Positions 1 through 64,000 of a stretch of DNA of 64,000 nt are shown here, piece after piece. The number at the start of each line of letters is the position of its first letter. Position 1 is the stretch's first letter. A model generated the notes under the pieces. The model was not told the DNA's origin, ran no database searches, and saw only the letters and a program-made list of their open reading frames with translations. Position numbers and translations under genes: made by a program. This stretch comes from Fervidicoccus fontis Kam940 (GTDB taxonomy: Archaea > Thermoproteota > Thermoprotei_A > Sulfolobales > Fervidicoccaceae): contig NC_017461.1 in assembly GCF_000258425.1 (NCBI RefSeq), positions 62,001 to 126,000 of the forward strand, written 5' to 3'.

Positions 1-836
1 ACTTTTGTCTTCGGAATCTGTTAGATAGAATTGAAAGGACGAGTTCGTTTCGTATATGTCAACGCTGGGGATCCGAATCTGTTAGATAGAATTGAAAGTT
101 CTCTTAAGTTTTCTATGTCCTCTTCGATTGTTTTTGAATCTGTTAGATAGAATTGAAAGTTAGTTTCTTCTCGTATAACTCCTGCCAAAGGTAGTGAATC
201 TGTTAGATAGAATTGAAAGGCAAGTGTGCTTTGTTGTTGTTGTTGCGGTTGCTTAGCTGAATCTGTTAGATAGAATTGAAAGGCGTTCAGTTGGCTAATA
301 AACGTAATTGCGCCTACCAAGAATCTGTTAGATAGAATTGAAAGCTCCAATGCCTGGGGCACTAGAGTTATTATTATTATGAATCTGTTAGATAGAATTG
401 AAAGTAATAACGAGGCCTTCGTTCTCGAGCTGTTTCAAATGAATCTGTTAGATAGAATTGAAAGACTCCTAGCCCAATATCAATTAATGCAAGTTCTGTA
501 GAGAATCTGTTAGATAGAATTGAAAGTATAACATGCATCTTATCACCTAAGCTATCATCTTCCTGGAATCTGTTAGATAGAATTGAAAGGCTTTAGATAT
601 CTCGTGTTCCTTCAGATAGTATTTAAGAATCTGTTAGATAGAATTGAAAGCTTGTTATTTTTCCTTGGCTAACGAGACTGTCTAAGTGAATCTGTTAGAT
701 AGAATTGAAAGTTAGACACGGCGAGACGCAGATAATACCCTGGACCGGAGAATCTGTTAGATAGAATTGAAAGTATCGTGCATAACGAGTTTAAAGAGTG
801 AGTACCAATCGAGAATCTGTTAGATAGAATTGAAAA
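1..836 (+). CRISPR. CRISPR array, trailer end (14 repeats, 13 complete spacers)
   Basis: Fourteen 24-bp repeats start at 14, 75, 136, 196, 259, 321, 381, 441, 503, 566, 627, 688, 750 and 813. Each begins GAATCTGTTAG and ends ATTGAAAG. Spacers are 36-39 bp, and the window opens inside a further spacer (1-13). Thirteen repeats are identical; the last (813-836) ends GAAAA instead of GAAAG, the usual decay at the leader-distal end. The ATTGAAAG end is the typical 8-nt crRNA 5' handle of crenarchaeal arrays, so transcription should run on the + strand from a leader left of the window. The type III-B operon follows at once. The leader, cas6 and adaptation genes are not visible. Confidence 0.98.
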
Positions 837-851
837 GCGATTCCGAAAAAG

Positions 852-865
852 ATATATAGTTTATA
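852..865 (+). promoter_or_regulatory. TATA-like promoter element for the CARF gene
   Basis: An AT-rich stretch, ATATATAGTTTATA, lies about 30-40 nt before the TTG start at 893, just after the last CRISPR repeat. An AGGAG Shine-Dalgarno follows at 881-885, 7 nt before the start codon. This suggests the gene has its own promoter rather than depending only on read-through from the array. Confidence 0.5.
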
Positions 866-892
866 GCTAAATAGAAGTTTAGGAGAACTGCC

Positions 893-1636
893 TTGAGCGA
901 GAAAAAGTACCATGTAATTGTAACCGTAGGGACAAGCATACTCAGGAACACCTCTTCGGAGGATACGGAAAGAGCCTGCAGCGATCCGAAAAGCCAAAAG
1001 TGCCTTGAATTTCTGGTCAAGAAGCTGAATTTTGATCCGAGTAAGGTGAGCGCAGAAGTAAACTCCATGCGAACATATCTGAATGAGAAAGAGCGGAAAA
1101 TAGCTAGCGTGACTCTTCTGGCGAGCGATACGGATGAGGGGAAAGTGTGCGCGGAGGCCCTCCGAAGCTTCTTCGAAGATCGTGAAATAAAGGCGGAAGT
1201 GATGGTCGTAGAAAAGTTAGGTAAAGCCTTCGAAGTGGGTACTTCGAACCTTATGGATGCGATAGCGAAGGCAGTCGCAACTGCAAGAAAGGAGGGGCTC
1301 GAAATCATCTTGAACTTGACAGGTGGATATAAGGCCGAATCGGCCATCGCCTACGTTTCAGCGCTCCTCCTCAGCGTTGATAAGGTCTTATACATTCACG
1401 AGACCCTGAGGGTCCCAGTGGAATTGCCCGCCCTCCCGTTATCTATAAAGGGAGAAGAGCTCGATAGGCTCAGTAGGCTCACCGAGCTGAACCCTTATTG
1501 CAAAGATTGGCTCGAAGCAGGGTTCAACGTCAGAGAGATCGAGGACCTCGTTGACAAAGGTCTTGTGGAGATGGATGGAGGAAAGTGCAAAGTGAGGGAT
1601 ATAGTGAAGGAAATCCTGAAAATATATGAAAGTTAA
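893..1636 (+). CDS. CARF-domain protein, APE2256/Sso1393-like (Crn1-type ring nuclease candidate)
   Basis: 247 aa. The N-terminal half is a CARF Rossmann-like domain that opens with a beta strand and VTVGTS (about residues 9-16) and later carries NLTGGYK (about 141-147), the signature of the APE2256 (TIGR02619) family. The last ~50 residues look like a winged helix. Sulfolobus relatives Sso2081 and Sso1393 cleave cyclic tetra-adenylate and switch off the type III response, so a ring nuclease role is inferred. No HEPN R-x4-6-H motif is visible, so it is unlikely to be the effector RNase. The start is TTG at 893 with AGGAG 7 nt upstream. It is convergent with the cmr operon. A CARF-wHTH transcription factor is the alternative. 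Confidence 0.85.
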   Translation: MSEKKYHVIVTVGTSILRNTSSEDTERACSDPKSQKCLEFLVKKLNFDPSKVSAEVNSMRTYLNEKERKIASVTLLASDTDEGKVCAEALRSFFEDREIKAEVMVVEKLGKAFEVGTSNLMDAIAKAVATARKEGLEIILNLTGGYKAESAIAYVSALLLSVDKVLYIHETLRVPVELPALPLSIKGEELDRLSRLTELNPYCKDWLEAGFNVREIEDLVDKGLVEMDGGKCKVRDIVKEILKIYES

Positions 1637-1657
1637 AAAATGTTCAATTCTTGAAGT

Positions 1658-2617
1658 TTATGTTTTTATAGGGATGAAGCTCACTTCGACTACTCCATAT
1701 CCTGTCATAGTTTTCGCTCCCAAACCAAGCGGGAACTCTCTGAAATTCTTGAAGGCTCCTACGAACTTTGTGAGTGCCTGTTTTTCCTGCTCGTCAAGCT
1801 CATCGCATACAGCTGAGAACGCTCTGAATGTAACCCCGCTGGGAACAGTCAGGAAGAGAATTGGGTTGGGTTTACTTTCATGTTCGCCAATCCCATAATC
1901 AACTTCCCTTTTGCCAATCTTATGATCAGATTCCCTGTAGTGAGGTGTGATAACATCTGCTTCAAATAATCCATTTTGCGCTTTCACTGGATAAGCATCG
2001 AAGATCGAGAGGATCCCCGGATGCTTTCCCTCTTCCCCCTCGCTTTTGCCGAACAGAAGCGAAATATTGTTATGCGAAATATCGTTATTATTGAGGGACA
2101 GTTGCATTCTCAGAGCTCCTCGTAGCGAAGAAGCGGGAATGAATGGAACATTCATGTAAGGATCGATGGCCAACCCTAAATTGAGGGGCATATATGGGTA
2201 TTTCATCGAAACTATAAACCTGCTCTTCGTCTCTATCTCGAGCGAATATACTCTTGGACATGCCTCTTTGAGTCCATTTTCTACATCTTTTAAGTATTCA
2301 TTAACAAGATTCAGGTCAGTTTTTTCTCTGCTTTTTAGTTGTTGTATATGCTTGACAATTTTCCCGTAAAATTGGGTTAATTCTACTTCGCCAGATTTTT
2401 CGCTCGTAACCTCATAATATTCCAATATGGAGCGAACTATTGAGGAGTACAGGTTTCTGTTTACGAGGCTCTTGAAACGTTCGTTCAAGATATCGTGCAT
2501 ATTTCTTTCCTCTACCCCTTCTTGTTCTCTACTTCTATCAAAACCACTCCCTTGCTTCCTCATATTACCATCTCTACTTCTATTATGGTGCGGTGATCTA
2601 CTTTCATCCCATTTCAT
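1658..2617 (-). CDS. cmr6: Type III-B CRISPR RAMP protein Cmr6
   Basis: 319 aa, last gene of the cmr operon. It has the RAMP helix motif IPASSLRGALR (about 160-170) and a glycine-rich loop GLGAKTMTGYG (about 298-308), as in Cmr6, which caps the crRNA 3' end of the Cmr complex. The first ~45 residues are an unusual Arg/Asn/Asp-rich, probably disordered extension before the conserved helical part. The ATG follows the cmr1 stop by one base and has GGAGGTTG about 9 nt upstream, inside cmr1 codons. Alternative internal ATGs (for example the Met before HDILNE) would remove the extension. Confidence 0.9.
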   Translation of the reverse strand: MKWDESRSPHHNRSRDGNMRKQGSGFDRSREQEGVEERNMHDILNERFKSLVNRNLYSSIVRSILEYYEVTSEKSGEVELTQFYGKIVKHIQQLKSREKTDLNLVNEYLKDVENGLKEACPRVYSLEIETKSRFIVSMKYPYMPLNLGLAIDPYMNVPFIPASSLRGALRMQLSLNNNDISHNNISLLFGKSEGEEGKHPGILSIFDAYPVKAQNGLFEADVITPHYRESDHKIGKREVDYGIGEHESKPNPILFLTVPSGVTFRAFSAVCDELDEQEKQALTKFVGAFKNFREFPLGLGAKTMTGYGVVEVSFIPIKT

Positions 2618-2618
2618 A

Positions 2619-3872
2619 TTATTTCAACCTCCGTGGCCAGATCCTTGTTATTTTGTATTTAGTCGAACAGTAGGCTTTCAAGCAATTCTCGAATGTTTTT
2701 TTAGCATCCCCAATCTGCTGCGAATCGATTTGTTTCCCATTTATCATGATATCAGGCCAGTCAGCTGATGCGAGAACCGTCAAGAATGCACCATTTCCAA
2801 ATATCTTGTTATCGTGAGCTGATAATATGACCGGGGATGGTCTTCTCCATTCTTCAGATTTCCCTCCTTCCTTCTCTTCTTTATATTTCCCTTTTCGTGG
2901 TATCCCCAGGAACCAATCGTATTCCTTTAAATTAGAACATATTTTAGGGAAGTTTCTTTCTCGTGACCTCATACTCAAATTGAATAAATTATGGAGATCC
3001 TTAAATACATCAAAAGCCTTCTTACTCTCATCCCTAGCCTCAACATGATAAATTGAGGTAATATCCTCGTGATTTTTTGAGAGGCAAGGGAAGTTCGGAA
3101 GGTTTTTATCTATTGATTTTTTCGTGCATTGAGGATCTTTAATTGAATCCAGATTTCTGAAATGTTCGTAGGTCTTATCTACTAAATCCTCAACCTTCAA
3201 ACTAAGTTCATTTATTCTCTTTCCATTTATTTCAGGCTGTTTCTCTATTTCTATAATATCGAGGCTACCAAGACCTCTTCTTCCTCCCTTACCTATCCCC
3301 ATTAACATAATGGCTGATAAGAAAGATAGTACCGCTGCCGCTTTTTTATTAGAATCACTTTCTGTAGAAAATAAAGAAATAGTGTAAAATCTAGACTGCG
3401 GTAAATATAGTTCTAAAGTCCTCTCAACCCCACCTTTCCCCCTTCTCTTTAAGATCACTTTTTCCGCATTATTAGGTTCTAGACTCTCAGGCCTACCACC
3501 CAAAAGTAACACGATCCTCTGAAGCTCCTTTAAATCCGTTTTATTTATACTCGCCTTTTTGAAATTCGTAGGTTCAAAAGTTTCATTTACTCTTATAATG
3601 TACTTCGAAGGCATGGCGCTTTTACCACCTATGTTTACCCCAGCATATCCAAGCCCAAGATCCTTTCCAACGATTTTAACGAGATCAGAAGGTAAAGGGT
3701 TGCAGCCTCTATCATATAAAACACCACAGGCAAAGGCTCTAGCCCACCAGCGCCATATACCTTTGAGCTCAGTTGGTCTCAATCCAATCGGATCCACTAT
3801 GTTCGGTTCATACCAGCCCACTAAGAGAGGGGTAAAGTTTGTGACCTTCAGCCTCAGTATCTCCTCTATCAA
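2619..3872 (-). CDS. cmr1: Type III-B CRISPR RAMP protein Cmr1
   Basis: 417 aa. The N-terminus carries the Cmr1 signature: TPLLVGWYEP (about 14-23), then RPTELKGIWRWWARA (about 32-46). A glycine-rich loop GIGKGGRRGLGSL follows near residues 192-204. Cmr1 binds the 3' end of the crRNA in the Cmr effector. Translation starts at TTG 3872, overlapping the cmr5 stop as TTGA, which implies coupled translation. Length fits the family. It sits between cmr5 and cmr6 in an uninterrupted operon. Confidence 0.92.
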   Translation of the reverse strand: MIEEILRLKVTNFTPLLVGWYEPNIVDPIGLRPTELKGIWRWWARAFACGVLYDRGCNPLPSDLVKIVGKDLGLGYAGVNIGGKSAMPSKYIIRVNETFEPTNFKKASINKTDLKELQRIVLLLGGRPESLEPNNAEKVILKRRGKGGVERTLELYLPQSRFYTISLFSTESDSNKKAAAVLSFLSAIMLMGIGKGGRRGLGSLDIIEIEKQPEINGKRINELSLKVEDLVDKTYEHFRNLDSIKDPQCTKKSIDKNLPNFPCLSKNHEDITSIYHVEARDESKKAFDVFKDLHNLFNLSMRSRERNFPKICSNLKEYDWFLGIPRKGKYKEEKEGGKSEEWRRPSPVILSAHDNKIFGNGAFLTVLASADWPDIMINGKQIDSQQIGDAKKTFENCLKAYCSTKYKITRIWPRRLK

Positions 3873-4408
3873 TGCTGTTCACTCTCCGGTTCCGGTAGAT
3901 ATGCTTCTGAGAACCTCTTTATGAGCTCAGATATTATGAGGGCTTTCTCAGAAAGCGGGGGATAAGACGATGCCATCTTCAAGAAATCCTTAAGATTCGT
4001 GTTCTCTCCAACGATTCTCTGCCTTTTTAATAGATACATGAGTATGAGCAAATAGCTTCCATACCCAAAATCCGGCGACTCACATTTTTTCTCCTGCCCA
4101 TCATCAGTAACAATTAATTTTTTTTCTAGATTCTTCAACAATATATCCCTATCTGGGCTTTTCGATAGTTCATTAGCCATTTTGGGAAAGCAATCCTTAG
4201 ATTTCGCTAAGTATGTCACAGTGAATAGAGCTAGTCCGCTGGTGAAGATTTCGGTGGGAGCGTCCCTAGCCCTAGACCTCAGGGCCTTCAAGTATTCCTT
4301 AACATCTTTATCTTTGCTTTCAGCGACTTTACTGAGGTAGTCGAATATCTCGATGAGCTCCTCCATCAACCTCACATTTGGGTCTTTCAGCTCGTATGCA
4401 TTACCCAT
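3869..4408 (-). CDS. cmr5: Type III-B CRISPR small subunit Cmr5
   Basis: 179 aa, all-helical, without RAMP motifs, as expected for Cmr5 (the small Cas11-like subunit that lines the target RNA channel). I place the start at the ATG at 4408 because GGTGAAGGA lies just upstream and directly follows the cmr4 stop codon. A start at 4429 would add seven residues. Identification rests on size, helical character and position between cmr4 and cmr1; primary sequence conservation of this subunit is low. Confidence 0.82.
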   Translation of the reverse strand: MGNAYELKDPNVRLMEELIEIFDYLSKVAESKDKDVKEYLKALRSRARDAPTEIFTSGLALFTVTYLAKSKDCFPKMANELSKSPDRDILLKNLEKKLIVTDDGQEKKCESPDFGYGSYLLILMYLLKRQRIVGENTNLKDFLKMASSYPPLSEKALIISELIKRFSEAYLPEPESEQH

Positions 4409-4418
4409 TTCCTTCACC

Positions 4419-5336
4419 TTAAATATCAAGCAGATAGATTTCAGCCAGTCCTCTTCCCACAGACTCCTTACCGCCGATGAAAAGGTAGAATGGATTCTTC
4501 TCCACCAAATTTTTGAGTTTGCTCAGGTCGCTCTCATTTACGACCAATGCTGATAGCATGAGGGTCTCAGATGGCAGAAGCTCCTCGCTCCACAGGCCAC
4601 CCTCCTTCACCACCTTTTCATCACCTTTTAACCGAATCCTGTACTGTATTACTATGCTTTTGTTTATTATCGCCCTGCTCTTCGATTCCTCGTCAGTGAC
4701 GAGACAGATGCCTCTTTCTTCTATCCTTTTGATTAGTTTCTCAATTTTTTCGTTCTTTATCGAAGATATCTTATTTATGAGTGTATTGATCATATTGAAT
4801 TCCGTTGGATTACTCTTTGCGGTGAGGTCAAAGATTTCGTTCAATGTGATTTTTCCATCTTCCAGAAGATAATCTTTATTGACTATCACATCAACTTTCT
4901 CGATGGGTTCATGAGCTCCAGCATTTCCCACAGTGCTAGACCCTTTAGACTCTACTCCCGTATCTAACTTGAACCCTGCGAGCTCTGCGTATGGCTCGAG
5001 CCTCTCAATAACTTGCTTTGAAGTAACGTATGTCCAGACTTTTTTATAGGTCCTCGCAGGTATGAGAAAAAGCCTCGCATCCAGAACCCTCAATTTCGAA
5101 GGTTTTTCATCATCACCAAACAGCTCTTTGATGAATTTTTCATCTTTGCCATATATCCTGTTGAACTGCGATTTTATCGCTCCCTTCAGGCTAGTTCCCC
5201 ATATGATGGGGAAGCCGAACTCGTCTCTCTGCACTGAGAGATCGACGTGCTCTCCTTCACCGACTCCTACATGCAAAGGCGTAATGGCCCTTATTAATAG
5301 GAGAAGGGCCTTTTCCCTATTATAATTTAATCCCAT
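4419..5336 (-). CDS. cmr4: Type III-B CRISPR RAMP backbone protein Cmr4
   Basis: 305 aa. The N-terminal motif LHVGVGEGE...VQRDEFGFPIIWGTSLKGAIK (about 21-56) is typical of Cmr4/Cas7, the repeated backbone subunit that cleaves target RNA at 6-nt intervals. The C-terminal G-loop reads GGKESVGRGLAEI. The catalytic acid is expected within the D-rich segment after HVGVG (the HVDLSVQRDE region). The ATG has GAGGTGAG six bases upstream. The AT-rich gap 5337-5409 before it could hold an internal promoter. Confidence 0.93.
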   Translation of the reverse strand: MGLNYNREKALLLLIRAITPLHVGVGEGEHVDLSVQRDEFGFPIIWGTSLKGAIKSQFNRIYGKDEKFIKELFGDDEKPSKLRVLDARLFLIPARTYKKVWTYVTSKQVIERLEPYAELAGFKLDTGVESKGSSTVGNAGAHEPIEKVDVIVNKDYLLEDGKITLNEIFDLTAKSNPTEFNMINTLINKISSIKNEKIEKLIKRIEERGICLVTDEESKSRAIINKSIVIQYRIRLKGDEKVVKEGGLWSEELLPSETLMLSALVVNESDLSKLKNLVEKNPFYLFIGGKESVGRGLAEIYLLDI

Positions 5337-5409
5337 TATTCTCTCACCTCTTTTTTAAATTTAATGTTAAAAAAAGTTTGTAAGAAATATGAAAAAATAA
5401 AATTGAAGC

Positions 5410-6435
5410 TCAGTCCTGACAAAGCTCATCACCAACCTTCAACAGTGATGCGAAACCCAGAGAGTAGAGTACCTTCAGAACTTTGGAATTGTTGCTTCCA
5501 TGTTTATCAGAGACCTCCAGCAAAGTGCCCTGGGGAAGTGCTAGAATCTGCGGCCTCCTGCTCTTATATACTTCGGAGAATCCGAGCCCCATCCTCACTA
5601 CCTTGACCTTGCAGCTTCTCTCGTCGCATATGCCACGGACTGAGGAGGGACCTCCGAATGGCTCCAATCCCGTAACTTCGCTAATATGAGAGGAGTTTCC
5701 GTGCTTCGGTATGAGCGGTATTGGAGAGAGAGCAAGGTAGCACCCTTGCTCGAGATTCGAAAGTGGGGAGAACATGGCGCTGAAGATAGAATCCTCTTCT
5801 TTGCTTCGGTTGATCTCCAGGAAAGCTATCCCACCTTCGCCTCCAAACCTTATTGCCCTTTTCTGTTGAATGTTCCCCGATCCTTGACATCCCGTTAGCT
5901 TGTAGACGTAGTTCGGCAGGACTGGTCTCTTTTTCTCATTTTCGACCATCTCGTACACAGATACCAAGTATCTGTAGTGCATGCCAGACCTTCCGACTTT
6001 CTCTTCACTTTGGTTATAGCCCCTCTTCAGGGAGACCCCGACTCTTCTCTCTGTTCCATGAATCAGTTTGGCTTTATTCTGATCTCCAATAACAGCAATT
6101 TTCTTCACATTATCGTATTGAACGGGGAGAAAGACCCCCTCTCCAATTGGGACAAAATACCTACCCTCTGTTTCCAGAAGGGGTCCTGTGATGCTGAAAG
6201 GTATCCCGCAGGGCTCGGTGAGCTTTTCATTCAGCTTCTCTGAAAGCTTATCTAAGCCTAGCAACTTGCTGCTCTCATTTGTTGGAATGGTGATTCCCAA
6301 GGCATCTCCCAATGTTCCCGCTACCGTGGTGGGAGGCGGTATCTCCCAGACGCTGTGGGATGCTATGTAGTCGGGAGAGCTGAAAGGCCTCCTCGAGAAT
6401 ATAGGATTCGTGATGGGTTTTATTCTGAGGATCAT
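5410..6435 (-). CDS. cmr3: Type III-B CRISPR RAMP protein Cmr3
   Basis: 341 aa. It has the Cmr3 features: an early FSSPDY...SVWEIPPPTTVAGTLGDALG segment (about 18-48), RYFVPIGEGVFLPV, and a late EPFGGPSSVRGICD block (about 262-275). Cmr3 (Cas5 group) contacts the crRNA 5' handle and joins the backbone to Cmr2/Cas10. The ATG overlaps the cmr2 stop by four bases (ATGA), so the two should be translationally coupled. Confidence 0.92.
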   Translation of the reverse strand: MILRIKPITNPIFSRRPFSSPDYIASHSVWEIPPPTTVAGTLGDALGITIPTNESSKLLGLDKLSEKLNEKLTEPCGIPFSITGPLLETEGRYFVPIGEGVFLPVQYDNVKKIAVIGDQNKAKLIHGTERRVGVSLKRGYNQSEEKVGRSGMHYRYLVSVYEMVENEKKRPVLPNYVYKLTGCQGSGNIQQKRAIRFGGEGGIAFLEINRSKEEDSIFSAMFSPLSNLEQGCYLALSPIPLIPKHGNSSHISEVTGLEPFGGPSSVRGICDERSCKVKVVRMGLGFSEVYKSRRPQILALPQGTLLEVSDKHGSNNSKVLKVLYSLGFASLLKVGDELCQD

Positions 6436-9400
6436 TTTGGCAGATCCCTCATGATTTTTATCGATTTGAATATGTGATAGAGAAGGGCGAGGTTCTCATA
6501 TGAATCCCCAACCATACCTTCCGTTGCCTTAGAGTTAACAGCGGTGAAAGCATTCGCATCTTCGAGCGATCGCATCAGTTCATTGACCATTTCATCTTTT
6601 CTCTTGGTTGAGATATTCCTCTTGAACACGTATCCGTTGAGCTTTTTCAGAGCATTTCTTTTCTTATCATTATCGGGGTTCCATAATTCCGATGGAACTT
6701 GGTCGAAGGCGTCTTCGGGGAGGTTACCTGAGAGCATTCCGAGTAGCCTCAGCATCCACAGCCTCCCCAATGCTCCAACATGGACTTCATCGATGACGAG
6801 CTCTATATCTCTATCTTTCCTCAACGAAAACGGGAGGAGAGATATGTTCTTATCGGAGCTGTCACTCATCACGATGGTGTCCTTCGCCACCCTCTTGCCG
6901 TTCAAGCTCCATGAGCTCTCTTTGGCTTCATTTTCTAAGAGCTCCCCTGCCTCTGCTATTTCCTCTCCCGTTAAGTCCTTTATCTTAGCGAACCTCAAGG
7001 AGGCGCTCCTTCCCGTAGGCAAGAGAGATGAGACAGGGATCGAAGCTTCCCGTAATGGTAAATTGTAGTCCTTCTCGCTTTCCTCTCTCTGGTCTCCTCT
7101 GATTCTCAAGATAGCGAATCTATCTTTCCCTTCATTCCAGTACCAGAAGGATTTTCTGAGCTCAGCTACTGCCTTGATAGATGTCTCAATTGGAAGCAGG
7201 GCATTGAGGTCATCTCCTCCAGCGTAAATTGGGAAGCCCTCATTCATCCTGATGAGCATAGTATCTCTCAAGGCCTGGAGCATCAGAGATGTGGATATGT
7301 GCATGTAGTAGCTTGGAGAGACTATGATGCCCTCAAATTCTTTGTATTGAGAATGCATGCCTTCCCTGATCTTGATGGTTTTCTCTAGGATTTCAGCGTT
7401 TTCCATCGCCTTCTTCTCAACTTCCTCTATTTTCACTCTCTGCTCTCCCGAAGCGTTTTTCTTCATGCTGTCATATAGCATCTTGACGTACTCGCTCAGC
7501 TTCATCGTTCTCATCTTTCCATCATCGGTGAACATCTCAGAGTAGAGGGGGAGCTTGCCAGAGACGATTCTTCCTATGAAGTCGCCGTCCATTCTAAGTA
7601 TGGCATAGTATCTCCTCAGCCTCAGCATCGCCTCGAAGAGCGAGAGGGCTCTATCCAACCGCACATCTTTCTCATTCTCCTCATCCTTATTCTCCTCACG
7701 ATTCAGGTATTCTTCAAATAGCCTTCCGAGGTCCTTTCCAAAGTGTTTTGAGACCATTTCAGCGAGTTTGCCCATGTCCTCTTCATTAGCGAGAAACTTC
7801 TCCTTCTTGAGCTCTTCTTTAAGATTCCTCAGAGCATCTTCTAGCATATTTATGAACTTCTCCTCTTCATCTATTCCAAGTTTATTGGCTGCTTTCTCGA
7901 AGCCTTCATACCTCTCTTTCCCCAAATGGGAGAAAGTCTCAGAAAAAACGAGGGAAAGAGCCTCCCTAATTTTATCGTTATCCAACTGGACGTTTGTTTT
8001 TACCCCCTCTCTCTGATCTTCAACGACTTTGATGAAGTTCTGCAGCAGTTTTTCCCTTAAATCGAACTCCTTTATGAACAGATCTAGTGATCTTAGGACC
8101 AACCTATCCGTGGACTCGAATCCAAGTTTTTCTCTTTTTTCTAAGTAGAGCAGCCTTCTCAAAAGGCAGTAAGGACCTAGCGCCTCGCCTGGCTTAATGA
8201 TTGAAGGGAGATCTTCCAGTTCGCTCCTGGAAACTCCAGTGATCTCGAGAATTTTCTCGAGATCTTCTTCTTTATATTTAGCAACGTCATTCTTGAATTC
8301 TTTGCCCAGCTTTATGGCCGGCTCCTCACCACAGAGGGAGCACTGGACCCAGCTCTTGAACTTCATCTTATCAACATCTACTTTATCAGAATCGTAAACT
8401 GGAACTATGGAATCACCATTATCATCGAGGACCCAGAATGCTTTCGGGATGGGATCTAGCCTGTAGGTTGGGCTCTTGTCCAATAGGAAGATCAGGACGT
8501 TCCAAAGGAGGGGGCTGATCTCCCCTTCCTTGCTGAGAAGAGCTGAGCTCTGACCTCCTTCGACCTTCCAGCCGATTTTTTCCAAATACTTATTTAAGTT
8601 CTTGTTGACCTCATCGACATTGACGACTTTTATTCTTGGGTAGAATGGGGGTTCTTCAATAACTTTTTCCCCAAACTGCTTTATCATCTCCCTCAGAGCT
8701 TTCTTCATCCTATCTCCATTGGAGTAGAAGCCCGCTTCTTCCAGTATTTCTTTCCAGGCTTCCCTGAACCAAACCTTGACGAGGTCAGCAACGTCCTCCT
8801 CTCTCTCTATGTATTTTACGCTTCCATCTTTGTCCTCTATGTAAAACATCTTCGGGAGGATGAACCTGATCTTCTCGGGTATCATTGGGGTGATCTCAGC
8901 TAGTTCGAACAGATCGTTGCCACTGAAAGATTCATATGGTGATATCATTTTCATGAGCTCGTTTGTAGATTTCTTTAAAATGTCGACCAGGTTTTTCTTC
9001 TTCAGATCTTGTTTTCCCAGTTTCTCGGCCTCATTAGATAAACTGACGAGCAAGTAGGGATTCAGCCTAGGTGAAGGAGATATCAGTACATCAGGACCAA
9101 ATGCCTTTATAGCCCTCCATACCGTCCTCCAGGATAGGTTTGATATAATCCAGCTCGCAGCCCAAAAATCTCCGAGCTTCCTCGAATGAGAGATAAAGCT
9201 CTGAACTCCTGGGATATCGACGGAAACCACGAAGCCCTTTGGGACATCCGTTACTCCATTGTTATCGTAGAAGAAGTTCGATGCGGATGCCGTTGCGTAG
9301 AGGTGGTCGAAGACCGTGTGCGTGGGGAACCTCGTATCCGCTAAGCTGGGAGGTAACCCCAATTCGTACCACTTTATTTCGTACAGAGCAAATAGAGTTG

Positions 9401-9845
9401 AATATGCGAGCCAAGTTGATTTCCTATCTTGTGGATTACCCGCTGCCATGGAAACTGCTTTATTGAGCTCTTCGGCCCATCTTTGGACAAGTTCATCCAT
9501 CGTTTTTCTGTCGGGGAATTTCAGCTCTATGCTCTCGTCTGGCTTGAAAATATTATGGAGCCTGTAGTAATCGAGATATCCTCCCTCATGGAATTTCTCG
9601 ACCCCATGGAGGATGAGTCTGTCGAAAGAGCTAGCCAGCCGGTCCGCATTTCGCTTGAGCCTTTCCTCATCTCCAATGCTCCCCTTGGCGAAGCTGCTCA
9701 AGACTTCATCTTGGAGCACTTTCCCTATCCTTTCATGCCCCTCCTTGAGCACAACCATCTTATGAGGGGGATCATGGAACAGGAGCTTCGCTTTGAGCTT
9801 GTAGAAAATGTTCAGATGGTTCCCTTTCGAATTGTTCTCTTCCAT
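6432..9845 (-). CDS. cmr2: Type III-B CRISPR large subunit Cas10/Cmr2, cyclic oligoadenylate synthase
   Basis: 1137 aa, first gene of the cmr operon. Near the N-terminus is HDPPHK (His24-Asp25), a remnant or active form of the HD domain, followed by ADRLASSFDRL typical of Cmr2. A zinc-finger-like CSLCGE starts at Cys502. The second Palm domain holds an intact GGDD at residues 876-879 (YAGGDDLNALL), the catalytic motif that makes cyclic oligoadenylate on target RNA binding. With intact GGDD plus csx1 and a CARF ring-nuclease-like gene next door, a working second-messenger response is likely. Length is at the long end for Cmr2 because of a charged helical insertion around residues 580-740. Confidence 0.96.
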   Translation of the reverse strand: MEENNSKGNHLNIFYKLKAKLLFHDPPHKMVVLKEGHERIGKVLQDEVLSSFAKGSIGDEERLKRNADRLASSFDRLILHGVEKFHEGGYLDYYRLHNIFKPDESIELKFPDRKTMDELVQRWAEELNKAVSMAAGNPQDRKSTWLAYSTLFALYEIKWYELGLPPSLADTRFPTHTVFDHLYATASASNFFYDNNGVTDVPKGFVVSVDIPGVQSFISHSRKLGDFWAASWIISNLSWRTVWRAIKAFGPDVLISPSPRLNPYLLVSLSNEAEKLGKQDLKKKNLVDILKKSTNELMKMISPYESFSGNDLFELAEITPMIPEKIRFILPKMFYIEDKDGSVKYIEREEDVADLVKVWFREAWKEILEEAGFYSNGDRMKKALREMIKQFGEKVIEEPPFYPRIKVVNVDEVNKNLNKYLEKIGWKVEGGQSSALLSKEGEISPLLWNVLIFLLDKSPTYRLDPIPKAFWVLDDNGDSIVPVYDSDKVDVDKMKFKSWVQCSLCGEEPAIKLGKEFKNDVAKYKEEDLEKILEITGVSRSELEDLPSIIKPGEALGPYCLLRRLLYLEKREKLGFESTDRLVLRSLDLFIKEFDLREKLLQNFIKVVEDQREGVKTNVQLDNDKIREALSLVFSETFSHLGKERYEGFEKAANKLGIDEEEKFINMLEDALRNLKEELKKEKFLANEEDMGKLAEMVSKHFGKDLGRLFEEYLNREENKDEENEKDVRLDRALSLFEAMLRLRRYYAILRMDGDFIGRIVSGKLPLYSEMFTDDGKMRTMKLSEYVKMLYDSMKKNASGEQRVKIEEVEKKAMENAEILEKTIKIREGMHSQYKEFEGIIVSPSYYMHISTSLMLQALRDTMLIRMNEGFPIYAGGDDLNALLPIETSIKAVAELRKSFWYWNEGKDRFAILRIRGDQREESEKDYNLPLREASIPVSSLLPTGRSASLRFAKIKDLTGEEIAEAGELLENEAKESSWSLNGKRVAKDTIVMSDSSDKNISLLPFSLRKDRDIELVIDEVHVGALGRLWMLRLLGMLSGNLPEDAFDQVPSELWNPDNDKKRNALKKLNGYVFKRNISTKRKDEMVNELMRSLEDANAFTAVNSKATEGMVGDSYENLALLYHIFKSIKIMRDLPK

Positions 9846-9901
9846 GAAGTATCACTACGCTTTGGCAAAAATAGTTACAATCATATAGTTCATAATGGAA
9901 G

Positions 9902-9925
9902 AACATATATATATGCATTTTTGAT
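9902..9925. promoter_or_regulatory. Divergent promoter region between cmr2 and csx1
   Basis: The 88-bp gap between cmr2 and csx1 contains an alternating AT tract, ACATATATATATGC, that can be read as a TATA box on both strands. On the + strand it lies about 25-30 nt before the csx1 start region, which suits a leaderless mRNA. On the - strand it would give a short cmr2 leader. The effector complex and its RNase may therefore share one control region. Confidence 0.55.
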
Positions 9926-9933
9926 ATAAGATA

Positions 9934-11490
9934 TTGAAATTCATGACTATTTCTGGGATGACCATGAGTAACCATGGCTCGAAAGATCAAGAACTTATAA
10001 TAGCTACTTGGGGAGCTCCTTGGGTATGGAGAAAAACGAAGTATGTACTTCATGAGGAAGGAGTTAGTGAGTCGGTTGAATCATGTTCGAGCGTTTTCGC
10101 GCTAGCTAAGAAGCATAAAAATGCGAAAGTGATAATAGTTGGAGCAGATAGCCTGCTGGATTACGAGCAAAGACAAAATGGAAGAGGCGACGATCAAATC
10201 TGCAGAGACATATTCTATGAAGTCGCGGATAAACTTGGAATTGAGCCCTTATCCAAGTCTATGGAGAAATATAGCAGCTATGAAGAAATCATCTTGGATG
10301 CTAAGAAGCTGATCAGTGAAACAGCTAAGAGGATGAGTCCAGAAGGCTTGATGCTGAACAATATGGAAGCGATCATCATGCCAATGCTTGGGAAGCCCTC
10401 TGAGGTCACTTTCAACGGAGGGCCAAGGGATCCCTTTTCTGTCCTCTTATTCGAACTCTTCAAGATAACAAAAGATAGTTCATTTGGGAAGATATACCTC
10501 GATCTGAGTCAAGGAGTCAACTATATGCCATCCCTCCTCCTACAGGCAGCGAAGATGCTAGCCTCGCTGAGCCTCTTTGATCCATCGATAGATACCAAAG
10601 ATGTTGTAGAGATAAAGGCTTTCAATTCCGAGCCTGCCCGAAAATTGAGTGAGATCGCTCTTCACGAGATTTATTGGGAAAATGTGGGAACGATTCAGGT
10701 CCCCTTAGGCTTAGGAGATAGCAGAGAGATCAAAGTTTTGGACAGAAGAATTGAGATAAAGGGGGATGATGGCGAAAAGGCCGTAGACAGCTTGAAAAAG
10801 TTCAACGAAAAATACGATAAGATTAAGGGATCCGTGAGCAAAGTCCTCAAGAGCTTGAGGTACCCAGTTCCTCTTCTCCTCAGGTATAGCTGCTCTACGA
10901 TAGAGGATTATAGGGAATTCCTCAATGCCCTCGATGATGCGTTCTCACTGTGGAAAGAGAATACCGTCATCAATAGCGACGGCAAAAGGATCGAGAGGAG
11001 GTTGGAGCTGAACTACTGGGGATTATATTCTTACTCATTGTCCTACAAAGCGTGCTCCCAAATCAAAGATTCAGTAAGACAAAATGCCGATGGATCGACG
11101 AAGCCGCAGAACTCCAATGACGTCATCATGTACTTGGATGAATTTGATAAAAAAATCGCGAGGAAAATCTATAGAAGAGTGAGCAGAGCTTTCGAACCGA
11201 TAATAACAAACGAAGTGAGCAATATAGATAAAAAGATAGAAGAAAAGGGTGAAGTCTTGAATAAAGGAGAGTGCCTAGAACTGGATGAGCTTTTCGAGAA
11301 AGAAGGAGATTCTGAGGAGAAAGGATCCAGTGCTTCGAAAGGAACCAGGGAACCGGATAGAAGAATCGTCATAGCCCATGCAGGACTTCAGAGAGAATAT
11401 GTAGAAGTTTGCCGTGAAAAAGGGGGTGGAAGAATATACCTTAGGTACATAGCTGACAGTCCAGAGAGAATTTTGAAAATCCTAGAGTAG
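9934..11490 (+). CDS. csx1: CRISPR-associated CARF-HEPN ribonuclease Csx1
   Basis: 518 aa from TTG 9934; an ATG at 9943, 9958 or 9964 may be the true leaderless start. The N-terminal CARF domain opens IIATWGAPW and contains YLDLSQGVNYMPSLLLQA (about 184-201), the cyclic-oligoadenylate binding loop seen in Csx1 proteins. The C-terminal HEPN domain has Arg477-x4-His482 in RRIVIAHAG, the RNase active site. On binding cyclic tetra-adenylate made by Cas10 it should degrade RNA non-specifically. It is divergent from cmr2. A charged Glu/Lys/Ser linker precedes the HEPN motif. Confidence 0.92.
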   Translation: MKFMTISGMTMSNHGSKDQELIIATWGAPWVWRKTKYVLHEEGVSESVESCSSVFALAKKHKNAKVIIVGADSLLDYEQRQNGRGDDQICRDIFYEVADKLGIEPLSKSMEKYSSYEEIILDAKKLISETAKRMSPEGLMLNNMEAIIMPMLGKPSEVTFNGGPRDPFSVLLFELFKITKDSSFGKIYLDLSQGVNYMPSLLLQAAKMLASLSLFDPSIDTKDVVEIKAFNSEPARKLSEIALHEIYWENVGTIQVPLGLGDSREIKVLDRRIEIKGDDGEKAVDSLKKFNEKYDKIKGSVSKVLKSLRYPVPLLLRYSCSTIEDYREFLNALDDAFSLWKENTVINSDGKRIERRLELNYWGLYSYSLSYKACSQIKDSVRQNADGSTKPQNSNDVIMYLDEFDKKIARKIYRRVSRAFEPIITNEVSNIDKKIEEKGEVLNKGECLELDELFEKEGDSEEKGSSASKGTREPDRRIVIAHAGLQREYVEVCREKGGGRIYLRYIADSPERILKILE

Positions 11491-11637
11491 CTTTTTTTAA
11501 ACCCTTTCATCTTTGCTTGATAGCTTCTGATTTCGTCATGAGGCATTACAAATGAATAACTTATTTGTTAAATTGCTATATACTTTTAAATATAACTTTC
11601 AAAAAATTTTTGGGATTCGATAATATTTCTGCATCTC

Positions 11638-11686
11638 TTTAATAAGCGCTACAAGTAGTGCTGAATTTGCTAGATGGAATTGAAAG
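11638..11686 (+). other. Solitary CRISPR-like repeat with upstream TATA box
   Basis: Bases 11663-11686 match the array repeat at 21 of 24 positions (differences at positions 5, 8 and 14) and keep the full ATTGAAAG handle. A TATA-like TTTAATAA at 11638-11645 would set transcription to begin close to the repeat. No second repeat follows. The rest of 11491-11739 is AT-rich with no gene visible. It could be an array relic or a single-repeat crRNA-like gene. Confidence 0.7.
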
Positions 11687-11739
11687 GATTTTCTGCGTTA
11701 AAAATACCTCTCTCTCGATCAAATCAACGAAGCTCCACA

Positions 11740-12222
11740 TCAGTAATGGTATTCAATAGATATCGTCACAGCCGTGCCTAGCAGTATTGAAGGGTTATGG
11801 ATGGTTATGTAAGTCTCACCTGGAAGCACAGGTACAATGAACGTCCCGCTTGAAGACTCCTTCTGGAGTGGATATCTTGAGAAGTAGCTCCCCCCTGGAA
11901 ACTGCTGGGAGAAGTTGCCCCCTATCAGGATATAGACCGGGCTCGTTGAGGAGTATGAGATTTTCAAGTAACCAGCATAAGGTAGGGTGTAGTTCATAGT
12001 TACCTGCCCCATGGAAGGTATGGCTATTGCCCTGTTCGTTTCCAGTGTTTCGCTGTACTTCAAGCTTACTATATTGGAGAACCTGTTCTCTTCATGATAG
12101 CTCCATAGGAAAGCTCCAATGAAAAGTAGCATCAAGATCAGAAGGATGGATATGGCTTTAGAAGATCCTTTTTCTCTCACCTTTGCTTTCGATTTCAGTT
12201 GACATTTTCTCTCCTTCTCCAT
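11740..12222 (-). CDS. Hypothetical membrane-anchored extracytoplasmic protein
   Basis: 160 aa, not recognised. A Lys/Arg-rich cytoplasmic start (about 1-22) precedes one hydrophobic helix (about 24-42). The rest is beta-rich, Ser/Thr/Tyr-rich and carries N-x-S/T sequons, so it probably lies outside the cell as a jelly-roll or Ig-like domain. It neighbours the pilus island and may be a surface accessory protein; this is inference from position only. The gap 12223-12456 holds no other gene that I can support. Confidence 0.55.
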   Translation of the reverse strand: MEKERKCQLKSKAKVREKGSSKAISILLILMLLFIGAFLWSYHEENRFSNIVSLKYSETLETNRAIAIPSMGQVTMNYTLPYAGYLKISYSSTSPVYILIGGNFSQQFPGGSYFSRYPLQKESSSGTFIVPVLPGETYITIHNPSILLGTAVTISIEYHY

Positions 12223-12456
12223 AACTTAGCTATATCTATTATTAATACTTTACCAGTTGTTTGAAATACAAGAGCTCAGCTTTCATATGAATCGGGACTT
12301 TGGCTTTGCTGATTCAAGCTGAAGAATTTTTCGAGTCAAGATTCTCGGTTCACCTGGCATCGATCGCATGTTCTAGAATGGGAACAAGGATATTGTCTTT
12401 AAGGATAAACTTTTATATATCATATTATTAGATTCGAAGTGTTCAGGTGTTTCTAC

Positions 12457-13266
12457 ATGTCTTCTGATAGGGAGAGAATCGAAGCCCTCTTGAAAAAAGC
12501 AGAGGAAATTTCCGGAGAGTCGAAGAGGACCGACTACAAGATGCCGATAATTCTCCCATTCATCCCAGCGATTCTCGCAGTCATAGCCATGATACTCATG
12601 TTGTTCGGCTTCTTCTATTACTTCCCGAACCCAGGTCACATCTATTATGCAGTCTCAATTTACCAGGATATTCCCCCAAATGGAATGGTAATTTATCCTT
12701 TCAGGGAGATCGGCTATGGGATACTTTTGATTGCCGTGCTGATGTATTTCTATGTCGTCTATAAATGGATCAAGAGGAGGAACGATCACTTCGCTAGGAC
12801 TCTTTCCTTCTATGAGAACATAGCGGAAGCGGCTGACATCCTGAAGTTCAAGAGAGCATACTCGATAAAGTCCAGGTTCAATGAGCTGAAGGAAGTCGAC
12901 AGCAACACGAAGAGCGCTATAGCCAACGCGATCCTCATAATCGTGCCCTTCTACATCTTCTACGTGTTCCACTTCCTCAACAAGGATTTCTACAAGCACT
13001 CGGAGAAGGAGAAGCTGCTGCTGAGCGAGCTGTTCGATGAGATCAAGGAAAAAATCCCCTCTTTCACCAGGAAAGCTGAGGAGTTCGCCATTGTCCCAGA
13101 CAGGAGCACGTTCCTGTACATAATCCTCTATTTGATATCTTCGGGGCTCTTTGGAATATACTGGGTCTACACTCTCACGAACGATCCGAACAAGCACTTC
13201 GAGAGCCACGAGCTGATCGAGAAAGAGCTCATCACGGCGCTGAGGGAGATTTCCTCAAAGCAGTAG
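12457..13266 (+). CDS. Hypothetical polytopic membrane protein
   Basis: 269 aa, not recognised. An Arg/Lys-rich cytoplasmic N-terminus is followed by about four membrane helices (roughly residues 33-60, 86-104, 155-180 and 220-242), and the C-terminus is charged. The fold resembles small four-helix integral proteins of unknown role. I chose ATG 12457, preceded by AGGTG and by a TATA-like TTTATATATCATATTATTA upstream. A GTG at 12439 would add six residues. Confidence 0.6.
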   Translation: MSSDRERIEALLKKAEEISGESKRTDYKMPIILPFIPAILAVIAMILMLFGFFYYFPNPGHIYYAVSIYQDIPPNGMVIYPFREIGYGILLIAVLMYFYVVYKWIKRRNDHFARTLSFYENIAEAADILKFKRAYSIKSRFNELKEVDSNTKSAIANAILIIVPFYIFYVFHFLNKDFYKHSEKEKLLLSELFDEIKEKIPSFTRKAEEFAIVPDRSTFLYIILYLISSGLFGIYWVYTLTNDPNKHFESHELIEKELITALREISSKQ

Positions 13267-13394
13267 ATTTTTTCCTTCGAAATCTCCTTCGCAGGATGAA
13301 TTCCAGGCTCCTTCTGTTCAACGCTGAAAAACTTCTGGACTTCAGTCACGGCTCGGCGATTTCACCATTGGGTGAAATGTGAGCTTTTCCGATA

Positions 13395-13816
13395 TCAGCA
13401 AGGCTCTATGGTGCTCGGCGGCTTAGAAGTCACCGCATATGTAACCATCGTCACGTTCTCAACTGAGCTCGTGATCTTTTTGACCATCTCATCTAAGACT
13501 TCATAGGGCACTCTGAAATAGTCGGCTGTCATTCCATCCACGCTCTCCACGATCCTTATCGTCACTATGTAGCCGTGGCTCCTCGCATCGCCTTCACTCC
13601 AACCCATCTATCCTCTCCAACCGTGGTGAAGGTCTGCCAAACCCTCTCGTAGAGCCCGTGCTTCTTCAGAACATCCTCGACTATCTTGGAGGATCTTCTC
13701 ACGACCTCCAGCTTTTCCCTCGTGAACCTTTCGATCACCTGCACCACGAGACCTGGACCTGGAAAGGGGTGACTCTCGATCAGGCTCTCGGGAAAAGTGT
13801 AGTTTCCGAAGGGCAT
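13395..13816 (-). pseudogene. guaA: guaA remnant: frameshifted C-terminal domain of GMP synthase
   Basis: Two overlapping reading frames together spell the C-terminal dimerisation domain of GMP synthase. The first has ESHPFPGPGLVVQVIERFTREK (HPFPGPGL is the family hallmark), the second [22 protein letters not shown] and finally TSKPPSTIE. The frames switch near 13600, and the amidotransferase and ATP-pyrophosphatase parts are missing altogether. It is therefore 5'-truncated and frameshifted, a dead fragment at the edge of the pilus island. Confidence 0.85.
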
Positions 13817-13892
13817 ATAGCTGAGAGATCATACAAGTTTTCACGATGGCTCTATTTACTCTAAAAATAATATCATCTTTTTTATCATGCTT

Positions 13893-15353
13893 TCAATGGA
13901 TCGGTGCTGAAAGGGCAAAAACCAAGGCTGCTATCGATGGTATGAGAGCGCTCTTCAGCTTTCCCAGGGCGAGCTTCTCCGCAACTATGCCATAGGTTAA
14001 AGCGCTCACGTAAGCAATTGCGATCTGGCTCGGGAATAAGGTACCTCCGAGATTCAGCATCATTGCGCTCATTATCGGGGAAAAAAGAGAAGTCCCGAAT
14101 ACTATAGCTAAGACCTGTGTGAACTTTTTGAGTGAGCGCTCGCTCTCATGTATGAAATCAACGAGGAGCTGGAAGATGTTGGGATCGCAGTCCCCTGCGC
14201 TCTTGAAGAAATGCCTCGCCTCGTCCATGAAAACCACTATCCAGGGCTTCACACTCTTCCTCCTTTCCCTTTCCATCGTTTCGCCCCTGTAGAGGAGCAG
14301 GCTCCTCCAAACCCTCACGTGGTTCAGCATGTCCTCTGCGATTTCATCGACGCTCGAGGCGAAGACAGCTCTGAGCGTTGAGATGAATCCAGGGAGGCTG
14401 AGGATAAGGGCGATGAGAGAGAGCTCAAAAACTAGCCTTCTGAACTCCTGGGCATTGCCGTTGATCGCAAGGATCATCGCTGGAAGGAAGAGAAGGGACC
14501 CTGCAGAGAATGCGATTAGGTTCAGCGCTCTTTCCACATCCTTCCTGAAGATCACCCTCATTGCTAGAGGGTAATCGGGGATCATGCTGAGCAATAGTGG
14601 GAAAAATGCCAGAGCTCCCCAGGCGAACGCATATGTTGAGTTGGATGGAGCGTTCGATGAGCCTTCAGTCAGGCTGAAGCTCTGGAGAGCGAAGAATCCA
14701 GTGATCATGCTCGGAGCCATGCCCAAGAGTGCGATCAGAAGCAGAGCGAGCATGATCCTCGACTGGATGCTCTTTTCGAGCTCCACCTGAGCATTCTTCA
14801 CCATATCATTTGCTCGATCTCTGAGCATGTACAGTGCAGTCCCCGAGCTCAAGCTGGAAGCGTATTCGTTCAGGAGCTGCCTCGCTCTTCCTCCCAAAAT
14901 GTTCGAGATGTAGTGGAATGCTTCGTTGTTCCCGAACAATTCTGAAAGCTGGACGAACCTCTCTCCTATTGCCTTGATCCCCTTCATCGCCTTCGAATTA
15001 GCGGAGAACTTGAGGTACTCGGAGAGCTCCAGACCCGTCTTAGAAACAGAGGCTGAAGCGATCAGCAAAAAGGCGAATTCCTGCTCCACATTCTTCCTCA
15101 AGCTCTGTATCGAGAAGGCTGTGTTCAGGATTTTGAAGATGAGGAGCAGGGGTAACGCTAGAATGAGGAGAGCCGTCATCAGATCGATATTTCCAAAAGC
15201 GAGATAGAAAGCGAGGAGAAGCGCGGAGGAAAAGAGGGATGAATAGAAGGTTAGCCCAACTTCCTTCCTTGCATTCCTGTACTTCCTCAGATTTGGGTCG
15301 CTCACTGCTATCAAATGCATGTATTTCTCCTCAAGGCTCTTGAGCAAGCTCAA
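13893..15353 (-). CDS. Type IV pilus membrane platform protein (FlaJ/UpsF/AapF-like)
   Basis: 486 aa with about nine hydrophobic segments: two near 35-75, several between 195 and 325, and more from 410 to the end. They are separated by two cytoplasmic blocks with the T2SF pattern (VEQEFAFLLIASASVSKTGLELSEYL near 88-113, and a second after about residue 330). This is the duplicated layout of archaeal GspF/TadC-type platform proteins. It overlaps the upstream ATPase gene by four bases, the conserved ATPase-platform pair. It should anchor pilus assembly in the membrane. UpsF or AapF is the closest functional class, but sequence alone does not tell which. Confidence 0.87.
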   Translation of the reverse strand: MSLLKSLEEKYMHLIAVSDPNLRKYRNARKEVGLTFYSSLFSSALLLAFYLAFGNIDLMTALLILALPLLLIFKILNTAFSIQSLRKNVEQEFAFLLIASASVSKTGLELSEYLKFSANSKAMKGIKAIGERFVQLSELFGNNEAFHYISNILGGRARQLLNEYASSLSSGTALYMLRDRANDMVKNAQVELEKSIQSRIMLALLLIALLGMAPSMITGFFALQSFSLTEGSSNAPSNSTYAFAWGALAFFPLLLSMIPDYPLAMRVIFRKDVERALNLIAFSAGSLLFLPAMILAINGNAQEFRRLVFELSLIALILSLPGFISTLRAVFASSVDEIAEDMLNHVRVWRSLLLYRGETMERERRKSVKPWIVVFMDEARHFFKSAGDCDPNIFQLLVDFIHESERSLKKFTQVLAIVFGTSLFSPIMSAMMLNLGGTLFPSQIAIAYVSALTYGIVAEKLALGKLKSALIPSIAALVFALSAPIH

Positions 15354-16813
15354 AGGGATCGACCTTCCAGGAGATTTTCGAACATCTTGCTTTCCTCCTC
15401 ATCCTTCACCTTTCTGTTCAGGGCTTGGAAAGGCTTCTCCAACCTCATCTCGAGCTCCTCGATCTTCTCCGATCTCGAGATGAGCGTCTCGAGGGAGATT
15501 TCCATCCCGTCCTTATCCCTGTCCCAGATGGTCTTCGAAACTACATTCTGAGACAGCGGATCGTACTTCAGCTCTGCCAAGAGCTTGAGCTGTCTCCTCG
15601 GTTTATCTCCGAAGCCCATTATTGCGACGAAATGGAACATGCCAACTTGAGATGGAGCTAGGTTTATCGGAGGGCTCATGAGCCTCGTGGAGACTTCTTC
15701 AGGGGAAGAACCGTGGAAGCTAGTCAGAGCTCCCAATCCCACCATCATGGCTTGCGCTAAAACTCGTGCTTCCTGCCCCCTCGTCTCCCCAACTACAATC
15801 AACCTCGTTCCTGAAGCCCTGAGAGAAGCTTTTGCTAGATCGAATAGATCCACCTTCACCGAACCGAGCTCGAAGGTAGTATAGCGTGTCCATGGGGATC
15901 CTTGAGGAGGATCGATCTCGCCAGTGTCCTCTATGACCATGACCTTCCATGTTTTTGGAACGGAATGGTAGAGTAGGGAACGCATGACCGTAGTTTTCCC
16001 AGAGCCTGGAGGTCCTGCAACTATGACAGATCCCCTGGCATTGAGGACGAGCCTCAGCAGCTCAGCAACTGCTCTTGGCATGACCTTCATCTCTATGTAC
16101 TGCTCGATGCTCGGAGGCATAGGGAGTCTCTTCCTGATGACGATCTCTGGTCTCTGATGGGAGACCGTTGGGAAGACGAGGTGGACTCTGTGTCCTCCGT
16201 CCTTTGGGGGGAGCTGCGAATCTAGGATGGGGTTGGAAGTCGATATGAAAGTATTGCACTTCGTTGCTATGACCTGCTGCATCATGACAATTTCTTCGTT
16301 TGAATTGAAAATGATATTCGTGGGGACGAAGTCCTGCTCAGGCCTGAGCATTTCAACGAGAGAATGCCTCACCCATATTTGCCCAGGTCCTTCAACGCTC
16401 AAGTCCAAGATATAGGGATCATCGAGGATGGCTTGCAACTTCCCGTAGCCAACGGCGTTCCTCAGCACATAGATAGCATCGGGGATCCTCTCCCTCTCTA
16501 TCTTCAATACTGCAGAGATGATATCTGCAATGTCGTTCCCCCTCTTCATCAGCAGGATAATTTCCTCCAGCTTCTCTTCAATTCTCTGCCTTAGATCCTC
16601 GACGTTCTTCAGGGGCTTCACTACATAAGCGAAGTTGCTCCCGCTCTCGACGATGCTGACTCTGAAAGCGCCAATGTCGTAGCTGGAGACTGAGTTCCCC
16701 GCGATCTCGGGGAAGCTATGGGAGGAGCTCAGGAGCCTCAGCTTCTTCTCCCTCTTCTCGAAGAACTCTTTCAGCTTCCCAAAGAGCTCTGAGCCCCTTG
16801 TCCTCTCTTCCAA
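15350..16813 (-). CDS. Type IV pilus assembly ATPase (FlaI/UpsE/GspE superfamily)
   Basis: 487 aa. Walker A GPPGSGKTT starts at residue 267; the Asp-box VMVIEDTGEID and the Walker B/His-box region with VGETRGQEARVLAQAMMVG and FHGSSPEEVSTRL follow. This order is diagnostic of the secretion ATPase family that powers archaellum and type IV pilus assembly. It is followed by the platform gene with a 4-bp overlap and preceded by pilin genes. TTG 16813 is the start used; GGGGGAAG precedes it closely. Confidence 0.92.
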   Translation of the reverse strand: MEERTRGSELFGKLKEFFEKREKKLRLLSSSHSFPEIAGNSVSSYDIGAFRVSIVESGSNFAYVVKPLKNVEDLRQRIEEKLEEIILLMKRGNDIADIISAVLKIERERIPDAIYVLRNAVGYGKLQAILDDPYILDLSVEGPGQIWVRHSLVEMLRPEQDFVPTNIIFNSNEEIVMMQQVIATKCNTFISTSNPILDSQLPPKDGGHRVHLVFPTVSHQRPEIVIRKRLPMPPSIEQYIEMKVMPRAVAELLRLVLNARGSVIVAGPPGSGKTTVMRSLLYHSVPKTWKVMVIEDTGEIDPPQGSPWTRYTTFELGSVKVDLFDLAKASLRASGTRLIVVGETRGQEARVLAQAMMVGLGALTSFHGSSPEEVSTRLMSPPINLAPSQVGMFHFVAIMGFGDKPRRQLKLLAELKYDPLSQNVVSKTIWDRDKDGMEISLETLISRSEKIEELEMRLEKPFQALNRKVKDEEESKMFENLLEGRSL

Positions 16814-16888
16814 AGCTTCCCCCCGTATAGAAGAAGGATTTTAAAAAATGTTGGGTTCTGAGAGGGTCTTTCCATGCAGAGAAGCTCC

Positions 16889-17392
16889 TCAACCTCCCCC
16901 TATTGCAGTTATCCACTGAGACTGCAATGAAATTGGTTCCTGGACCCGGACGTTGATCTGCTTCACAGCCACCCCGCTCCCAGCATTGACAGTTATCACG
17001 TAGATCTGGTCGCTCTTCGCTGATATCGTGTTAGGAAGAGCGGGGGTTATCCCCGTTGCAGAGAAGGAAAGAGCTGTACCGTTGCTCAGAATTACCTGGA
17101 CCTGGTTCACGGCGAGGTTGCCCTGCAGGTTGTTCCTGACGTCCAGAGAGATGACATATCCGCTGAAGGTCGTTTGGACGCTGTAGCTAGCTGTAGCCAT
17201 ATCTATGTTAGTCATCCTGCTTTGTTGCGTTGACAGCCACCCCCTCAGTGCGAATACGGCAACGACAGCGATGAGGAGCAGGGCCATTACGGAAACGATC
17301 TCGCTGATTCCCCTCTCCTTTCCTTTCCTCGACCTTCTCTCACCCTTTTCCTCTGGAATACCTTCGCCTTCCTGGGACATTCTATTCCCCAT
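16889..17392 (-). CDS. Type IV pilin with class III signal peptide
   Basis: 167 aa. A long charged leader (MGNRM...RSRKGKERG) ends in Gly and is followed by ISEIVSVMALLLIAVVAVFAL, a classic archaeal prepilin peptidase (PibD/EppA) site and N-terminal assembly helix. The remainder is a beta-rich pilin head. I start at ATG 17392, about 21 nt after a TTTATAAA box, which fits a leaderless message; ATG 17380 is also possible. It leads the ATPase-platform genes and is probably the major pilin. Confidence 0.85.
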   Translation of the reverse strand: MGNRMSQEGEGIPEEKGERRSRKGKERGISEIVSVMALLLIAVVAVFALRGWLSTQQSRMTNIDMATASYSVQTTFSGYVISLDVRNNLQGNLAVNQVQVILSNGTALSFSATGITPALPNTISAKSDQIYVITVNAGSGVAVKQINVRVQEPISLQSQWITAIGGG

Positions 17393-17418
17393 AGATATAA
17401 CAGCTGGTTTATAAAGCG

Positions 17419-17718
17419 TCAAGATATGAGGCCTGCTATCAGGGCTGAGTAGAAAGCCATTATTAATGCCCCGATTATAGCCCCTATCAAGAGCTTCTTC
17501 CCGCTCTCCGTGTTTCCCAAGACGAAGTGAATTGCCCCTGCTATAAAGCCCCCTGCAACAGCTATCCACCCAAGCCACATCAACCAGCTCAGCAAAGTCT
17601 GTATCGCTCCCGAGATGCCGGGAGGAGGAGAAGGTGTTATGCTTATGGGAACTGTTTCAGCTTTTGCCTCCATTCCAAAAAGAGAAGCAATGAAAGCATA
17701 TATGCCTTTTCCGGGCAT
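17419..17718 (-). CDS. Small two-helix membrane protein, VirB2/CedA1-like pilin candidate
   Basis: 99 aa. A short hydrophobic N-terminus (about 5-20, signal-like, ending near AKAE) and a Pro-rich stretch precede two hydrophobic helices (about 40-66 and 77-97) joined by a polar GNTESGKK loop. This is the topology of VirB2/TrbC T4SS pilins and of the archaeal CedA1/TedC pilins. Sequence similarity cannot be tested here, so the call is structural. The start at 17718 has GGGGGAT upstream. A CCCCC-A6TGGGGG-type inverted repeat (17727-17743) sits between a TTTAAA box and the start. It is the first gene before the pilus operon. Confidence 0.6.
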   Translation of the reverse strand: MPGKGIYAFIASLFGMEAKAETVPISITPSPPPGISGAIQTLLSWLMWLGWIAVAGGFIAGAIHFVLGNTESGKKLLIGAIIGALIMAFYSALIAGLIS

Positions 17719-17867
17719 TTCATCCCCCAAAAAATGGGGGAGCATTTAAAAAGTGACGTCCAAGGACCTTCGATCTTTTCAGAAATTAGAACATTCAACG
17801 AGATAGAGCAGTTTCGAACTTTCGTGGGGGCAAAAAAAGTCTAACTAATATATGCGATAGCGGAAAA

Positions 17868-18647
17868 TCATGTTATTGAGACTCCCCCATCCACTACTAC
17901 GACGCTCCCAGTCATGTAGGAAGATTCTTCGGAGGCGAGGAATGCTGCTACATTGGCGATCTCTTCGGGGTTCGAAACCTCGCTAGCACCACCCTCTGTG
18001 AGTTCAGTTTTTTGAACTCCTCCGGAGTCATCATGAGGTTCTTGGCTGCCCTCTCTATCATCGGGGTGTCCACCCATCCTGGAGCGATCGCGTTCACTCT
18101 TATCTTCAATTTTCCAAGCTCAATAGCAGAGACCATCGTGAACATTATGACTCCAGCCTTTGAGACGCTGTAGGCATCGCTCCAGCCAGCGGTTTTGAGC
18201 CCCGCCATGGATGCAATGTTTATGATCGATCCCCCACCCCTCTTCGCCATATGGGGCACCGTGTACTTCGTTATGAGCCAGACTCCCTTCAAGTTTACGT
18301 CCAGGACTCTGTCGTACTCCTCGGAAGTAAGATCGAGGAGAGATTTGTTGGGAGGCTCAATGCCCGCGTTGTTCACCAATACATCTATTCCCCCGACCAC
18401 CTCGATTGCCTTCTCTAGGCCCCTCTTCACGCTCTCTTCATTGGGAGACATCTACCTTGAAGAAGTGAGCATTCCCTCCCTCATCGTTAATTTGCTTGGC
18501 TACCGAAGATCCGCTCTGCTCCGAGACATCGAATATTATGACCGTGGAGCCCATAGAGGAGAGCTTTTCCGCAATAGCTTTCCCTATTCCACTCCCTCCC
18601 CCGGTGACGAGGGAGATCTTATTCTTTAATGACAAGTAAGTCACCAA
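17868..18647 (-). pseudogene. SDR-family oxidoreductase (FabG-like), broken by two frameshifts
   Basis: Three frames in series spell one short-chain dehydrogenase: TGGGSGIGKAIAEKL (cofactor site), then NNAG, the catalytic Ser in INIASMAG and YSVSK (Tyr-x3-Lys), and last SSYMTGSVVVVDGG. Shifts lie near 18445 and 18010. All catalytic residues survive, so the breaks may be recent. Two separate shifts make a functional product unlikely unless they are sequencing errors. Confidence 0.88.
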
Positions 18648-19019
18648 ACATAATATAGGGTAACTTTCAATAAAAATGTTTTGTATTTATTTAGCTTGAA
18701 ATAAAGAGCCAAGGTCATGTTTTAGTAGATAGTTAAGCGCTCGGCTTTCAAGGATATATGGAGATTTTCCTTGAAGTGGGTTCTTCTTCATTATTTTAAA
18801 AATTGAGGAAGTAGATTTTGTGATTTGGTGCCTCTACAGAGCGCATTTTTATGTGGGAAAAGGTCAGTTTCAGATAGCTATTAGATATCTATTATTTTTT
18901 GCTAGCAAAAATACATGGTCGTGAAACTAGTGGGGTTCTCTATGTCGATGGAATTTTGAGCTCCCCACGAAATTTACCGTATACCGAAATATTTAGTTTT
19001 TTTTAAAAAAAGCCAGACT
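18648..19019. other. Intergenic stretch without a recognisable gene
   Basis: About 370 bp, AT-rich, with no open frame of note, between the broken SDR gene and a leuD remnant. I see no promoter, repeat or RNA structure that I can defend. It fits the decayed character of this part of the island. Confidence 0.5.
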
Positions 19020-19243
19020 GAGAGTCCGTTGGGTGCGATGAAGATCGCTACATAGCTATAGAATTGTCCGGAGCTCCAAGCGTGATTTCCATTGGCCGTT
19101 AAGTACTCATTGACCTCGAAAAGAGCGTGGTAACAACTGTGGGAGGAAAAGAGCTTCGCTCTAAATCTTTGCCAAGGGAAGTGATAGAGATAATAGAAGC
19201 TGGAGGTTTGATAGAAAAGCTGAAGAAAGAGCTCGTCTCCTAA
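19020..19243 (+). pseudogene. leuD: leuD-like remnant (3-isopropylmalate dehydratase small subunit C-terminus)
   Basis: The clear part reads DLEKSVVTTVGGKELRSKSL and then PREVIEIIEAGGLIEKLKKE from 19112 to the TAA at 19241-19243. EIIEAGGL-(hydrophobic)-E-x-L-K-K is the C-terminal signature of LeuD/HacB. Short upstream pieces in other frames (ESPLGAMKIA at 19020; AIELSGAPSVISIG just after) match where the family's central REHAP-ALK and SGV--VIA segments should be. No start codon or full frame remains. The 259 bp to kdpA show no gene. Confidence 0.7.
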
Positions 19244-19502
19244 ACTTTTTTCCAGTTTATATCAGCAGGTTCCATTTAGGAAAAATCTTTGGTCTTCAAA
19301 AGGGAGAAGGATCCTCCTAGTGATTATAAAAAGTGCATAGTGAAGAGTTTTTCCGGAGAAAATCTCTGAACATCATGAAGAAAGGAGCTCGGCTGTAAAT
19401 TAATAAGGGTGTTCGCATAATATTTTCCAAGTTCATGGGAATACTGGGATGTAGCTCTGTTTGGCATAGCGGCAGGCTCAAAGCTATCAGAGGTGCTTCT
19501 GG

Positions 19503-21113
19503 ATGATCCAGGTATTGATATCCTACTGGCTCGCCATCTTCATCGCCGTGTCATTGCTAGGGTACGAGCTCAGTAGGCTCTTGAAGAAGATGGTATTGGA
19601 ATGGAACTTCGAACCTCCAAAACTCTTGAAGAAAGTTTTCGATGTGCTCGACATCATCGGGCTGGGATCCTCCTCGGAGAAGTCCTTCCTCAAATACATC
19701 GCCGATGCCTTCCTGCTCAACTTCATTTTAATAGCCATAGACACGATTATGCTCATGAAGCAGAGCCTGTTCTTTGGGGGACCCGATCTCCCTTGGGACT
19801 TGGCTTTGAACACGGCAGTTTCATTTGTCACGAACACGAACCTGCAGCACTACGCTGGGGAGATATCCCTCACGAATATGGCCCAGTGCGTTGTCATAGG
19901 GACAACGATGTTCATAGCTCCTGCGACTGGAATAGCCGTTTCCTTGGCTTTCATGCGATCCCTCAAGGGGCTCCAGGCCGGCAATTTCTACCGAGACCTG
20001 GTCATGGTCACCTTTTTCCTCCTTCTCCCCATCTCCATCATCGCTGCCGTGATTTTAGCTTCCCTCGGTGTGCCGCAGACATTCGAGGACCATGTGGCAT
20101 TCGAAAACCCCTACGCGGGCTCATTCATCATGAGGCTGGGCCCGATCGCTTCATTTGAAGCAATAAAGCTTCTCGGGACAAATGGAGGAGGATTCTTCGG
20201 TGCCAACTCGGCTCACCCCTTCGAGAACCCAAATGGTCTGTCGAACTTCATCGAATCTGTCCTCATGCTGCTCATACCGACGAGTCTGCTCTTCACGTTC
20301 GGGAGGATATTCGGGAAGAAGAGAGGGCTCTCCATGTTCGCCATCGCCTATGCTTTGGCCTTCATGATTATAGGCGTCGCCGTGATGAACAGGGTCCCAG
20401 CTCTCTCCTATCTCGCAGAACCCCGCCTAGGATATGAAGGGGCACTAGCTTTCAACACAGCCTCCCTCCTCTCCGATACAGGAGCGACCGCATCTAGCCT
20501 CTTCGCCATGAGACCCTCAGCCATCGCCTCATTCCTCATAGCGATGTTCATCCAGTCTGTGCCCGGAGCTGATGGGGTTGGACTGCTCTACCTTCTGGTC
20601 TATATCTTCATAATAATATTCATAGGATCCCTCATGATAGGGAAGACGCCAAAGTTCCTCAACATGGGGATATCTCCGAAAGTCGTAAAGTATTCTACTA
20701 TCGTATTCCTCATCCACCCTACCATCATACTCGTCCCAACTGCCATCGCTCTCCTCACGAAGCAGTACCTTTCTTTCGCCTCATCTCTGAACCCCCAAGT
20801 CTACACGATGGTGCTCTATGAGTTCACCTCAGCTGCAGCAAACAATGGCTCCGGCTATTTAGGCACGATGGGAAACACAGCCTTCTGGAACGTTTCGACA
20901 GCCATCGTCATGTTCCTCGGGAGGTATTTGCCGCTAGGGCTCTTCCTCCTCATCGCCCAAGATCTGCACAGATGCAAGAGGGGGGTAGCAGATGAGCCTG
21001 TTAAGACCCAGGGCGGTCTCTTCATAGTTTTCTCCGTTGTGATGATAATCATTCTGACTGCGCTGACCTTCTTCCCGTTCATCGTCATAGGTCCAATGCT
21101 CATGGGTGGTTGA
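19503..21113 (+). CDS. kdpA: Potassium-transporting ATPase, K+-channel subunit KdpA
   Basis: 536 aa, about ten membrane helices. The selectivity-filter repeats are visible: TNTNLQHYAGE, TNGGGFFGANSAHPFENPN, SDTGATASS and NNGSGYLG. KdpA forms the K+ pathway of the high-affinity KdpFABC pump used under K+ limitation. ATG 19503 has AGAGGTG 7-8 nt upstream. It is the first gene of kdpABC plus a KdpF-like mini-gene. No kdpDE-type regulators are adjacent. The operon interrupts the pilus/DNA-transfer island. Confidence 0.97.
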   Translation: MIQVLISYWLAIFIAVSLLGYELSRLLKKMVLEWNFEPPKLLKKVFDVLDIIGLGSSSEKSFLKYIADAFLLNFILIAIDTIMLMKQSLFFGGPDLPWDLALNTAVSFVTNTNLQHYAGEISLTNMAQCVVIGTTMFIAPATGIAVSLAFMRSLKGLQAGNFYRDLVMVTFFLLLPISIIAAVILASLGVPQTFEDHVAFENPYAGSFIMRLGPIASFEAIKLLGTNGGGFFGANSAHPFENPNGLSNFIESVLMLLIPTSLLFTFGRIFGKKRGLSMFAIAYALAFMIIGVAVMNRVPALSYLAEPRLGYEGALAFNTASLLSDTGATASSLFAMRPSAIASFLIAMFIQSVPGADGVGLLYLLVYIFIIIFIGSLMIGKTPKFLNMGISPKVVKYSTIVFLIHPTIILVPTAIALLTKQYLSFASSLNPQVYTMVLYEFTSAAANNGSGYLGTMGNTAFWNVSTAIVMFLGRYLPLGLFLLIAQDLHRCKRGVADEPVKTQGGLFIVFSVVMIIILTALTFFPFIVIGPMLMGG

Positions 21114-21114
21114 C

Positions 21115-23220
21115 ATGAAGAAGTTCGATGTTAACTGGAATACTGTGCTCCTGGACTCCGTCAAGAGGCTCAGCCCTCTCTACCTCCTCGGAAAGAGCCC
21201 CATAATGTTCATTGTGGAGCTGGGGGCCATCTTCGAGCTACCGCTCCTCTTATCGCCTTCGAAGCAGTTCAGCGCGTGGTTCTACCTTGCTGTGTTCATC
21301 ATTCTATTCATGACCGTCTGGTTCTCGACATTCTCCGAGTCCCTCTCCGAGCAGGAGGCTAAAGCCAGGGTAGACTACCTGAAGCAGTTCGAGGAGATCG
21401 TTATTGCCCACAAGCTCGTGGGGGAAAAGAGAGTTGATGTGAGGTCGAGCGAGCTGAAGATGGGGGACTACGTGGTGGTGGAGCAGAACGAAGTTATTCC
21501 TCAGGACGGCTTCGTGGTCGAGGGTGAAGCTTCTGTGGACGAGTCGATGCTCACTGGGGAATCGGAGCCCGTCTTCAAGGGAAAGGGAGACAAGGTCATC
21601 TCTGGCACAAAGGTAGTTGCAGGGAGGATAGTCGTTGAAGTCGCTGCGGAGCCCGGAAAGAGCTACTTGGACAAGATGATAGCGCTCATAGCCGGGGCGA
21701 AGAGGAGCAGGATGCAGAGCGAGGTCATGCTCTCCATTCTCCTTCTCGGGCTCTCCCTCATATTCCTAATCGTAGTCTCATCCCTCTACTTCATCTTGGG
21801 ATCCTTCGGTTCCTACCCGGAATCCTCCCTCATGATATCCCTTCTCGTTGCTCTGATGCCCACCACTATAGGGGGACTCCTCCCAGCGATCGGCATATCT
21901 GGAGTTCTCAGGCTAGCTGAACACAACATTATAGCTAAGTCCGGAAGAGCAGTTGAAGCTGCGGGGGATGCCGACGTTGTGATCTTCGACAAGACTGGCA
22001 CGATAACTGAGGGGTCGAGGAGTGCAGTTGAGTTCATCCCCCTCGACGGCTTCACGGAGAGAGATGTAGCCATTGTAGCTTACCTCTCAGCCATAGGGGA
22101 CTCGACCCATGAGGCCAAGTCCATAATCCAGCTGGCCGAGGAGAAGGGAGGGATACCCGCTAAGTTTCTTATGGAGGAAGCGAAGGTAGCTTCGAAGGTT
22201 CTCTACACCCCGAGCAGAAGGTACAGCAGCATAACGCTATCTTGGAAGGGGAGCAAGAATCAGCTGAGTCCCCAGGAGATATCGTCGCTGAGCAGGATAG
22301 AGAAAAAGATGCTGGTCATGAGGGATTTCGGTGAAGATGTCACTATAATAAAGGGAGCTCCAGACGCCGTGCTCAAGCTGCTCAACATAGATAGGGATCC
22401 TGTGGTCGAGGACATCATAAAGAGGGTGGGGGCGAGGGGGGACACCCCGATACTGATTGCCCTCAACGACAGGCTCATAGGTTTCGCGGTGCTGAGGGAC
22501 AAGCTGAAGAAGGGGATAAAGGAGAGGATAAGGGAGCTGAACCTGATGGGGATAAAGACAATCATGATAACTGGGGATAATCCATATACAGCTGCGAACG
22601 TAGCAAATGAGGCGGGGATAGAGGGCTTCTACGCCCAGGCCAAGCCGGAGGACAAGCTCATGCTCGTAGAGAAGGAGAAGAAACAGGGATTCGTGGTGGC
22701 TGTGATGGGGGATGGAACAAACGACGCTCCCGCCTTAGCAAGAGCCGATGTCGGCGTTGCGATGCACACGGGGACCGCTCCAGCTAAGGAGGCAGCGAAC
22801 ATGATCGATTTGGACTCTAACCCCTCCAGGATAGTGGATATAATCAAGCTGGGGAAGTCCATACTCACGACGAGGGGGGCCCTCACGACCTTCAGCATCA
22901 TGAACGATATAGCGAAGTACTTCACGATACTACCCTTCATAATATCTACCATAATGCCAGGAGTGAGTTTCCTGAACTTCCTGAACCTCTACAACACCGT
23001 CACAGCAGTTCTCGCAACGATGATATTCAACGCCATAATAATACCCATGCTCATACCTTTGGCTCTGAGGGGGGCTGGCTTCAAGGTCTCAAGCTTCAGG
23101 GAGCTGCTCATCAGGAACCTCTCCATATATGGAGTGACGGGGGCGATAATACCGTTCATAGCCATAAAGCTGCTGGACACGCTCATGGCCTACGCTTTGT
23201 ATGGAGTTTGGTGGTGGTGA
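21115..23220 (+). CDS. kdpB: Potassium-transporting P-type ATPase, catalytic subunit KdpB
   Basis: 701 aa. P-type ATPase hallmarks appear in order: the TGES loop of the actuator domain (MLTGESEPV), the phosphorylation site DKTGT at Asp292, and the hinge MGDGTNDAPALARADVGVAM. The KdpB start motif SPLYLLGKSPIMF is also present. The start ATG 21115 lies one base after the kdpA stop; an in-frame GTG at 21106 overlaps kdpA and is less likely. It drives K+ import through KdpA by ATP hydrolysis. Confidence 0.97.
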   Translation: MKKFDVNWNTVLLDSVKRLSPLYLLGKSPIMFIVELGAIFELPLLLSPSKQFSAWFYLAVFIILFMTVWFSTFSESLSEQEAKARVDYLKQFEEIVIAHKLVGEKRVDVRSSELKMGDYVVVEQNEVIPQDGFVVEGEASVDESMLTGESEPVFKGKGDKVISGTKVVAGRIVVEVAAEPGKSYLDKMIALIAGAKRSRMQSEVMLSILLLGLSLIFLIVVSSLYFILGSFGSYPESSLMISLLVALMPTTIGGLLPAIGISGVLRLAEHNIIAKSGRAVEAAGDADVVIFDKTGTITEGSRSAVEFIPLDGFTERDVAIVAYLSAIGDSTHEAKSIIQLAEEKGGIPAKFLMEEAKVASKVLYTPSRRYSSITLSWKGSKNQLSPQEISSLSRIEKKMLVMRDFGEDVTIIKGAPDAVLKLLNIDRDPVVEDIIKRVGARGDTPILIALNDRLIGFAVLRDKLKKGIKERIRELNLMGIKTIMITGDNPYTAANVANEAGIEGFYAQAKPEDKLMLVEKEKKQGFVVAVMGDGTNDAPALARADVGVAMHTGTAPAKEAANMIDLDSNPSRIVDIIKLGKSILTTRGALTTFSIMNDIAKYFTILPFIISTIMPGVSFLNFLNLYNTVTAVLATMIFNAIIIPMLIPLALRGAGFKVSSFRELLIRNLSIYGVTGAIIPFIAIKLLDTLMAYALYGVWWW

Positions 23221-23224
23221 GAAG

Positions 23225-23686
23225 ATGACTTATTTTAAGAGATTCTTGGGTGCCGCGCTTCTGCTCCTCGCCATGATCGCTTTCCTTGGCCTGCTCTATC
23301 CAGCCTTGGTCTGGGGCATATCCAGCTTGGTTTCTCCATGGAGGGCTGGGGGGAGCCTCTATACTTCGTGCGGCAAAGTCATATCCTCTGATCTCATTTC
23401 TGTCTATAACGAGAGCAGCCCTCTCTTCCACCCGTTCCCTCCGAATTCGACGAGCTCGGGAGTAGATCCCTACATCCCCCTCGAGGAGGCAATGAAGCAG
23501 GTGGAGAGGGTCTCGAAGGAGACGGGAATACCCAGGGAAAAGCTGGTAGACCTCCTCATGAGCAACGCCGCATATAACGACATGATTGATCTGCATGTTT
23601 TCTCGCCAGGTTATTCGATAGTGAACGTCGAGGAAGTCAACATGCAGATTATGGAAATGATGAACGTGACATGTGGGGTGAGATGA
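23225..23686 (+). CDS. kdpC: Potassium-transporting ATPase subunit KdpC
   Basis: 153 aa, shorter than the usual ~190 aa. One N-terminal membrane helix (about 6-30) is followed by the periplasmic-type domain with NSTSSGVDPYIPLEEAMKQV, the KdpC pattern xSGLDPhIS, and a conserved end VNVEEVNMQI. ATG 23225 overlaps GGTGGTGAGAAG, which serves as ribosome-binding site and includes the kdpB stop. Its stop overlaps the start of the mini-gene at 23683. Confidence 0.93.
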   Translation: MTYFKRFLGAALLLLAMIAFLGLLYPALVWGISSLVSPWRAGGSLYTSCGKVISSDLISVYNESSPLFHPFPPNSTSSGVDPYIPLEEAMKQVERVSKETGIPREKLVDLLMSNAAYNDMIDLHVFSPGYSIVNVEEVNMQIMEMMNVTCGVR

Positions 23687-23775
23687 TGGATCTGCCCACA
23701 CTTCTTTTCATCATCTTCATAGCTGCATCGGCATCTGTTCTGATATGGTCTCTGGCGAAGGAGGAGCTGATCTGA
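23683..23775 (+). CDS. KdpF-like single-helix mini-protein
   Basis: 30 aa: one hydrophobic helix (PTLLFIIFIAASASVLIWSL) then a charged end AKEELI. Its ATG overlaps the kdpC stop (ATGA), so it should be translated by coupling. Bacterial KdpF is a 29-aa single-helix stabiliser of the Kdp complex with a similar ending, but it is usually encoded before kdpA. The assignment is by size, topology and operon position and cannot be proved from sequence. Confidence 0.65.
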   Translation: MMDLPTLLFIIFIAASASVLIWSLAKEELI

Positions 23776-23862
23776 GATTGAAGCTCATGGATAGTTACAA
23801 AATTGCTGAGGTTTCAGCTTCAGATGTCCAGGAAAGTATTTATAAGCTTTTCCGACAAAAAA

Positions 23863-23922
23863 ATGCATGTCTGCAAAGTTGACGGGATCCTTTTTGTCGG
23901 TGAAAATTGGGGTCCCGCATAG
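23863..23922 (+). other. Possible leaderless micro-ORF or gene-start relic
   Basis: A TTTATAA box at about 23839 lies 21-24 nt before an ATG at 23863 that opens a 19-codon frame (MHVCKVDGILFVGENWGPA). ILFVGE-W resembles the first strand of glutamine-amidotransferase-like proteins (DUF1355 type), so this may be the stub of a lost gene with its promoter. The frame is too short for certainty. Confidence 0.25.
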
Positions 23923-23946
23923 AATTTCCCGCATGTCAAAGCCCTA

Positions 23947-24025
23947 GTTGAAAATAAGCAAGACTAAGAGCCTACAATACTGACTGCATTCTTACTGCTT
24001 CGTTGAAAATAAGCAAGACTAAGAG
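23947..24025. repeat. Pair of identical 24-bp direct repeats
   Basis: The sequence starting GTTGAAAATAAG and ending ACTAAGAG occurs at 23947-23970 and again, without mismatch, at 24002-24025, separated by 31 bp. The second copy overlaps the stop codon of the large pilin-like gene. Repeat and gap sizes resemble a two-repeat CRISPR, but the sequence is unrelated to the array at 1-836 and no cas genes are near. Confidence 0.85.
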
Positions 24026-25887
24026 TGAGTTTGGTTCAGGTAGTTATAGTAAGTCCCCGAAGCGATTAGTTTTCCTCCGTAATATACCGAAACGTCCATG
24101 TGTCTCTTCGCATCCCCTCCCAAGAATATCTGAAAACCATGGAAATCGCCGAAGGGCAGAGAGACCAGCGTAAATGATACTTTCTGTCCGCTTATCTCAA
24201 ATTTCTGTGCATCTTCATTATAAACAGAATATATGCCATATAGCTGCGATATGACGTTCTTGTTGGTGGTCGTGGTGTATATCGTGATGGTCGTGTCGTT
24301 TGGCGTGGAGCTCGTGGGCATCGGGCTCACGAAATAGAATAAGTCGATGCTCGTTGGAGATGGGTTCGGGGGAGTTGTTGATCCGCCACCGGATGGTTTG
24401 TGTGTGCTCTCCGTTGAGAAGGTCATGCTGACGTTCCCGCTCACCGTTATGCTGTATCCGTTCGGGAGCGTTATCGTTTTTGAGGCATGAGTCCAGGTTA
24501 TCTTTGGATTGCTTCCTACAACATCGTTCCTGTTGAGGGACCAAGATTGCGATGTTATCGTGTAGGTATAGCCTGATGCCATTTTCAGAGAAGCTGGGGG
24601 ATTGAGGAAAGCGAGGTATCCTTCTCCCTTCAAGTCGCTAATTATAGGTGTCGCAATGGGTACATCTAATCCCGTTGATCCGAGAGTATCCTGGTCTTGG
24701 ATGAATATCTGGACATCGCTTCCATAACCTGCCCATGCTGAGTAGGAAGAAGAATCAGCATAAGCTCCTCCCATGATTAGGTTGTTGATGGAGAGACCCA
24801 CAGATGAGGGAAATTGATATTGTGAGGCGGGATAAGTATATCCAGTGGCGAAATCGGTTCCTAGGGTTATGCTCGCTGAACTCCCATCTAAGATGCTATT
24901 CACCGTATAAACAAATTTGAAGACAGACACTGTATTTCTAGTCACCATATCGGTTGCAACTCCTGCATAAACTTTCGAGGTGCTCAGATATACTATAGCT
25001 ATGAGGTCTGACGATGGCATCTTGTATAGCTGGACATCCGTCATCCCAATGGCGTTCATGCTTGGAGAGGAGATGGATAGCTTCATTTTCTTGAAACTGC
25101 TCAAGCCAGCTATAGATTTGCTCAGCCCAGAACCATCTGTGTTCATCTGGATCGATACCCTCCCTCCCTGTCCATCGGTTATCGTGAGATTGAATGTATT
25201 GGAGTTCGGGAGCCACGTCTCGCTTATGCTTGGAGAGCCCGTGTAGAAGACGATCACAGGCGTCCAAGTATTGCTCACTGAAACACGCACAGAAAGGTCT
25301 AGCTCGCCAGCATTATTGACACCATAAGCTCCAGATCCCGTGACGGCATAGCTTAAGTAATACTCCGTGTTGTTTCCCACGAAGTAAGTTTTAAACGAAC
25401 CCGTTTTCTCCACGGTTCCCACAGCACCGAGGATAGTCCGATTCAAATACTGCATTGTGGGTAGATCGTAAGGCGTGAAAATGAACAGGTTTCCGTATTT
25501 CGTTATCACTCCGAGCGATGAGTTCTTATACTGTGTAATGTAAGTTAAAGAGCTCTGGGAAATGTTCAATGGAATCCAGGTCTCTTGGGGGAGGCCGAGC
25601 GTTATATTGTAGAAGTTCTCATCATAGACAGCTTCGTTAGAGAATATGATCCATCCTATTATTCCCGAGGTTATCGAGCTCTTGACATATATTCTACCAT
25701 CGGAGGCATTGTAGTAGAACAAAACGTTCTCAGCACGCTTCAAGTTGAAGGCATTCACGAATTGGTTGAAGCTCCCGAGATAGTTATACTCGGCCTGGAT
25801 GTTCCTGACAACGACAAACATCCCAAAGACGATTAGGAAGGCAATAATAATGGCTCCCAGAATTTCAGATTGTGCTCTCATCTTCAC
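24019..25887 (-). CDS. Large pilin-like surface protein (candidate tip or adhesin subunit)
   Basis: 622 aa. The N-terminus MKMRAQSEILGAIIIAFLIV looks like a short class III (prepilin) signal with assembly helix. The rest is Ser/Thr/Tyr/Asn-rich and beta-rich, with many N-x-S/T sequons and a Pro/Thr linker near residue 500. Its size is far above a major pilin, so a minor/tip pilin or adhesin is inferred. It is last of three pilin genes (26695 to 24019) with overlapping starts and stops. N-glycosylation by AglB is plausible. Confidence 0.65.
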   Translation of the reverse strand: MKMRAQSEILGAIIIAFLIVFGMFVVVRNIQAEYNYLGSFNQFVNAFNLKRAENVLFYYNASDGRIYVKSSITSGIIGWIIFSNEAVYDENFYNITLGLPQETWIPLNISQSSLTYITQYKNSSLGVITKYGNLFIFTPYDLPTMQYLNRTILGAVGTVEKTGSFKTYFVGNNTEYYLSYAVTGSGAYGVNNAGELDLSVRVSVSNTWTPVIVFYTGSPSISETWLPNSNTFNLTITDGQGGRVSIQMNTDGSGLSKSIAGLSSFKKMKLSISSPSMNAIGMTDVQLYKMPSSDLIAIVYLSTSKVYAGVATDMVTRNTVSVFKFVYTVNSILDGSSASITLGTDFATGYTYPASQYQFPSSVGLSINNLIMGGAYADSSSYSAWAGYGSDVQIFIQDQDTLGSTGLDVPIATPIISDLKGEGYLAFLNPPASLKMASGYTYTITSQSWSLNRNDVVGSNPKITWTHASKTITLPNGYSITVSGNVSMTFSTESTHKPSGGGSTTPPNPSPTSIDLFYFVSPMPTSSTPNDTTITIYTTTTNKNVISQLYGIYSVYNEDAQKFEISGQKVSFTLVSLPFGDFHGFQIFLGGDAKRHMDVSVYYGGKLIASGTYYNYLNQTHS

Positions 25888-26318
25888 GAGAGCCTCATCT
25901 CCTGCGTCCCCAAGCTGTAGTTCCAGAAGAATGCGTTTCCATACTGCGTCAATATGAGGATGCTAGTGTTCGCATTGATGAAGGAATCGATACCCAGCGT
26001 CTTCAGATCGACGCACGAATTTGCAGGTATAGTAGCTCCCACGTCTTGAAATCTGTTGATCTCGGCATTCCCTGGCGTATAGACCACGAGCAAGACCACC
26101 TTCGTAGCTATCGTGGAGCTTATGCAGATGCTGTTTCCCGTGGCATTGAAGAATATCCTCTCTGCTTGCTTGAAACTCTGGAGCTGGTTGTAGTGAGCTA
26201 TTTCCTCGATTCTCTCCCTCTCGATCATGACAATTTTCCCGAAGTGGTAGAAAATCGTCGCAAACATCACTGCGATTATGATTAGAGCGAAAGCTCCAGC
26301 GATTGCTCTTTGCTTCAT
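25884..26318 (-). CDS. Minor type IV pilin-like protein
   Basis: 144 aa. MKQRA followed by IAGAFALIIIAVMFATIFYHF matches an archaeal prepilin signal with cleavage before the hydrophobic helix. The remainder is a small beta-rich head with two Cys (SICIS, SCVD) that could form a disulfide. It overlaps the neighbouring pilin genes by four bases on each side, so the three are one translation-coupled unit. Confidence 0.68.
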   Translation of the reverse strand: MKQRAIAGAFALIIIAVMFATIFYHFGKIVMIERERIEEIAHYNQLQSFKQAERIFFNATGNSICISSTIATKVVLLVVYTPGNAEINRFQDVGATIPANSCVDLKTLGIDSFINANTSILILTQYGNAFFWNYSLGTQEMRLS

Positions 26319-26695
26319 CCTATATTCACCACCTCGACACCAAATGTGTTTCCCAAGTTGTCGGAATAAGCTATGGGACAGCCGGGGATAGTAGCGATGA
26401 CATAGCTTCCCGCGGGGATGTATCCCAAGCTGTACATGGCATTTGCTCCAGACGTAGTATTGTAGATTATGTAAGCTTTCGGAATGCTCTTGATCCCGTA
26501 GTTATAAACGATGACTTGATAGTTCCCATTGTAATAGAAGGCGAAGGCGCTTATGGTGGGGGAGCTGGGAGATATGCTGCTCTGAGCCCTTTCGCTCTGA
26601 ATCTCCAGCCACGGTATTACGTAGAGGGCAGTCGCTATGAGCACCAAGCTCAATGCTATGCCCACGACTATTGTTGAGATGCCCCTCTCCCTCAT
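26315..26695 (-). CDS. Type IV pilin with class III signal peptide
   Basis: 126 aa. MRERG is followed by ISTIVVGIALSLVLIATALYVIPW, a textbook archaeal prepilin site (cleavage after Gly5). The head is Ser/Tyr/Asn-rich. It is the first gene of a three-pilin operon, and a TTTAAA-type box lies just upstream (near 26722). It probably feeds the assembly ATPase/platform encoded at 13.9-16.8 kb. Confidence 0.78.
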   Translation of the reverse strand: MRERGISTIVVGIALSLVLIATALYVIPWLEIQSERAQSSISPSSPTISAFAFYYNGNYQVIVYNYGIKSIPKAYIIYNTTSGANAMYSLGYIPAGSYVIATIPGCPIAYSDNLGNTFGVEVVNIG

Positions 26696-26888
26696 TTCAT
26701 TCCCCAGATCTATGGAAAGTTTAAAAGCGGTCGCTTTTCCTGTGGGAGAAAGAGCCTTCTAGAGCCTGCATGACTTTAATATCTGGGAATACAGATGACC
26801 TCCTGGCCGAAACTATTCGAGCTATGGAGTAGAGCGGGATCGATCGACCTTGCTGAACAGGAAGGGAGGGAGCTTGGCGAGGGTGGGG

Positions 26889-27250
26889 ATGAAGCTGACC
26901 CCAGCGCTGCTCATCTACGTTTCCATCGTGCTGATAAGGGCGGCGAATGCGAGCTTCATCGTATCACTCGTCGCAGCCTTCCACTCGATCTCCGCCTACA
27001 TGCAGGGGATCATACAGGCCTCCTACTCGTTGACAGAGGCAATCTTCGGAATCTTCGCGGGGATAATATATGAGTACCTTGGAAGCTTCAGATCCATTCT
27101 CCTCTCCTCTTCCCTGCTCTTCGCTTCTTATGCTGCAATGGTGGTCTTCTCTTCGATTGAGGTTGGACCACAAGCTTTCGCGGTCCCCTCAGCCCTCGCG
27201 GGACTCTCAGCCTCCTTCTTGCTCACCTCCTCCTTCGCCGTGATTTCCGA
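26889..27250 (+). pseudogene. MFS transporter fragment (first four helices)
   Basis: From ATG 26889 the frame reads LTPALLIYVSIVLIRAANAS and continues through about four membrane helices with an MFS-like GIFAGIIYEYLGSFR loop, then loses transporter character near 27240-27250. From there the same DNA reads as a methylase remnant on the other strand. Two-thirds of a normal ~400-aa MFS protein is missing, so this is a truncated gene joined to foreign sequence. Confidence 0.75.
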
Positions 27251-27620
27251 GGAGACGACATATGCGAGAAATCCATTTGGCTTGAGAACCTTGAGGCCCA
27301 AGTATATGAAGAAGGCATATATGTTGGGTCTCCCCCATATGATCTCCCCGAACGACTTTCTCAGCGATCTCGACCAGCCTCGGATCCGCCTCCCAGCAGT
27401 GGAGCTCCGGCTCAATGAAGTGCTCCATTACAGAGAGCAAAAATTCTCCGGTCCCGCATGAAATGTCGAGGACCTTCGGCCTCTCGAGCCTCGGGAGCTT
27501 GGAGAGGAGCTCCTCTCTGAGGCTCCTCAGAGTGAAGAACTGTCCCATCCTCTTTCTGTAGATGGGATCGCTCTCCTCCAAATACTTGAGCGTCTCAGGA
27601 TGGTACTTCCTCATCTTCAT
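27235..27620 (-). pseudogene. Adenine-specific DNA methylase fragment, frameshifted and truncated
   Basis: The first frame holds RMGQFFTLRSL and the SAM-binding motif VLDISCGTGEFLL. Near 27350 the homology jumps to another frame with RPNIYAFFIYLGLKVLKPNG and FLAYVV, then ends at the junction with the MFS fragment. The catalytic NPPY segment that should lie between is gone. It resembles a type I/IIG-like N6-adenine methylase. It is clearly non-functional. Confidence 0.8.
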
Positions 27621-27820
27621 TCCTTTCTCCTTCCGAAATCAATTGTTTTACAGAAATCAAATATATTCATTCTTGCCGAGCATTCATCGAGTGCGATGCT
27701 CTTTGCACGGGGAAGAATTAGCAATGCTTTCCAGATGGAAGGCATAGCTTAGCTTCCCGTGAAGCTTTGGTGGGAAAAGGGCAGCATCTTTTAAGACCTT
27801 TCATTTCTTTGGGAGGAGAG

Positions 27821-29629
27821 ATGTGGAGAGAAGGAAAAAGATGGAAGTGGTACAGGCTCCAGGGGTCGAGCTTCACCATCCTACCATATGAGGATAGGGA
27901 TCTGTTGCTCTCAGACTTCGCTTCTATGCTCACATCTTCGAAGCGGGGAGCGATCCTCGCGAGGAAGACGCAGAGAGAATTTCAGTATTCCTCCCACATC
28001 TTTCAGTCGTTTGAAACGGAGTTCTTCCTCGCAGCGAGGGCCGATGCCCAGATATTTTGGTTCGAAGCGAGAGAAGTTGAAGAGCCGAGCAGACCGAAGG
28101 TGAAGAAGCTCCTAGATCCGTTCACGCTGAAGCTAGAGGATGGTTCTCTCACGAGGGTCCTCGTGGCATATAGGTTCCCTTCAGCGCTCCCCGAGGGGAT
28201 CCTATATTCGCTCTTCTCCGAAGTGAGCGAGGTAGCTCTGCTCTTCAGGGAAATTGAGCATTCAAAGGCTGTGGGCTTGGTTGAGAACGCGAGGAAGAGG
28301 AGGATGGATGGGGAAAGGATCACCGAAGGCTTCGAAGCCCAGAGCTTAGGCGATCTAGCTCTGAGAGTCCTCTCAGGCTCATCGCTCTTCGAGTTCTATG
28401 TCCTCTTCACGCTCATAGGCTCTGATGCGAAAGAGCTCAGAGCCAAGGAGAGGAGGCTGAAGGCTCTTCTCAAGGGATATGGGATGGATGCTGATGCACC
28501 CCCGATCCAGCGGGATCTATACATGCTCAATCCATGCTCGGGGATATTCTGCATCGAAAAGCATTTTTCCGATGGGGAAAGCTTGAAGCCTCTGTTCTTC
28601 TTGATAGATGAAGAGCTCCATGATCCCAATGGCGTTTTCCTCGGCATGAGCGGGACGGGATCTCCTGTTCTCCTCGATCTGTGGAGCAAGCCGAATTTGA
28701 ACTTCGTGATCGTGGGGATCACTGGATCGGGAAAGAGCATGACAGCAAAAGTCTTCCTCAAGCGTTTGAGAGAAAAGGATGCTTCTATTCCAATCGTGGG
28801 GATCGATCCAGAGAGCGAATACACGGAAATAGCTAGCAAGTTCGGAGCACAGGCTGTTGAGATAAAGGAGAGGGAAAGTTTGGGTCTAGATCCTCTGAAG
28901 CTGATGCGAGAGGGAGCTATGGAGATCGGACAGGTGAGCGATGTCCTAAGCGAAATATACAGCATCCCTGATGCTCTGCAGGGCGTCCTGAGGAAGGAGC
29001 TCTTCATGAACGGCGATTACAGCGAGGACATCGTGGAATTCGCTTCGAGCGTAAAGGATCCCACGCTCTCGAGGTACCTGCAGGGGATAGGAGCTCCGCC
29101 AGACAGCTATGTCTATGAGGGATCCCCTCCCGTTTTGTCGAAGAGCGTTGTCTTTGGATTGAAGAACGTGAGGAGCAAGAAGCTAAAGCTCCTGATCTCA
29201 GCCCTGATTTCGAGCTATGCTTACAATAAGCTTTTAACGAGAGCACAGAAGAGCGCGTTTTTTGTTGATGAAGCCTGGCTCTTTATGGAGACTCCGAGCA
29301 TCTTATCGCTATTCGAAAACATAGCGAGGAGGGGGAGGAAGCACGGGACTGCCTTCCTCTACATCTCTCAGAGAGCTGAGGATTTAGCTAGGAGTAAGGA
29401 GGGGAGGACGATCCTAGAGCAGGCTGGGACTGTTTTCCTCATGAGGCAGGAGCCACAAGGAAAAGACGCTGTGAAGGAGATCTACAAGCTCTCAGACAGC
29501 GAGGCTGAGTTCTTGGTGGGGGCTCCTATTGGCTCTGGGATATTGAAAAGCTGGAGGAAGAGGATCACTCTCCAGATCGCTACCACTGAAGAGGAACTCG
29601 GGGCATTTTCAACAAGCTTGGGGAGATGA
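27821..29629 (+). CDS. VirB4/CedB-like T4SS ATPase
   Basis: 602 aa. Walker A GITGSGKS spans Gly299-Ser306, followed by IVGIDPESEYTEIA, Walker B FFVDEAWLFM, and the ARRGRKHGTAFLYISQR segment. This is the VirB4/TraC/HerA-like pattern with a ~290-residue N-terminal domain. The ATG at 27821 has a strong GGGAGGAGAG ribosome-binding site. It heads a tightly overlapping operon with a two-TM protein and a VirB6-like channel, the arrangement of the crenarchaeal Ced and Ted DNA-import systems, where CedB is the motor. A conjugative-element VirB4 is the alternative. Confidence 0.85.
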   Translation: MWREGKRWKWYRLQGSSFTILPYEDRDLLLSDFASMLTSSKRGAILARKTQREFQYSSHIFQSFETEFFLAARADAQIFWFEAREVEEPSRPKVKKLLDPFTLKLEDGSLTRVLVAYRFPSALPEGILYSLFSEVSEVALLFREIEHSKAVGLVENARKRRMDGERITEGFEAQSLGDLALRVLSGSSLFEFYVLFTLIGSDAKELRAKERRLKALLKGYGMDADAPPIQRDLYMLNPCSGIFCIEKHFSDGESLKPLFFLIDEELHDPNGVFLGMSGTGSPVLLDLWSKPNLNFVIVGITGSGKSMTAKVFLKRLREKDASIPIVGIDPESEYTEIASKFGAQAVEIKERESLGLDPLKLMREGAMEIGQVSDVLSEIYSIPDALQGVLRKELFMNGDYSEDIVEFASSVKDPTLSRYLQGIGAPPDSYVYEGSPPVLSKSVVFGLKNVRSKKLKLLISALISSYAYNKLLTRAQKSAFFVDEAWLFMETPSILSLFENIARRGRKHGTAFLYISQRAEDLARSKEGRTILEQAGTVFLMRQEPQGKDAVKEIYKLSDSEAEFLVGAPIGSGILKSWRKRITLQIATTEEELGAFSTSLGR

Positions 29630-29865
29630 TGGGGATGGGCTTTCCCGAACTAATAGCTTACATTTGGGAGAGGGAGTGGAACGCCCTAACATCGCACTTT
29701 TCGAGCGTACCTCAAGGCTTGCTCGCCTTCTTGATCTCTGTTTCACTCGCCACGCTTTCAGTGTTGCTATGTCGCTTAATCAGGAAGCTCGCTTACGCGT
29801 CCCTAATAGCACTCTGGGGCATCGCCCTCATTTCACTGCTCATCATTGGGGCGATACCAAAGTGA
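29626..29865 (+). CDS. Small two-TM membrane protein of the Ced/T4SS-like operon
   Basis: 79 aa with two hydrophobic helices (about 28-47 and 55-76). It overlaps both neighbours: ATGA with the VirB4-like gene and GTGA with the channel gene. Size and position match the small CedA1/CedA2 partners of CedA. No catalytic motif is visible; a structural role in a membrane channel is inferred. Confidence 0.62.
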   Translation: MMGMGFPELIAYIWEREWNALTSHFSSVPQGLLAFLISVSLATLSVLLCRLIRKLAYASLIALWGIALISLLIIGAIPK

Positions 29866-31913
29866 TCGACGTCTGGGCTCTAATCTCTTGGGGGATGTGG
29901 ATAGCGTTCTCCATAGCTTCAGGCTCCCTCATTTATGGAGCGATATCGAGGATCTTCGGAAGGAGGGAAGGGGGGAGATACCTTGCTGGGGGGATGGTTG
30001 CAATATTGGTCATAGCTTTCGGATGGGGTCTAGTCCAAGCTCTATACGAAGGTGCTTCTCCTCCTTTACCATATGGATGGGTGTTTTATGCGGTCGCGGG
30101 CGTCCTTCTAATAGGTTCAGCTGTTTATCTGGCGATGGGGAAGAGCTCCGAAGGAGCATGGAGCCTGCTCGGTGCCCTGCTCATCGTAGGGATTGGGATG
30201 TTCGCATCTTCTATCGCATCTGGAGTTTCCTTCCAAGGCGTTGGGAATATCGATGTGAATCTCTACCTCGATAGCTTGTTCCTGCAGAGCGGGGAGACTT
30301 TGAACCTCACGATAATTCCTCAAGGGGGATCGCCTCCCTATTCAACAAGTGTGGATTGGGGTGATGGTTCAATACCCACAGCTACAAATATCTACAACAT
30401 TGTCACGCTCCAGCATACTTACGTTTTGGGAGAAAACCAATCTGGGAATGGCTTCACAATAGTTGTGAGTGCTCGGGACAGCTCGGGAAAGGAGGGAATG
30501 AATGCTGTGGGTATAAGCGTGGTGAATGCTGACTACTGCCCTCTGTCATGGCCCTTCGATATCTTCTGCGGTCTGGTGAAAAAAGTTTCGGTGATACTCC
30601 CCGCCATCGACCTCCAGAAGCTCGTCGCTTCTCCCCTCATGCCCACGAGCGGAGAGCTCTGGGATCTATACCAGCAAATCCTGAAGCTGAGCATGAGTGC
30701 TTTCGGTCTCTTCCTAGCATTCAGGATTGCCTGGGACTTCATCGAGGAAGGGAGCATCGCGGAGACTTTCATCTCAATATTCAAGGATGCTGTAGTTGTC
30801 ATCGCTCTGGCTCTACTCATCCCCTATATCTACAATGCAACAGCACATATCCTCAACACCGTGAGCTATTCCCTCATCTCTCGTATAGACATATCGTGGG
30901 TGATGGGATGGATCATGCTCGAGGTAGCTCTGGGAGTAGCCCTCGGGTACTTCGTCCCGTTCGTAGCAGAATATGCAGCTATGCTCGTCTTCGTGCTCTT
31001 GATAGCGAGCATGTTCATATATGTCAGGTACTTCCTCATCCTGAGCCTGGTCATAGCTTCCCCACTCCTCTCCATAGCGTATTTACATCCAGGTCTTAGG
31101 AGTGCTGTGAGGACAGCAACTAGCTTGATAGGCGGGCTTATGCTCTCTGGGCCTATGGCAGCGGTATTTCTCCTCGTCATGGAGGAGCTCATGCCCGGGA
31201 AGAGCATGACCTTCGGGATACTTTATCCTGTAATTGTGGGGACCCTCCCAAATATCCTCGGGATCTTCGGCTCTGGCATCGCAGGAAGCGTGACGAGGTC
31301 CCTGAGGTCACACATGAGGATCCTCTACTATCCAGTAAAAGCCATTGGGAGCTTGAAGCTGCGGGAATCTTCTGTTTCAAAGGAGGAAGAGCCCTATGTT
31401 GCTGTGCAGAGAACTGGCTATGCTAGGCTGAGGATACCCCACTCTTCCGCACAGAAACCGACTTTCACAATGAAAGCAGCGGAGAGGGAGCTCAAGCCCA
31501 TAGTAACGGGAGAAGTCATAGGCAGAGCCTACAGGGAAGCGAAGAGAACCAAGGAGGTGATGGAGAGGTTGGCCGAGCTCCAGGAAAGAAGTCTTGGGGT
31601 AGTCGGAGTGTTGGAGGGTTTCGAGAGAGCTAAAGAAGTCGAGAGGATGTTGGCCAGAGAGAGGATCGATCCGAAGCTTGAGGCTTTCAAGAGCTTCACC
31701 ATGTCATTGGGAAAGCATGCTGTGAAGCAGGGGGCAACAAACTTGAGGAGTCTCGCGGAGCACACGAGAGAGGCGCTGAAAAAACACATTGAAAGCGAGA
31801 TCGAATATGGAGCTAGGATGTTTCGGGAAGCCCCTCGCGAATTACCTGAAAGAGTGAAAAGGAACTTGGAAGATGTCGAAAGGAGGTCTGTTAAGCTGAA
31901 TCGGCATCGATGA
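29862..31913 (+). CDS. Polytopic VirB6/CedA-like channel protein with an inserted PKD-like domain
   Basis: 683 aa from GTG 29862, which overlaps the previous stop (GTGA). Three N-terminal membrane helices are followed by an extracellular block (about 125-225) with VDWGDGSIPTATN and HTYVLGENQ, the WGDG...HTY pattern of PKD/Ig-like domains. About six or seven more helices come after it (240-500), and the C-terminal ~180 residues form a basic, coiled-coil-like cytoplasmic tail. The multi-helix core fits CedA/VirB6, the presumed DNA channel. The extracellular domain may contact a partner cell or the pilus. Confidence 0.72.
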   Translation: MIDVWALISWGMWIAFSIASGSLIYGAISRIFGRREGGRYLAGGMVAILVIAFGWGLVQALYEGASPPLPYGWVFYAVAGVLLIGSAVYLAMGKSSEGAWSLLGALLIVGIGMFASSIASGVSFQGVGNIDVNLYLDSLFLQSGETLNLTIIPQGGSPPYSTSVDWGDGSIPTATNIYNIVTLQHTYVLGENQSGNGFTIVVSARDSSGKEGMNAVGISVVNADYCPLSWPFDIFCGLVKKVSVILPAIDLQKLVASPLMPTSGELWDLYQQILKLSMSAFGLFLAFRIAWDFIEEGSIAETFISIFKDAVVVIALALLIPYIYNATAHILNTVSYSLISRIDISWVMGWIMLEVALGVALGYFVPFVAEYAAMLVFVLLIASMFIYVRYFLILSLVIASPLLSIAYLHPGLRSAVRTATSLIGGLMLSGPMAAVFLLVMEELMPGKSMTFGILYPVIVGTLPNILGIFGSGIAGSVTRSLRSHMRILYYPVKAIGSLKLRESSVSKEEEPYVAVQRTGYARLRIPHSSAQKPTFTMKAAERELKPIVTGEVIGRAYREAKRTKEVMERLAELQERSLGVVGVLEGFERAKEVERMLARERIDPKLEAFKSFTMSLGKHAVKQGATNLRSLAEHTREALKKHIESEIEYGARMFREAPRELPERVKRNLEDVERRSVKLNRHR

Positions 31914-32463
31914 GGTCTGCTTCGTGCCAGAGCATCCCCAGCCTCGGAGCGATGTAGCCCTTCTCTATCCACGACAATACCTCTTTTCTCTCCTCCTCAT
32001 CTTTTAAGTCCATTTCGTCAGCTTTTTCTAGGAAGATGCCCAAGAGCTCCCCCCACCTTATGCCTGGATTGACTTCAATGTTAGCTAGGATTTGAGATAG
32101 AGCTGTGCTTTTGCTCAAGAACTTCACACCATCTTCCCTCTCAACCAAGAGCTCCCATTGATCACCCTGCTTTTCCTCGATCGTTCTGAACTTCGGGAAG
32201 AACTTCAGTGCATCGTGGGCGTAGCTTCCAATGTAGCTTATATCGAGATCTCTGAAGTTCGGGAAGAACAGGTATGGATAAGCGGGGAAGAAGTCCAATT
32301 CTCCGTTGGCACTGTAGAGATCTGGAAGCACAATAGCATCGTCTTCCAATTGGGCGTTCCTCAAGCATGGCTTGAATGCGAACTTCATTGCTTTGCCTCC
32401 CTTCAGCTCAACTCCGAAGATCTTCTTTCTCCTGATCTCGCTCAAAGCGGAATGCGCGTCCAT
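31891..32463 (-). CDS. Hypothetical acidic protein between the channel and ATPase genes
   Basis: 190 aa, not recognised. It is rich in Phe/Tyr/Asp (for example FFPAYPYLFFPNFRDLD) and ends with an acidic helical region. There is no signal peptide or membrane helix, so it is probably cytoplasmic. The start at ATG 32463 follows GGGGCTGGGA, with CTTTAAAG about 30 nt upstream. Its 3' end overlaps the antisense end of the channel gene by 23 bp. It could be a regulator or partner of the transfer machinery; that is a guess from position. Confidence 0.6.
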   Translation of the reverse strand: MDAHSALSEIRRKKIFGVELKGGKAMKFAFKPCLRNAQLEDDAIVLPDLYSANGELDFFPAYPYLFFPNFRDLDISYIGSYAHDALKFFPKFRTIEEKQGDQWELLVEREDGVKFLSKSTALSQILANIEVNPGIRWGELLGIFLEKADEMDLKDEEERKEVLSWIEKGYIAPRLGMLWHEADLIDADSA

Positions 32464-32543
32464 TTTCCCAGCCCCAAATATCTGGGGAGGCTTTAAAGGG
32501 TCGTCCCGAGGGAGAGCGATCTCTTTAATAGAATACGATCGAT

Positions 32544-34463
32544 TTGGGGGATGAGACCTTGCTCTATGAGCTTGAGCCAAGGATAGGTTCAGGGCCCTTC
32601 AGCTATAAGCTCTTCGGACCTAGATTCACTCTCTGCACTGTGAACGATGGAAAAGAGCTGAGGCTGTTTCTGGAGACGGCTTCAAGCCTTGAGACGCTGA
32701 GAGCATTCTTCGGAGTGGAGAAGGCAAGCCTCAGAGATGTCATGGGGATCTTTGGGAGAGAGCTCTGGGTAGGGGATGCCAGGGTGAAGCGAGAAGAGGA
32801 CTTCTTCCTTTCCGAGGTCTTCGTTTTAGATATCGCGGGGCTGGTCAACTCTCTCGAATTCAGAGGAGGGATATGCACTGGAATGTCGAGGGATCCAGAG
32901 CTTAAGAAGCTTTTCTTCAGAAGGGCGAGCTCCCTACAAAACAGGGCCTCGAGGTACAGGAGCGGGGAACTCAGCATAAAGGCGCAAGAGGTGAGGAGGA
33001 GGATACCCAATGTCTTGCTCGGGAAGCTCCTGGCCCTCGCGGAAAGCAAAAAGGGGCTCATGGAGCTGGAAAGGCTCTTGGAAGCATCATCTTCCGTTCC
33101 TTTGAGATTCGTCAACAAGAGGGTGAAGGATGAGGAAGCTCTAGGGAAAGCCCTGGATCCTCCAAATTTGGGAGGATTCTGGGGAATAATTTTCGGAGAG
33201 AGGAACGAGATAATCTGGGACGAGGAGAACTTTGGAGAAGTGATCAAGCTGCCGGATCCCTCACTGCACAGGATAAGCTTCGTCAGGGGATCACCGCTCC
33301 CCTCTCTGATCCCTATGAGGATGGGGAAGGGGAGCTTCAGGATTGGGAAGCTGGAGGATGGGAGGGAGTTCAGGCTGAGCGTTGAGGATCTCTACAGGCA
33401 CGCCTACTTGATAGGGCAGACGGGATCGGGTAAAACCACCTTCCTCAAGCTCCTGGTTCACAGGATCCACGAGATCGGAGAAGCTTCGGTTATAGTCATA
33501 GATCCCCACGGAGATATGACTGTGGAGCTGAAGCGAGAGATCCCCCATGCGAAATTCTTCCATCCCACGAGAGCTCCCTTTTCAATGAATCCTCTGGAGC
33601 TCCCGAGAGCTGAGAGCAGGGACCACGCCATAACATTGGCTACGGACATCTTGCTCAAAGTCTTCAAGGAAGTTCTGAATTTAACCGATTACGCTGTAAA
33701 TGTTAAGTACATGCTCCAGGTCATTTTGAGGACTCTGTATCAAGAAAAGGAAGAGCCGACGATGGCAGATCTATATCATGCTATCCTGGGTCTCTATGAA
33801 GGAACCTATGTGCTCGATGTGAAGGATATCAGGTGGAAGCAGAGCGTCGAAGCATTGCAGAGGATGAGGGAGCAGACGTTCATTTCCGCACTCTCGAGGC
33901 TGGAAGCTTACGCGAATGATCCCTTGCTTCAAAAGCTCACAGGTAAAACGAGCATAAATATAGAGGAAATAATGAAGCCTGGCTCTCTATCGCTCTTCTC
34001 TCTTCCAAAGGCCGAGCTCGGAGAAAACGTCACGAGACTCACAGCATCAACAATTGTCATGAAGCTCTGGTTCGAAGCTCTAGCTAGGGCGAGGCTCCAG
34101 AAAAAGAGAACACCAGTTTTCCTCATGATAGATGAGTTTCAGTTTGTCGCGGATTTGCCTATCATAGAAACTATCCTGAGCGAAGCAAGAAAATACGGCC
34201 TGCATTTGATAGTTGCACACCAGCACACGAAACAGATCCCCGATGACCTCCTGCAGAGCATTTTGACGAACTGTGGAGTGAAGGTTGCATTCGTGGTTGG
34301 AGGAGAGGACTTGAGTAAGTTGGGAAGGATGGATGCATCCTTTGCCGAGAGCCTGAGCAAAGCTCTGACTGGTTTGAGGGTAGGGAAGGCTGTGGTGAAG
34401 ATGACCGCGAGAGCGGGGGAGCAACAGCCTCCACCAGCAGTCGTTGAGATCGACGGTGATTGA
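32544..34463 (+). CDS. HerA/TraD-like DNA-pumping ATPase (T4SS coupling-type)
   Basis: 639 aa from TTG 32544 (TTG 32559 is possible). A ~260-residue N-terminal domain precedes Walker A GQTGSGKTT (from Gly291), VIVIDPHGDM, Walker B VFLMIDEFQFV and the motif HLIVAHQHTKQIPDDLLQSI. This is the VirD4/TraD-HerA (DUF87/COG0433) pattern of hexameric DNA translocases. No membrane helix is obvious. With the VirB4-like ATPase and CedA-like channel it would complete a DNA-transfer motor set. No relaxase is encoded nearby. Confidence 0.82.
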   Translation: MGDETLLYELEPRIGSGPFSYKLFGPRFTLCTVNDGKELRLFLETASSLETLRAFFGVEKASLRDVMGIFGRELWVGDARVKREEDFFLSEVFVLDIAGLVNSLEFRGGICTGMSRDPELKKLFFRRASSLQNRASRYRSGELSIKAQEVRRRIPNVLLGKLLALAESKKGLMELERLLEASSSVPLRFVNKRVKDEEALGKALDPPNLGGFWGIIFGERNEIIWDEENFGEVIKLPDPSLHRISFVRGSPLPSLIPMRMGKGSFRIGKLEDGREFRLSVEDLYRHAYLIGQTGSGKTTFLKLLVHRIHEIGEASVIVIDPHGDMTVELKREIPHAKFFHPTRAPFSMNPLELPRAESRDHAITLATDILLKVFKEVLNLTDYAVNVKYMLQVILRTLYQEKEEPTMADLYHAILGLYEGTYVLDVKDIRWKQSVEALQRMREQTFISALSRLEAYANDPLLQKLTGKTSINIEEIMKPGSLSLFSLPKAELGENVTRLTASTIVMKLWFEALARARLQKKRTPVFLMIDEFQFVADLPIIETILSEARKYGLHLIVAHQHTKQIPDDLLQSILTNCGVKVAFVVGGEDLSKLGRMDASFAESLSKALTGLRVGKAVVKMTARAGEQQPPPAVVEIDGD

Positions 34464-34553
34464 TCTAATTAGTTTTCAAATCGTAATAAGTATTGGAGAA
34501 AAATTTTATTAATAGGGGATTTTATAAGATCAAATCAAAAAGGGAAATATAAT

Positions 34554-34988
34554 ATGACAGAAGAACTTCCTTTTATTTCGCTCTTAAAGCTTGAATTGAT
34601 TAAAAGAAATCCACATGAGGAAGTCATGATACAGAAGAGCGTGCTTCCTGATCCGGAGGCGGTGGGCTTCAAGAAGGCTCTAGGGGAGCCTAAAGGGCAG
34701 AGAGCAGATTACAGCTATCCTCTGGAAAACGGCGGGAGGATACATCTCCTGGACTACGGAGATCACTATAGAGCTCACAGGGATAATGTAGATCCAGATA
34801 GAGACCCGATAGGGCACTTGATCTATGATTCTCCTCGTATTGCTCTCGCCTTAGGGGCCATCGTTGGAGGTCTTCTCGGCAAAAGCTCATCGAAGGGGGA
34901 TAAGACTGAGGGGTTTTTGTGTGGCGCTCTTATAGGGCTCCTTCTAACTAGTATCTTTTTAGTAGGCTCCCCTCCTCTCAAAAGATGA
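34554..34988 (+). CDS. Hypothetical protein with C-terminal membrane segments
   Basis: 144 aa, not recognised. The N-terminal ~90 residues are soluble and charged (YSYPLENGGRIHLLDYGDHY). The end has two hydrophobic Gly-rich segments (IALALGAIVGGLLG and FLCGALIGLLLTSIFLVG), like a glycine-zipper hairpin. AT-rich TTTTATTAATA and TTTTATAAG boxes lie upstream. It is the last intact island gene before the tRNA-Leu boundary. Confidence 0.55.
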   Translation: MTEELPFISLLKLELIKRNPHEEVMIQKSVLPDPEAVGFKKALGEPKGQRADYSYPLENGGRIHLLDYGDHYRAHRDNVDPDRDPIGHLIYDSPRIALALGAIVGGLLGKSSSKGDKTEGFLCGALIGLLLTSIFLVGSPPLKR

Positions 34989-35027
34989 ATGCATCAAGCA
35001 GGGTTTCCCATATGATTTATTTCCAGT

Positions 35028-35484
35028 ATGGGGCAAAAGAGAACGCTTCATAACTGCAATCCATCTCCGCGAATAGTGGAGGAGCTCGAAGGGAGGAAGC
35101 TCTTGGATCCCTTTGCTGGTTTTGGCTCAATACCGCTCGAAGGCATGAGGTTTGGCTCGAATGCGACTGCCGTCGAGTTACTTCCAACTGCATATGTTTT
35201 TCTGAAGGGAGATGTGGGAATCTCTGGCAGTGAGGCTAAGCAACTTGAGATAGAAGATATTGTTAGGAGTTTCAACGATTCGAGACAGCTGAACAATTCA
35301 ATTGAGTACAAGCTACCTAGCTGATTTATGACATAGTTAAATGAGGCAATCGCGTCACCCAGCAATTGAAGGATGACCATGATATCAAAGAGCTTTATGA
35401 TATGGACACTGCAGTCTACATAGGAAGCTGGGAGATCAAACGCCCATTTTGTGGAAGATACACTCCGTTAATTGGGAATTGATG
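35028..35484 (+). pseudogene. DNA methylase remnant (DUF1156-type, with Zn-ribbon tail)
   Basis: The first frame reads LLDPFAGFGSIPLEGMRFGS and VELLPTAYVFLKG, a SAM-methylase motif set. After a damaged stretch with an internal TGA where Trp is expected (DIVK*GNRVTQQLK), another frame gives VYIGSWEIKRPFCGRYTPLI, the Zn-ribbon part of the same family. The frame is cut off at the edge of tRNA-Leu, so the rest of the gene was lost at that point. It is deleted, frameshifted and truncated. Confidence 0.8.
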
Positions 35485-35567
35485 CGGGGGGTGGGATTTG
35501 AACCCACGCAGGACTTCTCCATCGGAGCCTCAGTCCGACCCCTTTGGCCATGCTCGGGCACCCCCGC
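35483..35567 (-). tRNA. tRNA-Leu (anticodon GAG)
   Basis: An 85-nt cloverleaf with a 7-bp acceptor stem (GCGGGGG/CCCCCGC), anticodon loop CTGAGGC with GAG at positions 34-36, a long class II variable arm, T-loop TTCAAAT and discriminator A73. No intron. The discriminator base lies at 35483, where the neighbouring methylase remnant ends, so the 3' end of this tRNA is a probable recombination point. Confidence 0.95.
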
Positions 35568-35632
35568 CCTCGTTTTGTTAATGGCACTCAAGATTTTTAT
35601 ATTTTTCTACTGATATTTAATCTCGATCCGAT

Positions 35633-36145
35633 TTATTTACTTTCTCTTCTATATCTTTTTCCATCCCCGCTTATCCAGTACTCTCCATCTTCTCTAACTT
35701 CAAGCTTAAATACTGGAGGCTCAAACTTCGCCCTCTCTAGGGCCTCCTTCGCGGAATCGAAGGCCTTTTTCCTGGAAGTCGCGGAAGATGCTACAAGTAT
35801 CGTCGGATCCCCGGGACGGAGCTCGCCTATGCTCTGAACTATTATTAGGGAGAGGACCTCCTTGTCTGAGGAGAAGCTCTTCGCTATTGAATCGAGAGCT
35901 TGGGAGGCGTAGGGCTCATATGATTCATAAATCAATCTCTCAACTCTATGTCCCTCAGCTCTGCCCTTAACCGTTCCCAGAAATATTGAAAGGCCTCCAG
36001 AGCCATGCGGGCTCGTTGCACGAGAGATCCACCTTATAATTTCAAAAGCCCGCTCAAATGTCAGGTGCTCTGCAGTCCTACCCTGGAAGCACTCTGCCTT
36101 GAGGATTGGAGGAGGATCAGTGCACGGATTGTAGCTCTCTCCCAT
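35633..36145 (-). CDS. moaE: Molybdopterin synthase catalytic subunit MoaE
   Basis: 170 aa. GGLSIFLGTVKG and RVERLIYESYEPYA are the MoaE core, followed by VQSIGELRPGDPTILVASSATSRKKAF, close to the family's H-R-x-G-x-L-x-x-G-D-x-x-V-x-V pattern. MoaE with thiocarboxylated MoaD puts the dithiolene sulfurs on the molybdenum/tungsten cofactor precursor. It lies 3 bp after moaD. The family's usual HRIG reads QSIG here, which deserves a note. Confidence 0.9.
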   Translation of the reverse strand: MGESYNPCTDPPPILKAECFQGRTAEHLTFERAFEIIRWISRATSPHGSGGLSIFLGTVKGRAEGHRVERLIYESYEPYASQALDSIAKSFSSDKEVLSLIIVQSIGELRPGDPTILVASSATSRKKAFDSAKEALERAKFEPPVFKLEVREDGEYWISGDGKRYRRESK

Positions 36146-36148
36146 AGT

Positions 36149-36391
36149 CTAGCCTCCTGATGGGGGAGGTATTATCGCTACCTCGTCCCCCTCCTTTAAA
36201 GCTTGATTCTCCGGGGCCCTCTTCCCGTTCACAAGAACGATAAGCCCCTCGCTCCTCGCACCCTTCATATAGTAGAATTCAATTCTCCTCATGAGCTCCC
36301 CAACGCTCAGATCATCCTCAACCTCTTCCTCCTTCTCATCCCACCCGGTCAGATCCTTCACCAAGCCGAAAGCTCTAATCCTGATCTTCAA
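36149..36391 (-). CDS. moaD: Molybdopterin synthase sulfur carrier subunit MoaD
   Basis: 80 aa with a ubiquitin-like fold pattern and the C-terminal Gly-Gly (PPPSGG) that is adenylated and thiocarboxylated. It is directly upstream of moaE, with which it forms molybdopterin synthase. Length is normal for MoaD. The pair implies tungsten/molybdenum enzymes in this organism. Confidence 0.93.
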   Translation of the reverse strand: MKIRIRAFGLVKDLTGWDEKEEEVEDDLSVGELMRRIEFYYMKGARSEGLIVLVNGKRAPENQALKEGDEVAIIPPPSGG

Positions 36392-36534
36392 AGCATCCGC
36401 CCCAATCTAGACATCCTCAAGGTGTAAAAAAATTCGCGTATAGAAACAAGATATATAATTTCTTTTTTAAATAATTTTTCTTGGATCCTTATCGGATTTT
36501 CCGATCATCCGCATCGAGGAAGGCTGTTCTGAGC

Positions 36535-39171
36535 ATGAGGAAAAGCGATCTCGAAGAGGTCTTGAGGCCTTACACTTTAGAGTGGTTCAGGTGGTCATTT
36601 GGAGATTTCACTGAGCCTCAGAAGAGGGCAATACCCCTGATCAAAAGAGGAGAGAATGTGCTCATCTCGTCACCAACAGGAACTGGGAAGACGCTGGCTG
36701 CATTTTTGGGAATAATAGATGCCCTCTACGCGCTCTCAGAGGAGAAGAAGCTCGAAAATGAGATCTATGTTCTCTACGTCTCACCGCTGAGGGCTCTTAA
36801 CAATGACATCAGGAGGAATCTCATAGAGCCTTTGGAGGGGATAAAGAAAATAGCGAGGGAGAAGTACGGAGTGGAGCTTGAGGACATAAAGGCCTCAATA
36901 AGGACGAGCGACACCCCTCAGAACGAGAGGCAGATAATGCTCAGGAAGCCACCCCACATCTTAATAACGACCCCAGAGAGCCTCGCTTTAATACTGGTAG
37001 CCCCTAAGTTCAGGGAGAGGCTCAGGAGCATAAGGTGGGTTATAATAGACGAGATCCACGAGATCGCCTCATCGAAGAGGGGGAGCAACCTTTCAATACT
37101 TTTAGAGAGGCTTCAGGAGCTCGCTGAAAGGGAAGTTCAGAGGATAGGGCTCAGCGCTACTATATCCCCCCTTGAGAAGATTGCGAGGTTCCTCGGAGGA
37201 TACGGAGATGATGGGAAGCCGAGAAGCGTGAAGATAGTAGATGCGAGGTTCAAGAAGCCGTTCGATATAAGGGTTTTGGTTCCAGTTAAGGACATGATAT
37301 ATGCGAGCGAGGAGGAGCTCTCTGATGGGATATACTCTAAGATAGCGGAGCTCGTCCTCTCTCACAAGTCCACACTGATATTCACGAACACGAGGAGCGC
37401 TACAGAGAGGGTGGTCTTCAAGCTTAAGAAGGTCCTAGCTGAGAAGAACCTTGTCGGCCTGGATGATATAGGGGCGCATCACAGCAGCTTGAGCAGAGAT
37501 ATAAGGCTCGACGTGGAGGAGAGGCTCAAGAGGGGGGAGCTCAGGGTGGTCGTCTCGAGCACCTCCCTTGAGCTCGGAATAGATATAGGATATATAGACC
37601 TCGTGCTCTTGCTCAGTAGCCCTAAGTCGGTGAGCAGACTGCTTCAAAGGGTTGGGAGAGCGGGGCACAGGCTTCACGAGGTCAGCGAGGGAAGGATAAT
37701 AACTGTTGATAGGGATGATCTGGTGGAGTGCTCAGTGCTTGCTGATGCTGCAAGGAAGAGGCTCATAGACAAGACGAAGATCCCCGAGGCCCCCCTAGAC
37801 GTATTGGCTCAGAACATCGTTGCAATGAGCTTAGAGAAGAAGTGGAGGGTTGAGGATGCGTACAGAGTTGTGAAGAGAACTTATCCGTACCACAAGCTTA
37901 AGTACGAGGACTTCCTCTCAGTTGTGAAGTTCCTAGGTGGGGATGAGAAGAGGCTAGAGGAGCAGAAGGTATACAGGAAGATCTGGTACGATCCTGAGGA
38001 AAACGCTTTCGGGAAGAAGAGGAGCACGAGAATGATATTCAATCTGAATCAGGGGACGATTCCTGATGAGGCTAAGATAAAGGTATTCCTCAAGGGGAGG
38101 AAGTACATAGGGGATCTTGACGAGGGCTTCGCCCAGATCCTCTCTCCTGGCGACGTCTTCGTGCTAGGAGGAAAGACATACGTCTTCAAGAAGCTGACGG
38201 GCTTGAAGATGTTCGTGGACTCGGCGGAAGGCCAGAGACCTACAGTTCCATCATGGTTCAGCGAGATGCTACCCCTATCATTCGACTCAGCTCTATTAGT
38301 TGGGAAGTTCAGGAGGCATGTGAAAGAGCTTCTTGAGAAGTACGGATTCGACCTGAATAAGGCTTCTAAGGATATAGCTGATGAGATGATGCTAGATGAG
38401 GATGCTGCAAGAGAAGTAGCGAGATATATTAGCGAGCAATATGCCTTTACCTCGGGAATAGTTGCGAGCGATAGGCTCGTGCATATAGAGATCTACGATG
38501 ATGAGAGGGGGAGGAACATCATATTTCACTCCCTCTTCGGTAGGAAGGCGAACGATGCCCTTTCGAGGGCTTATGCTTATGCGCTTTCAGAGCAATCCGG
38601 AACCGCAGTTAGGGTCACAGTCTCAGATAACGCATTCATGCTCACCCTCCCGGGGAGGCCTGAGGTTGATGTGTCGACCTTGGTGAAGAGTGTGAACTCG
38701 AAGAACGTCGAGGATCTCCTCACAAAGAGCATATACAATACTGAGATGATGAAGAGGATATTCAGGCAATGCGCGCAGCGTAGCTTCATGATACTGAGGA
38801 ACTACAGGGGGTGGGAGAAGTCCCCGAATAAGCTTCAGCTCAGCGCCCAGACGATACTAGATGCATTGAAAGAAGATAGCGAGAATCCTGTAGTGAAGGA
38901 AACTGTAAGGGAGATAATACATGACCACATGGATGTGGATGCTGCAAAGGAGGTTTTGAAGCGGATCGAGGACGGAGAAATAGAGGTTGAAATTACTGGC
39001 CCATCAGAGGTTCCGAGCCCGTTTGCCCATCACATAATTGCAATAGGATACCAGGACATAGTATTGATGGAGGACAGGAGGAGACTGCTACTGTCGTTAT
39101 ATGAAAAGGTAAGGAAGTACATCGAAAATAATGAGAAAATGAGAGATAACCTGGCTTTTTCCTCTTCCTAG
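36535..39171 (+). CDS. Lhr-type ATP-dependent DNA/RNA helicase
   Basis: 878 aa from ATG 36535; an in-frame TTG at 36481, about 25-30 nt after an ATATATAA box, would add 18 residues. Superfamily 2 motifs run in order: FTEPQKRAIP (Q), SPTGTGKT (I), VSPLRALNND (Ia), TTPESLAL (Ib), DEIHE (II), GLSATI (III), FTNTRS (IV), HHSSLSRD, SSTSLELGIDIG (V) and QRVGRAGHR (VI). The C-terminal half has the WH/Lhr core region. Archaeal Lhr proteins act in DNA repair or RNA remodelling. Confidence 0.93.
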   Translation: MRKSDLEEVLRPYTLEWFRWSFGDFTEPQKRAIPLIKRGENVLISSPTGTGKTLAAFLGIIDALYALSEEKKLENEIYVLYVSPLRALNNDIRRNLIEPLEGIKKIAREKYGVELEDIKASIRTSDTPQNERQIMLRKPPHILITTPESLALILVAPKFRERLRSIRWVIIDEIHEIASSKRGSNLSILLERLQELAEREVQRIGLSATISPLEKIARFLGGYGDDGKPRSVKIVDARFKKPFDIRVLVPVKDMIYASEEELSDGIYSKIAELVLSHKSTLIFTNTRSATERVVFKLKKVLAEKNLVGLDDIGAHHSSLSRDIRLDVEERLKRGELRVVVSSTSLELGIDIGYIDLVLLLSSPKSVSRLLQRVGRAGHRLHEVSEGRIITVDRDDLVECSVLADAARKRLIDKTKIPEAPLDVLAQNIVAMSLEKKWRVEDAYRVVKRTYPYHKLKYEDFLSVVKFLGGDEKRLEEQKVYRKIWYDPEENAFGKKRSTRMIFNLNQGTIPDEAKIKVFLKGRKYIGDLDEGFAQILSPGDVFVLGGKTYVFKKLTGLKMFVDSAEGQRPTVPSWFSEMLPLSFDSALLVGKFRRHVKELLEKYGFDLNKASKDIADEMMLDEDAAREVARYISEQYAFTSGIVASDRLVHIEIYDDERGRNIIFHSLFGRKANDALSRAYAYALSEQSGTAVRVTVSDNAFMLTLPGRPEVDVSTLVKSVNSKNVEDLLTKSIYNTEMMKRIFRQCAQRSFMILRNYRGWEKSPNKLQLSAQTILDALKEDSENPVVKETVREIIHDHMDVDAAKEVLKRIEDGEIEVEITGPSEVPSPFAHHIIAIGYQDIVLMEDRRRLLLSLYEKVRKYIENNEKMRDNLAFSSS

Positions 39172-39248
39172 TCCTCTAGCTTTGAAATCTTGAGAGCCCC
39201 CATGGAAGGAGGCAAATATTAAATATTCTGTAAAAGAAAAAAATATTT

Positions 39249-39559
39249 GGCACACGGGTAGGGTCAGGGGCTCGCCCTCCCGTTCCCGAAATGGGCGAAA
39301 TGCGGGGACCAGCAATCCCGTGCATGGGGAAGGGGCACGGCGGGCAGGTCCTGGATAGCTATGAAGTCCGCCCTGTGGGGTCGGGGGAAGCGGCCGGCCG
39401 TCTGGAGGGACGGTCTGGACCGCTTTTGCCGGGGAAAACAGGCCAGGCCCGGAAGGGAGCAACCTATCCTCGGACTCCGGCGTTCACAGGTCACCGGGCA
39501 GAGCGATTCCAGGGGAACCGCTGTCGCGCTCCTTTTCTATGCACGGGAAGCCGTGTGCC
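39249..39559 (+). ncRNA. Signal recognition particle 7S RNA
   Basis: About 311 nt, GC-rich against an AT-rich background. The ends pair (GGCACACGG at 39249 with CCGTGTGCC at 39551-39559) as helix 1/5 of archaeal SRP RNA. The universal SRP54-binding element reads GGCCAGGCCCGGAAGGGAGC near 39441-39460, and a GGACCAGCAATCC helix-6-like hairpin precedes it. A TATA-like ATTAAATA lies about 24 nt upstream. It scaffolds SRP19 and SRP54 for membrane targeting. The open frames across it are spurious. Confidence 0.96.
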
Positions 39560-39612
39560 AAAATGGAAATATTTATTTGAAAAAAATTTAAAAATATTTG
39601 TGGTGTTACTAG

Positions 39613-40035
39613 ATGAGCAAAAAGTTCGGCAACTTTACTATAGAATCTATAATGAGTAGCCCCCCCGTGGTTGTCCACAAGGAAACCTCGGTTCATGAGG
39701 CTGCGAGGATAATGTTCAATAACAGGATAGGAAGCGTTTTAGTTGTAGAAGATGATGGTAGGCTCATAGGAATCCTTACGGAGAGGGACCTTGTTTACCT
39801 AGTTGCTTCCGATAAGCTCCACACGGCGAGCGAAATGAAGGTCTGGCACCTGATGACTGAGAACCCGATCACGGTGAAGGCAAACGAGACCATCGGAGAT
39901 GCTCTTTCGAAAATGAAGGAAGTGAACATAAGGCACTTACCCGTAGTAAACGACGAGGGAAAGCCCATAGGCATCGTTTCAATGAGGGACATTTTAGACT
40001 ATATAATAAGCTTTCTGGATCTATCCTTCCATTAG
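39613..40035 (+). CDS. CBS-domain protein
   Basis: 140 aa made of two CBS motifs: MSSPPVVVHKETSVHEAARIM to GILTERDLVY, and MTENPITVKANETIGDALSKM to GIVSMRDILDYI. The paired CBS (Bateman) module binds adenine nucleotides and usually regulates a partner protein. No other domain is fused. It follows the SRP RNA, and the AT-rich TTTAAAAATATT upstream may be its promoter. Confidence 0.92.
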   Translation: MSKKFGNFTIESIMSSPPVVVHKETSVHEAARIMFNNRIGSVLVVEDDGRLIGILTERDLVYLVASDKLHTASEMKVWHLMTENPITVKANETIGDALSKMKEVNIRHLPVVNDEGKPIGIVSMRDILDYIISFLDLSFH

Positions 40036-40101
40036 AAACCTTCACATAACGGGTAGCTTTCCTTAACGGTTCAAGACATTGAGAACGATTTTCTAAGAAT
40101 A

Positions 40102-40158
40102 GGGGAGGAGAGGGGGAGGTCCAGAGCCCCGCATCCTTGGCCGCTAGACTACCCGGCT
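40102..40158 (-). tRNA. Candidate split tRNA-Gln(CUG), 5' half with GC-rich tail
   Basis: Read on the minus strand from 40158, AGCCGGGTAGTCTAGCGG and then CCAAGGATGCGGGGCTCTGG give the acceptor 5' strand, D-arm, anticodon 5' stem and loop of tRNA-Gln with CUG at 34-36 (38 nt, to 40121). An 18-19-nt all-pyrimidine, C-rich tail follows (40102-40119), then an AT-rich stretch. No T-arm or 3' acceptor strand (CCCGGCT) is found in the next several hundred bases or just upstream. An AT-rich TTAAAAATTT promoter box lies about 20-25 nt ahead. This matches the layout of 5' halves of trans-spliced archaeal tRNAs; a gene fragment left by recombination is the alternative. Confidence 0.65.
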
Positions 40159-40195
40159 TCATTCAACAGTTATTATTAAAAATTTAAGGATATAT

Positions 40196-41203
40196 TTATT
40201 TTTTCTCCAGGAACTCCTCTATCTTCAATGCGGCATCAAGCCCGCTCTTTACTGCGGGCCCTATCTGGGAAGGTCCGTGCTTTACATCTCCCGCCGCAAA
40301 TACCCCTTTAACGCTCGTCTCAAACTTTTCGTTTGCAGCTATAGTTCCATTGCTGTTCAGTTTTATTCCAGCCTCTCCAACATCTATTGGAGGGGTGGGA
40401 ATAGGGCCAATTGCATTTATGATCGTGTTCAGGTAATAGGTCTGAACCTTATCTTCATGTACTATGAGCTCAGCGCTCCTGCCGCTTCCCCTCATCTCAG
40501 TGACGTAGAAGCTCATTCCTTCAGCAACTCCGTTTTTGCATAAGACTTCCCTAGGTGATAGCAGCTCGTAAAATAAAACGCCCCTCTCCTCGAGCATCTT
40601 TATGTCATTGGCCCCCATAGGGGCATCTTTTTTCGTCCTTCTGTAAAAGATAAAGGTTTTTGCCTTAAAAGCTGTGCTTGAAATGAAGGCTGCATCTGCA
40701 GCAGTAAACCCTGCGCCTATGACACCTACAGGCTCCTTTACATAGGTCCTTATGTTGAAAAGCTTTTGATATCCGAACTTCTCGAGATGGTAATCTATGA
40801 GCCACTCCACCGATGGGTAAACATTCTCCGCATTTTCACATCTCACATTCATCCTCTTCGTCTTTAGAGTACCTGTTGAGATAAGAGTTGCGTCTGAGCT
40901 TCTTATTATCTCTTTAAGGGGGACCTTCTCCCCGACCATTGTCTTGAGGTGTGCTCTCACCATTCCAGTGGAAATCAGCTCCTTAACCCCGTTCCTAATG
41001 CCGTCCTTTTTCAGCCTTTCCTCCGGTATCCCAAACATCATGAGGCCTCCAAGCTCAGGATGAACGTCATAGACGTGTATCTCGTATCCCTTGCAAACTA
41101 AATACCCTGCTGCGCTTAATCCTGCAGGCCCTCCGCCAATTATTGAAACTATTTTATTCTTTTCCTTTGCTATTTCTTCTGCTTTACACTTTAAGAACTT
41201 CAA
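40196..41203 (-). CDS. GltD-like FAD/NAD(P)-dependent oxidoreductase
   Basis: 335 aa. An FAD-binding GGGPAGLSAAGYL motif at about 23-35 is followed by ELGGLMMFGIPEERL, the GltD/glutamate synthase small-chain signature, a second dinucleotide site GVIGAGFTAADAAF, and the FAD-closing GVFAAGDVKHGPSQIG. It lacks the N-terminal Fe-S domain of full GltD, so it probably pairs with another subunit or acts in electron transfer. The start is TTG 41203. It is transcribed alone. Confidence 0.85.
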   Translation of the reverse strand: MKFLKCKAEEIAKEKNKIVSIIGGGPAGLSAAGYLVCKGYEIHVYDVHPELGGLMMFGIPEERLKKDGIRNGVKELISTGMVRAHLKTMVGEKVPLKEIIRSSDATLISTGTLKTKRMNVRCENAENVYPSVEWLIDYHLEKFGYQKLFNIRTYVKEPVGVIGAGFTAADAAFISSTAFKAKTFIFYRRTKKDAPMGANDIKMLEERGVLFYELLSPREVLCKNGVAEGMSFYVTEMRGSGRSAELIVHEDKVQTYYLNTIINAIGPIPTPPIDVGEAGIKLNSNGTIAANEKFETSVKGVFAAGDVKHGPSQIGPAVKSGLDAALKIEEFLEKK

Positions 41204-41273
41204 GATGGACCACCGGAAAATCTTTTTACTTTATTTTTTAAATATTAAAAATATATAAAAAATGAATTATTTA

Positions 41274-41528
41274 TCAAACTGAGAAGCTCTCCTTTTCGAG
41301 CACTTTCCTAACGTGCTCTGGAAGTTTTATTGTAAGCTTCGTTCCAGGAAGCTTCGGGATGTAGAGCGGTTTAGGAATCCTCGGGCCCTCTATCAAAACG
41401 CCTATGACCTCTCCTGACTTAAGCCTAACAAACGTAAGCCTGTAGCCCTGAACGAATATCGGCTCATCATACACAACGGAGGCTTTAGCACTCATATTTA
41501 TTTTCACATCTTTGTTTTGAATGCACAT
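41274..41528 (-). CDS. Conserved-looking small protein of unknown function
   Basis: 84 aa, beta-rich (VVYDEPIFVQGYRLTFVRLKSGEVIGVLIEGPRIPKPLYI cut into short strands) with a basic C-terminal helix. The ATG at 41528 is preceded by TTTATTATA at about -25, which suits leaderless translation. An internal ATG at 41495 is an alternative. The OB- or SH3-like strand pattern suggests nucleic-acid or protein binding, but I do not recognise the family. Confidence 0.6.
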   Translation of the reverse strand: MCIQNKDVKINMSAKASVVYDEPIFVQGYRLTFVRLKSGEVIGVLIEGPRIPKPLYIPKLPGTKLTIKLPEHVRKVLEKESFSV

Positions 41529-41645
41529 AAAATATTATGAAATAATGTTATAATAAATTTACCTAATAGTTTTTTGAAAATTAAGTTGTTGAGTAATAAG
41601 ATATTCTATTTTGTTGAAACTCCTCAGTAAGCTGAAAGAAAAGAG

Positions 41646-41720
41646 CGCCGCGGCCGGGATTTGAACCCGGGTCACGGGCTCGACAGGCCCGCATACTAGG
41701 CCAGGCTATACTACCGCGGC
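41646..41720 (-). tRNA. tRNA-Asp (anticodon GUC)
   Basis: A 75-nt cloverleaf: acceptor GCCGCGG/CCGCGGC, anticodon loop CTGTCGA with GTC at 34-36, T-loop TTCAAAT between CCGGG and CCCGG, and discriminator G73, as expected for Asp. No intron. Confidence 0.96.
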
Positions 41721-41839
41721 ATCCATCGGATCAATATTTTTTGACATGAGAGAGATTATAAATTTTTGCTTAGAGAATTCAGGAGTTTTTCGAGGAGCTC
41801 TTTCCAGCTGGTAGATTTTTATGCCGCAAAAGATTAAAA

Positions 41840-42319
41840 ATGAGGGAGCTCAAATATGAACAAAAAGAGGGCAATTCTGAATTGAGAAGTCCCCTCAATA
41901 CGTGCGGAGAAAAGGGATACTATGTTCTGTTTTTAAAGTGCACAAGGGATGTGAATGTGAAAATTAAAGATCGCGGCGAGTTCTATTTTAAGAGGGGGTA
42001 TTACGCGTATATCGGCTCTTCGTTTATCAGAGGGGGAATACAAGCGAGGCTTAGGCACCACCTAAAAAAGAAGAAAAAGAAGTTTTGGCACATCGATTTC
42101 TTGACATCGAACGAGAGCTTTACAATAGCAGGATACATATGCCTATCTTCCCAGAAAAGGGGGCTTGAGGCTGAGCTCGCGGAAGCTGCTGAAGAGTATT
42201 GTGAACCGTACATAAAAGGCTTTGGGGCTACAGACACAAAGGATGCGGGGCACCTATTTTTCATTGGTGAGGATGTATTTGAATTTTTGTATCATTTCAT
42301 GAAAGGTCTCTTTGCTTAG
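41840..42319 (+). CDS. DUF123 / GIY-YIG-like domain protein
   Basis: 159 aa. GYYVLFLKC, then FKRGYYAYIGSSF (GIY-YIG-like), RLRHHL and HIDFLTS are the DUF123 pattern, a domain often found alone or fused to endonuclease III in archaea. A KKKKKK run precedes the WHIDF strand. A nuclease role is likely by family but unproved. Its own TATA-like region precedes the ATG. Confidence 0.82.
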   Translation: MRELKYEQKEGNSELRSPLNTCGEKGYYVLFLKCTRDVNVKIKDRGEFYFKRGYYAYIGSSFIRGGIQARLRHHLKKKKKKFWHIDFLTSNESFTIAGYICLSSQKRGLEAELAEAAEEYCEPYIKGFGATDTKDAGHLFFIGEDVFEFLYHFMKGLFA

Positions 42320-42327
42320 CTGAAAGC

Positions 42328-42924
42328 TCAGCTCATTTCCAGGATTTCCCTTATGATCCTCTCTCTTTCCTCTTCGCTGAAGATCCCTCTTGTCTTTATC
42401 GATTTTATTCCTAAAACAGAATATGTCCTTATATCATAGTCGCTGTCCCCTATGAAGACGATCTCTTCCTTCCTCAGCCCGTACTTCTCCATCAGGAACT
42501 TCAGGTGGGGCTCTCCCTTATAGCTGTCGCTTCCATTAAAACAGAGAACCTCATCAAATGCTCTTATGCCCTCTATTAGGTAAACGACGGAGCACTCGTT
42601 GTTCGTTGAGAGGGATGAAATTATCCCCCTCTCCTTAAGATTCCCGATCAGAATCTCCACATGAGGAGAAATTCTCTTGCTTTTTAATATCACCATCTTC
42701 CCCTCTATGAACCTTCGGTATATCTCTTCCGCCTTTCCGCCTTCAATTCCCATGATCTTCAGCTGCTCCTTGAAGCTCATGCCTGCTGTAGAAAGGTATA
42801 AGCTTTTCGCCTTCTCTCTATCAATGCCGGCTATTTCCTCAATAATCTCAGAGGCAAGCCCAGCATATTCATTCATCGTATCGATCACCGTCCCATCGAA
42901 GTCAAACATCACGGCTCTTATCAT
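42328..42924 (-). CDS. HAD-superfamily hydrolase
   Basis: 198 aa. Motif I is DFDGTVIDT (nucleophile Asp near residue 8), motif II includes SLSTNNE, and motif III/IV is FIGDSDYD. The helical cap between motifs I and II marks a phosphoglycolate-phosphatase-like HAD. The substrate is not evident. It overlaps the 3' end of priL by 23 bp, so the two are probably co-transcribed. Confidence 0.88.
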   Translation of the reverse strand: MIRAVMFDFDGTVIDTMNEYAGLASEIIEEIAGIDREKAKSLYLSTAGMSFKEQLKIMGIEGGKAEEIYRRFIEGKMVILKSKRISPHVEILIGNLKERGIISSLSTNNECSVVYLIEGIRAFDEVLCFNGSDSYKGEPHLKFLMEKYGLRKEEIVFIGDSDYDIRTYSVLGIKSIKTRGIFSEEERERIIREILEMS

Positions 42925-44065
42925 TATTATCCCCTCCCTTTTTCAAATGCTTTCTGAGCTCAATTTTATATTTTTGAATTGGGGTCTTAGTTCCGCAGTC
43001 CTCAACGCATAGCCCTATGGCTTTTGATTTTTCACAATCATAAGGCTTGTACTTGATTCCGCTCCCCCTCTTCCCAGCTAGGTGCTCGACTTGATATCTC
43101 GCGATCTTTTCATTGTAATCAGGCAGCTGCTTGAAGACCTCCAAGACATCATCTATGCTTATGTTCAGGTTGAGGAGAAATGTGGCTATCTGGAACCTCT
43201 CCTGATGGCTCAAATTTTCTCCGTTTGATGCCTTCCTCAAGATGTTCTTTATGCACGGAGGGAAAAGCTCCGGCTTATAGGCTATCGCTCCTCCACCCTC
43301 TCCTCCAATTTGAGATTCTCCATAAAAGCTGATCCTCCTCTTAGCTACCTGAGACTGAACTTCTACCGCAATATCCTTCAGCTGCGGAGGAAGGATGCTG
43401 ATATCGCTTATATCGTTTGAGATGCGCTTCAACTTGTCGAGCACCTTGTAATAAACTGCCTCTTCCATGAGCCTTTGGAGCTCTGCTCTTTGAATGTAGA
43501 CCATTCCACCGCTTATAAGTTGGTTGGAGAACCTCCACTTCTCATCGCCTTCTAGCCTCTTCCCAAGCCTCATATAGTCAAAAATTGTTATGGAAAAGGT
43601 AAAAGACTTTCTCTGATCCCCTCTGCTCAGCTTTCTTATCGGAATAACCAGAGGTTCTGCTAAAAATCTCACGCCGATCTTCAGATAATCTCTTGCAATC
43701 TTAATCATCGTCTCCTCATCAAACCCGTTGAGCTCCTCTCCGAAAGACTTAGCTATCGATATTGAGAATCTGTTCATAAGCCAGTTGTCCTTCACAGATG
43801 AAGTGACGATCATAGCGCTGTAAAGGGAAACCGCCTCCCTTTTCAGATTCTTCTCATCCCTTTCGAAGCTGTATGACTCTTTCTCAATTACAGAGGAGAT
43901 TATCTCTCTTATCCTCGGAATGGCTCCGTGCATTTCTATTATATCTATTAAGCTCATTCCCTGCGGGATCCCCTCATACGACCTGAGATATCCTATAGGA
44001 TCGTCGAGAAGGAAGGAGTACCTGAGCAGCCTGAAAATAGATCTTCCTGAAGGCATGTCATTCAT
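42902..44065 (-). CDS. priL: DNA primase large subunit PriL
   Basis: 387 aa. The C-terminal third has the Fe-S domain: FPPCIKNIL, then LSHQERFQIATFLL, PDYNEKIARYQVEHLAGKRG, YDCEKSKAIGLC and EDCG, which supply the cysteines for the [4Fe-4S] cluster. PriL works with the catalytic PriS to start primers at replication forks. The very charged end (KKGGDNNDKSRDV) overlaps the HAD gene. PriS is not in the window. Confidence 0.93.
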   Translation of the reverse strand: MNDMPSGRSIFRLLRYSFLLDDPIGYLRSYEGIPQGMSLIDIIEMHGAIPRIREIISSVIEKESYSFERDEKNLKREAVSLYSAMIVTSSVKDNWLMNRFSISIAKSFGEELNGFDEETMIKIARDYLKIGVRFLAEPLVIPIRKLSRGDQRKSFTFSITIFDYMRLGKRLEGDEKWRFSNQLISGGMVYIQRAELQRLMEEAVYYKVLDKLKRISNDISDISILPPQLKDIAVEVQSQVAKRRISFYGESQIGGEGGGAIAYKPELFPPCIKNILRKASNGENLSHQERFQIATFLLNLNISIDDVLEVFKQLPDYNEKIARYQVEHLAGKRGSGIKYKPYDCEKSKAIGLCVEDCGTKTPIQKYKIELRKHLKKGGDNNDKSRDV

Positions 44066-44184
44066 CGCTTAAAGCCATTCATAAATGCCGTATGTTAGGA
44101 AATTTCAAGGGATCATATAAATTTAGTTCTCCCTCTAAAAAACCTTTTTTCTTTTAAAAATAAAGGAAATGCATATAGAAAAAG

Positions 44185-45141
44185 CTAGAGCAGCAGGATC
44201 TCGCGCTTCTTTTCAAACACCTCTGATCTGAACGGAGAGGATGAGGCCCCAATGTTTCTTGACTTTAGAGCGCCCGCAGTGACCGCAAGCTCCAAGCTCT
44301 CTTCTACGCTTCTAGTCTCTATTAGGGCGCAATTGAATACAGCATCGAACGCGTCGCCCGCTCCAGTGGTGTCCACATACTCCACCTTTTTCAGGATTCT
44401 AGAAGTTCTTTTGCCCTCGTAGAATGCTTCTGCCCCCCTTTCGCCCAGCTTCAATGCCACGATCGTCTTCCAGCTCATATCGTAGAGGAAATCTGCAAAC
44501 CCATATCCCCAAACATTCCTTGCGAATTTTTCATTGAGGAAAAGAACGTCTACAAGCCCCGTGAATTCGCCAATCACTTTTTCATACTCTCTGCTTTCTG
44601 TCCCCGGATCGAGAGAAAAGATGGGGCTCTTTAGAACACGCTTCTCCTTAATCTTTTTAATTGCGCTGAGAGCAACGGAGCTCTTTACGCTTGAAAAATG
44701 GACGACATCAACCGAATTTATTTTTTCAACCGAGCGAGCTATGTAATCATCATCCAGCAAGTTATTGACCCCCCTGTATGAGATGATCCTCCTCTGCTCG
44801 TTTGGGAGGTGTATTATGTTCGAAACTCCCGGGGAGCCCTCTTCTACAATCTTTACATTATCGATCTTAACCCCGTTTTCGATCAGGTATCTGAAAAATC
44901 CCAGCGATGAGAAGATGGGTGTAGTTATGCCGATCAAGTAGGAGGTGTGTCCAAACCTTGAAGCTGCCACAGAATAATTCAGCGCGCCTCCTCCCGCCCC
45001 TATGAAGAGGCTTTTCGCCTTTACGGAATCATCTTCAGCGGGAAGCTCAGGCACGCTCGAAATTATGTCGATGTTCAGATTTCCTACCGAAACATGCACT
45101 CCGAACTTTCCAGAATTGCCGGATTTTAAAAAACTCTTCAT
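44185..45141 (-). CDS. PfkB-family sugar/nucleoside kinase
   Basis: 318 aa. The N-terminal GNLNIDII and GAGGGALNYSVAASRFG (substrate-side glycines) and the C-terminal DTTGAGDAFDAVF (ATP site and catalytic base Asp) are the two PfkB signatures. It sits 9 bp downstream of uridine phosphorylase. A kinase for a nucleoside or ribose-1-phosphate in nucleoside salvage is inferred from that pairing. ATG start at 45141. Confidence 0.87.
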   Translation of the reverse strand: MKSFLKSGNSGKFGVHVSVGNLNIDIISSVPELPAEDDSVKAKSLFIGAGGGALNYSVAASRFGHTSYLIGITTPIFSSLGFFRYLIENGVKIDNVKIVEEGSPGVSNIIHLPNEQRRIISYRGVNNLLDDDYIARSVEKINSVDVVHFSSVKSSVALSAIKKIKEKRVLKSPIFSLDPGTESREYEKVIGEFTGLVDVLFLNEKFARNVWGYGFADFLYDMSWKTIVALKLGERGAEAFYEGKRTSRILKKVEYVDTTGAGDAFDAVFNCALIETRSVEESLELAVTAGALKSRNIGASSSPFRSEVFEKKREILLL

Positions 45142-45150
45142 TACTCTTCA

Positions 45151-46014
45151 CTAAAGCCGCATCTTATCTTTGAGGAGGAGCGAAGGATAGAAGCTCCTCT
45201 TCCCGCTGTTTCTCTTGAGCTCATCCCACTCGCTCAGTATTTTTACAGCCTCGTCTGCGACCTTCACAGCATCATCGACTCCAGCATTCGGCACGAACTC
45301 GTTAGTCACTCTATTTGCTATCACGGCGCATATCGAAGAGGCCCTAGCTCCGTATATGTTTGCCATCGTGAATATCGTGGATGCCTCCATTTCGAAGTTC
45401 AATACGTTGAGCGATTTGAGCTCTGAAATTATCGACTTCGCCCAAGAGTTCATGAAGTTTTTATAACCAGGCCTTCCCTGCCCTAGGTAGAAGCTGTCGG
45501 TAGACGCAGTTATCCCAACCCAATACCTCTTATTTAGGCTTTCCGCTGCCTCTACTAAAGCCAAAAGAACCTCATAGCTTGATACCGCTGGGTACTCAGG
45601 AATAGCATACTGCTTGCTCGTTCCATCAAGCCTCACAGCTCCGCTCGATATGATGAGGTCCCCGATCTCTATCTCTCCCTTTATCGCTCCAGTGGTCCCC
45701 ACTCTGATGAATGTGTCTGCCCCCGCTCTGAGCAGCTCCTCTACAGCAATAGCTGCGCTCGGACCGCCTATGCCTGTAGATGTCACTGAGATTTCAGCCC
45801 CCTTGTATTTTCCGCTGTATGTTACATACTCCCTGTGCCTTGCTACAAACCTCCACTCATCCCAGGTCTTCGCAATTAATTCCGACCTCTCAGGATCTCC
45901 GGGCAAAAGAACATATCTGGCGACATCTCCCTGGGATATGCCCAGATGATAGAGCTTTCTTCCATCGGTCGTAGGAGAATCCGCCTTAATTTTTCCCCCC
46001 TCCAAAGAATTCAC
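45151..46014 (-). CDS. udp: Uridine phosphorylase (nucleoside phosphorylase family)
   Basis: 287 aa. VLLPGDPERSELIA, the phosphate-binding GTTGAIKGEIEIGDLII and the nucleoside-binding FEMEASTIFTMANIYG motif are those of uridine phosphorylase in the PNP/UDP family. It would release ribose-1-phosphate from uridine. The GTG start overlaps the stop of the 109-aa gene upstream; GGAGGTGA also suits a TTG nine bases later. The PfkB kinase downstream probably uses the product. Confidence 0.9.
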   Translation of the reverse strand: MNSLEGGKIKADSPTTDGRKLYHLGISQGDVARYVLLPGDPERSELIAKTWDEWRFVARHREYVTYSGKYKGAEISVTSTGIGGPSAAIAVEELLRAGADTFIRVGTTGAIKGEIEIGDLIISSGAVRLDGTSKQYAIPEYPAVSSYEVLLALVEAAESLNKRYWVGITASTDSFYLGQGRPGYKNFMNSWAKSIISELKSLNVLNFEMEASTIFTMANIYGARASSICAVIANRVTNEFVPNAGVDDAVKVADEAVKILSEWDELKRNSGKRSFYPSLLLKDKMRL

Positions 46015-46340
46015 CTCCTCGTTTTATAAGTTTCCTTTTTGAACATATTTCCTATTTGATAGTAGACGTTCACTTCCTCAATTGCATCCTTAGGCAGCTT
46101 TGTGTAGTATAAGAGCGCTCCTCCGGGCTCCAGCTCCTTGTTTTTGTCTATCGTCTCAGTTATCTGCTTCTTCAAATATCTCTGCTCTTGGCTTATTTGA
46201 TCGAGAGGAGTTACCGTTATGTAGTATACAAGCTCAATCTTCCATACTATGATCTTGTCGCTTCCCGCATTGACGATTTTTAAGAAACCCTTATCGCTGA
46301 GCTCGATATTAAGCAAAAGCTTCACCTTCTTTTCGCTCAA
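46011..46340 (-). CDS. Hypothetical protein upstream of uridine phosphorylase
   Basis: 109 aa, not recognised. It is beta-rich with a central Lys/Glu helical part and no signal or membrane helix. The start is TTG 46340. Its stop overlaps the uridine phosphorylase GTG (GTGA), so it is the first gene of a three-gene salvage operon with udp and the PfkB kinase. Confidence 0.6.
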   Translation of the reverse strand: MSEKKVKLLLNIELSDKGFLKIVNAGSDKIIVWKIELVYYITVTPLDQISQEQRYLKKQITETIDKNKELEPGGALLYYTKLPKDAIEEVNVYYQIGNMFKKETYKTRR

Positions 46341-46431
46341 TTACGGCTGAAAAAGCCATAGGATCAAGAGTGAAAACCAACTAATAATTCTTTGCGATCT
46401 ATTATTATTAAAAATTTTCCACAAGCTGAAT

Positions 46432-47070
46432 TCATAATTTTTCGAGGATGGACTTGAGCTCAAACAGATCCTCAACTACATAGTCAGCTCCAGCCCTCAA
46501 GAGCTCCTCTCCGGACTTGCACCCATTTATCGTTATCCCTATGCTTATGCACCCGTTCTTTGGACCTGCAGATACATCATCCACATAGTCTCCTACCAAA
46601 ATGCACTTACTGAAGCCTCTATGGTTGTTTATTATCTTTCTGACGGCGTCATCTTTAAGGAAGGGCTTATCACTATCGTAAATTTTCAGCGTATAGACCT
46701 CGCTGACGTATTTCGAAAGAGAGAAGTACTCAAGCTCCTTCAAGACCTCATCCCCATCTACCCCTCTTCCTGAGAGGACCACGACTATACCCCTTTCATT
46801 CAAGAACCTCAAGAGCTCCTCGGCTCCATCTATTGGCTTTATTTCGCTCCTGTCTTTAGCATAGTACATCTCTTTGAAATCCTTCCAAAAATCTTTAGGA
46901 TAATTCTTGTAGTTATCTAAAGAGTTCGTGCAGAACTTTTCGTAGAAATCCTCAAAACTGATATCTTCATTGAAGTACTTCTTTAAAAGCTGGCTATATA
47001 CTCTGTAGAATACCTTTAAGCTGTCTATAAGGGTCATATCAAGGTCCAAAATGTAGAGAGTTTTCTGCAT
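46432..47070 (-). CDS. HAD-superfamily hydrolase/phosphatase
   Basis: 212 aa. Motif I DLDMTLIDSL (Asp9/Asp11), motif II VVLSGRGVDGDE, and motif III/IV KCILVGDYVDDVSAGPKNG. The alpha-helical cap lies between. It is of the same broad class as the gene at 42328-42924 but not a close copy. The gap 47071-47323 beyond its start holds only a weak 54-codon frame. Confidence 0.85.
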   Translation of the reverse strand: MQKTLYILDLDMTLIDSLKVFYRVYSQLLKKYFNEDISFEDFYEKFCTNSLDNYKNYPKDFWKDFKEMYYAKDRSEIKPIDGAEELLRFLNERGIVVVLSGRGVDGDEVLKELEYFSLSKYVSEVYTLKIYDSDKPFLKDDAVRKIINNHRGFSKCILVGDYVDDVSAGPKNGCISIGITINGCKSGEELLRAGADYVVEDLFELKSILEKL

Positions 47071-47323
47071 TAAAATTTTACCTCTAAACCCTTATCCTTC
47101 AGAGCGAACATGAAAAATTACACATCTTCTTTTAGGTGTTATTTCCTATTAAAGCTTATTTGATCAGCTTGCAATGTGATGATGATCAGCCCCGAGCACA
47201 AAGCAATAGAGTTCTCTGTGCGATCAAGAAGGATCCATTCACTTTCCAATCTTCTTCAAGAAAAAGTGTTCATGAATAGATGCGGGAAAGACGCTACACT
47301 TCAGAGCGTAGATAATGTGAGCA

Positions 47324-47614
47324 CTAAAGCACAATGTCCATGAAGTCTACAGGCAGGGGCTTGTTTTTGCTCACGTATTCATCATACTTCGAGGAGAGGA
47401 ATTCCATAAAAGTTGGGCACATGTCGAACTTCCCATCCCTGTCGCATGTCTTTCCGAGCCTTATGAAGCACTTTTGGGTTTTCTTGTCAAAGTAGGGGCA
47501 TAGCTTGTGATGCTTTTTCGCCGATTTAATCATTTTTTGGATCCATTTGTCCTTTTCACTTAACCCTTGCGCATCCTTGCTTCCAGAAAAATCGATCACT
47601 TTGAACCACCTCAA
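47324..47614 (-). CDS. Small cysteine-rich protein (metal- or Fe-S-binding candidate)
   Basis: 96 aa with CPYFDKKTQKC, CDRD and CPTF: four Cys in a C-x9-C-x8-C-x7-C arrangement in the second half. The layout suggests a zinc or Fe-S site. A similar C-P-[FY]-F...C start appears in the divergent gene at 47753-48151, so the two may be distant relatives. Family not recognised. Confidence 0.6.
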   Translation of the reverse strand: MRWFKVIDFSGSKDAQGLSEKDKWIQKMIKSAKKHHKLCPYFDKKTQKCFIRLGKTCDRDGKFDMCPTFMEFLSSKYDEYVSKNKPLPVDFMDIVL

Positions 47615-47752
47615 ACGATCAAAAGTTTTAATATCTAAGTCTTTTATTAATGTTAGCAGTAGTCAGTTATATATTTTAACCTTACTGGAAAAGCCTGATG
47701 ATGAGGCTTTCAAGGTTCGAGGCAAATCTGTCGATGAGTTCCGAACCCGCGT

Positions 47753-48151
47753 CTGAAGAAGAGGTGGTTTGCAATTCCCTGTCCTTTCTTTAAAAATGGT
47801 ATGTGCTACAGTCCCCTCCTCCCGGAGCCGAGGGCTGATATCGTAAAGAAAGGCATTTGCGACGGAGACGAGCTCTCCTATTCAAGGTGCAAGTACTATA
47901 CGAAGGTATTGAAGGATGAGGGAAAGAACGAGGAGTATCTAATTCAAAAGTACAGACCTGATCCTATGCTTAACATGGTCTCATACGAGCCCAAATCGGG
48001 CTGTGAGTTCTTTAAAGTTGTGAAGAGCAAAAACGGCTATGTCGTATTCTGCGATGCCCTTCAAAGATATTTGACAAAGCATGAAATAGAGCTCTGCATG
48101 AAAGATTTTGAGAGGTGCCCAATTAGGAGGGTTCTAAGTTTAAGGGTCTAA
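47753..48151 (+). CDS. Cysteine-rich protein with an anomalous start (possible frameshift)
   Basis: The open frame runs from about 47738 to 48151. The first ATG is 47801, but coding character clearly begins earlier (KKRWFAIPCPFFKNGMCYSP, from about 47756), where the only candidate start is CTG 47753. Cysteines occur as C-x8-C and in GICDG, SRCKY, GCEFF, FCDAL, ELCMK and RCPIRR, a likely metal or Fe-S protein. A good promoter (TATATATTTT at 47666) points to ATG 47698/47701 in another frame (MRLSRFEANLSMSSEPASE), which would join this frame after a one-base shift near 47755. So a frameshift, real or from sequencing, is likely. Confidence 0.6.
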   Translation: MKKRWFAIPCPFFKNGMCYSPLLPEPRADIVKKGICDGDELSYSRCKYYTKVLKDEGKNEEYLIQKYRPDPMLNMVSYEPKSGCEFFKVVKSKNGYVVFCDALQRYLTKHEIELCMKDFERCPIRRVLSLRV

Positions 48152-48534
48152 AAATTACTCTTCTCCTTGTTCCTCAAAGAGACTATGCTTGATTCTATAT
48201 CGCTTATTGCAGTATTGACCATTTTATTTATATAAGGAAGGACTGTCTTCTGTGAGGAGTAAACCCTCAGCTTCATCAATTCGTTTAATGCATCTTGCAT
48301 AGCATAAATGGCCAGCATCTCCTTGGTTTTTACGACCAGATTTTTAACAATGTTCAGCTTCATTATGGCTACATCTAAAAGCTCTTTTGAGTTCACAAAA
48401 ATGCTGTCGCTAGAAACGCTTCGGGACGCTTTTGGCTCCACATTCTTTAAAGCGTTCTCTAGTAAATCGAGATAGTAGTCTATTTTTGCCTCAATTTTCA
48501 ACAGCTCATACCTTTCTTCAAATATCTCCTGCAA
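48148..48534 (-). CDS. Hypothetical helical (coiled-coil) protein
   Basis: 128 aa, almost entirely helical with heptad-like Leu/Ile spacing and alternating charge (ERYELLKIEAKIDYYLDLLE). The helical-hairpin character recalls ESCRT-III/Snf7-like proteins, but no specific motif supports that. It is convergent with the Cys-rich gene, overlapping its stop by 4 bp. Confidence 0.55.
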   Translation of the reverse strand: MQEIFEERYELLKIEAKIDYYLDLLENALKNVEPKASRSVSSDSIFVNSKELLDVAIMKLNIVKNLVVKTKEMLAIYAMQDALNELMKLRVYSSQKTVLPYINKMVNTAISDIESSIVSLRNKEKSNF

Positions 48535-48646
48535 ATTGCTCCCCTACTATTTTTTTATGAAATAAAGAATACTTAAAAGGGAAACCCCAAGCTCAAATTA
48601 CAACTGAAATCCTCGCAATTTTATAGAAGGGATGAAGGTTTATAAG

Positions 48647-48698
48647 ATTTGGTAGCACTCTAAATGGACCTCATTTGGTAGCACTCTAAATGGACCTC
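48647..48698. repeat. Perfect 26-bp tandem duplication with a nearby inverted match
   Basis: ATTTGGTAGCACTCTAAATG plus GACCTC occurs twice head to tail at 48647-48672 and 48673-48698. A few bases later TAGAGTG (48708-48714) is the inverse of CACTCTA inside each copy, so a hairpin or dyad operator can form. It lies in the 320-bp gap upstream of aglB. Confidence 0.9.
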
Positions 48699-48854
48699 TC
48701 GCCCTCTAGAGTGTGAGGAGATCAGAACGGATCTGGCATTTTTTAGTGCGGAGAAACTGATTTTTGAGGAAAAAATCAGGTTTAATAACTAGCCATTTGC
48801 AATTTTTAGTTAAAAATATTATCAATAAAAGGTTTATTTGAATCAGTTGAGCAG

Positions 48855-51122
48855 GTGTTGCTTGATTTGAGCAAAAGTCAGAAGTCAGTTAAAACCGGTG
48901 CATCATTCATCGAAAAGCTATACTCTCACAAAACTTTAATATCTCTTGCGATAGTAATCGCAATCTCTGCGGCTGCTTTTTACATAAGAATGCTCAGGGT
49001 CTTCAAATATGGCTACATGCTGGATGAAGCAGATCCTTTTATTGCATACTACGCGACTAACTATATGGTTCAGCATGGGATATCTTCATGGTACTCTCTA
49101 ACACAGAGCAATCCCGCCATGCAGATATTTTGGTACCCATGGGGAAGGGACTTGGCATATTCTGACTACCCGCTCTTTATGATGCTCGCCGCTCTTACAT
49201 ATCCCATAGGGAAGCTATTTGGCCTGAGCGTTATGCAGTGGGTAGTTATACAGCCTCCTATTGCCGGCGCGCTTATAGCTCTGTTTTCATACCTGCTTGT
49301 AAGAGAGGTCACAGGCGAGATGGCAGGGATCATCTCAGCATTCATGGCAGCTGTTCTCCCAGGAATGCTCGACAGGACAATTGCAGGATTTTTTGTAAAG
49401 CTCGGAATGGTTCAACCTCTGATAGTGCTGGCATTTCTATTCCTCGTGCTTATGTTTAAGGAAGGAGAATTAAAGCGAAAAATTATTTATACCATTATTT
49501 CAGGAGTTCTAGTCGGCCTTGTAGCTTGGGACTGGGGAGGATATCAAGTAGTTGACCTTGTAATAGGAACTTTCCTAGTTTTTTACCCCCTTGCAAAGGA
49601 GCCTGAGATCAGAGAATTCTACTCCATTTGGCTCTTTACAGCAGTAACCCTAATTGTCCAACTTCTCTCTCCCCCAGTAGGTCTGATGAGCATAATAAAG
49701 GGCTCAGGACTTTTCATAATAGGTGGAGGCATCGCATATACCTTCTCATTCCTTCTGCTCAGGTACTCTAAGAAGATTGCTCTCCTCAAGAAGTACTCAT
49801 GGAGAAAGATATATTCAGGTTTTCTAGTGTTCCTAGCTGTCGTAGCAGTAATAATGCTTTACTTCAACTTCTTCGATATTTCCGGAAGGGCTTATTACTT
49901 CATTGGACTAAATACAAACAACGCACTTGTGGCTTCAGTTTCAGAGCACCAGGAAATGACATTGAGCGGCTTGATAAGCGAAGTGGGGCTCTCCTTCATA
50001 CTTACAGTCTTTTACATAGTCTACGGATTGTTCCAGTCGAGGAAGCAACCGCTTCATATGTTCTTCATCGTCCTCGCAGTGTACTCAATAATCATGGGGT
50101 TTAAGGCCTCCTACCTTCTCATGTTCGTTGCGACTTCCTTCAGCATTACAGGAGGCATTGTGGTAAATCTGATATCAGACAACTTGGTCAAAGCTTTCGG
50201 TCTTAAGGAGCTGAAGGTTGAGAGGAAAAAGAAATCTCAAAAGGTCAATAGAGACAGCATTGGGATCACTATTTGGTCCGCTGCCCTCATTGTGATAGTT
50301 GTCATAGGATTCATTCAAATGAGCACGACTATAGCTTATGCACAAACTCCCCCGCTAATTCTTTCGGGAGGGATCGGGATGGCGAGGGAGAATGACGCTT
50401 GGATATATACGCTAGATTACATCAAAAATGATACTCCTGCGAACAGCGTTATTTTAACGTGGTGGGATTACGGCTACTGGATACCGGTCATGACCGGAAG
50501 GGCTACTGTGGCGGATGGAGCAACGATAAATCAGACGCAGATACAGCTCCTCGCGACAATTTTAACCAGCGACAACATTTCAGAAATAGATAACATAGCT
50601 TTCAATGAGCTGCGAACTCCTCAGAATGCCACGTATGTCCTCACATTTGATGTCTTCGAAGCATATAAGCAGAGCAGCAATACCTGGGTCGTTGGGCCGT
50701 ACACCAGCATATACTCAGGCTCAGAAGGGCTCGCGGATATTCCAAAGTCTATTTGGATGCTGAGGATAGCTGATAGAGTGAACTTGACTGGATATTCGCC
50801 TTACTTTGCAGTAACTACAATACCTTACCAAGGAAGCTATTATCCGGTTATTGGACCTAACTGGACGAATCCTCTTGTTCAGAGCACTTTAATTTACAAG
50901 ATGATGATAGACGGTGTATACATGCTCAATAACACAGATATTGTAGCTGGGACGGTCAATAATTTAACGGGCAATGTAGAGTTCATGGATTATGCAACGG
51001 GCAACATCATTCCTTATCATCCACTTGACGGTCTCCAGCCTGTGAAGATAATAACTGACAGCATTTACAGCAATAATACTACAAACATATTTGTTGCAGT
51101 ATTTCTATATAAGCTAGGCTGA
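48855..51122 (+). CDS. aglB: Dolichyl-monophosphooligosaccharide-protein glycosyltransferase AglB (STT3 family)
   Basis: 755 aa. About 12-13 N-terminal membrane helices carry the external-loop motifs LDEADPF (the D-x-D/E type metal site) and, later, SEHQEMTL. The C-terminal soluble domain has WWDYG at residues 536-540, the catalytic hallmark of STT3/AglB/PglB. It N-glycosylates surface proteins such as S-layer and pilins at N-x-S/T. GTG 48855 is the start; TATA-like AT tracts lie upstream. Confidence 0.94.
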   Translation: MLLDLSKSQKSVKTGASFIEKLYSHKTLISLAIVIAISAAAFYIRMLRVFKYGYMLDEADPFIAYYATNYMVQHGISSWYSLTQSNPAMQIFWYPWGRDLAYSDYPLFMMLAALTYPIGKLFGLSVMQWVVIQPPIAGALIALFSYLLVREVTGEMAGIISAFMAAVLPGMLDRTIAGFFVKLGMVQPLIVLAFLFLVLMFKEGELKRKIIYTIISGVLVGLVAWDWGGYQVVDLVIGTFLVFYPLAKEPEIREFYSIWLFTAVTLIVQLLSPPVGLMSIIKGSGLFIIGGGIAYTFSFLLLRYSKKIALLKKYSWRKIYSGFLVFLAVVAVIMLYFNFFDISGRAYYFIGLNTNNALVASVSEHQEMTLSGLISEVGLSFILTVFYIVYGLFQSRKQPLHMFFIVLAVYSIIMGFKASYLLMFVATSFSITGGIVVNLISDNLVKAFGLKELKVERKKKSQKVNRDSIGITIWSAALIVIVVIGFIQMSTTIAYAQTPPLILSGGIGMARENDAWIYTLDYIKNDTPANSVILTWWDYGYWIPVMTGRATVADGATINQTQIQLLATILTSDNISEIDNIAFNELRTPQNATYVLTFDVFEAYKQSSNTWVVGPYTSIYSGSEGLADIPKSIWMLRIADRVNLTGYSPYFAVTTIPYQGSYYPVIGPNWTNPLVQSTLIYKMMIDGVYMLNNTDIVAGTVNNLTGNVEFMDYATGNIIPYHPLDGLQPVKIITDSIYSNNTTNIFVAVFLYKLG

Positions 51123-51370
51123 CTTTTTCCAAACCATAAGTAGGGTTTTACGTTATTATTGTCTTCCTGAAAATTTTTTATCATCTTCCATTTAGCATTA
51201 AAGGCTGGAATTTAGCGAAAAATATTTTTGATAATTGTTGGAAATATTAATTATACAAAGTAAGCTTGAAATTGCTGTGCTGTTAATTTAAAAATTGGTA
51301 AAAGGATTTTCAATCGTGAAATTCGTTTAAAAATTATAAAAATTATTTGGAGAGCAGTGGAGATCTCGGC

Positions 51371-52189
51371 ATGAAAAAGGATGAGTGCAATTGGACTGCT
51401 TTATATGTTAATTATTCAAGCAAAATAGCATTAGAAATTGCGGATCAGATACTAAATGAAGCTCGGGAAATAGGTGAAGAAGTGAAGATCATATATCGAA
51501 AAACAGGCCTTCTTGAATATGATGGCTATAAAGTAGAAAGCAAAAAGCCATGCAGGCTCATTATAGTAGGTGGAGATGGGACTCTCTTAAATGCTCTTCA
51601 GGATGAGACCAATCATGACGCGATCATTGCGACTGTTGCGGGCGGGAGGAGAAATTTCTATTACGACGCCTCATCCATTCAAGGAAGAAGCATACTGAAA
51701 AGACTCTTGAACGGGGCATATGTCGAGCAGAAGGTCTGGGGATTAAAATTGGAAATGGGAAGGAGAAAGCACTTCTTTTTTAACGATGCGGTTATAGCTT
51801 CGAATCACATGAAAGTAATTGAGCTAAATGTCTTCATAAATGGGAGGAAGCTATACGAAGTTGCTGGTGACGGCATCATTATCTCAACATCATCAGGCTC
51901 TTCTGCCTACAATATTAGCTGCGGAGGTCCGCTGGTTGACTTCTCTCACCCTTCCATACTCTTGAGTCCTTTGAATTCGACTATACTCTGGAATAGGCCC
52001 GTTGTTTTGGACTATTTGTCTTCAGTTGATATAGAAATAGAGAGAAATATCGAATATTCAAAAGTGATTTTAGACGGAACAAAAGTTTTAGATCCTGAGG
52101 AGAAGATAAAAATATACATGTACGAGAAGCCAATTAGGTTTGCTCGCTTTGAGCGGTTGCAGACATATGAAAAAATCTTCAGATTTTAA
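51371..52189 (+). CDS. nadK: NAD kinase
   Basis: 272 aa. GGDGTLLNAL (the GGDG phosphate-donor motif), then NDAVIAS, and GDGIIISTSSGSSAYNISCGGP (NAD-binding and T-G-S-x-A-Y motif) identify NAD kinase, which makes NADP+. I chose ATG 51371 with GGAGAT about 8 nt upstream over TTG 51347. The PIN gene begins within its last codons. Confidence 0.93.
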   Translation: MKKDECNWTALYVNYSSKIALEIADQILNEAREIGEEVKIIYRKTGLLEYDGYKVESKKPCRLIIVGGDGTLLNALQDETNHDAIIATVAGGRRNFYYDASSIQGRSILKRLLNGAYVEQKVWGLKLEMGRRKHFFFNDAVIASNHMKVIELNVFINGRKLYEVAGDGIIISTSSGSSAYNISCGGPLVDFSHPSILLSPLNSTILWNRPVVLDYLSSVDIEIERNIEYSKVILDGTKVLDPEEKIKIYMYEKPIRFARFERLQTYEKIFRF

Positions 52190-52556
52190 AACTGTTTATA
52201 TATTCGACACTGGCGCATTCCTGACAGGACTGCACCTGTCATTTCCGTTCCAAATTTATACAGTGAAGGAAGTTGTAGATGAAGTGAAAGATTTTGAAAA
52301 CAAGAGCAAGCTGGAATATACCTTATCAGCGAACAGAATAATTATTGAAGAAGTAGAAGACGACCTTAGATCATTAAACAAGAAGCTCAGTAAGGCGTTA
52401 AGCAAAGCGGACAGAAAGCTCATAAATCTCGCGCTGAAGAAAAAAGGCGAAGGTTTTAATGTTGTTGTGTTCACAGATGATTACAAAATTCAGGAAGCGC
52501 TCCTCTCTGTCGGCATAGAGTTCAAGCCAATTAGATATAGAAGTATTAAGAGATAA
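52167..52556 (+). CDS. PIN-domain protein, Nob1-like
   Basis: 129 aa. IFDTGAFL (first acidic residue), VVDEVKDFEN, LSKADRKLINLAL and VVFTDDYKIQEALL (further acids) are the PIN nuclease core and resemble archaeal Nob1, which trims the 3' end of 16S rRNA. The zinc ribbon usual in Nob1 is missing. ATG 52167 overlaps the end of nadK by 23 bp. A VapC-like toxin is unlikely because no antitoxin gene is present. Confidence 0.8.
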   Translation: MKKSSDFKTVYIFDTGAFLTGLHLSFPFQIYTVKEVVDEVKDFENKSKLEYTLSANRIIIEEVEDDLRSLNKKLSKALSKADRKLINLALKKKGEGFNVVVFTDDYKIQEALLSVGIEFKPIRYRSIKR

Positions 52557-52603
52557 TCATAACAAAAGACTTATTATTCCATATGTTGAATTTAAAACAT
52601 GTA

Positions 52604-52735
52604 CCCATGCAACTTCTTGAAGCATGGGGAAGGGGAGCTGTGAGCCCCCCAGGAAGAGCAAATGACGGGAACGGCATAAAGCCTTCTCTAGATGCTTAAA
52701 GCCCTATAGAGGGTAGCTCACGCAAAACATAACGG
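52604..52735 (+). ncRNA. Structured element upstream of ssb (ncRNA, 5' UTR or IS-end relic)
   Basis: The region is more GC-rich than its flanks and has nested complementarity: CCCATGC (52604) with GCATGGG (52622); GTGAGC (52640) with GCTCAC (52716); and CTCTA (52686) with TAGAG (52707). A TATA-like TTTAAAAC precedes it at 52591. It may be an independent RNA, a structured ssb leader, or a short IS200/IS605-type palindromic relic (the AGCCC...GGGTAGCTCAC end is similar). No protein frame fits. Confidence 0.4.
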
Positions 52736-52747
52736 AAGGTATGAACT

Positions 52748-53218
52748 TTGAGTGAAGAGAAAGATATGGGCGAAGAGCCCCAAAATAAAAAAATAATGGA
52801 TTTAAAACAGGGCGAAAGCTCTGTTAGTATAAAAGCCCGAGTTCTTGAAACGGGCGATACAAAAACAATAGAAACGAAGAAAGGAACAAGAACAATAAGC
52901 GAAGCGATACTGGGAGACGACACCGGAAGAATAAAGGCGACTTTTTGGGGAGATAAAGCGGGAAGCGTGCAGGAAGGACAGGCTGTAGAAGTTAAAGGCG
53001 CATGGACAACGAGCTTCAGAGGAAAAGTGCAGTTGAACGTAGGATCGAGTTCAGAGGTGTCCCAAATAGACGATTCGGAAGTACCACAGAAAGATGAAGT
53101 CCCAGAAAGCGAGCCGACCGCCCCAATGGAAGATAGAGGATATGGAAGCAGAAGGCAGGGCGGAGGAAGAAGGGACTACAGACAGGGAAGGAACTATCCT
53201 CGTAAGAGAGAATGGTGA
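52748..53218 (+). CDS. ssb: Single-stranded DNA-binding protein (crenarchaeal SSB)
   Basis: 156 aa. One OB fold (about 18-105) with SVSIKARVLETGDTKTI, GTRTISEAILGDDTGRIKATFWG and AWTTSFRGKVQLNVG closely follows Sulfolobus SSB. The flexible Arg/Gly-rich, charged tail ends RKREW rather than in an acidic tail. TTG 52748 is preceded by GGAAGGT at a good distance. It protects ssDNA in replication and repair. Confidence 0.94.
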   Translation: MSEEKDMGEEPQNKKIMDLKQGESSVSIKARVLETGDTKTIETKKGTRTISEAILGDDTGRIKATFWGDKAGSVQEGQAVEVKGAWTTSFRGKVQLNVGSSSEVSQIDDSEVPQKDEVPESEPTAPMEDRGYGSRRQGGGRRDYRQGRNYPRKREW

Positions 53219-53227
53219 ATATAACAA

Positions 53228-53509
53228 ATGAGCTATGCAGAATTGAAGAGCAAAAAGTTCACGCATAAAGGAGAGGAAACTGGTGCTACTGAAGATACGT
53301 TCTATGTAACGGATGAAAATCAGGTCACATATGAGATGTCCGCTGCAGTATACTATATATGGAAAGTTTCTGACGGAACTAAGAGCTTGGAAGAGATCGT
53401 AAAGCAAGCAAGCGAGGAGCTTAACATACCGGTCAATGAATTGGAAGAGCCTATTGCAATGATAATTACCAAGTTACTCGAGAGCAACTTACTAGCAGAA
53501 GTTAAATAA
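53228..53509 (+). CDS. PqqD-like small protein
   Basis: 93 aa with the winged-helix PqqD pattern: MSAAVYYIWKVSDGTKSLEEIVKQASEEL, where an aromatic-hydrophobic helix is followed by DG and a helix, then LLESNLLAEV. PqqD-family proteins chaperone peptides for radical SAM enzymes, but no such partner is adjacent, so the role is open. It follows ssb by 9 bp and is probably co-transcribed. Confidence 0.78.
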   Translation: MSYAELKSKKFTHKGEETGATEDTFYVTDENQVTYEMSAAVYYIWKVSDGTKSLEEIVKQASEELNIPVNELEEPIAMIITKLLESNLLAEVK

Positions 53510-53559
53510 AAAAACATAAAAACCCAGTTCAACATAAAATAATATCGGCGGGTAAAAAA

Positions 53560-53689
53560 AGCGGGGTAGGGCAGCCAGGTAGCCCGCGGGAGGAGCAGAA
53601 AAGCTTTCTGCTCCCGCGAAGCTCATAAAAGGTTGCCCAATGACATTTGAGAAACCCCGAGGTCGGTGGTTCAAATCCACCCCCCGCTA
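53560..53689 (+). tRNA. Initiator tRNA-Met (CAU) with two introns
   Basis: Exons at about 53560-53590, 53621-53627 and 53654-53689 join to a cloverleaf with A1-U72, GGG-type anticodon stem (CGGGG/CCCCG), loop CTCATAA with CAT, T-loop TTCAAAT and A73. These are initiator features. Intron 1 (~30 nt, near position 30/31) folds as a strong hairpin; intron 2 (~26 nt) is at the canonical 37/38 site. An 8-bp inverted repeat (CGGCGGGT at 53546, ACCCGCCG at 53701) encloses the gene. Exact splice points of intron 1 are uncertain by a few bases. Confidence 0.92.
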
Positions 53690-53717
53690 TCTTTCGGGGG
53701 ACCCGCCGCCAAAATTT

Positions 53718-54236
53718 TTATATCTTTAAGATTTTTTCCCTCATAAAAGAAAAGCAGGATTTTCTCAACTCTTCATTTTCCAGTAGTTTGCTATAGTTTT
53801 CGCAGTTTCTTTTAAGAACGGAATAACCGTAATAATCCTTTATGCCTTGAATATGAAGAACAATGTCGCTTTTTCTATCGAATTTTATCTCTTTTTTTAT
53901 TTTTTCCTCTAATTCTTTGCACAGATCCTTCTTAACCCCTCTTACTTCACAATTTACATACTTTACTGAGATCTCCGACTTTTTCAGTACTTTTAAGAGT
54001 TCATCTGAGCTCAACAAGGGGTAGATCTTCATAGGATAAGAGAGAACGCTGCTTATCAAGAGATTATAGGCGAAATACGGCGAATCAGTGAAAAAAAGAA
54101 CAACCCCCCCATAGACGGCCTTTCTTTCTTCAAACTTGACGTTTTTCAGAATGAAAAAGCTCAAGACCTCATTTATCAGCTCATTCTCGCTGTTTATTTT
54201 CGTTGTTATGAGAATCAAATTCACTCGCTCCTCCAT
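53718..54236 (-). CDS. Hypothetical protein, possibly THUMP-like
   Basis: 172 aa from ATG 54236; a GTG 12 nt later has GGAGGAG ahead of it and is also plausible. The middle and end (YPLLSSDELLKVLK... CEVRG...KIKKEIKFDRKSDIVLHIQGI) follow the strand-helix order of a THUMP RNA-binding domain, which serves tRNA-modifying enzymes, but no catalytic domain is present. It overlaps the end of nth by 16 bp. Confidence 0.55.
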   Translation of the reverse strand: MEERVNLILITTKINSENELINEVLSFFILKNVKFEERKAVYGGVVLFFTDSPYFAYNLLISSVLSYPMKIYPLLSSDELLKVLKKSEISVKYVNCEVRGVKKDLCKELEEKIKKEIKFDRKSDIVLHIQGIKDYYGYSVLKRNCENYSKLLENEELRKSCFSFMREKILKI

Positions 54237-54898
54237 CTGCAGATATCTGCTAGAGGACAGAGATCGCACTTTTCCCCTTTCGGTCTGCAGAATTTCCTCC
54301 CTACGTATATTAACTTGTAGTGGGCTTCTTTGAGCAGATTTCTATCCAAAACTTCCCTCCAAAATTGGCTAACTTCTTCATAGTCCATTTTTTTATCCAG
54401 AAGCCTTTCAGTAACCCTCTTTATGTGCCTGTCAACTGGGAAGAGAGGCATGTTGCAGTATACTGATAAGAAAAGATCTGCGGTCTTCTTTCCAATTCCC
54501 TTAATTGAAGTTAGCTCTCTGCGTGCCTCTTCAGGAGGCTTTTTGCACAGATTTTTTAGGAAGAGCTCATCTTTAGATAAAAATCCAGCTAATCTCTTTA
54601 TAGTTTCTGCTTTAGATTTATACAACCCAGAAATTCTGATTATTTCCTCCAATTCACCCAAACTCATTGAGTTCAATTTCCGAAAATCGAGCCCTCTTTC
54701 TACCAAATTCAAAAAAGCTTCAATTGCATTTCTATCGGTGGTGTTCTGGCTCAGTATAATTGAAATTAAAAGATAAAAAGGATCGTCGAAATTCTTACTG
54801 ACCTCTTTGACTATAAATCTCTGTCCTTTCTCTAAGTTCAGATCTCTTAGAGCTTTGTTGATCTTTTCTCTTAAAAAATCATTAGTGTCTTTTTGCAT
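54221..54898 (-). CDS. nth: Endonuclease III (DNA glycosylase/AP lyase)
   Basis: 225 aa. The helix-hairpin-helix LTSIKGIGKKTADLFL, the catalytic PVDRH segment (Asp) and the C-terminal [4Fe-4S] cluster CRPKGEKCDLCPLADIC are all present. ILSQNTTD near residue 50 is also typical. It removes oxidised pyrimidines in base-excision repair. ATG 54898 is the start. Confidence 0.94.
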   Translation of the reverse strand: MQKDTNDFLREKINKALRDLNLEKGQRFIVKEVSKNFDDPFYLLISIILSQNTTDRNAIEAFLNLVERGLDFRKLNSMSLGELEEIIRISGLYKSKAETIKRLAGFLSKDELFLKNLCKKPPEEARRELTSIKGIGKKTADLFLSVYCNMPLFPVDRHIKRVTERLLDKKMDYEEVSQFWREVLDRNLLKEAHYKLIYVGRKFCRPKGEKCDLCPLADICRWRSE

Positions 54899-54910
54899 AA
54901 AGCTTCCTTT

Positions 54911-55150
54911 TTACTCAGTTACTTCCCAGAGTGTGAATGGAGTCCACATCAGCCAAGCTGGCGCGTTCTTGACGAATTCATAAGCTTCTTCCCATCCGTT
55001 TAGCCCGATTTCCTTCGCCAGCTCCTCAAGGGTCATTTGAGTGTACACGTACTTTCTCAATACCTTCAAAAGCCTCTCGTCAATAGGTATTTCTCTATCC
55101 TTTACTTTTACCACACTTATAGATCTTACCTTATTTTTCGTTTCGCTCAT
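54911..55150 (-). CDS. Conserved-looking small protein of unknown function
   Basis: 79 aa, not recognised. It has an N-terminal strand pair (VRSISVVKVKDREI), then helices with MTLEELAKEIGLNGWEEAYEFV, similar to a helix-turn-helix, and a Trp-rich end (AWLMWTPFTLWEV). It lies 12 bp upstream of nth and may be co-transcribed. DNA binding is possible but unproved. Confidence 0.65.
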   Translation of the reverse strand: MSETKNKVRSISVVKVKDREIPIDERLLKVLRKYVYTQMTLEELAKEIGLNGWEEAYEFVKNAPAWLMWTPFTLWEVTE

Positions 55151-55189
55151 TTACATATCACCTTCCATTTGGTATGAGATAAGCAAGCA

Positions 55190-55291
55190 TGGGGCCGCCG
55201 GGATTTGAACCCGGGACCACCAGCGTTCCAGGTTTTGTCATATCGGGGTTCCTCCCCAGGCTGGCATCCTACCAAGCTAGACGACGGCCCC
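55190..55291 (-). tRNA. tRNA-Pro (anticodon GGG) with an intron
   Basis: 102 nt. Acceptor GGGGCCG/CGGCCCC, anticodon stem CCAGC/GCTGG, T-loop TTCAAAT and A73. Removing a 28-nt insert at about 55226-55253 (canonical 37/38 site) leaves loop CTGGGGC with anticodon GGG. A short variable loop excludes Ser (GGA), the other way to read the loop. Confidence 0.9.
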
Positions 55292-55445
55292 CCAGACACT
55301 CTTATTTTTTAAGAAAAGAGTTTAAAAGTATTTATTAATATATTTCCTTCTAAACTCCTTCAAAAACGAAAATTGAAGCGGACTTTCACGTCCTTTTCCT
55401 TTTAAATCTATAGCATAAACTATTATTATTTAGGCGAAAAAAACC

Positions 55446-56114
55446 ATGTCCGCTATTGATAAGTTTGGTAAAAGATGGTCTCCGCAAGATTCAGAAGGCA
55501 TGTGGTCTAAAATTAAAGACAGAATAGTTCCACCACCTCCTGTCAGATACAGAATAACAATGGCATTGTTCAAAATTAGGATTGAAAAGAACAAGCTTGA
55601 ATACACACTCAATAAGCTTCAGGAAAGAGCAAACGGCCTGTTTGAAAAAGTGGTAGACGCTCAGGTTAAAAAGGATAGCGAAAGAGCTGCGATGTATGCA
55701 AACGAAGTTGCAGAAGTAAGGAAAGTTGCGAAGACAATTATGAGCTCAATATTTGCTCTAGAGAGGATCGGATTGAGGCTAGAGACAGTTAGAGATGTGG
55801 GAGATCTGGTAAGCGCGATGGGACCAGTAGTAGGAGTTGTAAAGGAAGTTAGAAACAACTTGATGGGCATAATGCCAGAAGTAGCATTTGAGCTTGGAGA
55901 GGTCGACGAGATACTTCAGAGCACAGTGACTGAGCTAGGAGAATTCACCGGAATTCAGATGAACAACATCTATGTAACTGATGAAGCAAAGAAGGTAATG
56001 GAGGAAGCTGCCACAATTGCAGAGCAGAGAATGAAGGAGCAGTTCCCAGAGCTTCCTGGAGGAAGCATGAACCTGCCAGCGCCGCCATCTGCCAACGCAT
56101 CTGACAAACACTAA
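55446..56114 (+). CDS. ESCRT-III-like cell division protein (CdvB family)
   Basis: 222 aa. A basic start with WSKIKDRIVPPPPVRYRI leads into the Snf7-like helical core (ALFKIRIEKNKLEYTLNKLQERANGLFEKVVDAQVKKD), and a Pro-rich end follows an acidic helix. The CdvB C-terminal winged helix that binds CdvA is absent, so this is a CdvB1/B2-type paralogue involved in membrane constriction at division or in vesicle release. cdvA and cdvC are not in the window. Confidence 0.9.
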   Translation: MSAIDKFGKRWSPQDSEGMWSKIKDRIVPPPPVRYRITMALFKIRIEKNKLEYTLNKLQERANGLFEKVVDAQVKKDSERAAMYANEVAEVRKVAKTIMSSIFALERIGLRLETVRDVGDLVSAMGPVVGVVKEVRNNLMGIMPEVAFELGEVDEILQSTVTELGEFTGIQMNNIYVTDEAKKVMEEAATIAEQRMKEQFPELPGGSMNLPAPPSANASDKH

Positions 56115-56243
56115 CAAAAATTAATATTTTATTAAAACAGTTTTTTGTTTATTTTTTATTTTCTGAGTCAGCAGCGTTTTCATATCATTGCATGAGCTCA
56201 AAGCTTTTAACCTTCATCATTCTAAGAATTGAAAATTTAATTT

Positions 56244-57536
56244 TTAGATAAAAAACCTTCTCCCAGCAAACTCGGAGTATCCTGAAAGCAGGGATTCAAT
56301 TTCGATGAGTCTGTTGTACTTCGAAGTCCTCTCTCCTCTGCATGGTGCTCCTGCTTTTATTGCTCCATTCCTCAGTGCAACAGAGAGGTCTGCGATAAAT
56401 GGATCGTCGGTCTCCCCGCTTCTATGGCTTACAATAGCCTTTATGCCAGAATGCATGGCCATTTCTGAAAACCTTATGGTTTCTGTTAAAGTGCCGATCT
56501 GGTTGGGCTTTACTATGACCCCAGACACGCTCCCTTTTTCTAAAGCCTTTTCGAGCCTTTTTGGATTGGTTGTTAGAAGGTCATCCCCAACCACGAGAAC
56601 CCCCTTCTTTCTTAATTTTGAATTAAGCTCAGAGAAGCTTTCAAAATCTTCTTCATAGAAGGGATCCTCTATGCTTTTAACAGGATGAGCATCGATCAGC
56701 TTAAGATAGAATTCGAGCAATTCATCTTTTCTGTAATTCTTTCCGTTTACCGTATATACCCCTTTTTCCTCGTTGTAAAAGTTACTCGAGGCAGCGTCAA
56801 TAGCTATGTAGAAGTTGTCCCCGACTGCGTAACCTGAAGCCTTTATAGCGTCTTCCAGCAGGATCACTGCTGCTTCAGGATCTCTTATTGGAGGAGTAAA
56901 TCCCCCCTCATCTCCTACAGAAGTGTGGATTCCGCCGTACTTTTCTTTAATTATCTCCTTCAGTTTGTGATAGACCTCTGAAGAAGCCCATATAGCATCT
57001 TTAAATGTATCAAACCCTACTGGAACGATCATGAACTCTTGGAAGTCGAGTCCGCTACTTGCATGCTTTCCTCCGTTTATTATATTCAAAAATGGAACTG
57101 GGAGGATAAACTCACCGACTCCTCCCAAATACGAATACAGCTCTTGAGAAGTAAGGATTGCAGCCGTCCTTGCAACTGCTAAGCTCACACCAAGCATAGT
57201 GTTTCCTCCTAATTTGCTCTTGTCTTCTGTACCGTCTAAAGACATCATTATCCTGTCTATCTTCTGTTGCTCCCTCACATCTTCTCCAACAAGGGCTTGA
57301 AGGATATAGTCTTTCACTGTTTCAACTGCCTTTGAAACACCCTTTCCCCCGAGCTTTCCGATCCCGTCTCTCAGTTCTGCAACTTCATGCTTCCCTTTTG
57401 AAAGCCCTGATGGAACGTTTGCGCACCCTCTCGCCTTTTTTGTTGAAACGCATACCCTTAAAGTGGGATCTCCTCTAGAATCAAGGATCTCATAAGCGCT
57501 AATTTCTGTGATTGCGAAGTCTGAAGAGTCTATCAT
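56244..57536 (-). CDS. eno: Enolase
   Basis: 430 aa from ATG 57536 (ATG 57545 adds three residues). AYEILDSRGDPTL, VPSGLSKGKHE, the proton-shuttle VGDEGGF, metal ligands within SIEDPFYEED and VGDDL, KPNQIGT and SHRSGETDDPFIADL are all present. It converts 2-phosphoglycerate to phosphoenolpyruvate in glycolysis/gluconeogenesis. It stands alone. Confidence 0.97.
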   Translation of the reverse strand: MIDSSDFAITEISAYEILDSRGDPTLRVCVSTKKARGCANVPSGLSKGKHEVAELRDGIGKLGGKGVSKAVETVKDYILQALVGEDVREQQKIDRIMMSLDGTEDKSKLGGNTMLGVSLAVARTAAILTSQELYSYLGGVGEFILPVPFLNIINGGKHASSGLDFQEFMIVPVGFDTFKDAIWASSEVYHKLKEIIKEKYGGIHTSVGDEGGFTPPIRDPEAAVILLEDAIKASGYAVGDNFYIAIDAASSNFYNEEKGVYTVNGKNYRKDELLEFYLKLIDAHPVKSIEDPFYEEDFESFSELNSKLRKKGVLVVGDDLLTTNPKRLEKALEKGSVSGVIVKPNQIGTLTETIRFSEMAMHSGIKAIVSHRSGETDDPFIADLSVALRNGAIKAGAPCRGERTSKYNRLIEIESLLSGYSEFAGRRFFI

Positions 57537-57714
57537 AAAAATCACCTTTAGCTATAAAATGCAATTAGGATTATAAATGTTTTCCTAGTTAACTTTTCTC
57601 TCTTCATTTTAAGGATAAGTTTTCATTCTCTTCGCCAGAGATCCTTTTTGTAAGGGCGGGGTAGTTCACTTTGGTGTAAAAAAGAAAATTAATTATTTTC
57701 AATTTTTGATCATA

Positions 57715-58062
57715 ATGACTTGGAGGTATTGTGATTTGGTAAAAAAGGAGAAGAAGCCAAACGTTTGTCCTAGGTGCGGTACAGAGGTTCCAAATCCAAC
57801 AAAAACTTGGAACTTTGTTTCCCCTCTACCAGATGATAAAGGTAGGATCACAATAACAGTTATGGGATCATATAAGTGCCCTAACTGCGGATATAGTTGG
57901 AAGGCCGCTATTTCCAAGCTTAAAGTCGGAGGGGGAGAAGTCGAAATAGATGCAGGAGGGAAGGAGAAGAAGATAGCGGGGGAAGCTCCAAAGCAAAAGC
58001 CTGAAGAGATTGAGCTGGATTTAGAGGATATCATCAATGAAGACGATATTAATGAAGAATAA
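57715..58062 (+). CDS. Zinc-ribbon protein, crenarchaeal chromatin-type
   Basis: 115 aa from ATG 57715. Two CxxC pairs, CPRCGTEV and CPNCGYSW, make one zinc ribbon around a conserved stretch (PLPDDKGRITITVMGSYKCP). The C-terminus is acidic (ELDLEDIINEDDINEE). Crenarchaeal homologues of this pattern are small, very conserved and thought to be chromatin- or transcription-linked; the role is not proved. Confidence 0.75.
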   Translation: MTWRYCDLVKKEKKPNVCPRCGTEVPNPTKTWNFVSPLPDDKGRITITVMGSYKCPNCGYSWKAAISKLKVGGGEVEIDAGGKEKKIAGEAPKQKPEEIELDLEDIINEDDINEE

Positions 58063-58114
58063 GCATGCGTTTATTTTAAAATTGCCGCTTTTTGCAAAAA
58101 CGCTCATAATAAAC

Positions 58115-58441
58115 TCAGTTGTGTATGAGCCCCCTTTCTAAATTTTTTCCTTCTTCAATGCTAGAAGATAAAACTTTGCTGAAGTATGGCTCTGAGAGTA
58201 TATTTAAAAGGAGATCCTCGATTTCATCTGTGCCTGAGGCATTTGAAATTTTATTCGCGCTTATCCTATATTCATTTATTTTTACTTCATTTTCTTCAGG
58301 AGACTCTCCAGGAATGAGGACTGTAGTAAACTCGGTTTTAAGACCGTATTTCAAAGCGATGCCCAATACTGCTTCCTTCAGCATCCTCTCGGCCTTAACG
58401 CCTGAGATAGAAAAGTCTCTATAGAGAGTGATCTTGTTCAT
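58115..58441 (-). CDS. Hypothetical protein
   Basis: 108 aa, not recognised. It is an alpha/beta pattern with a central acidic loop (PGESPEENEVKINEYRIS) and no signal peptide or cysteines. The start is ATG 58441. It is convergent with the zinc-ribbon gene and follows mtnA on the same strand with a ~60-bp gap. Confidence 0.55.
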   Translation of the reverse strand: MNKITLYRDFSISGVKAERMLKEAVLGIALKYGLKTEFTTVLIPGESPEENEVKINEYRISANKISNASGTDEIEDLLLNILSEPYFSKVLSSSIEEGKNLERGLIHN

Positions 58442-58505
58442 ATGTCCACCTTAAAATATAGTTATATAATGGATAGGATTTAAAAGGAAAAAAGCGAAAG
58501 AGTTT

Positions 58506-59600
58506 TTACTCAAACAGCTTTTTAATGTTTGATTCGTAGTCTTTTTCAACAATCCCCTTTTCCGTTACTATTCCACTTACCAACTCAGGAGGGGTCATAT
58601 CAAAGGCAAAATTATAAGCGCTCGTGCCTTCCGGTGCAATCCTCAGCTTATTGAGCACAGTTGTGACCTCGCTTTCGTCTCTGTTTTCAATGATAACGTC
58701 TTCAGGAGAAGTAGTTAGGTCGAATGTTGATGTAGGGGCCACAGCGTAAAATGGGATCTTGTGGTAGCTTGCAAGTACCGCGATGCCATATGTTCCGATC
58801 TTGTTTATAACGTGACCTGTCCTAAGAATTCTGTCTGCCCCGACAAATACCTTGTGAACCATTTCCTTCATCATTACTATTCCGACCATGTTATCTGTTA
58901 TCAGTTTGAATGGTATGCCTTCTTTCTTGAGTTCCCAGGCCGTTAGCCTAGCCCCCTGAAGAAGAGGCCTCGTCTCAGTCGCTATAACTTTTATTTTCTT
59001 TCCATTTTTCCAAGCCGTTTTTATCACTCCTAAGGCAGTCCCGTGCCCTGCTGTAGCAAGGGATCCTGTATTGCAGTGTGTGAGTATCGTATCTCCATCC
59101 TGTATCAGCTTTTCTCCGATTTCCCCCATCTTCAAATTGTTTTTTATATCTTCAATCTGTATTTTAAGCGCCTTAGAGAGGAGCTTCTCCTTTATTTCCT
59201 GAGGACTGAGGTCAATGGACTCGTAGAAAGTCTTCTTCATAATGTTTAGAGCCCAAAACAAGTTGTACGCCGTAGGTCTCGTATGAGAGAGGATCTCTAC
59301 AGCTTTTTCTATGTTTTTCATCATTTCATCTTTATTGTTAGGAGAGTTGTAGGCAACCATCGCAACTGCGAGGGCAGTAGTAACACCTATAGCGGGTGCT
59401 CCCCTTATTTCAAGCCTTTTTATTGCTTCAGCTACTCTATATATATCGCTTGACTCAACATATCTTTCTTCCCAGGGAAGAGATGTAACATCTATCCATC
59501 TTAGCTTTCCATCCTTCCACTCTATAGGAACGATAGAAACTTCTTTTAAGACTTCTTGAAGCTCTTTTTTAACAGAATCTAGCTCACTCAAAATACTCAC
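58506..59600 (-). CDS. mtnA: S-methyl-5-thioribose-1-phosphate isomerase MtnA
   Basis: 364 aa. RGAPAIGVTTALA, HCNTGSLATAGHGTALG (catalytic Cys), ETRPLLQGARLTAWEL, DNMVG (catalytic Asp) and GADRI identify the aldose-ketose isomerase branch of the eIF2B-like family. The conserved Cys and Asp favour MtnA (methionine salvage). The related ribose-1,5-bisphosphate isomerase is the alternative. Confidence 0.9.
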   Translation of the reverse strand: MSILSELDSVKKELQEVLKEVSIVPIEWKDGKLRWIDVTSLPWEERYVESSDIYRVAEAIKRLEIRGAPAIGVTTALAVAMVAYNSPNNKDEMMKNIEKAVEILSHTRPTAYNLFWALNIMKKTFYESIDLSPQEIKEKLLSKALKIQIEDIKNNLKMGEIGEKLIQDGDTILTHCNTGSLATAGHGTALGVIKTAWKNGKKIKVIATETRPLLQGARLTAWELKKEGIPFKLITDNMVGIVMMKEMVHKVFVGADRILRTGHVINKIGTYGIAVLASYHKIPFYAVAPTSTFDLTTSPEDVIIENRDESEVTTVLNKLRIAPEGTSAYNFAFDMTPPELVSGIVTEKGIVEKDYESNIKKLFE

Positions 59601-59761
59601 CTTATAGGCTAAAAATATTATCTGAATCTTTATTTAAATATATTTGCTATAGATTTAGTACTCTTTGCCTGTATTTATTTTGTTTAAATAATGAAAAAAA
59701 TACTAAAAAATAAGTAGATACTTTTTTATAAGTTTATGTTTCTAAAACTTCTTGATCGGCT

Positions 59762-61066
59762 ATGTCCAAAAAGATAACGCTTCTTGAGGCTATAATGCTT
59801 GGAATTGGCGGAATGTATGGAGTAGGTATATTTGTCTTTCCCGGATCGACTGGAAGGCTGAACGACGGGTTGGACTTCCTTGCTTGGCTAATTACGGGCA
59901 TTATGATGATTGCAGTTGGGCTTGTTTATTCAGACATGTCCTCCGCATTTGAGGTCGATGGCGGTCCCGCAGTTTATCCATTTGAAGTATTTAAGAAAAG
60001 AGCATTATCTAAGTTTTTATCATTCTACAGCGGCGCAGGCTTTTTCGTTGGATGGACCATTGCCATAACCATATGCGCGATAACTTCTCCTTATTATCTG
60101 TATTATATATTACCGATTTCTCTAAACTATTCTATTGTGACCTCTCTCATTCTGATTTTTTTCGCAACTTTATTAGTCATTTTTGGAGTGAAATTAAGCG
60201 GAAAAGTAAACCAAATCTTGACGTTTATTCTTCTAGCAATTACACTTGCTTTCACAATCGCTGTTTTTTCATATTCTGGACTCCCCATACATTTATCAAA
60301 TAACTACAAATTCGACATAAGCAAATTTCTTGCATCCATTGGAATTATAATCGGTGCATATGGAGCGTGGGCTTCAATACCGAGCGTTTACAGCAGCGTT
60401 GAAAATCCAAAAAAGAACGTCCCGCTGTCCGTCGCAATATCGATCCTTTCTGTAGCTGCCATCTACGTTCTTATGGTGATGTCGCTCCATAGCTTGATTC
60501 CGTACAATGAGTTTTTGAACAATCCCGAAGTGGCATACTCACCTTTTTCTTATGCGTCCATTCAGCTGGAAAAGCTCACAGGTACAAAAATATTTACATA
60601 TTTATTTTCGCTTTCCGCTTTATTGGCGATTTTCACGACCATGATCGTGGGTTTCCTCTCCCTCAGCAGAGCCGTTTATGCTATGTCTGAAAAGGGGATA
60701 ATACCTCAAAAAATCTATGACATAGACTCGAAGAATGGAAGATACATCCTGTCAACTGTGATTATAAGCTTAACTTCTTCGCTCTTCTCATTATTTCCAC
60801 AGTATTTCTATAAGTTCATGGTAATTGGTCTAGTAGTAGGAACGAACATTCCCTACGCTATAAATCTAATCTCATATATATACTTTAAGCATAGTTCACC
60901 TTCAGGCTTTCTGAGCAGAAGAATAGGAATCTTTTTAGGAATAATGTCCTTTAGCATCATAATCGTTTCATCATATGCTCTTTCTCTTCAAGAAGTTAAG
61001 GCATCCGCTATAGCTCTCTCTATCCTTTTTGTTGCATATGTTATATATTACTTTTTTAGGAAATAA
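59762..61066 (+). CDS. Amino-acid permease (APC superfamily)
   Basis: 434 aa with about 12 membrane helices. The first helix has GIGGMYGVGIFVFPG, matching the substrate-binding G-[SAG]-G-I-F motif of APC transporters, and AYGAWASIPSVYSSVENPKKNVP is the conserved helix 6-7 region. It should import amino acids by cation symport or antiport. The substrate is not evident. ATG 59762 start. Confidence 0.88.
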   Translation: MSKKITLLEAIMLGIGGMYGVGIFVFPGSTGRLNDGLDFLAWLITGIMMIAVGLVYSDMSSAFEVDGGPAVYPFEVFKKRALSKFLSFYSGAGFFVGWTIAITICAITSPYYLYYILPISLNYSIVTSLILIFFATLLVIFGVKLSGKVNQILTFILLAITLAFTIAVFSYSGLPIHLSNNYKFDISKFLASIGIIIGAYGAWASIPSVYSSVENPKKNVPLSVAISILSVAAIYVLMVMSLHSLIPYNEFLNNPEVAYSPFSYASIQLEKLTGTKIFTYLFSLSALLAIFTTMIVGFLSLSRAVYAMSEKGIIPQKIYDIDSKNGRYILSTVIISLTSSLFSLFPQYFYKFMVIGLVVGTNIPYAINLISYIYFKHSSPSGFLSRRIGIFLGIMSFSIIIVSSYALSLQEVKASAIALSILFVAYVIYYFFRK

Positions 61067-61255
61067 AAAACCATAATGAAATTATATTTTTCATATTTTA
61101 GAGGAATTTGTAAATTTGAAAGATAAAAACATTTTATTAACTGTAAGATCGGCTTTTTCACAAATTATTATAATCAAGTTTTTTATAATATAAGTAAACT
61201 ATAGCTTTCGTATTATTTATATAAGTCTGTAAGTAATGCTCTAAAGGAGGTATTT

Positions 61256-61396
61256 ATCAAAGGCAAAAGTGTAAATGTTGTATTAAGCACAGGTCATGAA
61301 GAGGATATAAAAATAGCAAGTGAAACTAACAGTATAGACGTAGTTGCTAAGGTCGTTGATATTTATGATGATGTAGCAATTATAGAAAGATATTAG
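61256..61396 (+). pseudogene. Short protein-like frame without a normal start
   Basis: A strong Shine-Dalgarno AAAGGAGG (61243-61250) is followed by a frame reading IKGKSVNVVLSTGHEEDIKI and ASETNSIDVVAKVVDIYDDV, ending at TAG 61394. No ATG, GTG or TTG is available; the first codon after the Shine-Dalgarno with sensible spacing is ATC. It is either a decayed gene or uses a non-standard start. The remaining intergenic sequence 61067-61482 is AT-rich without other features. Confidence 0.4.
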
Positions 61397-61482
61397 AAAG
61401 CAAAATGATCTATGAAGTTACTCTAGTTATTTAAAATTAATATTTTTTATTTGCCTTATAATTTTTATTATTATAAAAATTT

Positions 61483-63003
61483 TTAAATTAGGTATTCAAA
61501 AATCCTTCTCCCTCTGTAGTTGTATACAATTGCTTTTATAGCCATAACTTCTTCAATACTATAGGCTATACTCTCCCTTCCTATGCCGCTCTCTTTTCTG
61601 CCACCATAAGGATAGTATCCAATTCCATGTCTAGGTATGTCATTTATGTATATAGCGCCGTATTCCAGATACCTTATGATTTTTCTTATCCTATTTATAT
61701 CCTTTGCAAATATTGATGCATCAAGTCCATATTTCCTATTATTTGCCAGCATTACTGCTTCATCTTCGTTTGCATAATTAAATATTATTGCTACCGGAGC
61801 AAAAACTTCTTCTTTATAGAGAAGCAGGCTATTCAATTTGCTTTTATCCGTTATTTCAATAAGTGTCGGTTCCACATAGTTCCCATTTAATCTCCTTCCT
61901 CCATAGAGAATTTTTCCTCCTTTCTCTACTGCATCTTGTATACCTTTCATCATTTCTTCGACTGCTTTTTTAGATATAAGAGGTCCCATAGTGGTATTTG
62001 GATCCCTTGGATCCCCTACTTTCACTTTTGCTAAATTTTCTACAATTTTTTTCTTTAGCTCATCCTTTACGGAATGATGCGCAATTATCATTTTTATAGC
62101 ATCACACCTTTGTCCTGCATAGCTGTATATCCCAGTTGATATCAATCTTGAAGCCTCATCTATGTCTGCATCATCTAAGACTATTGCCGGATCTCCTCCG
62201 CCTAACTCCATTATGTATCGTTTAATTCCACCCGCTTTCAATACTTTTTTCCCTGTTTCACTGCTACCAGTTAAGCTAATTACTCCAATTCGAGGATCTG
62301 AAACCACTTTCTCCATTTCGCTTCCGGGAACAGTTAGCACCATGAGTGATTCCTTTGGAAAGCCAGATACTTCTGCAATACGGGCGAACATTAATGATGG
62401 AACTGGAACTTGTGTTGGTGGCTTTATTATAACAGCATTCCCCGCGACTACACTATATGTAAACTTAGCAACTGTATCGAAAAGGGGATAATTAAAAGGT
62501 GAGATAGCGAGCACTATTCCATAAGGTTCTTTTCTGACTAGACTTTCGGACTCTAATGTTGTCTGATCCCAATCACCAGGGATATACTCGCCATATACTT
62601 TTCGAAGATCAAGCATAGCACTCTTTAACCTGTTTATGCTCGCATTTACTTCTCCGGCAGCCTGATCTCTCGTTTTTCCAGCTCCAATCATTAGCGATTC
62701 AATAAAATCCTCTCGGTGTTCTTCAATTAATTTAGCCATTTTCTCTAAGTATTCGATTCTCTTATACCCTGGAGTATTCCTTATCTTCCATTTTCCCGAT
62801 TCATACAATTCTTTTATATAAGGCTCAATATCATCATATGTCAATTTAGGTATAGTTCCAATAGTATTGGTATCTATGGGAGAGAAGATTTGTTCTTCCT
62901 CCCTACCAAATATCCACTTTCCAAGCACAAAAGCCTTATATCTTTTACCTAACTTATTTTCTTCAAAAATATCTGAAAAGAAGTCTCTGTCGTCTTTATT
63001 CAT
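61483..63003 (-). CDS. gapN: Non-phosphorylating glyceraldehyde-3-phosphate dehydrogenase (GAPN)
   Basis: 506 aa, aldehyde dehydrogenase superfamily. ISPFNYPLFD (catalytic Asn), ELGGGDPAIVLDDADID (catalytic Glu) and YAGQRCDAIK (catalytic Cys) are in order; HGIGYYPYGGRKESGIGRE closes the fold. The N-terminus and the QRCDA motif are like the archaeal GAPN of Sulfolobus and Thermoproteus, which oxidises glyceraldehyde-3-phosphate straight to 3-phosphoglycerate in the modified glycolysis. The region 63004-63351 upstream is AT-rich with no gene seen. Confidence 0.9.
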   Translation of the reverse strand: MNKDDRDFFSDIFEENKLGKRYKAFVLGKWIFGREEEQIFSPIDTNTIGTIPKLTYDDIEPYIKELYESGKWKIRNTPGYKRIEYLEKMAKLIEEHREDFIESLMIGAGKTRDQAAGEVNASINRLKSAMLDLRKVYGEYIPGDWDQTTLESESLVRKEPYGIVLAISPFNYPLFDTVAKFTYSVVAGNAVIIKPPTQVPVPSLMFARIAEVSGFPKESLMVLTVPGSEMEKVVSDPRIGVISLTGSSETGKKVLKAGGIKRYIMELGGGDPAIVLDDADIDEASRLISTGIYSYAGQRCDAIKMIIAHHSVKDELKKKIVENLAKVKVGDPRDPNTTMGPLISKKAVEEMMKGIQDAVEKGGKILYGGRRLNGNYVEPTLIEITDKSKLNSLLLYKEEVFAPVAIIFNYANEDEAVMLANNRKYGLDASIFAKDINRIRKIIRYLEYGAIYINDIPRHGIGYYPYGGRKESGIGRESIAYSIEEVMAIKAIVYNYRGRRIFEYLI

Positions 63004-63351
63004 GATGTTTACCTTGATTTTTATAATTAATTTTTATCATTACATATAAATATATAAAAATATAAAATTATTTTTCATTTTTTAAAAAAGGATATTCAGA
63101 AAAGGCAATGCGTTTTAGTAAAAAATTTATAGCGAAATAAAAATTACTAATTTTAAAATTTTTTAATTGATGAGCATCGTCTTAAAAAGTGATGCAAGAT
63201 GTTTAAAGGTTCAAGATAGTTCTAGTCCGAGACGAAGGGCATGTTAGTACTAACCACAGGACTTATCTAAGCTTTGCACTGAGCTCCTACGGATCTCTTT
63301 CCTTTTTTTAGACAAGCTATTCTTCCTGTAGAAAGCGATAGCAACGGAGGG

Positions 63352-63543
63352 GTTAAAACAGGGCAGTATGGCTTGTGCAAAATAGAGGCGTCCCTATTGG
63401 AGTCTGAATTCAAACCTGAAGAGGTTGCAGCCGTTGATCCGAGGAAGCTCGATAAAGCAGCTGGTCCGGAGTCAAGGGCTGTGGGGATCAGATCGATTGA
63501 TCCGCTTGGAATTAATTATGGGATAGCCATAATAATTCTCCGT
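63352..63543 (+). pseudogene. Fragment of a B12-binding radical SAM protein
   Basis: The frame reads GQYGLCKIEASLLESEF, then PEEVAAVDPRKLDKAAGPES and GIRSIDPLGINYG. This resembles the N-terminal cobalamin-type domain of archaeal radical SAM proteins (L-hydrophobic-P-hydrophobic-DP-[MP]-L pattern), but both ends and the CxxxCxxC domain are missing. The frame stays open past 63543 by chance, opposite the GNAT gene. Confidence 0.5.
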
Positions 63544-63644
63544 AGATTTTGTCACATCTTCCACGGTTATCATAAATCCAAAGCTTATAAAAAAGCGGGG
63601 GAGATTTTTGGCTTTAACGAGAGAGATATGGATGTTAAAATGCA

Positions 63645-64000
63645 TCAGTTTTCTTCAATAGAAGGGAAGTCCTTGCATAAAACATATTCGCTGTTGATTA
63701 TTTTGAACCCAAATGCAATCAACGCTTTCAATAATGAAGCTTTAGAGGAATCCACCGGTATCCGAATTTTCATTTTTGGCTTTAAGGCTATTTTGGTTTT
63801 TATAGCACTTGCTATTGTTATCAACGAATCAGTAGCTTTATAATAAGAAAGCGCTAATCTCTCGATTACAACTTTATTTTTATCTATATGCGCCCTTGCT
63901 ACTCCTATAAGCCTTTTCCCGCTATATATAGTAATATATGTAGCTTCTTCCTTGCTGATTTTATATATAGAATCATCGATATCCCAAGTCAAATTGCTCC
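63645..64000 (-). CDS. GNAT-like acetyltransferase, 3' part (runs off the window)
   Basis: At least 115 aa are visible. YITIYSGKRLIGVARAHIDK and VVIERLALSYYKATDSLITI, followed by IRIPVDSSKASLLKALIAFGF, follow the beta4-alpha3-beta5-alpha4 order of GNAT acetyltransferases. The start is probably beyond position 64000; the first in-frame TTG at 63992 is not convincing. The function and acceptor are unknown. Confidence 0.6.
   Translation of the reverse strand, partial: SNLTWDIDDSIYKISKEEATYITIYSGKRLIGVARAHIDKNKVVIERLALSYYKATDSLITIASAIKTKIALKPKMKIRIPVDSSKASLLKALIAFGFKIINSEYVLCKDFPSIEEN

What the first reader, a model, noticed from the sequence alone, without database searches (positions are those of the whole stretch)
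40102..40158. Candidate split tRNA-Gln(CUG): a 5' half with a C-rich tail and no 3' half
Seen: a well-formed tRNA-Gln 5' half on the minus strand (acceptor strand AGCCGGG, D-arm, anticodon loop CTCTGG with CUG) that stops after position 37/38 and continues into an all-pyrimidine CCTCCCCCTCTCCTCCCC tail, then AT-rich DNA. No T-arm or CCCGGCT strand is found on either side, and an AT-rich promoter box precedes it. Known: trans-spliced tRNA halves in Nanoarchaeum, Caldivirga and some Desulfurococcales carry GC-rich complementary tails that bring the halves together. Inference: the 3' half lies elsewhere, preceded by a purine-rich GGGGAGGAGAGGGGGAGG-like leader.
Basis: partly seen in the sequence, partly recalled or inferred. 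Interest (0 to 1): 0.85.

Follow-up and report, generated by a model that had tools for sequence, protein, structure and literature searches.

The report
Trans-spliced split tRNA-Gln in archaeon
The window holds the front half of a glutamine tRNA whose back half lies hundreds of kilobases away in the same archaeal chromosome and is shared with a second glutamine tRNA, so the cell's whole glutamine-decoding set must be pieced together from separate RNAs; related archaea have done the same repeatedly.

Summary
Window 40158-40121 (-) is the 5' exon (positions 1-37) of tRNA-Gln(CUG), followed by a C-rich tail. The complete 1.32-Mb genome has no intact tRNA-Gln. It has exactly one orphan Gln 3' half (G000:C1:1009109-1009050, minus strand), preceded by the predicted purine-rich leader AGGGAGGAGAGGAGGCAGGAGAGAT. 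A second 5' half with anticodon UUG (963128, minus strand) carries a similar tail, so two 5' halves share one 3' half. Joined exons are called tRNA-Gln(ctg) and tRNA-Gln(ttg) by ARAGORN and match intact tRNA-Gln of relatives at 70-71 of 73 bases. Tail and leader form a canonical bulge-helix-bulge at 37/38; two splicing-endonuclease paralogs and RtcB are present. Split tRNA-Gln occurs in 17 genomes of 11 genera and 5 families of the order, with different tail sequences that match their own leader (0 of 20,000 permutations as good). Synteny suggests that UUG lost its own 3' half and was captured by the CUG 3' half. This is a new member of the known split-tRNA kind; I found neither the capture step nor the recurrent splitting of tRNA-Gln in the literature held. 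Expression was not tested.

The parts
40121..40158 (-). 5' exon of split tRNA-Gln(CUG), tRNA positions 1-37 (38 bases)
   Evidence: Sequence; joined with the 3' half it is called tRNA-Gln(ctg) by ARAGORN; 71/73 identical to intact tRNA-Gln(CUG) of a relative
40101..40120 (-). C-rich 3' tail ACCTCCCCCTCTCCTCCCCT; first base is in the 5' bulge (GG^A), the rest pairs with the 3'-half leader
   Evidence: cofold of the two halves gives the bulge-helix-bulge and tail-leader helix (-73.1 kcal/mol); tail-leader agreement conserved in relatives with different sequences
40159..40206 (-). AT-rich promoter region (BRE/TATA-like) upstream of the 5' half; promoter function inferred
   Evidence: Motif learned from 30 regions upstream of intact tRNA genes scores 10.4 bits here; 0.8% of random 70-mers score as high

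Best explanation
The feature is the gene for the 5' half of a trans-spliced tRNA-Gln(CUG). It is transcribed from its own promoter as a short RNA (exon 1-37 plus C-rich tail). The tail anneals to the purine-rich leader of a 3' half transcribed from G000:C1:1009109-1009050 (-). Annealing restores the anticodon stem and makes a bulge-helix-bulge at 37/38 (4-bp central helix C32-U35 with AGAG; bulges GG^A and AU^C). The two-subunit tRNA splicing endonuclease cuts both bulges and RtcB ligates the exons (these two enzymatic steps are inferred from known archaeal splicing). The same 3' half also serves a tRNA-Gln(UUG) 5' half at 963128 (-): the leader base opposite position 34 is G, which pairs with C34 and wobbles with U34. 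With no other tRNA-Gln in the genome, all Gln decoding depends on trans-splicing.
For: (1) The only Gln-type 3' half in the complete genome is an orphan with the predicted complementary leader. (2) No intact tRNA-Gln among the genome's tRNA genes, yet 110 CAA and 228 CAG codons occur in 43 long ORFs of the window alone. (3) Joined exons are called Gln ctg and ttg, each half alone is not; 70-71/73 identity to cis tRNA-Gln of relatives. (4) Unconstrained cofold of the CUG halves returns two 3-nt bulges separated by 4 bp; all 25 5'/3' pairs from 17 genomes keep the 4-bp helix (100% of cells paired, 40-67% when slid). (5) Tail-leader pairing follows the genome of origin: one pair per genus, 11 genera, mean -40.2 kcal/mol against -26.2 (sd 1.9) permuted, 0 of 20,000 as good. 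(6) In G019 two separate Gln pairs discriminate: -31 cognate, -24 and -11 non-cognate. (7) The base opposite nt 34 is A only in UUG-only leaders (4 of 5, against 0 of 12 leaders that must serve CUG; Fisher p = 0.002, 0.014 counting genera). (8) The 3' half has a promoter motif better than 90% of the tRNA genes, 39 bases before the leader. (9) Two splicing-endonuclease paralogs and RtcB are present.
Against: No RNA data were available: transcript ends, splicing and charging are unproven. This genome's own CUG tail is low-complexity and pairs as well with some other genomes' purine-rich leaders (rank 7 of 19; run of 11 bp, p = 0.035), so the tail match alone would be weak for this one copy. The covariation in the central helix is not beyond the tool's shuffles (58 of 500). 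The promoter motif of the UUG 5' half is weak (7.0 bits).
Confidence: 0.95

Rival explanations
1. A decaying 5' fragment (pseudogene) of a tRNA-Gln broken by a rearrangement, with the working tRNA-Gln elsewhere.
For: The fragment lacks a 3' half locally; broken tRNA remnants at integration sites are common in archaea (own knowledge).
Against: No intact tRNA-Gln of either anticodon exists in the complete genome; the exon is intact to the base, twice, and kept in eight genomes of the family and nine others; tails match their own genome's leader.
Confidence: 0.03
2. A cis-spliced tRNA-Gln with a very long intron or a permuted gene rather than two transcripts.
For: In G041 and G039 the halves lie on one strand about 0.2 and 0.8 kb apart, as in Aeropyrum pernix tRNA-Asp, where a read-through product was seen (PMC3218864).
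Against: In the window genome the 3' half lies 907 kb (or 412 kb) away; in G029, G057 and G064 the halves are convergent on opposite strands.
Confidence: 0.01
3. Split and trans-spliced as described, but the CUG 5' half is redundant: tRNA-Gln(UUG) reads both codons, so this half is dispensable.
For: U34 in UUG can wobble to CAG in principle (own knowledge); three relatives show only the UUG 5' half, though their assemblies are 61-79% complete; a fourth, G029 at 91%, keeps a second CUG-type 3' half.
Against: CAG is twice as frequent as CAA in the window ORFs (228 to 110); the CUG half is kept in the more complete genomes G000, G008 and G019.
Confidence: 0.1

Closest known systems
Split tRNA-Glu(UUC)/(CUC) of Nanoarchaeum equitans (one 3' half, two 5' halves)
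   Same: Two isoacceptor 5' halves share one 3' half; split at 37/38; complementary tails and BHB (PMC3218864 Table 1; PMC4390854)
   Different: Other isotype (Gln), another phylum; here relatives show what looks like the state before sharing, with two separate pairs
Split tRNA-Gln(UUG) of Nanoarchaeum equitans
   Same: Same isotype and anticodon as the second 5' half here
   Different: Split at 32/33 there, at 37/38 here; CUG not listed as split there (PMC3218864 Table 1)
[quoted passage not shown]
   Same: Crenarchaeal split tRNAs with GC-rich tails; tRNA-Lys(CUU) split at 30/31 is also present in the window genome; convergent halves as in T. aggregans are seen in G029, G057 and G064
   Different: No shared halves reported there; another isotype (PMC3218864)
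Split and tri-split tRNAs of Caldivirga maquilingensis
   Same: A constitutive half combined with alternative halves to make synonymous tRNAs (PMC4390854)
   Different: Other isotypes (Gly, Ala, Glu); no tri-split tRNA looked for or seen here

Membership tests
Archaeal trans-spliced split tRNA | 5' and 3' halves encoded at separate loci | tested here: met
   5' halves at 102158 (-) and 963128 (-), 3' half at 1009109-1009050 (-)
Archaeal trans-spliced split tRNA | No intact gene for that tRNA | tested here: met
   All 42 tRNA matches over cut-off read; none has a Gln anticodon
Archaeal trans-spliced split tRNA | Complementary tail and leader | tested here: met
   Helix in cofold; genus-level permutation 0 of 20,000
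Archaeal trans-spliced split tRNA | Bulge-helix-bulge (3-nt bulges, 4-bp helix) at the junction | tested here: met
   All 25 pairs; unconstrained MFE shows it for CUG
Archaeal trans-spliced split tRNA | Joined exons form a regular tRNA | tested here: met
   ARAGORN calls Gln ctg/ttg on joined sequences, none on single halves
Archaeal trans-spliced split tRNA | Separate promoter before each half | tested here: inconclusive
   Good for the 3' half (90th percentile of tRNA genes), moderate for the CUG 5' half (37th percentile), weak for the UUG 5' half
Archaeal trans-spliced split tRNA | Two-subunit splicing endonuclease and ligase present | tested here: met
   Two tRNA_int_endo genes and RtcB; assembly as a heterotetramer is inferred
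Archaeal trans-spliced split tRNA | Transcribed halves and ligated mature tRNA | not testable with these tools
   No RNA data

The most novel reading that the evidence does not exclude
Split tRNAs evolve by capture. The family ancestor of the window organism had two separately split tRNA-Gln genes with mutually discriminating tails (state kept in G019). In the lineage of genera g1 and g2 the UUG gene lost its own 3' half (still beside pelota in g4 and g5) and its 5' tail was rewritten to use the CUG 3' half (the ERCC4-nuclease-side locus in g2, g3 and g4), where a G opposite position 34 accepts both anticodons. A second family shows the same end state, and in three more families single species have split tRNA-Gln while congeners keep it in one piece, so tRNA-Gln at 37/38 is a recurrent target of gene splitting.
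Probability: 0.65. Interest if true: 0.72.

Novelty: new member of a known kind. Interest (0 to 1): 0.62.

Why it matters
Split tRNAs were listed in only a handful of archaeal species up to 2015 (PMC4033280, PMC4390854), and whether they are ancient relics or late products is debated. Here one isotype gives 17 genomes in 11 genera with cis, cis-intron, separately split and shared-half states side by side, so the order of events, the rewriting of tails and the minimum needed for discriminating pairs can be tested directly. It also shows that a standard tRNA finder can miss all Gln tRNAs in a complete genome.

Tried and rejected
Pairing between the leader of the 3' half and its own downstream trailer (GAGGCAGGAGA with TCTCCTGCCTC in the window genome) was tested: significant for G000, G040 and G048 (11-bp runs, p 0.0025-0.005), borderline for G057 and G064, absent in other families; kept as a side observation, not part of the claim. 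Pairing between the upstream region and the tail of 5' halves: nothing beyond shuffles apart from one of 25 at p = 0.03. The central-helix covariation test with the count of structure pairs was not beyond shuffles. Nine further GGTTCRANTCC places in the genome were read; two belong to tRNA-Trp (C/D-box-like intron) and the tRNA-Lys(CUU) 3' half, the rest look like chance. A BLAST of the 3' half against plasmids found nothing.

Full report
What is there. On the minus strand, window 40158-40121 is a perfect 5' exon of tRNA-Gln, positions 1 to 37, with anticodon CUG. It runs into the tail ACCTCCCCCTCTCCTCCCCT (40120-40101) and then AT-rich DNA. The half sits between a pyridine nucleotide-disulphide oxidoreductase gene (40196-41203, minus) and a CBS-domain gene (39613-40035, plus). 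ARAGORN and Rfam find no tRNA there.

Where the other half is. The window lies at 62001-126000 of a single 1,319,206-bp contig rated 99.92% complete. Of 42 tRNA matches over the Rfam cut-off, none has a Gln anticodon. Scans for the T-loop motif and for CCCGGCT met, for a Gln-type 3' half without a 5' half, at one place only, 1009050-1009084 on the minus strand, the weakest hit of the tRNA scan.

A second 5' half and a shared 3' half. The 5' exon (27 bases searched, up to 3 mismatches) occurs twice in the genome. The other copy, 963128-963091 (-), differs only in the anticodon (CTTTGG, that is UUG) and carries the tail ACCTTCTCCTCTCCTCCCATAT. Both must use the single 3' half. Joined exons are recognised as tRNA-Gln(ctg) and tRNA-Gln(ttg), single halves are not, and the joined sequences are 70-71 of 73 identical to one-piece tRNA-Gln of relatives. 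Long ORFs in the window use 110 CAA and 228 CAG codons, so the tRNAs are needed.

How it works. Cofolding the CUG halves without constraints gives the anticodon stem, a 3-nt bulge GG^A, four pairs (C32-U35 with AGAG), a 3-nt bulge AU^C, and then the tail-leader helix (-73.1 kcal/mol). This is the canonical archaeal splicing motif at 37/38. The genome encodes two tRNA splicing-endonuclease paralogs and RtcB. Cutting and ligation are inferred from studied split tRNAs (PMC3218864). In shared or CUG leaders the base opposite position 34 is always G, which pairs with C34 and wobbles with U34; A appears there only in leaders that serve UUG alone (4 of 5 against 0 of 12).

Relatives. The genome's family (f1) has 8 genomes here; all have separated Gln halves. 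Split tRNA-Gln also occurs in family f5 (six genomes) and in single genomes of f7, f8 and f9 whose congeners keep the gene in one piece. In total 25 5' halves and 18 paired 3' halves from 17 genomes were compared, plus one unpaired 3' half of G029. Cognate tails and leaders pair at a mean of -38 kcal/mol against -25 for pairs from different genomes. With one pair per genus the observed mean of -40.2 was never reached in 20,000 permutations. Where a genome has two paired 3' halves (G019), each tail prefers its own leader.

History. The UUG 5' half lies at the same place in all five genera of the family (upstream of a nucleotidyltransferase, a radical-SAM gene and, where the sequence reaches that far, pelota). 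In G029 and G057 a UUG 3' half lies just beyond pelota on the opposite strand. The shared 3' half of genus g2 lies between an ERCC4-type nuclease and a tyrosine recombinase; G029's second 3' half lies at that same place and the CUG 3' half of G019 lies beside the same nuclease gene. The simplest reading is that both tRNA-Gln genes were split separately, and that in g1 and g2 the UUG 3' half was lost and the CUG 3' half took over. In the window genome itself the 3' half lies in another neighbourhood, so for g1 this rests on the leader type and on kinship, not on position. In f5, G004 and G036 have a split CUG and a one-piece UUG gene, while G015, G026, G053 and G045 share one 3' half, a possible second case.

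A third split tRNA. tRNA-Lys(CUU) is split at 30/31: 5' half at 360836 (+), 3' half near 272899 (-), with a perfect 13-bp tail-leader helix; the joined exons are called tRNA-Lys(ctt). In relatives the same tRNA is intact (G019), has an intron at 30/31 (G057) or looks split (G008, G040, G029; 5' halves not fetched).

Limits. Nothing here shows transcripts. The window's own tail is low in complexity and would fit several purine-rich leaders; the case rests on the full set. Several relatives are incomplete assemblies. The literature held is open-access only; no paper in it mentions both split tRNA and Fervidicoccus, and the reviews read list no split tRNA-Gln outside Nanoarchaeum, but subscription papers and tRNA databases were not searched.

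Noticed in passing
G000:C1:360836 (+) and about 272869-272935 (-) (L062, L148): tRNA-Lys(CUU) is split at 30/31 with a perfect 13-bp tail-leader helix; joined exons are called tRNA-Lys(ctt). Relatives show intact and intron-bearing versions.
   Followed up: partly
L138, L135, L136 (3' half loci): The leader of the Gln 3' half is also complementary over 11 bp to the trailer behind the 3' half (GAGGCAGGAGA / TCTCCTGCCTC in the window genome; other letters in g2), which would compete with the 5'-half tail; significant in G000, G040 and G048 only.
   Followed up: partly
G000:C1:712603-715311 (-) (L187): RtcB, the presumed tRNA ligase, carries what reads as an intein of about 450 residues (insertion starting at a Cys and ending HNFVANGIIVSN before Cys).
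   Followed up: partly
G000:C1:1188863-1188653 (-) (L059): tRNA-Trp with a long intron that contains C/D-box-like sequences, missed by the Rfam cut-off; such introns are known in other archaea.
   Followed up: no
window 53573-53689 (+) (L043): Initiator tRNA-Met with a long non-canonical intron before the anticodon; scored below the Rfam cut-off.
   Followed up: no
window 55190-55291 (-): tRNA-Pro(GGG) with an intron, found by Rfam but missed by ARAGORN.
   Followed up: no
L199 (G029:C33): Orphan CUG-type Gln 3' half in G029 whose 5' half was not found in the 91% complete assembly; its leader predicts a tail complementary to GGGGTCAGGAGCCGAAATCTTTGTG.
   Followed up: partly
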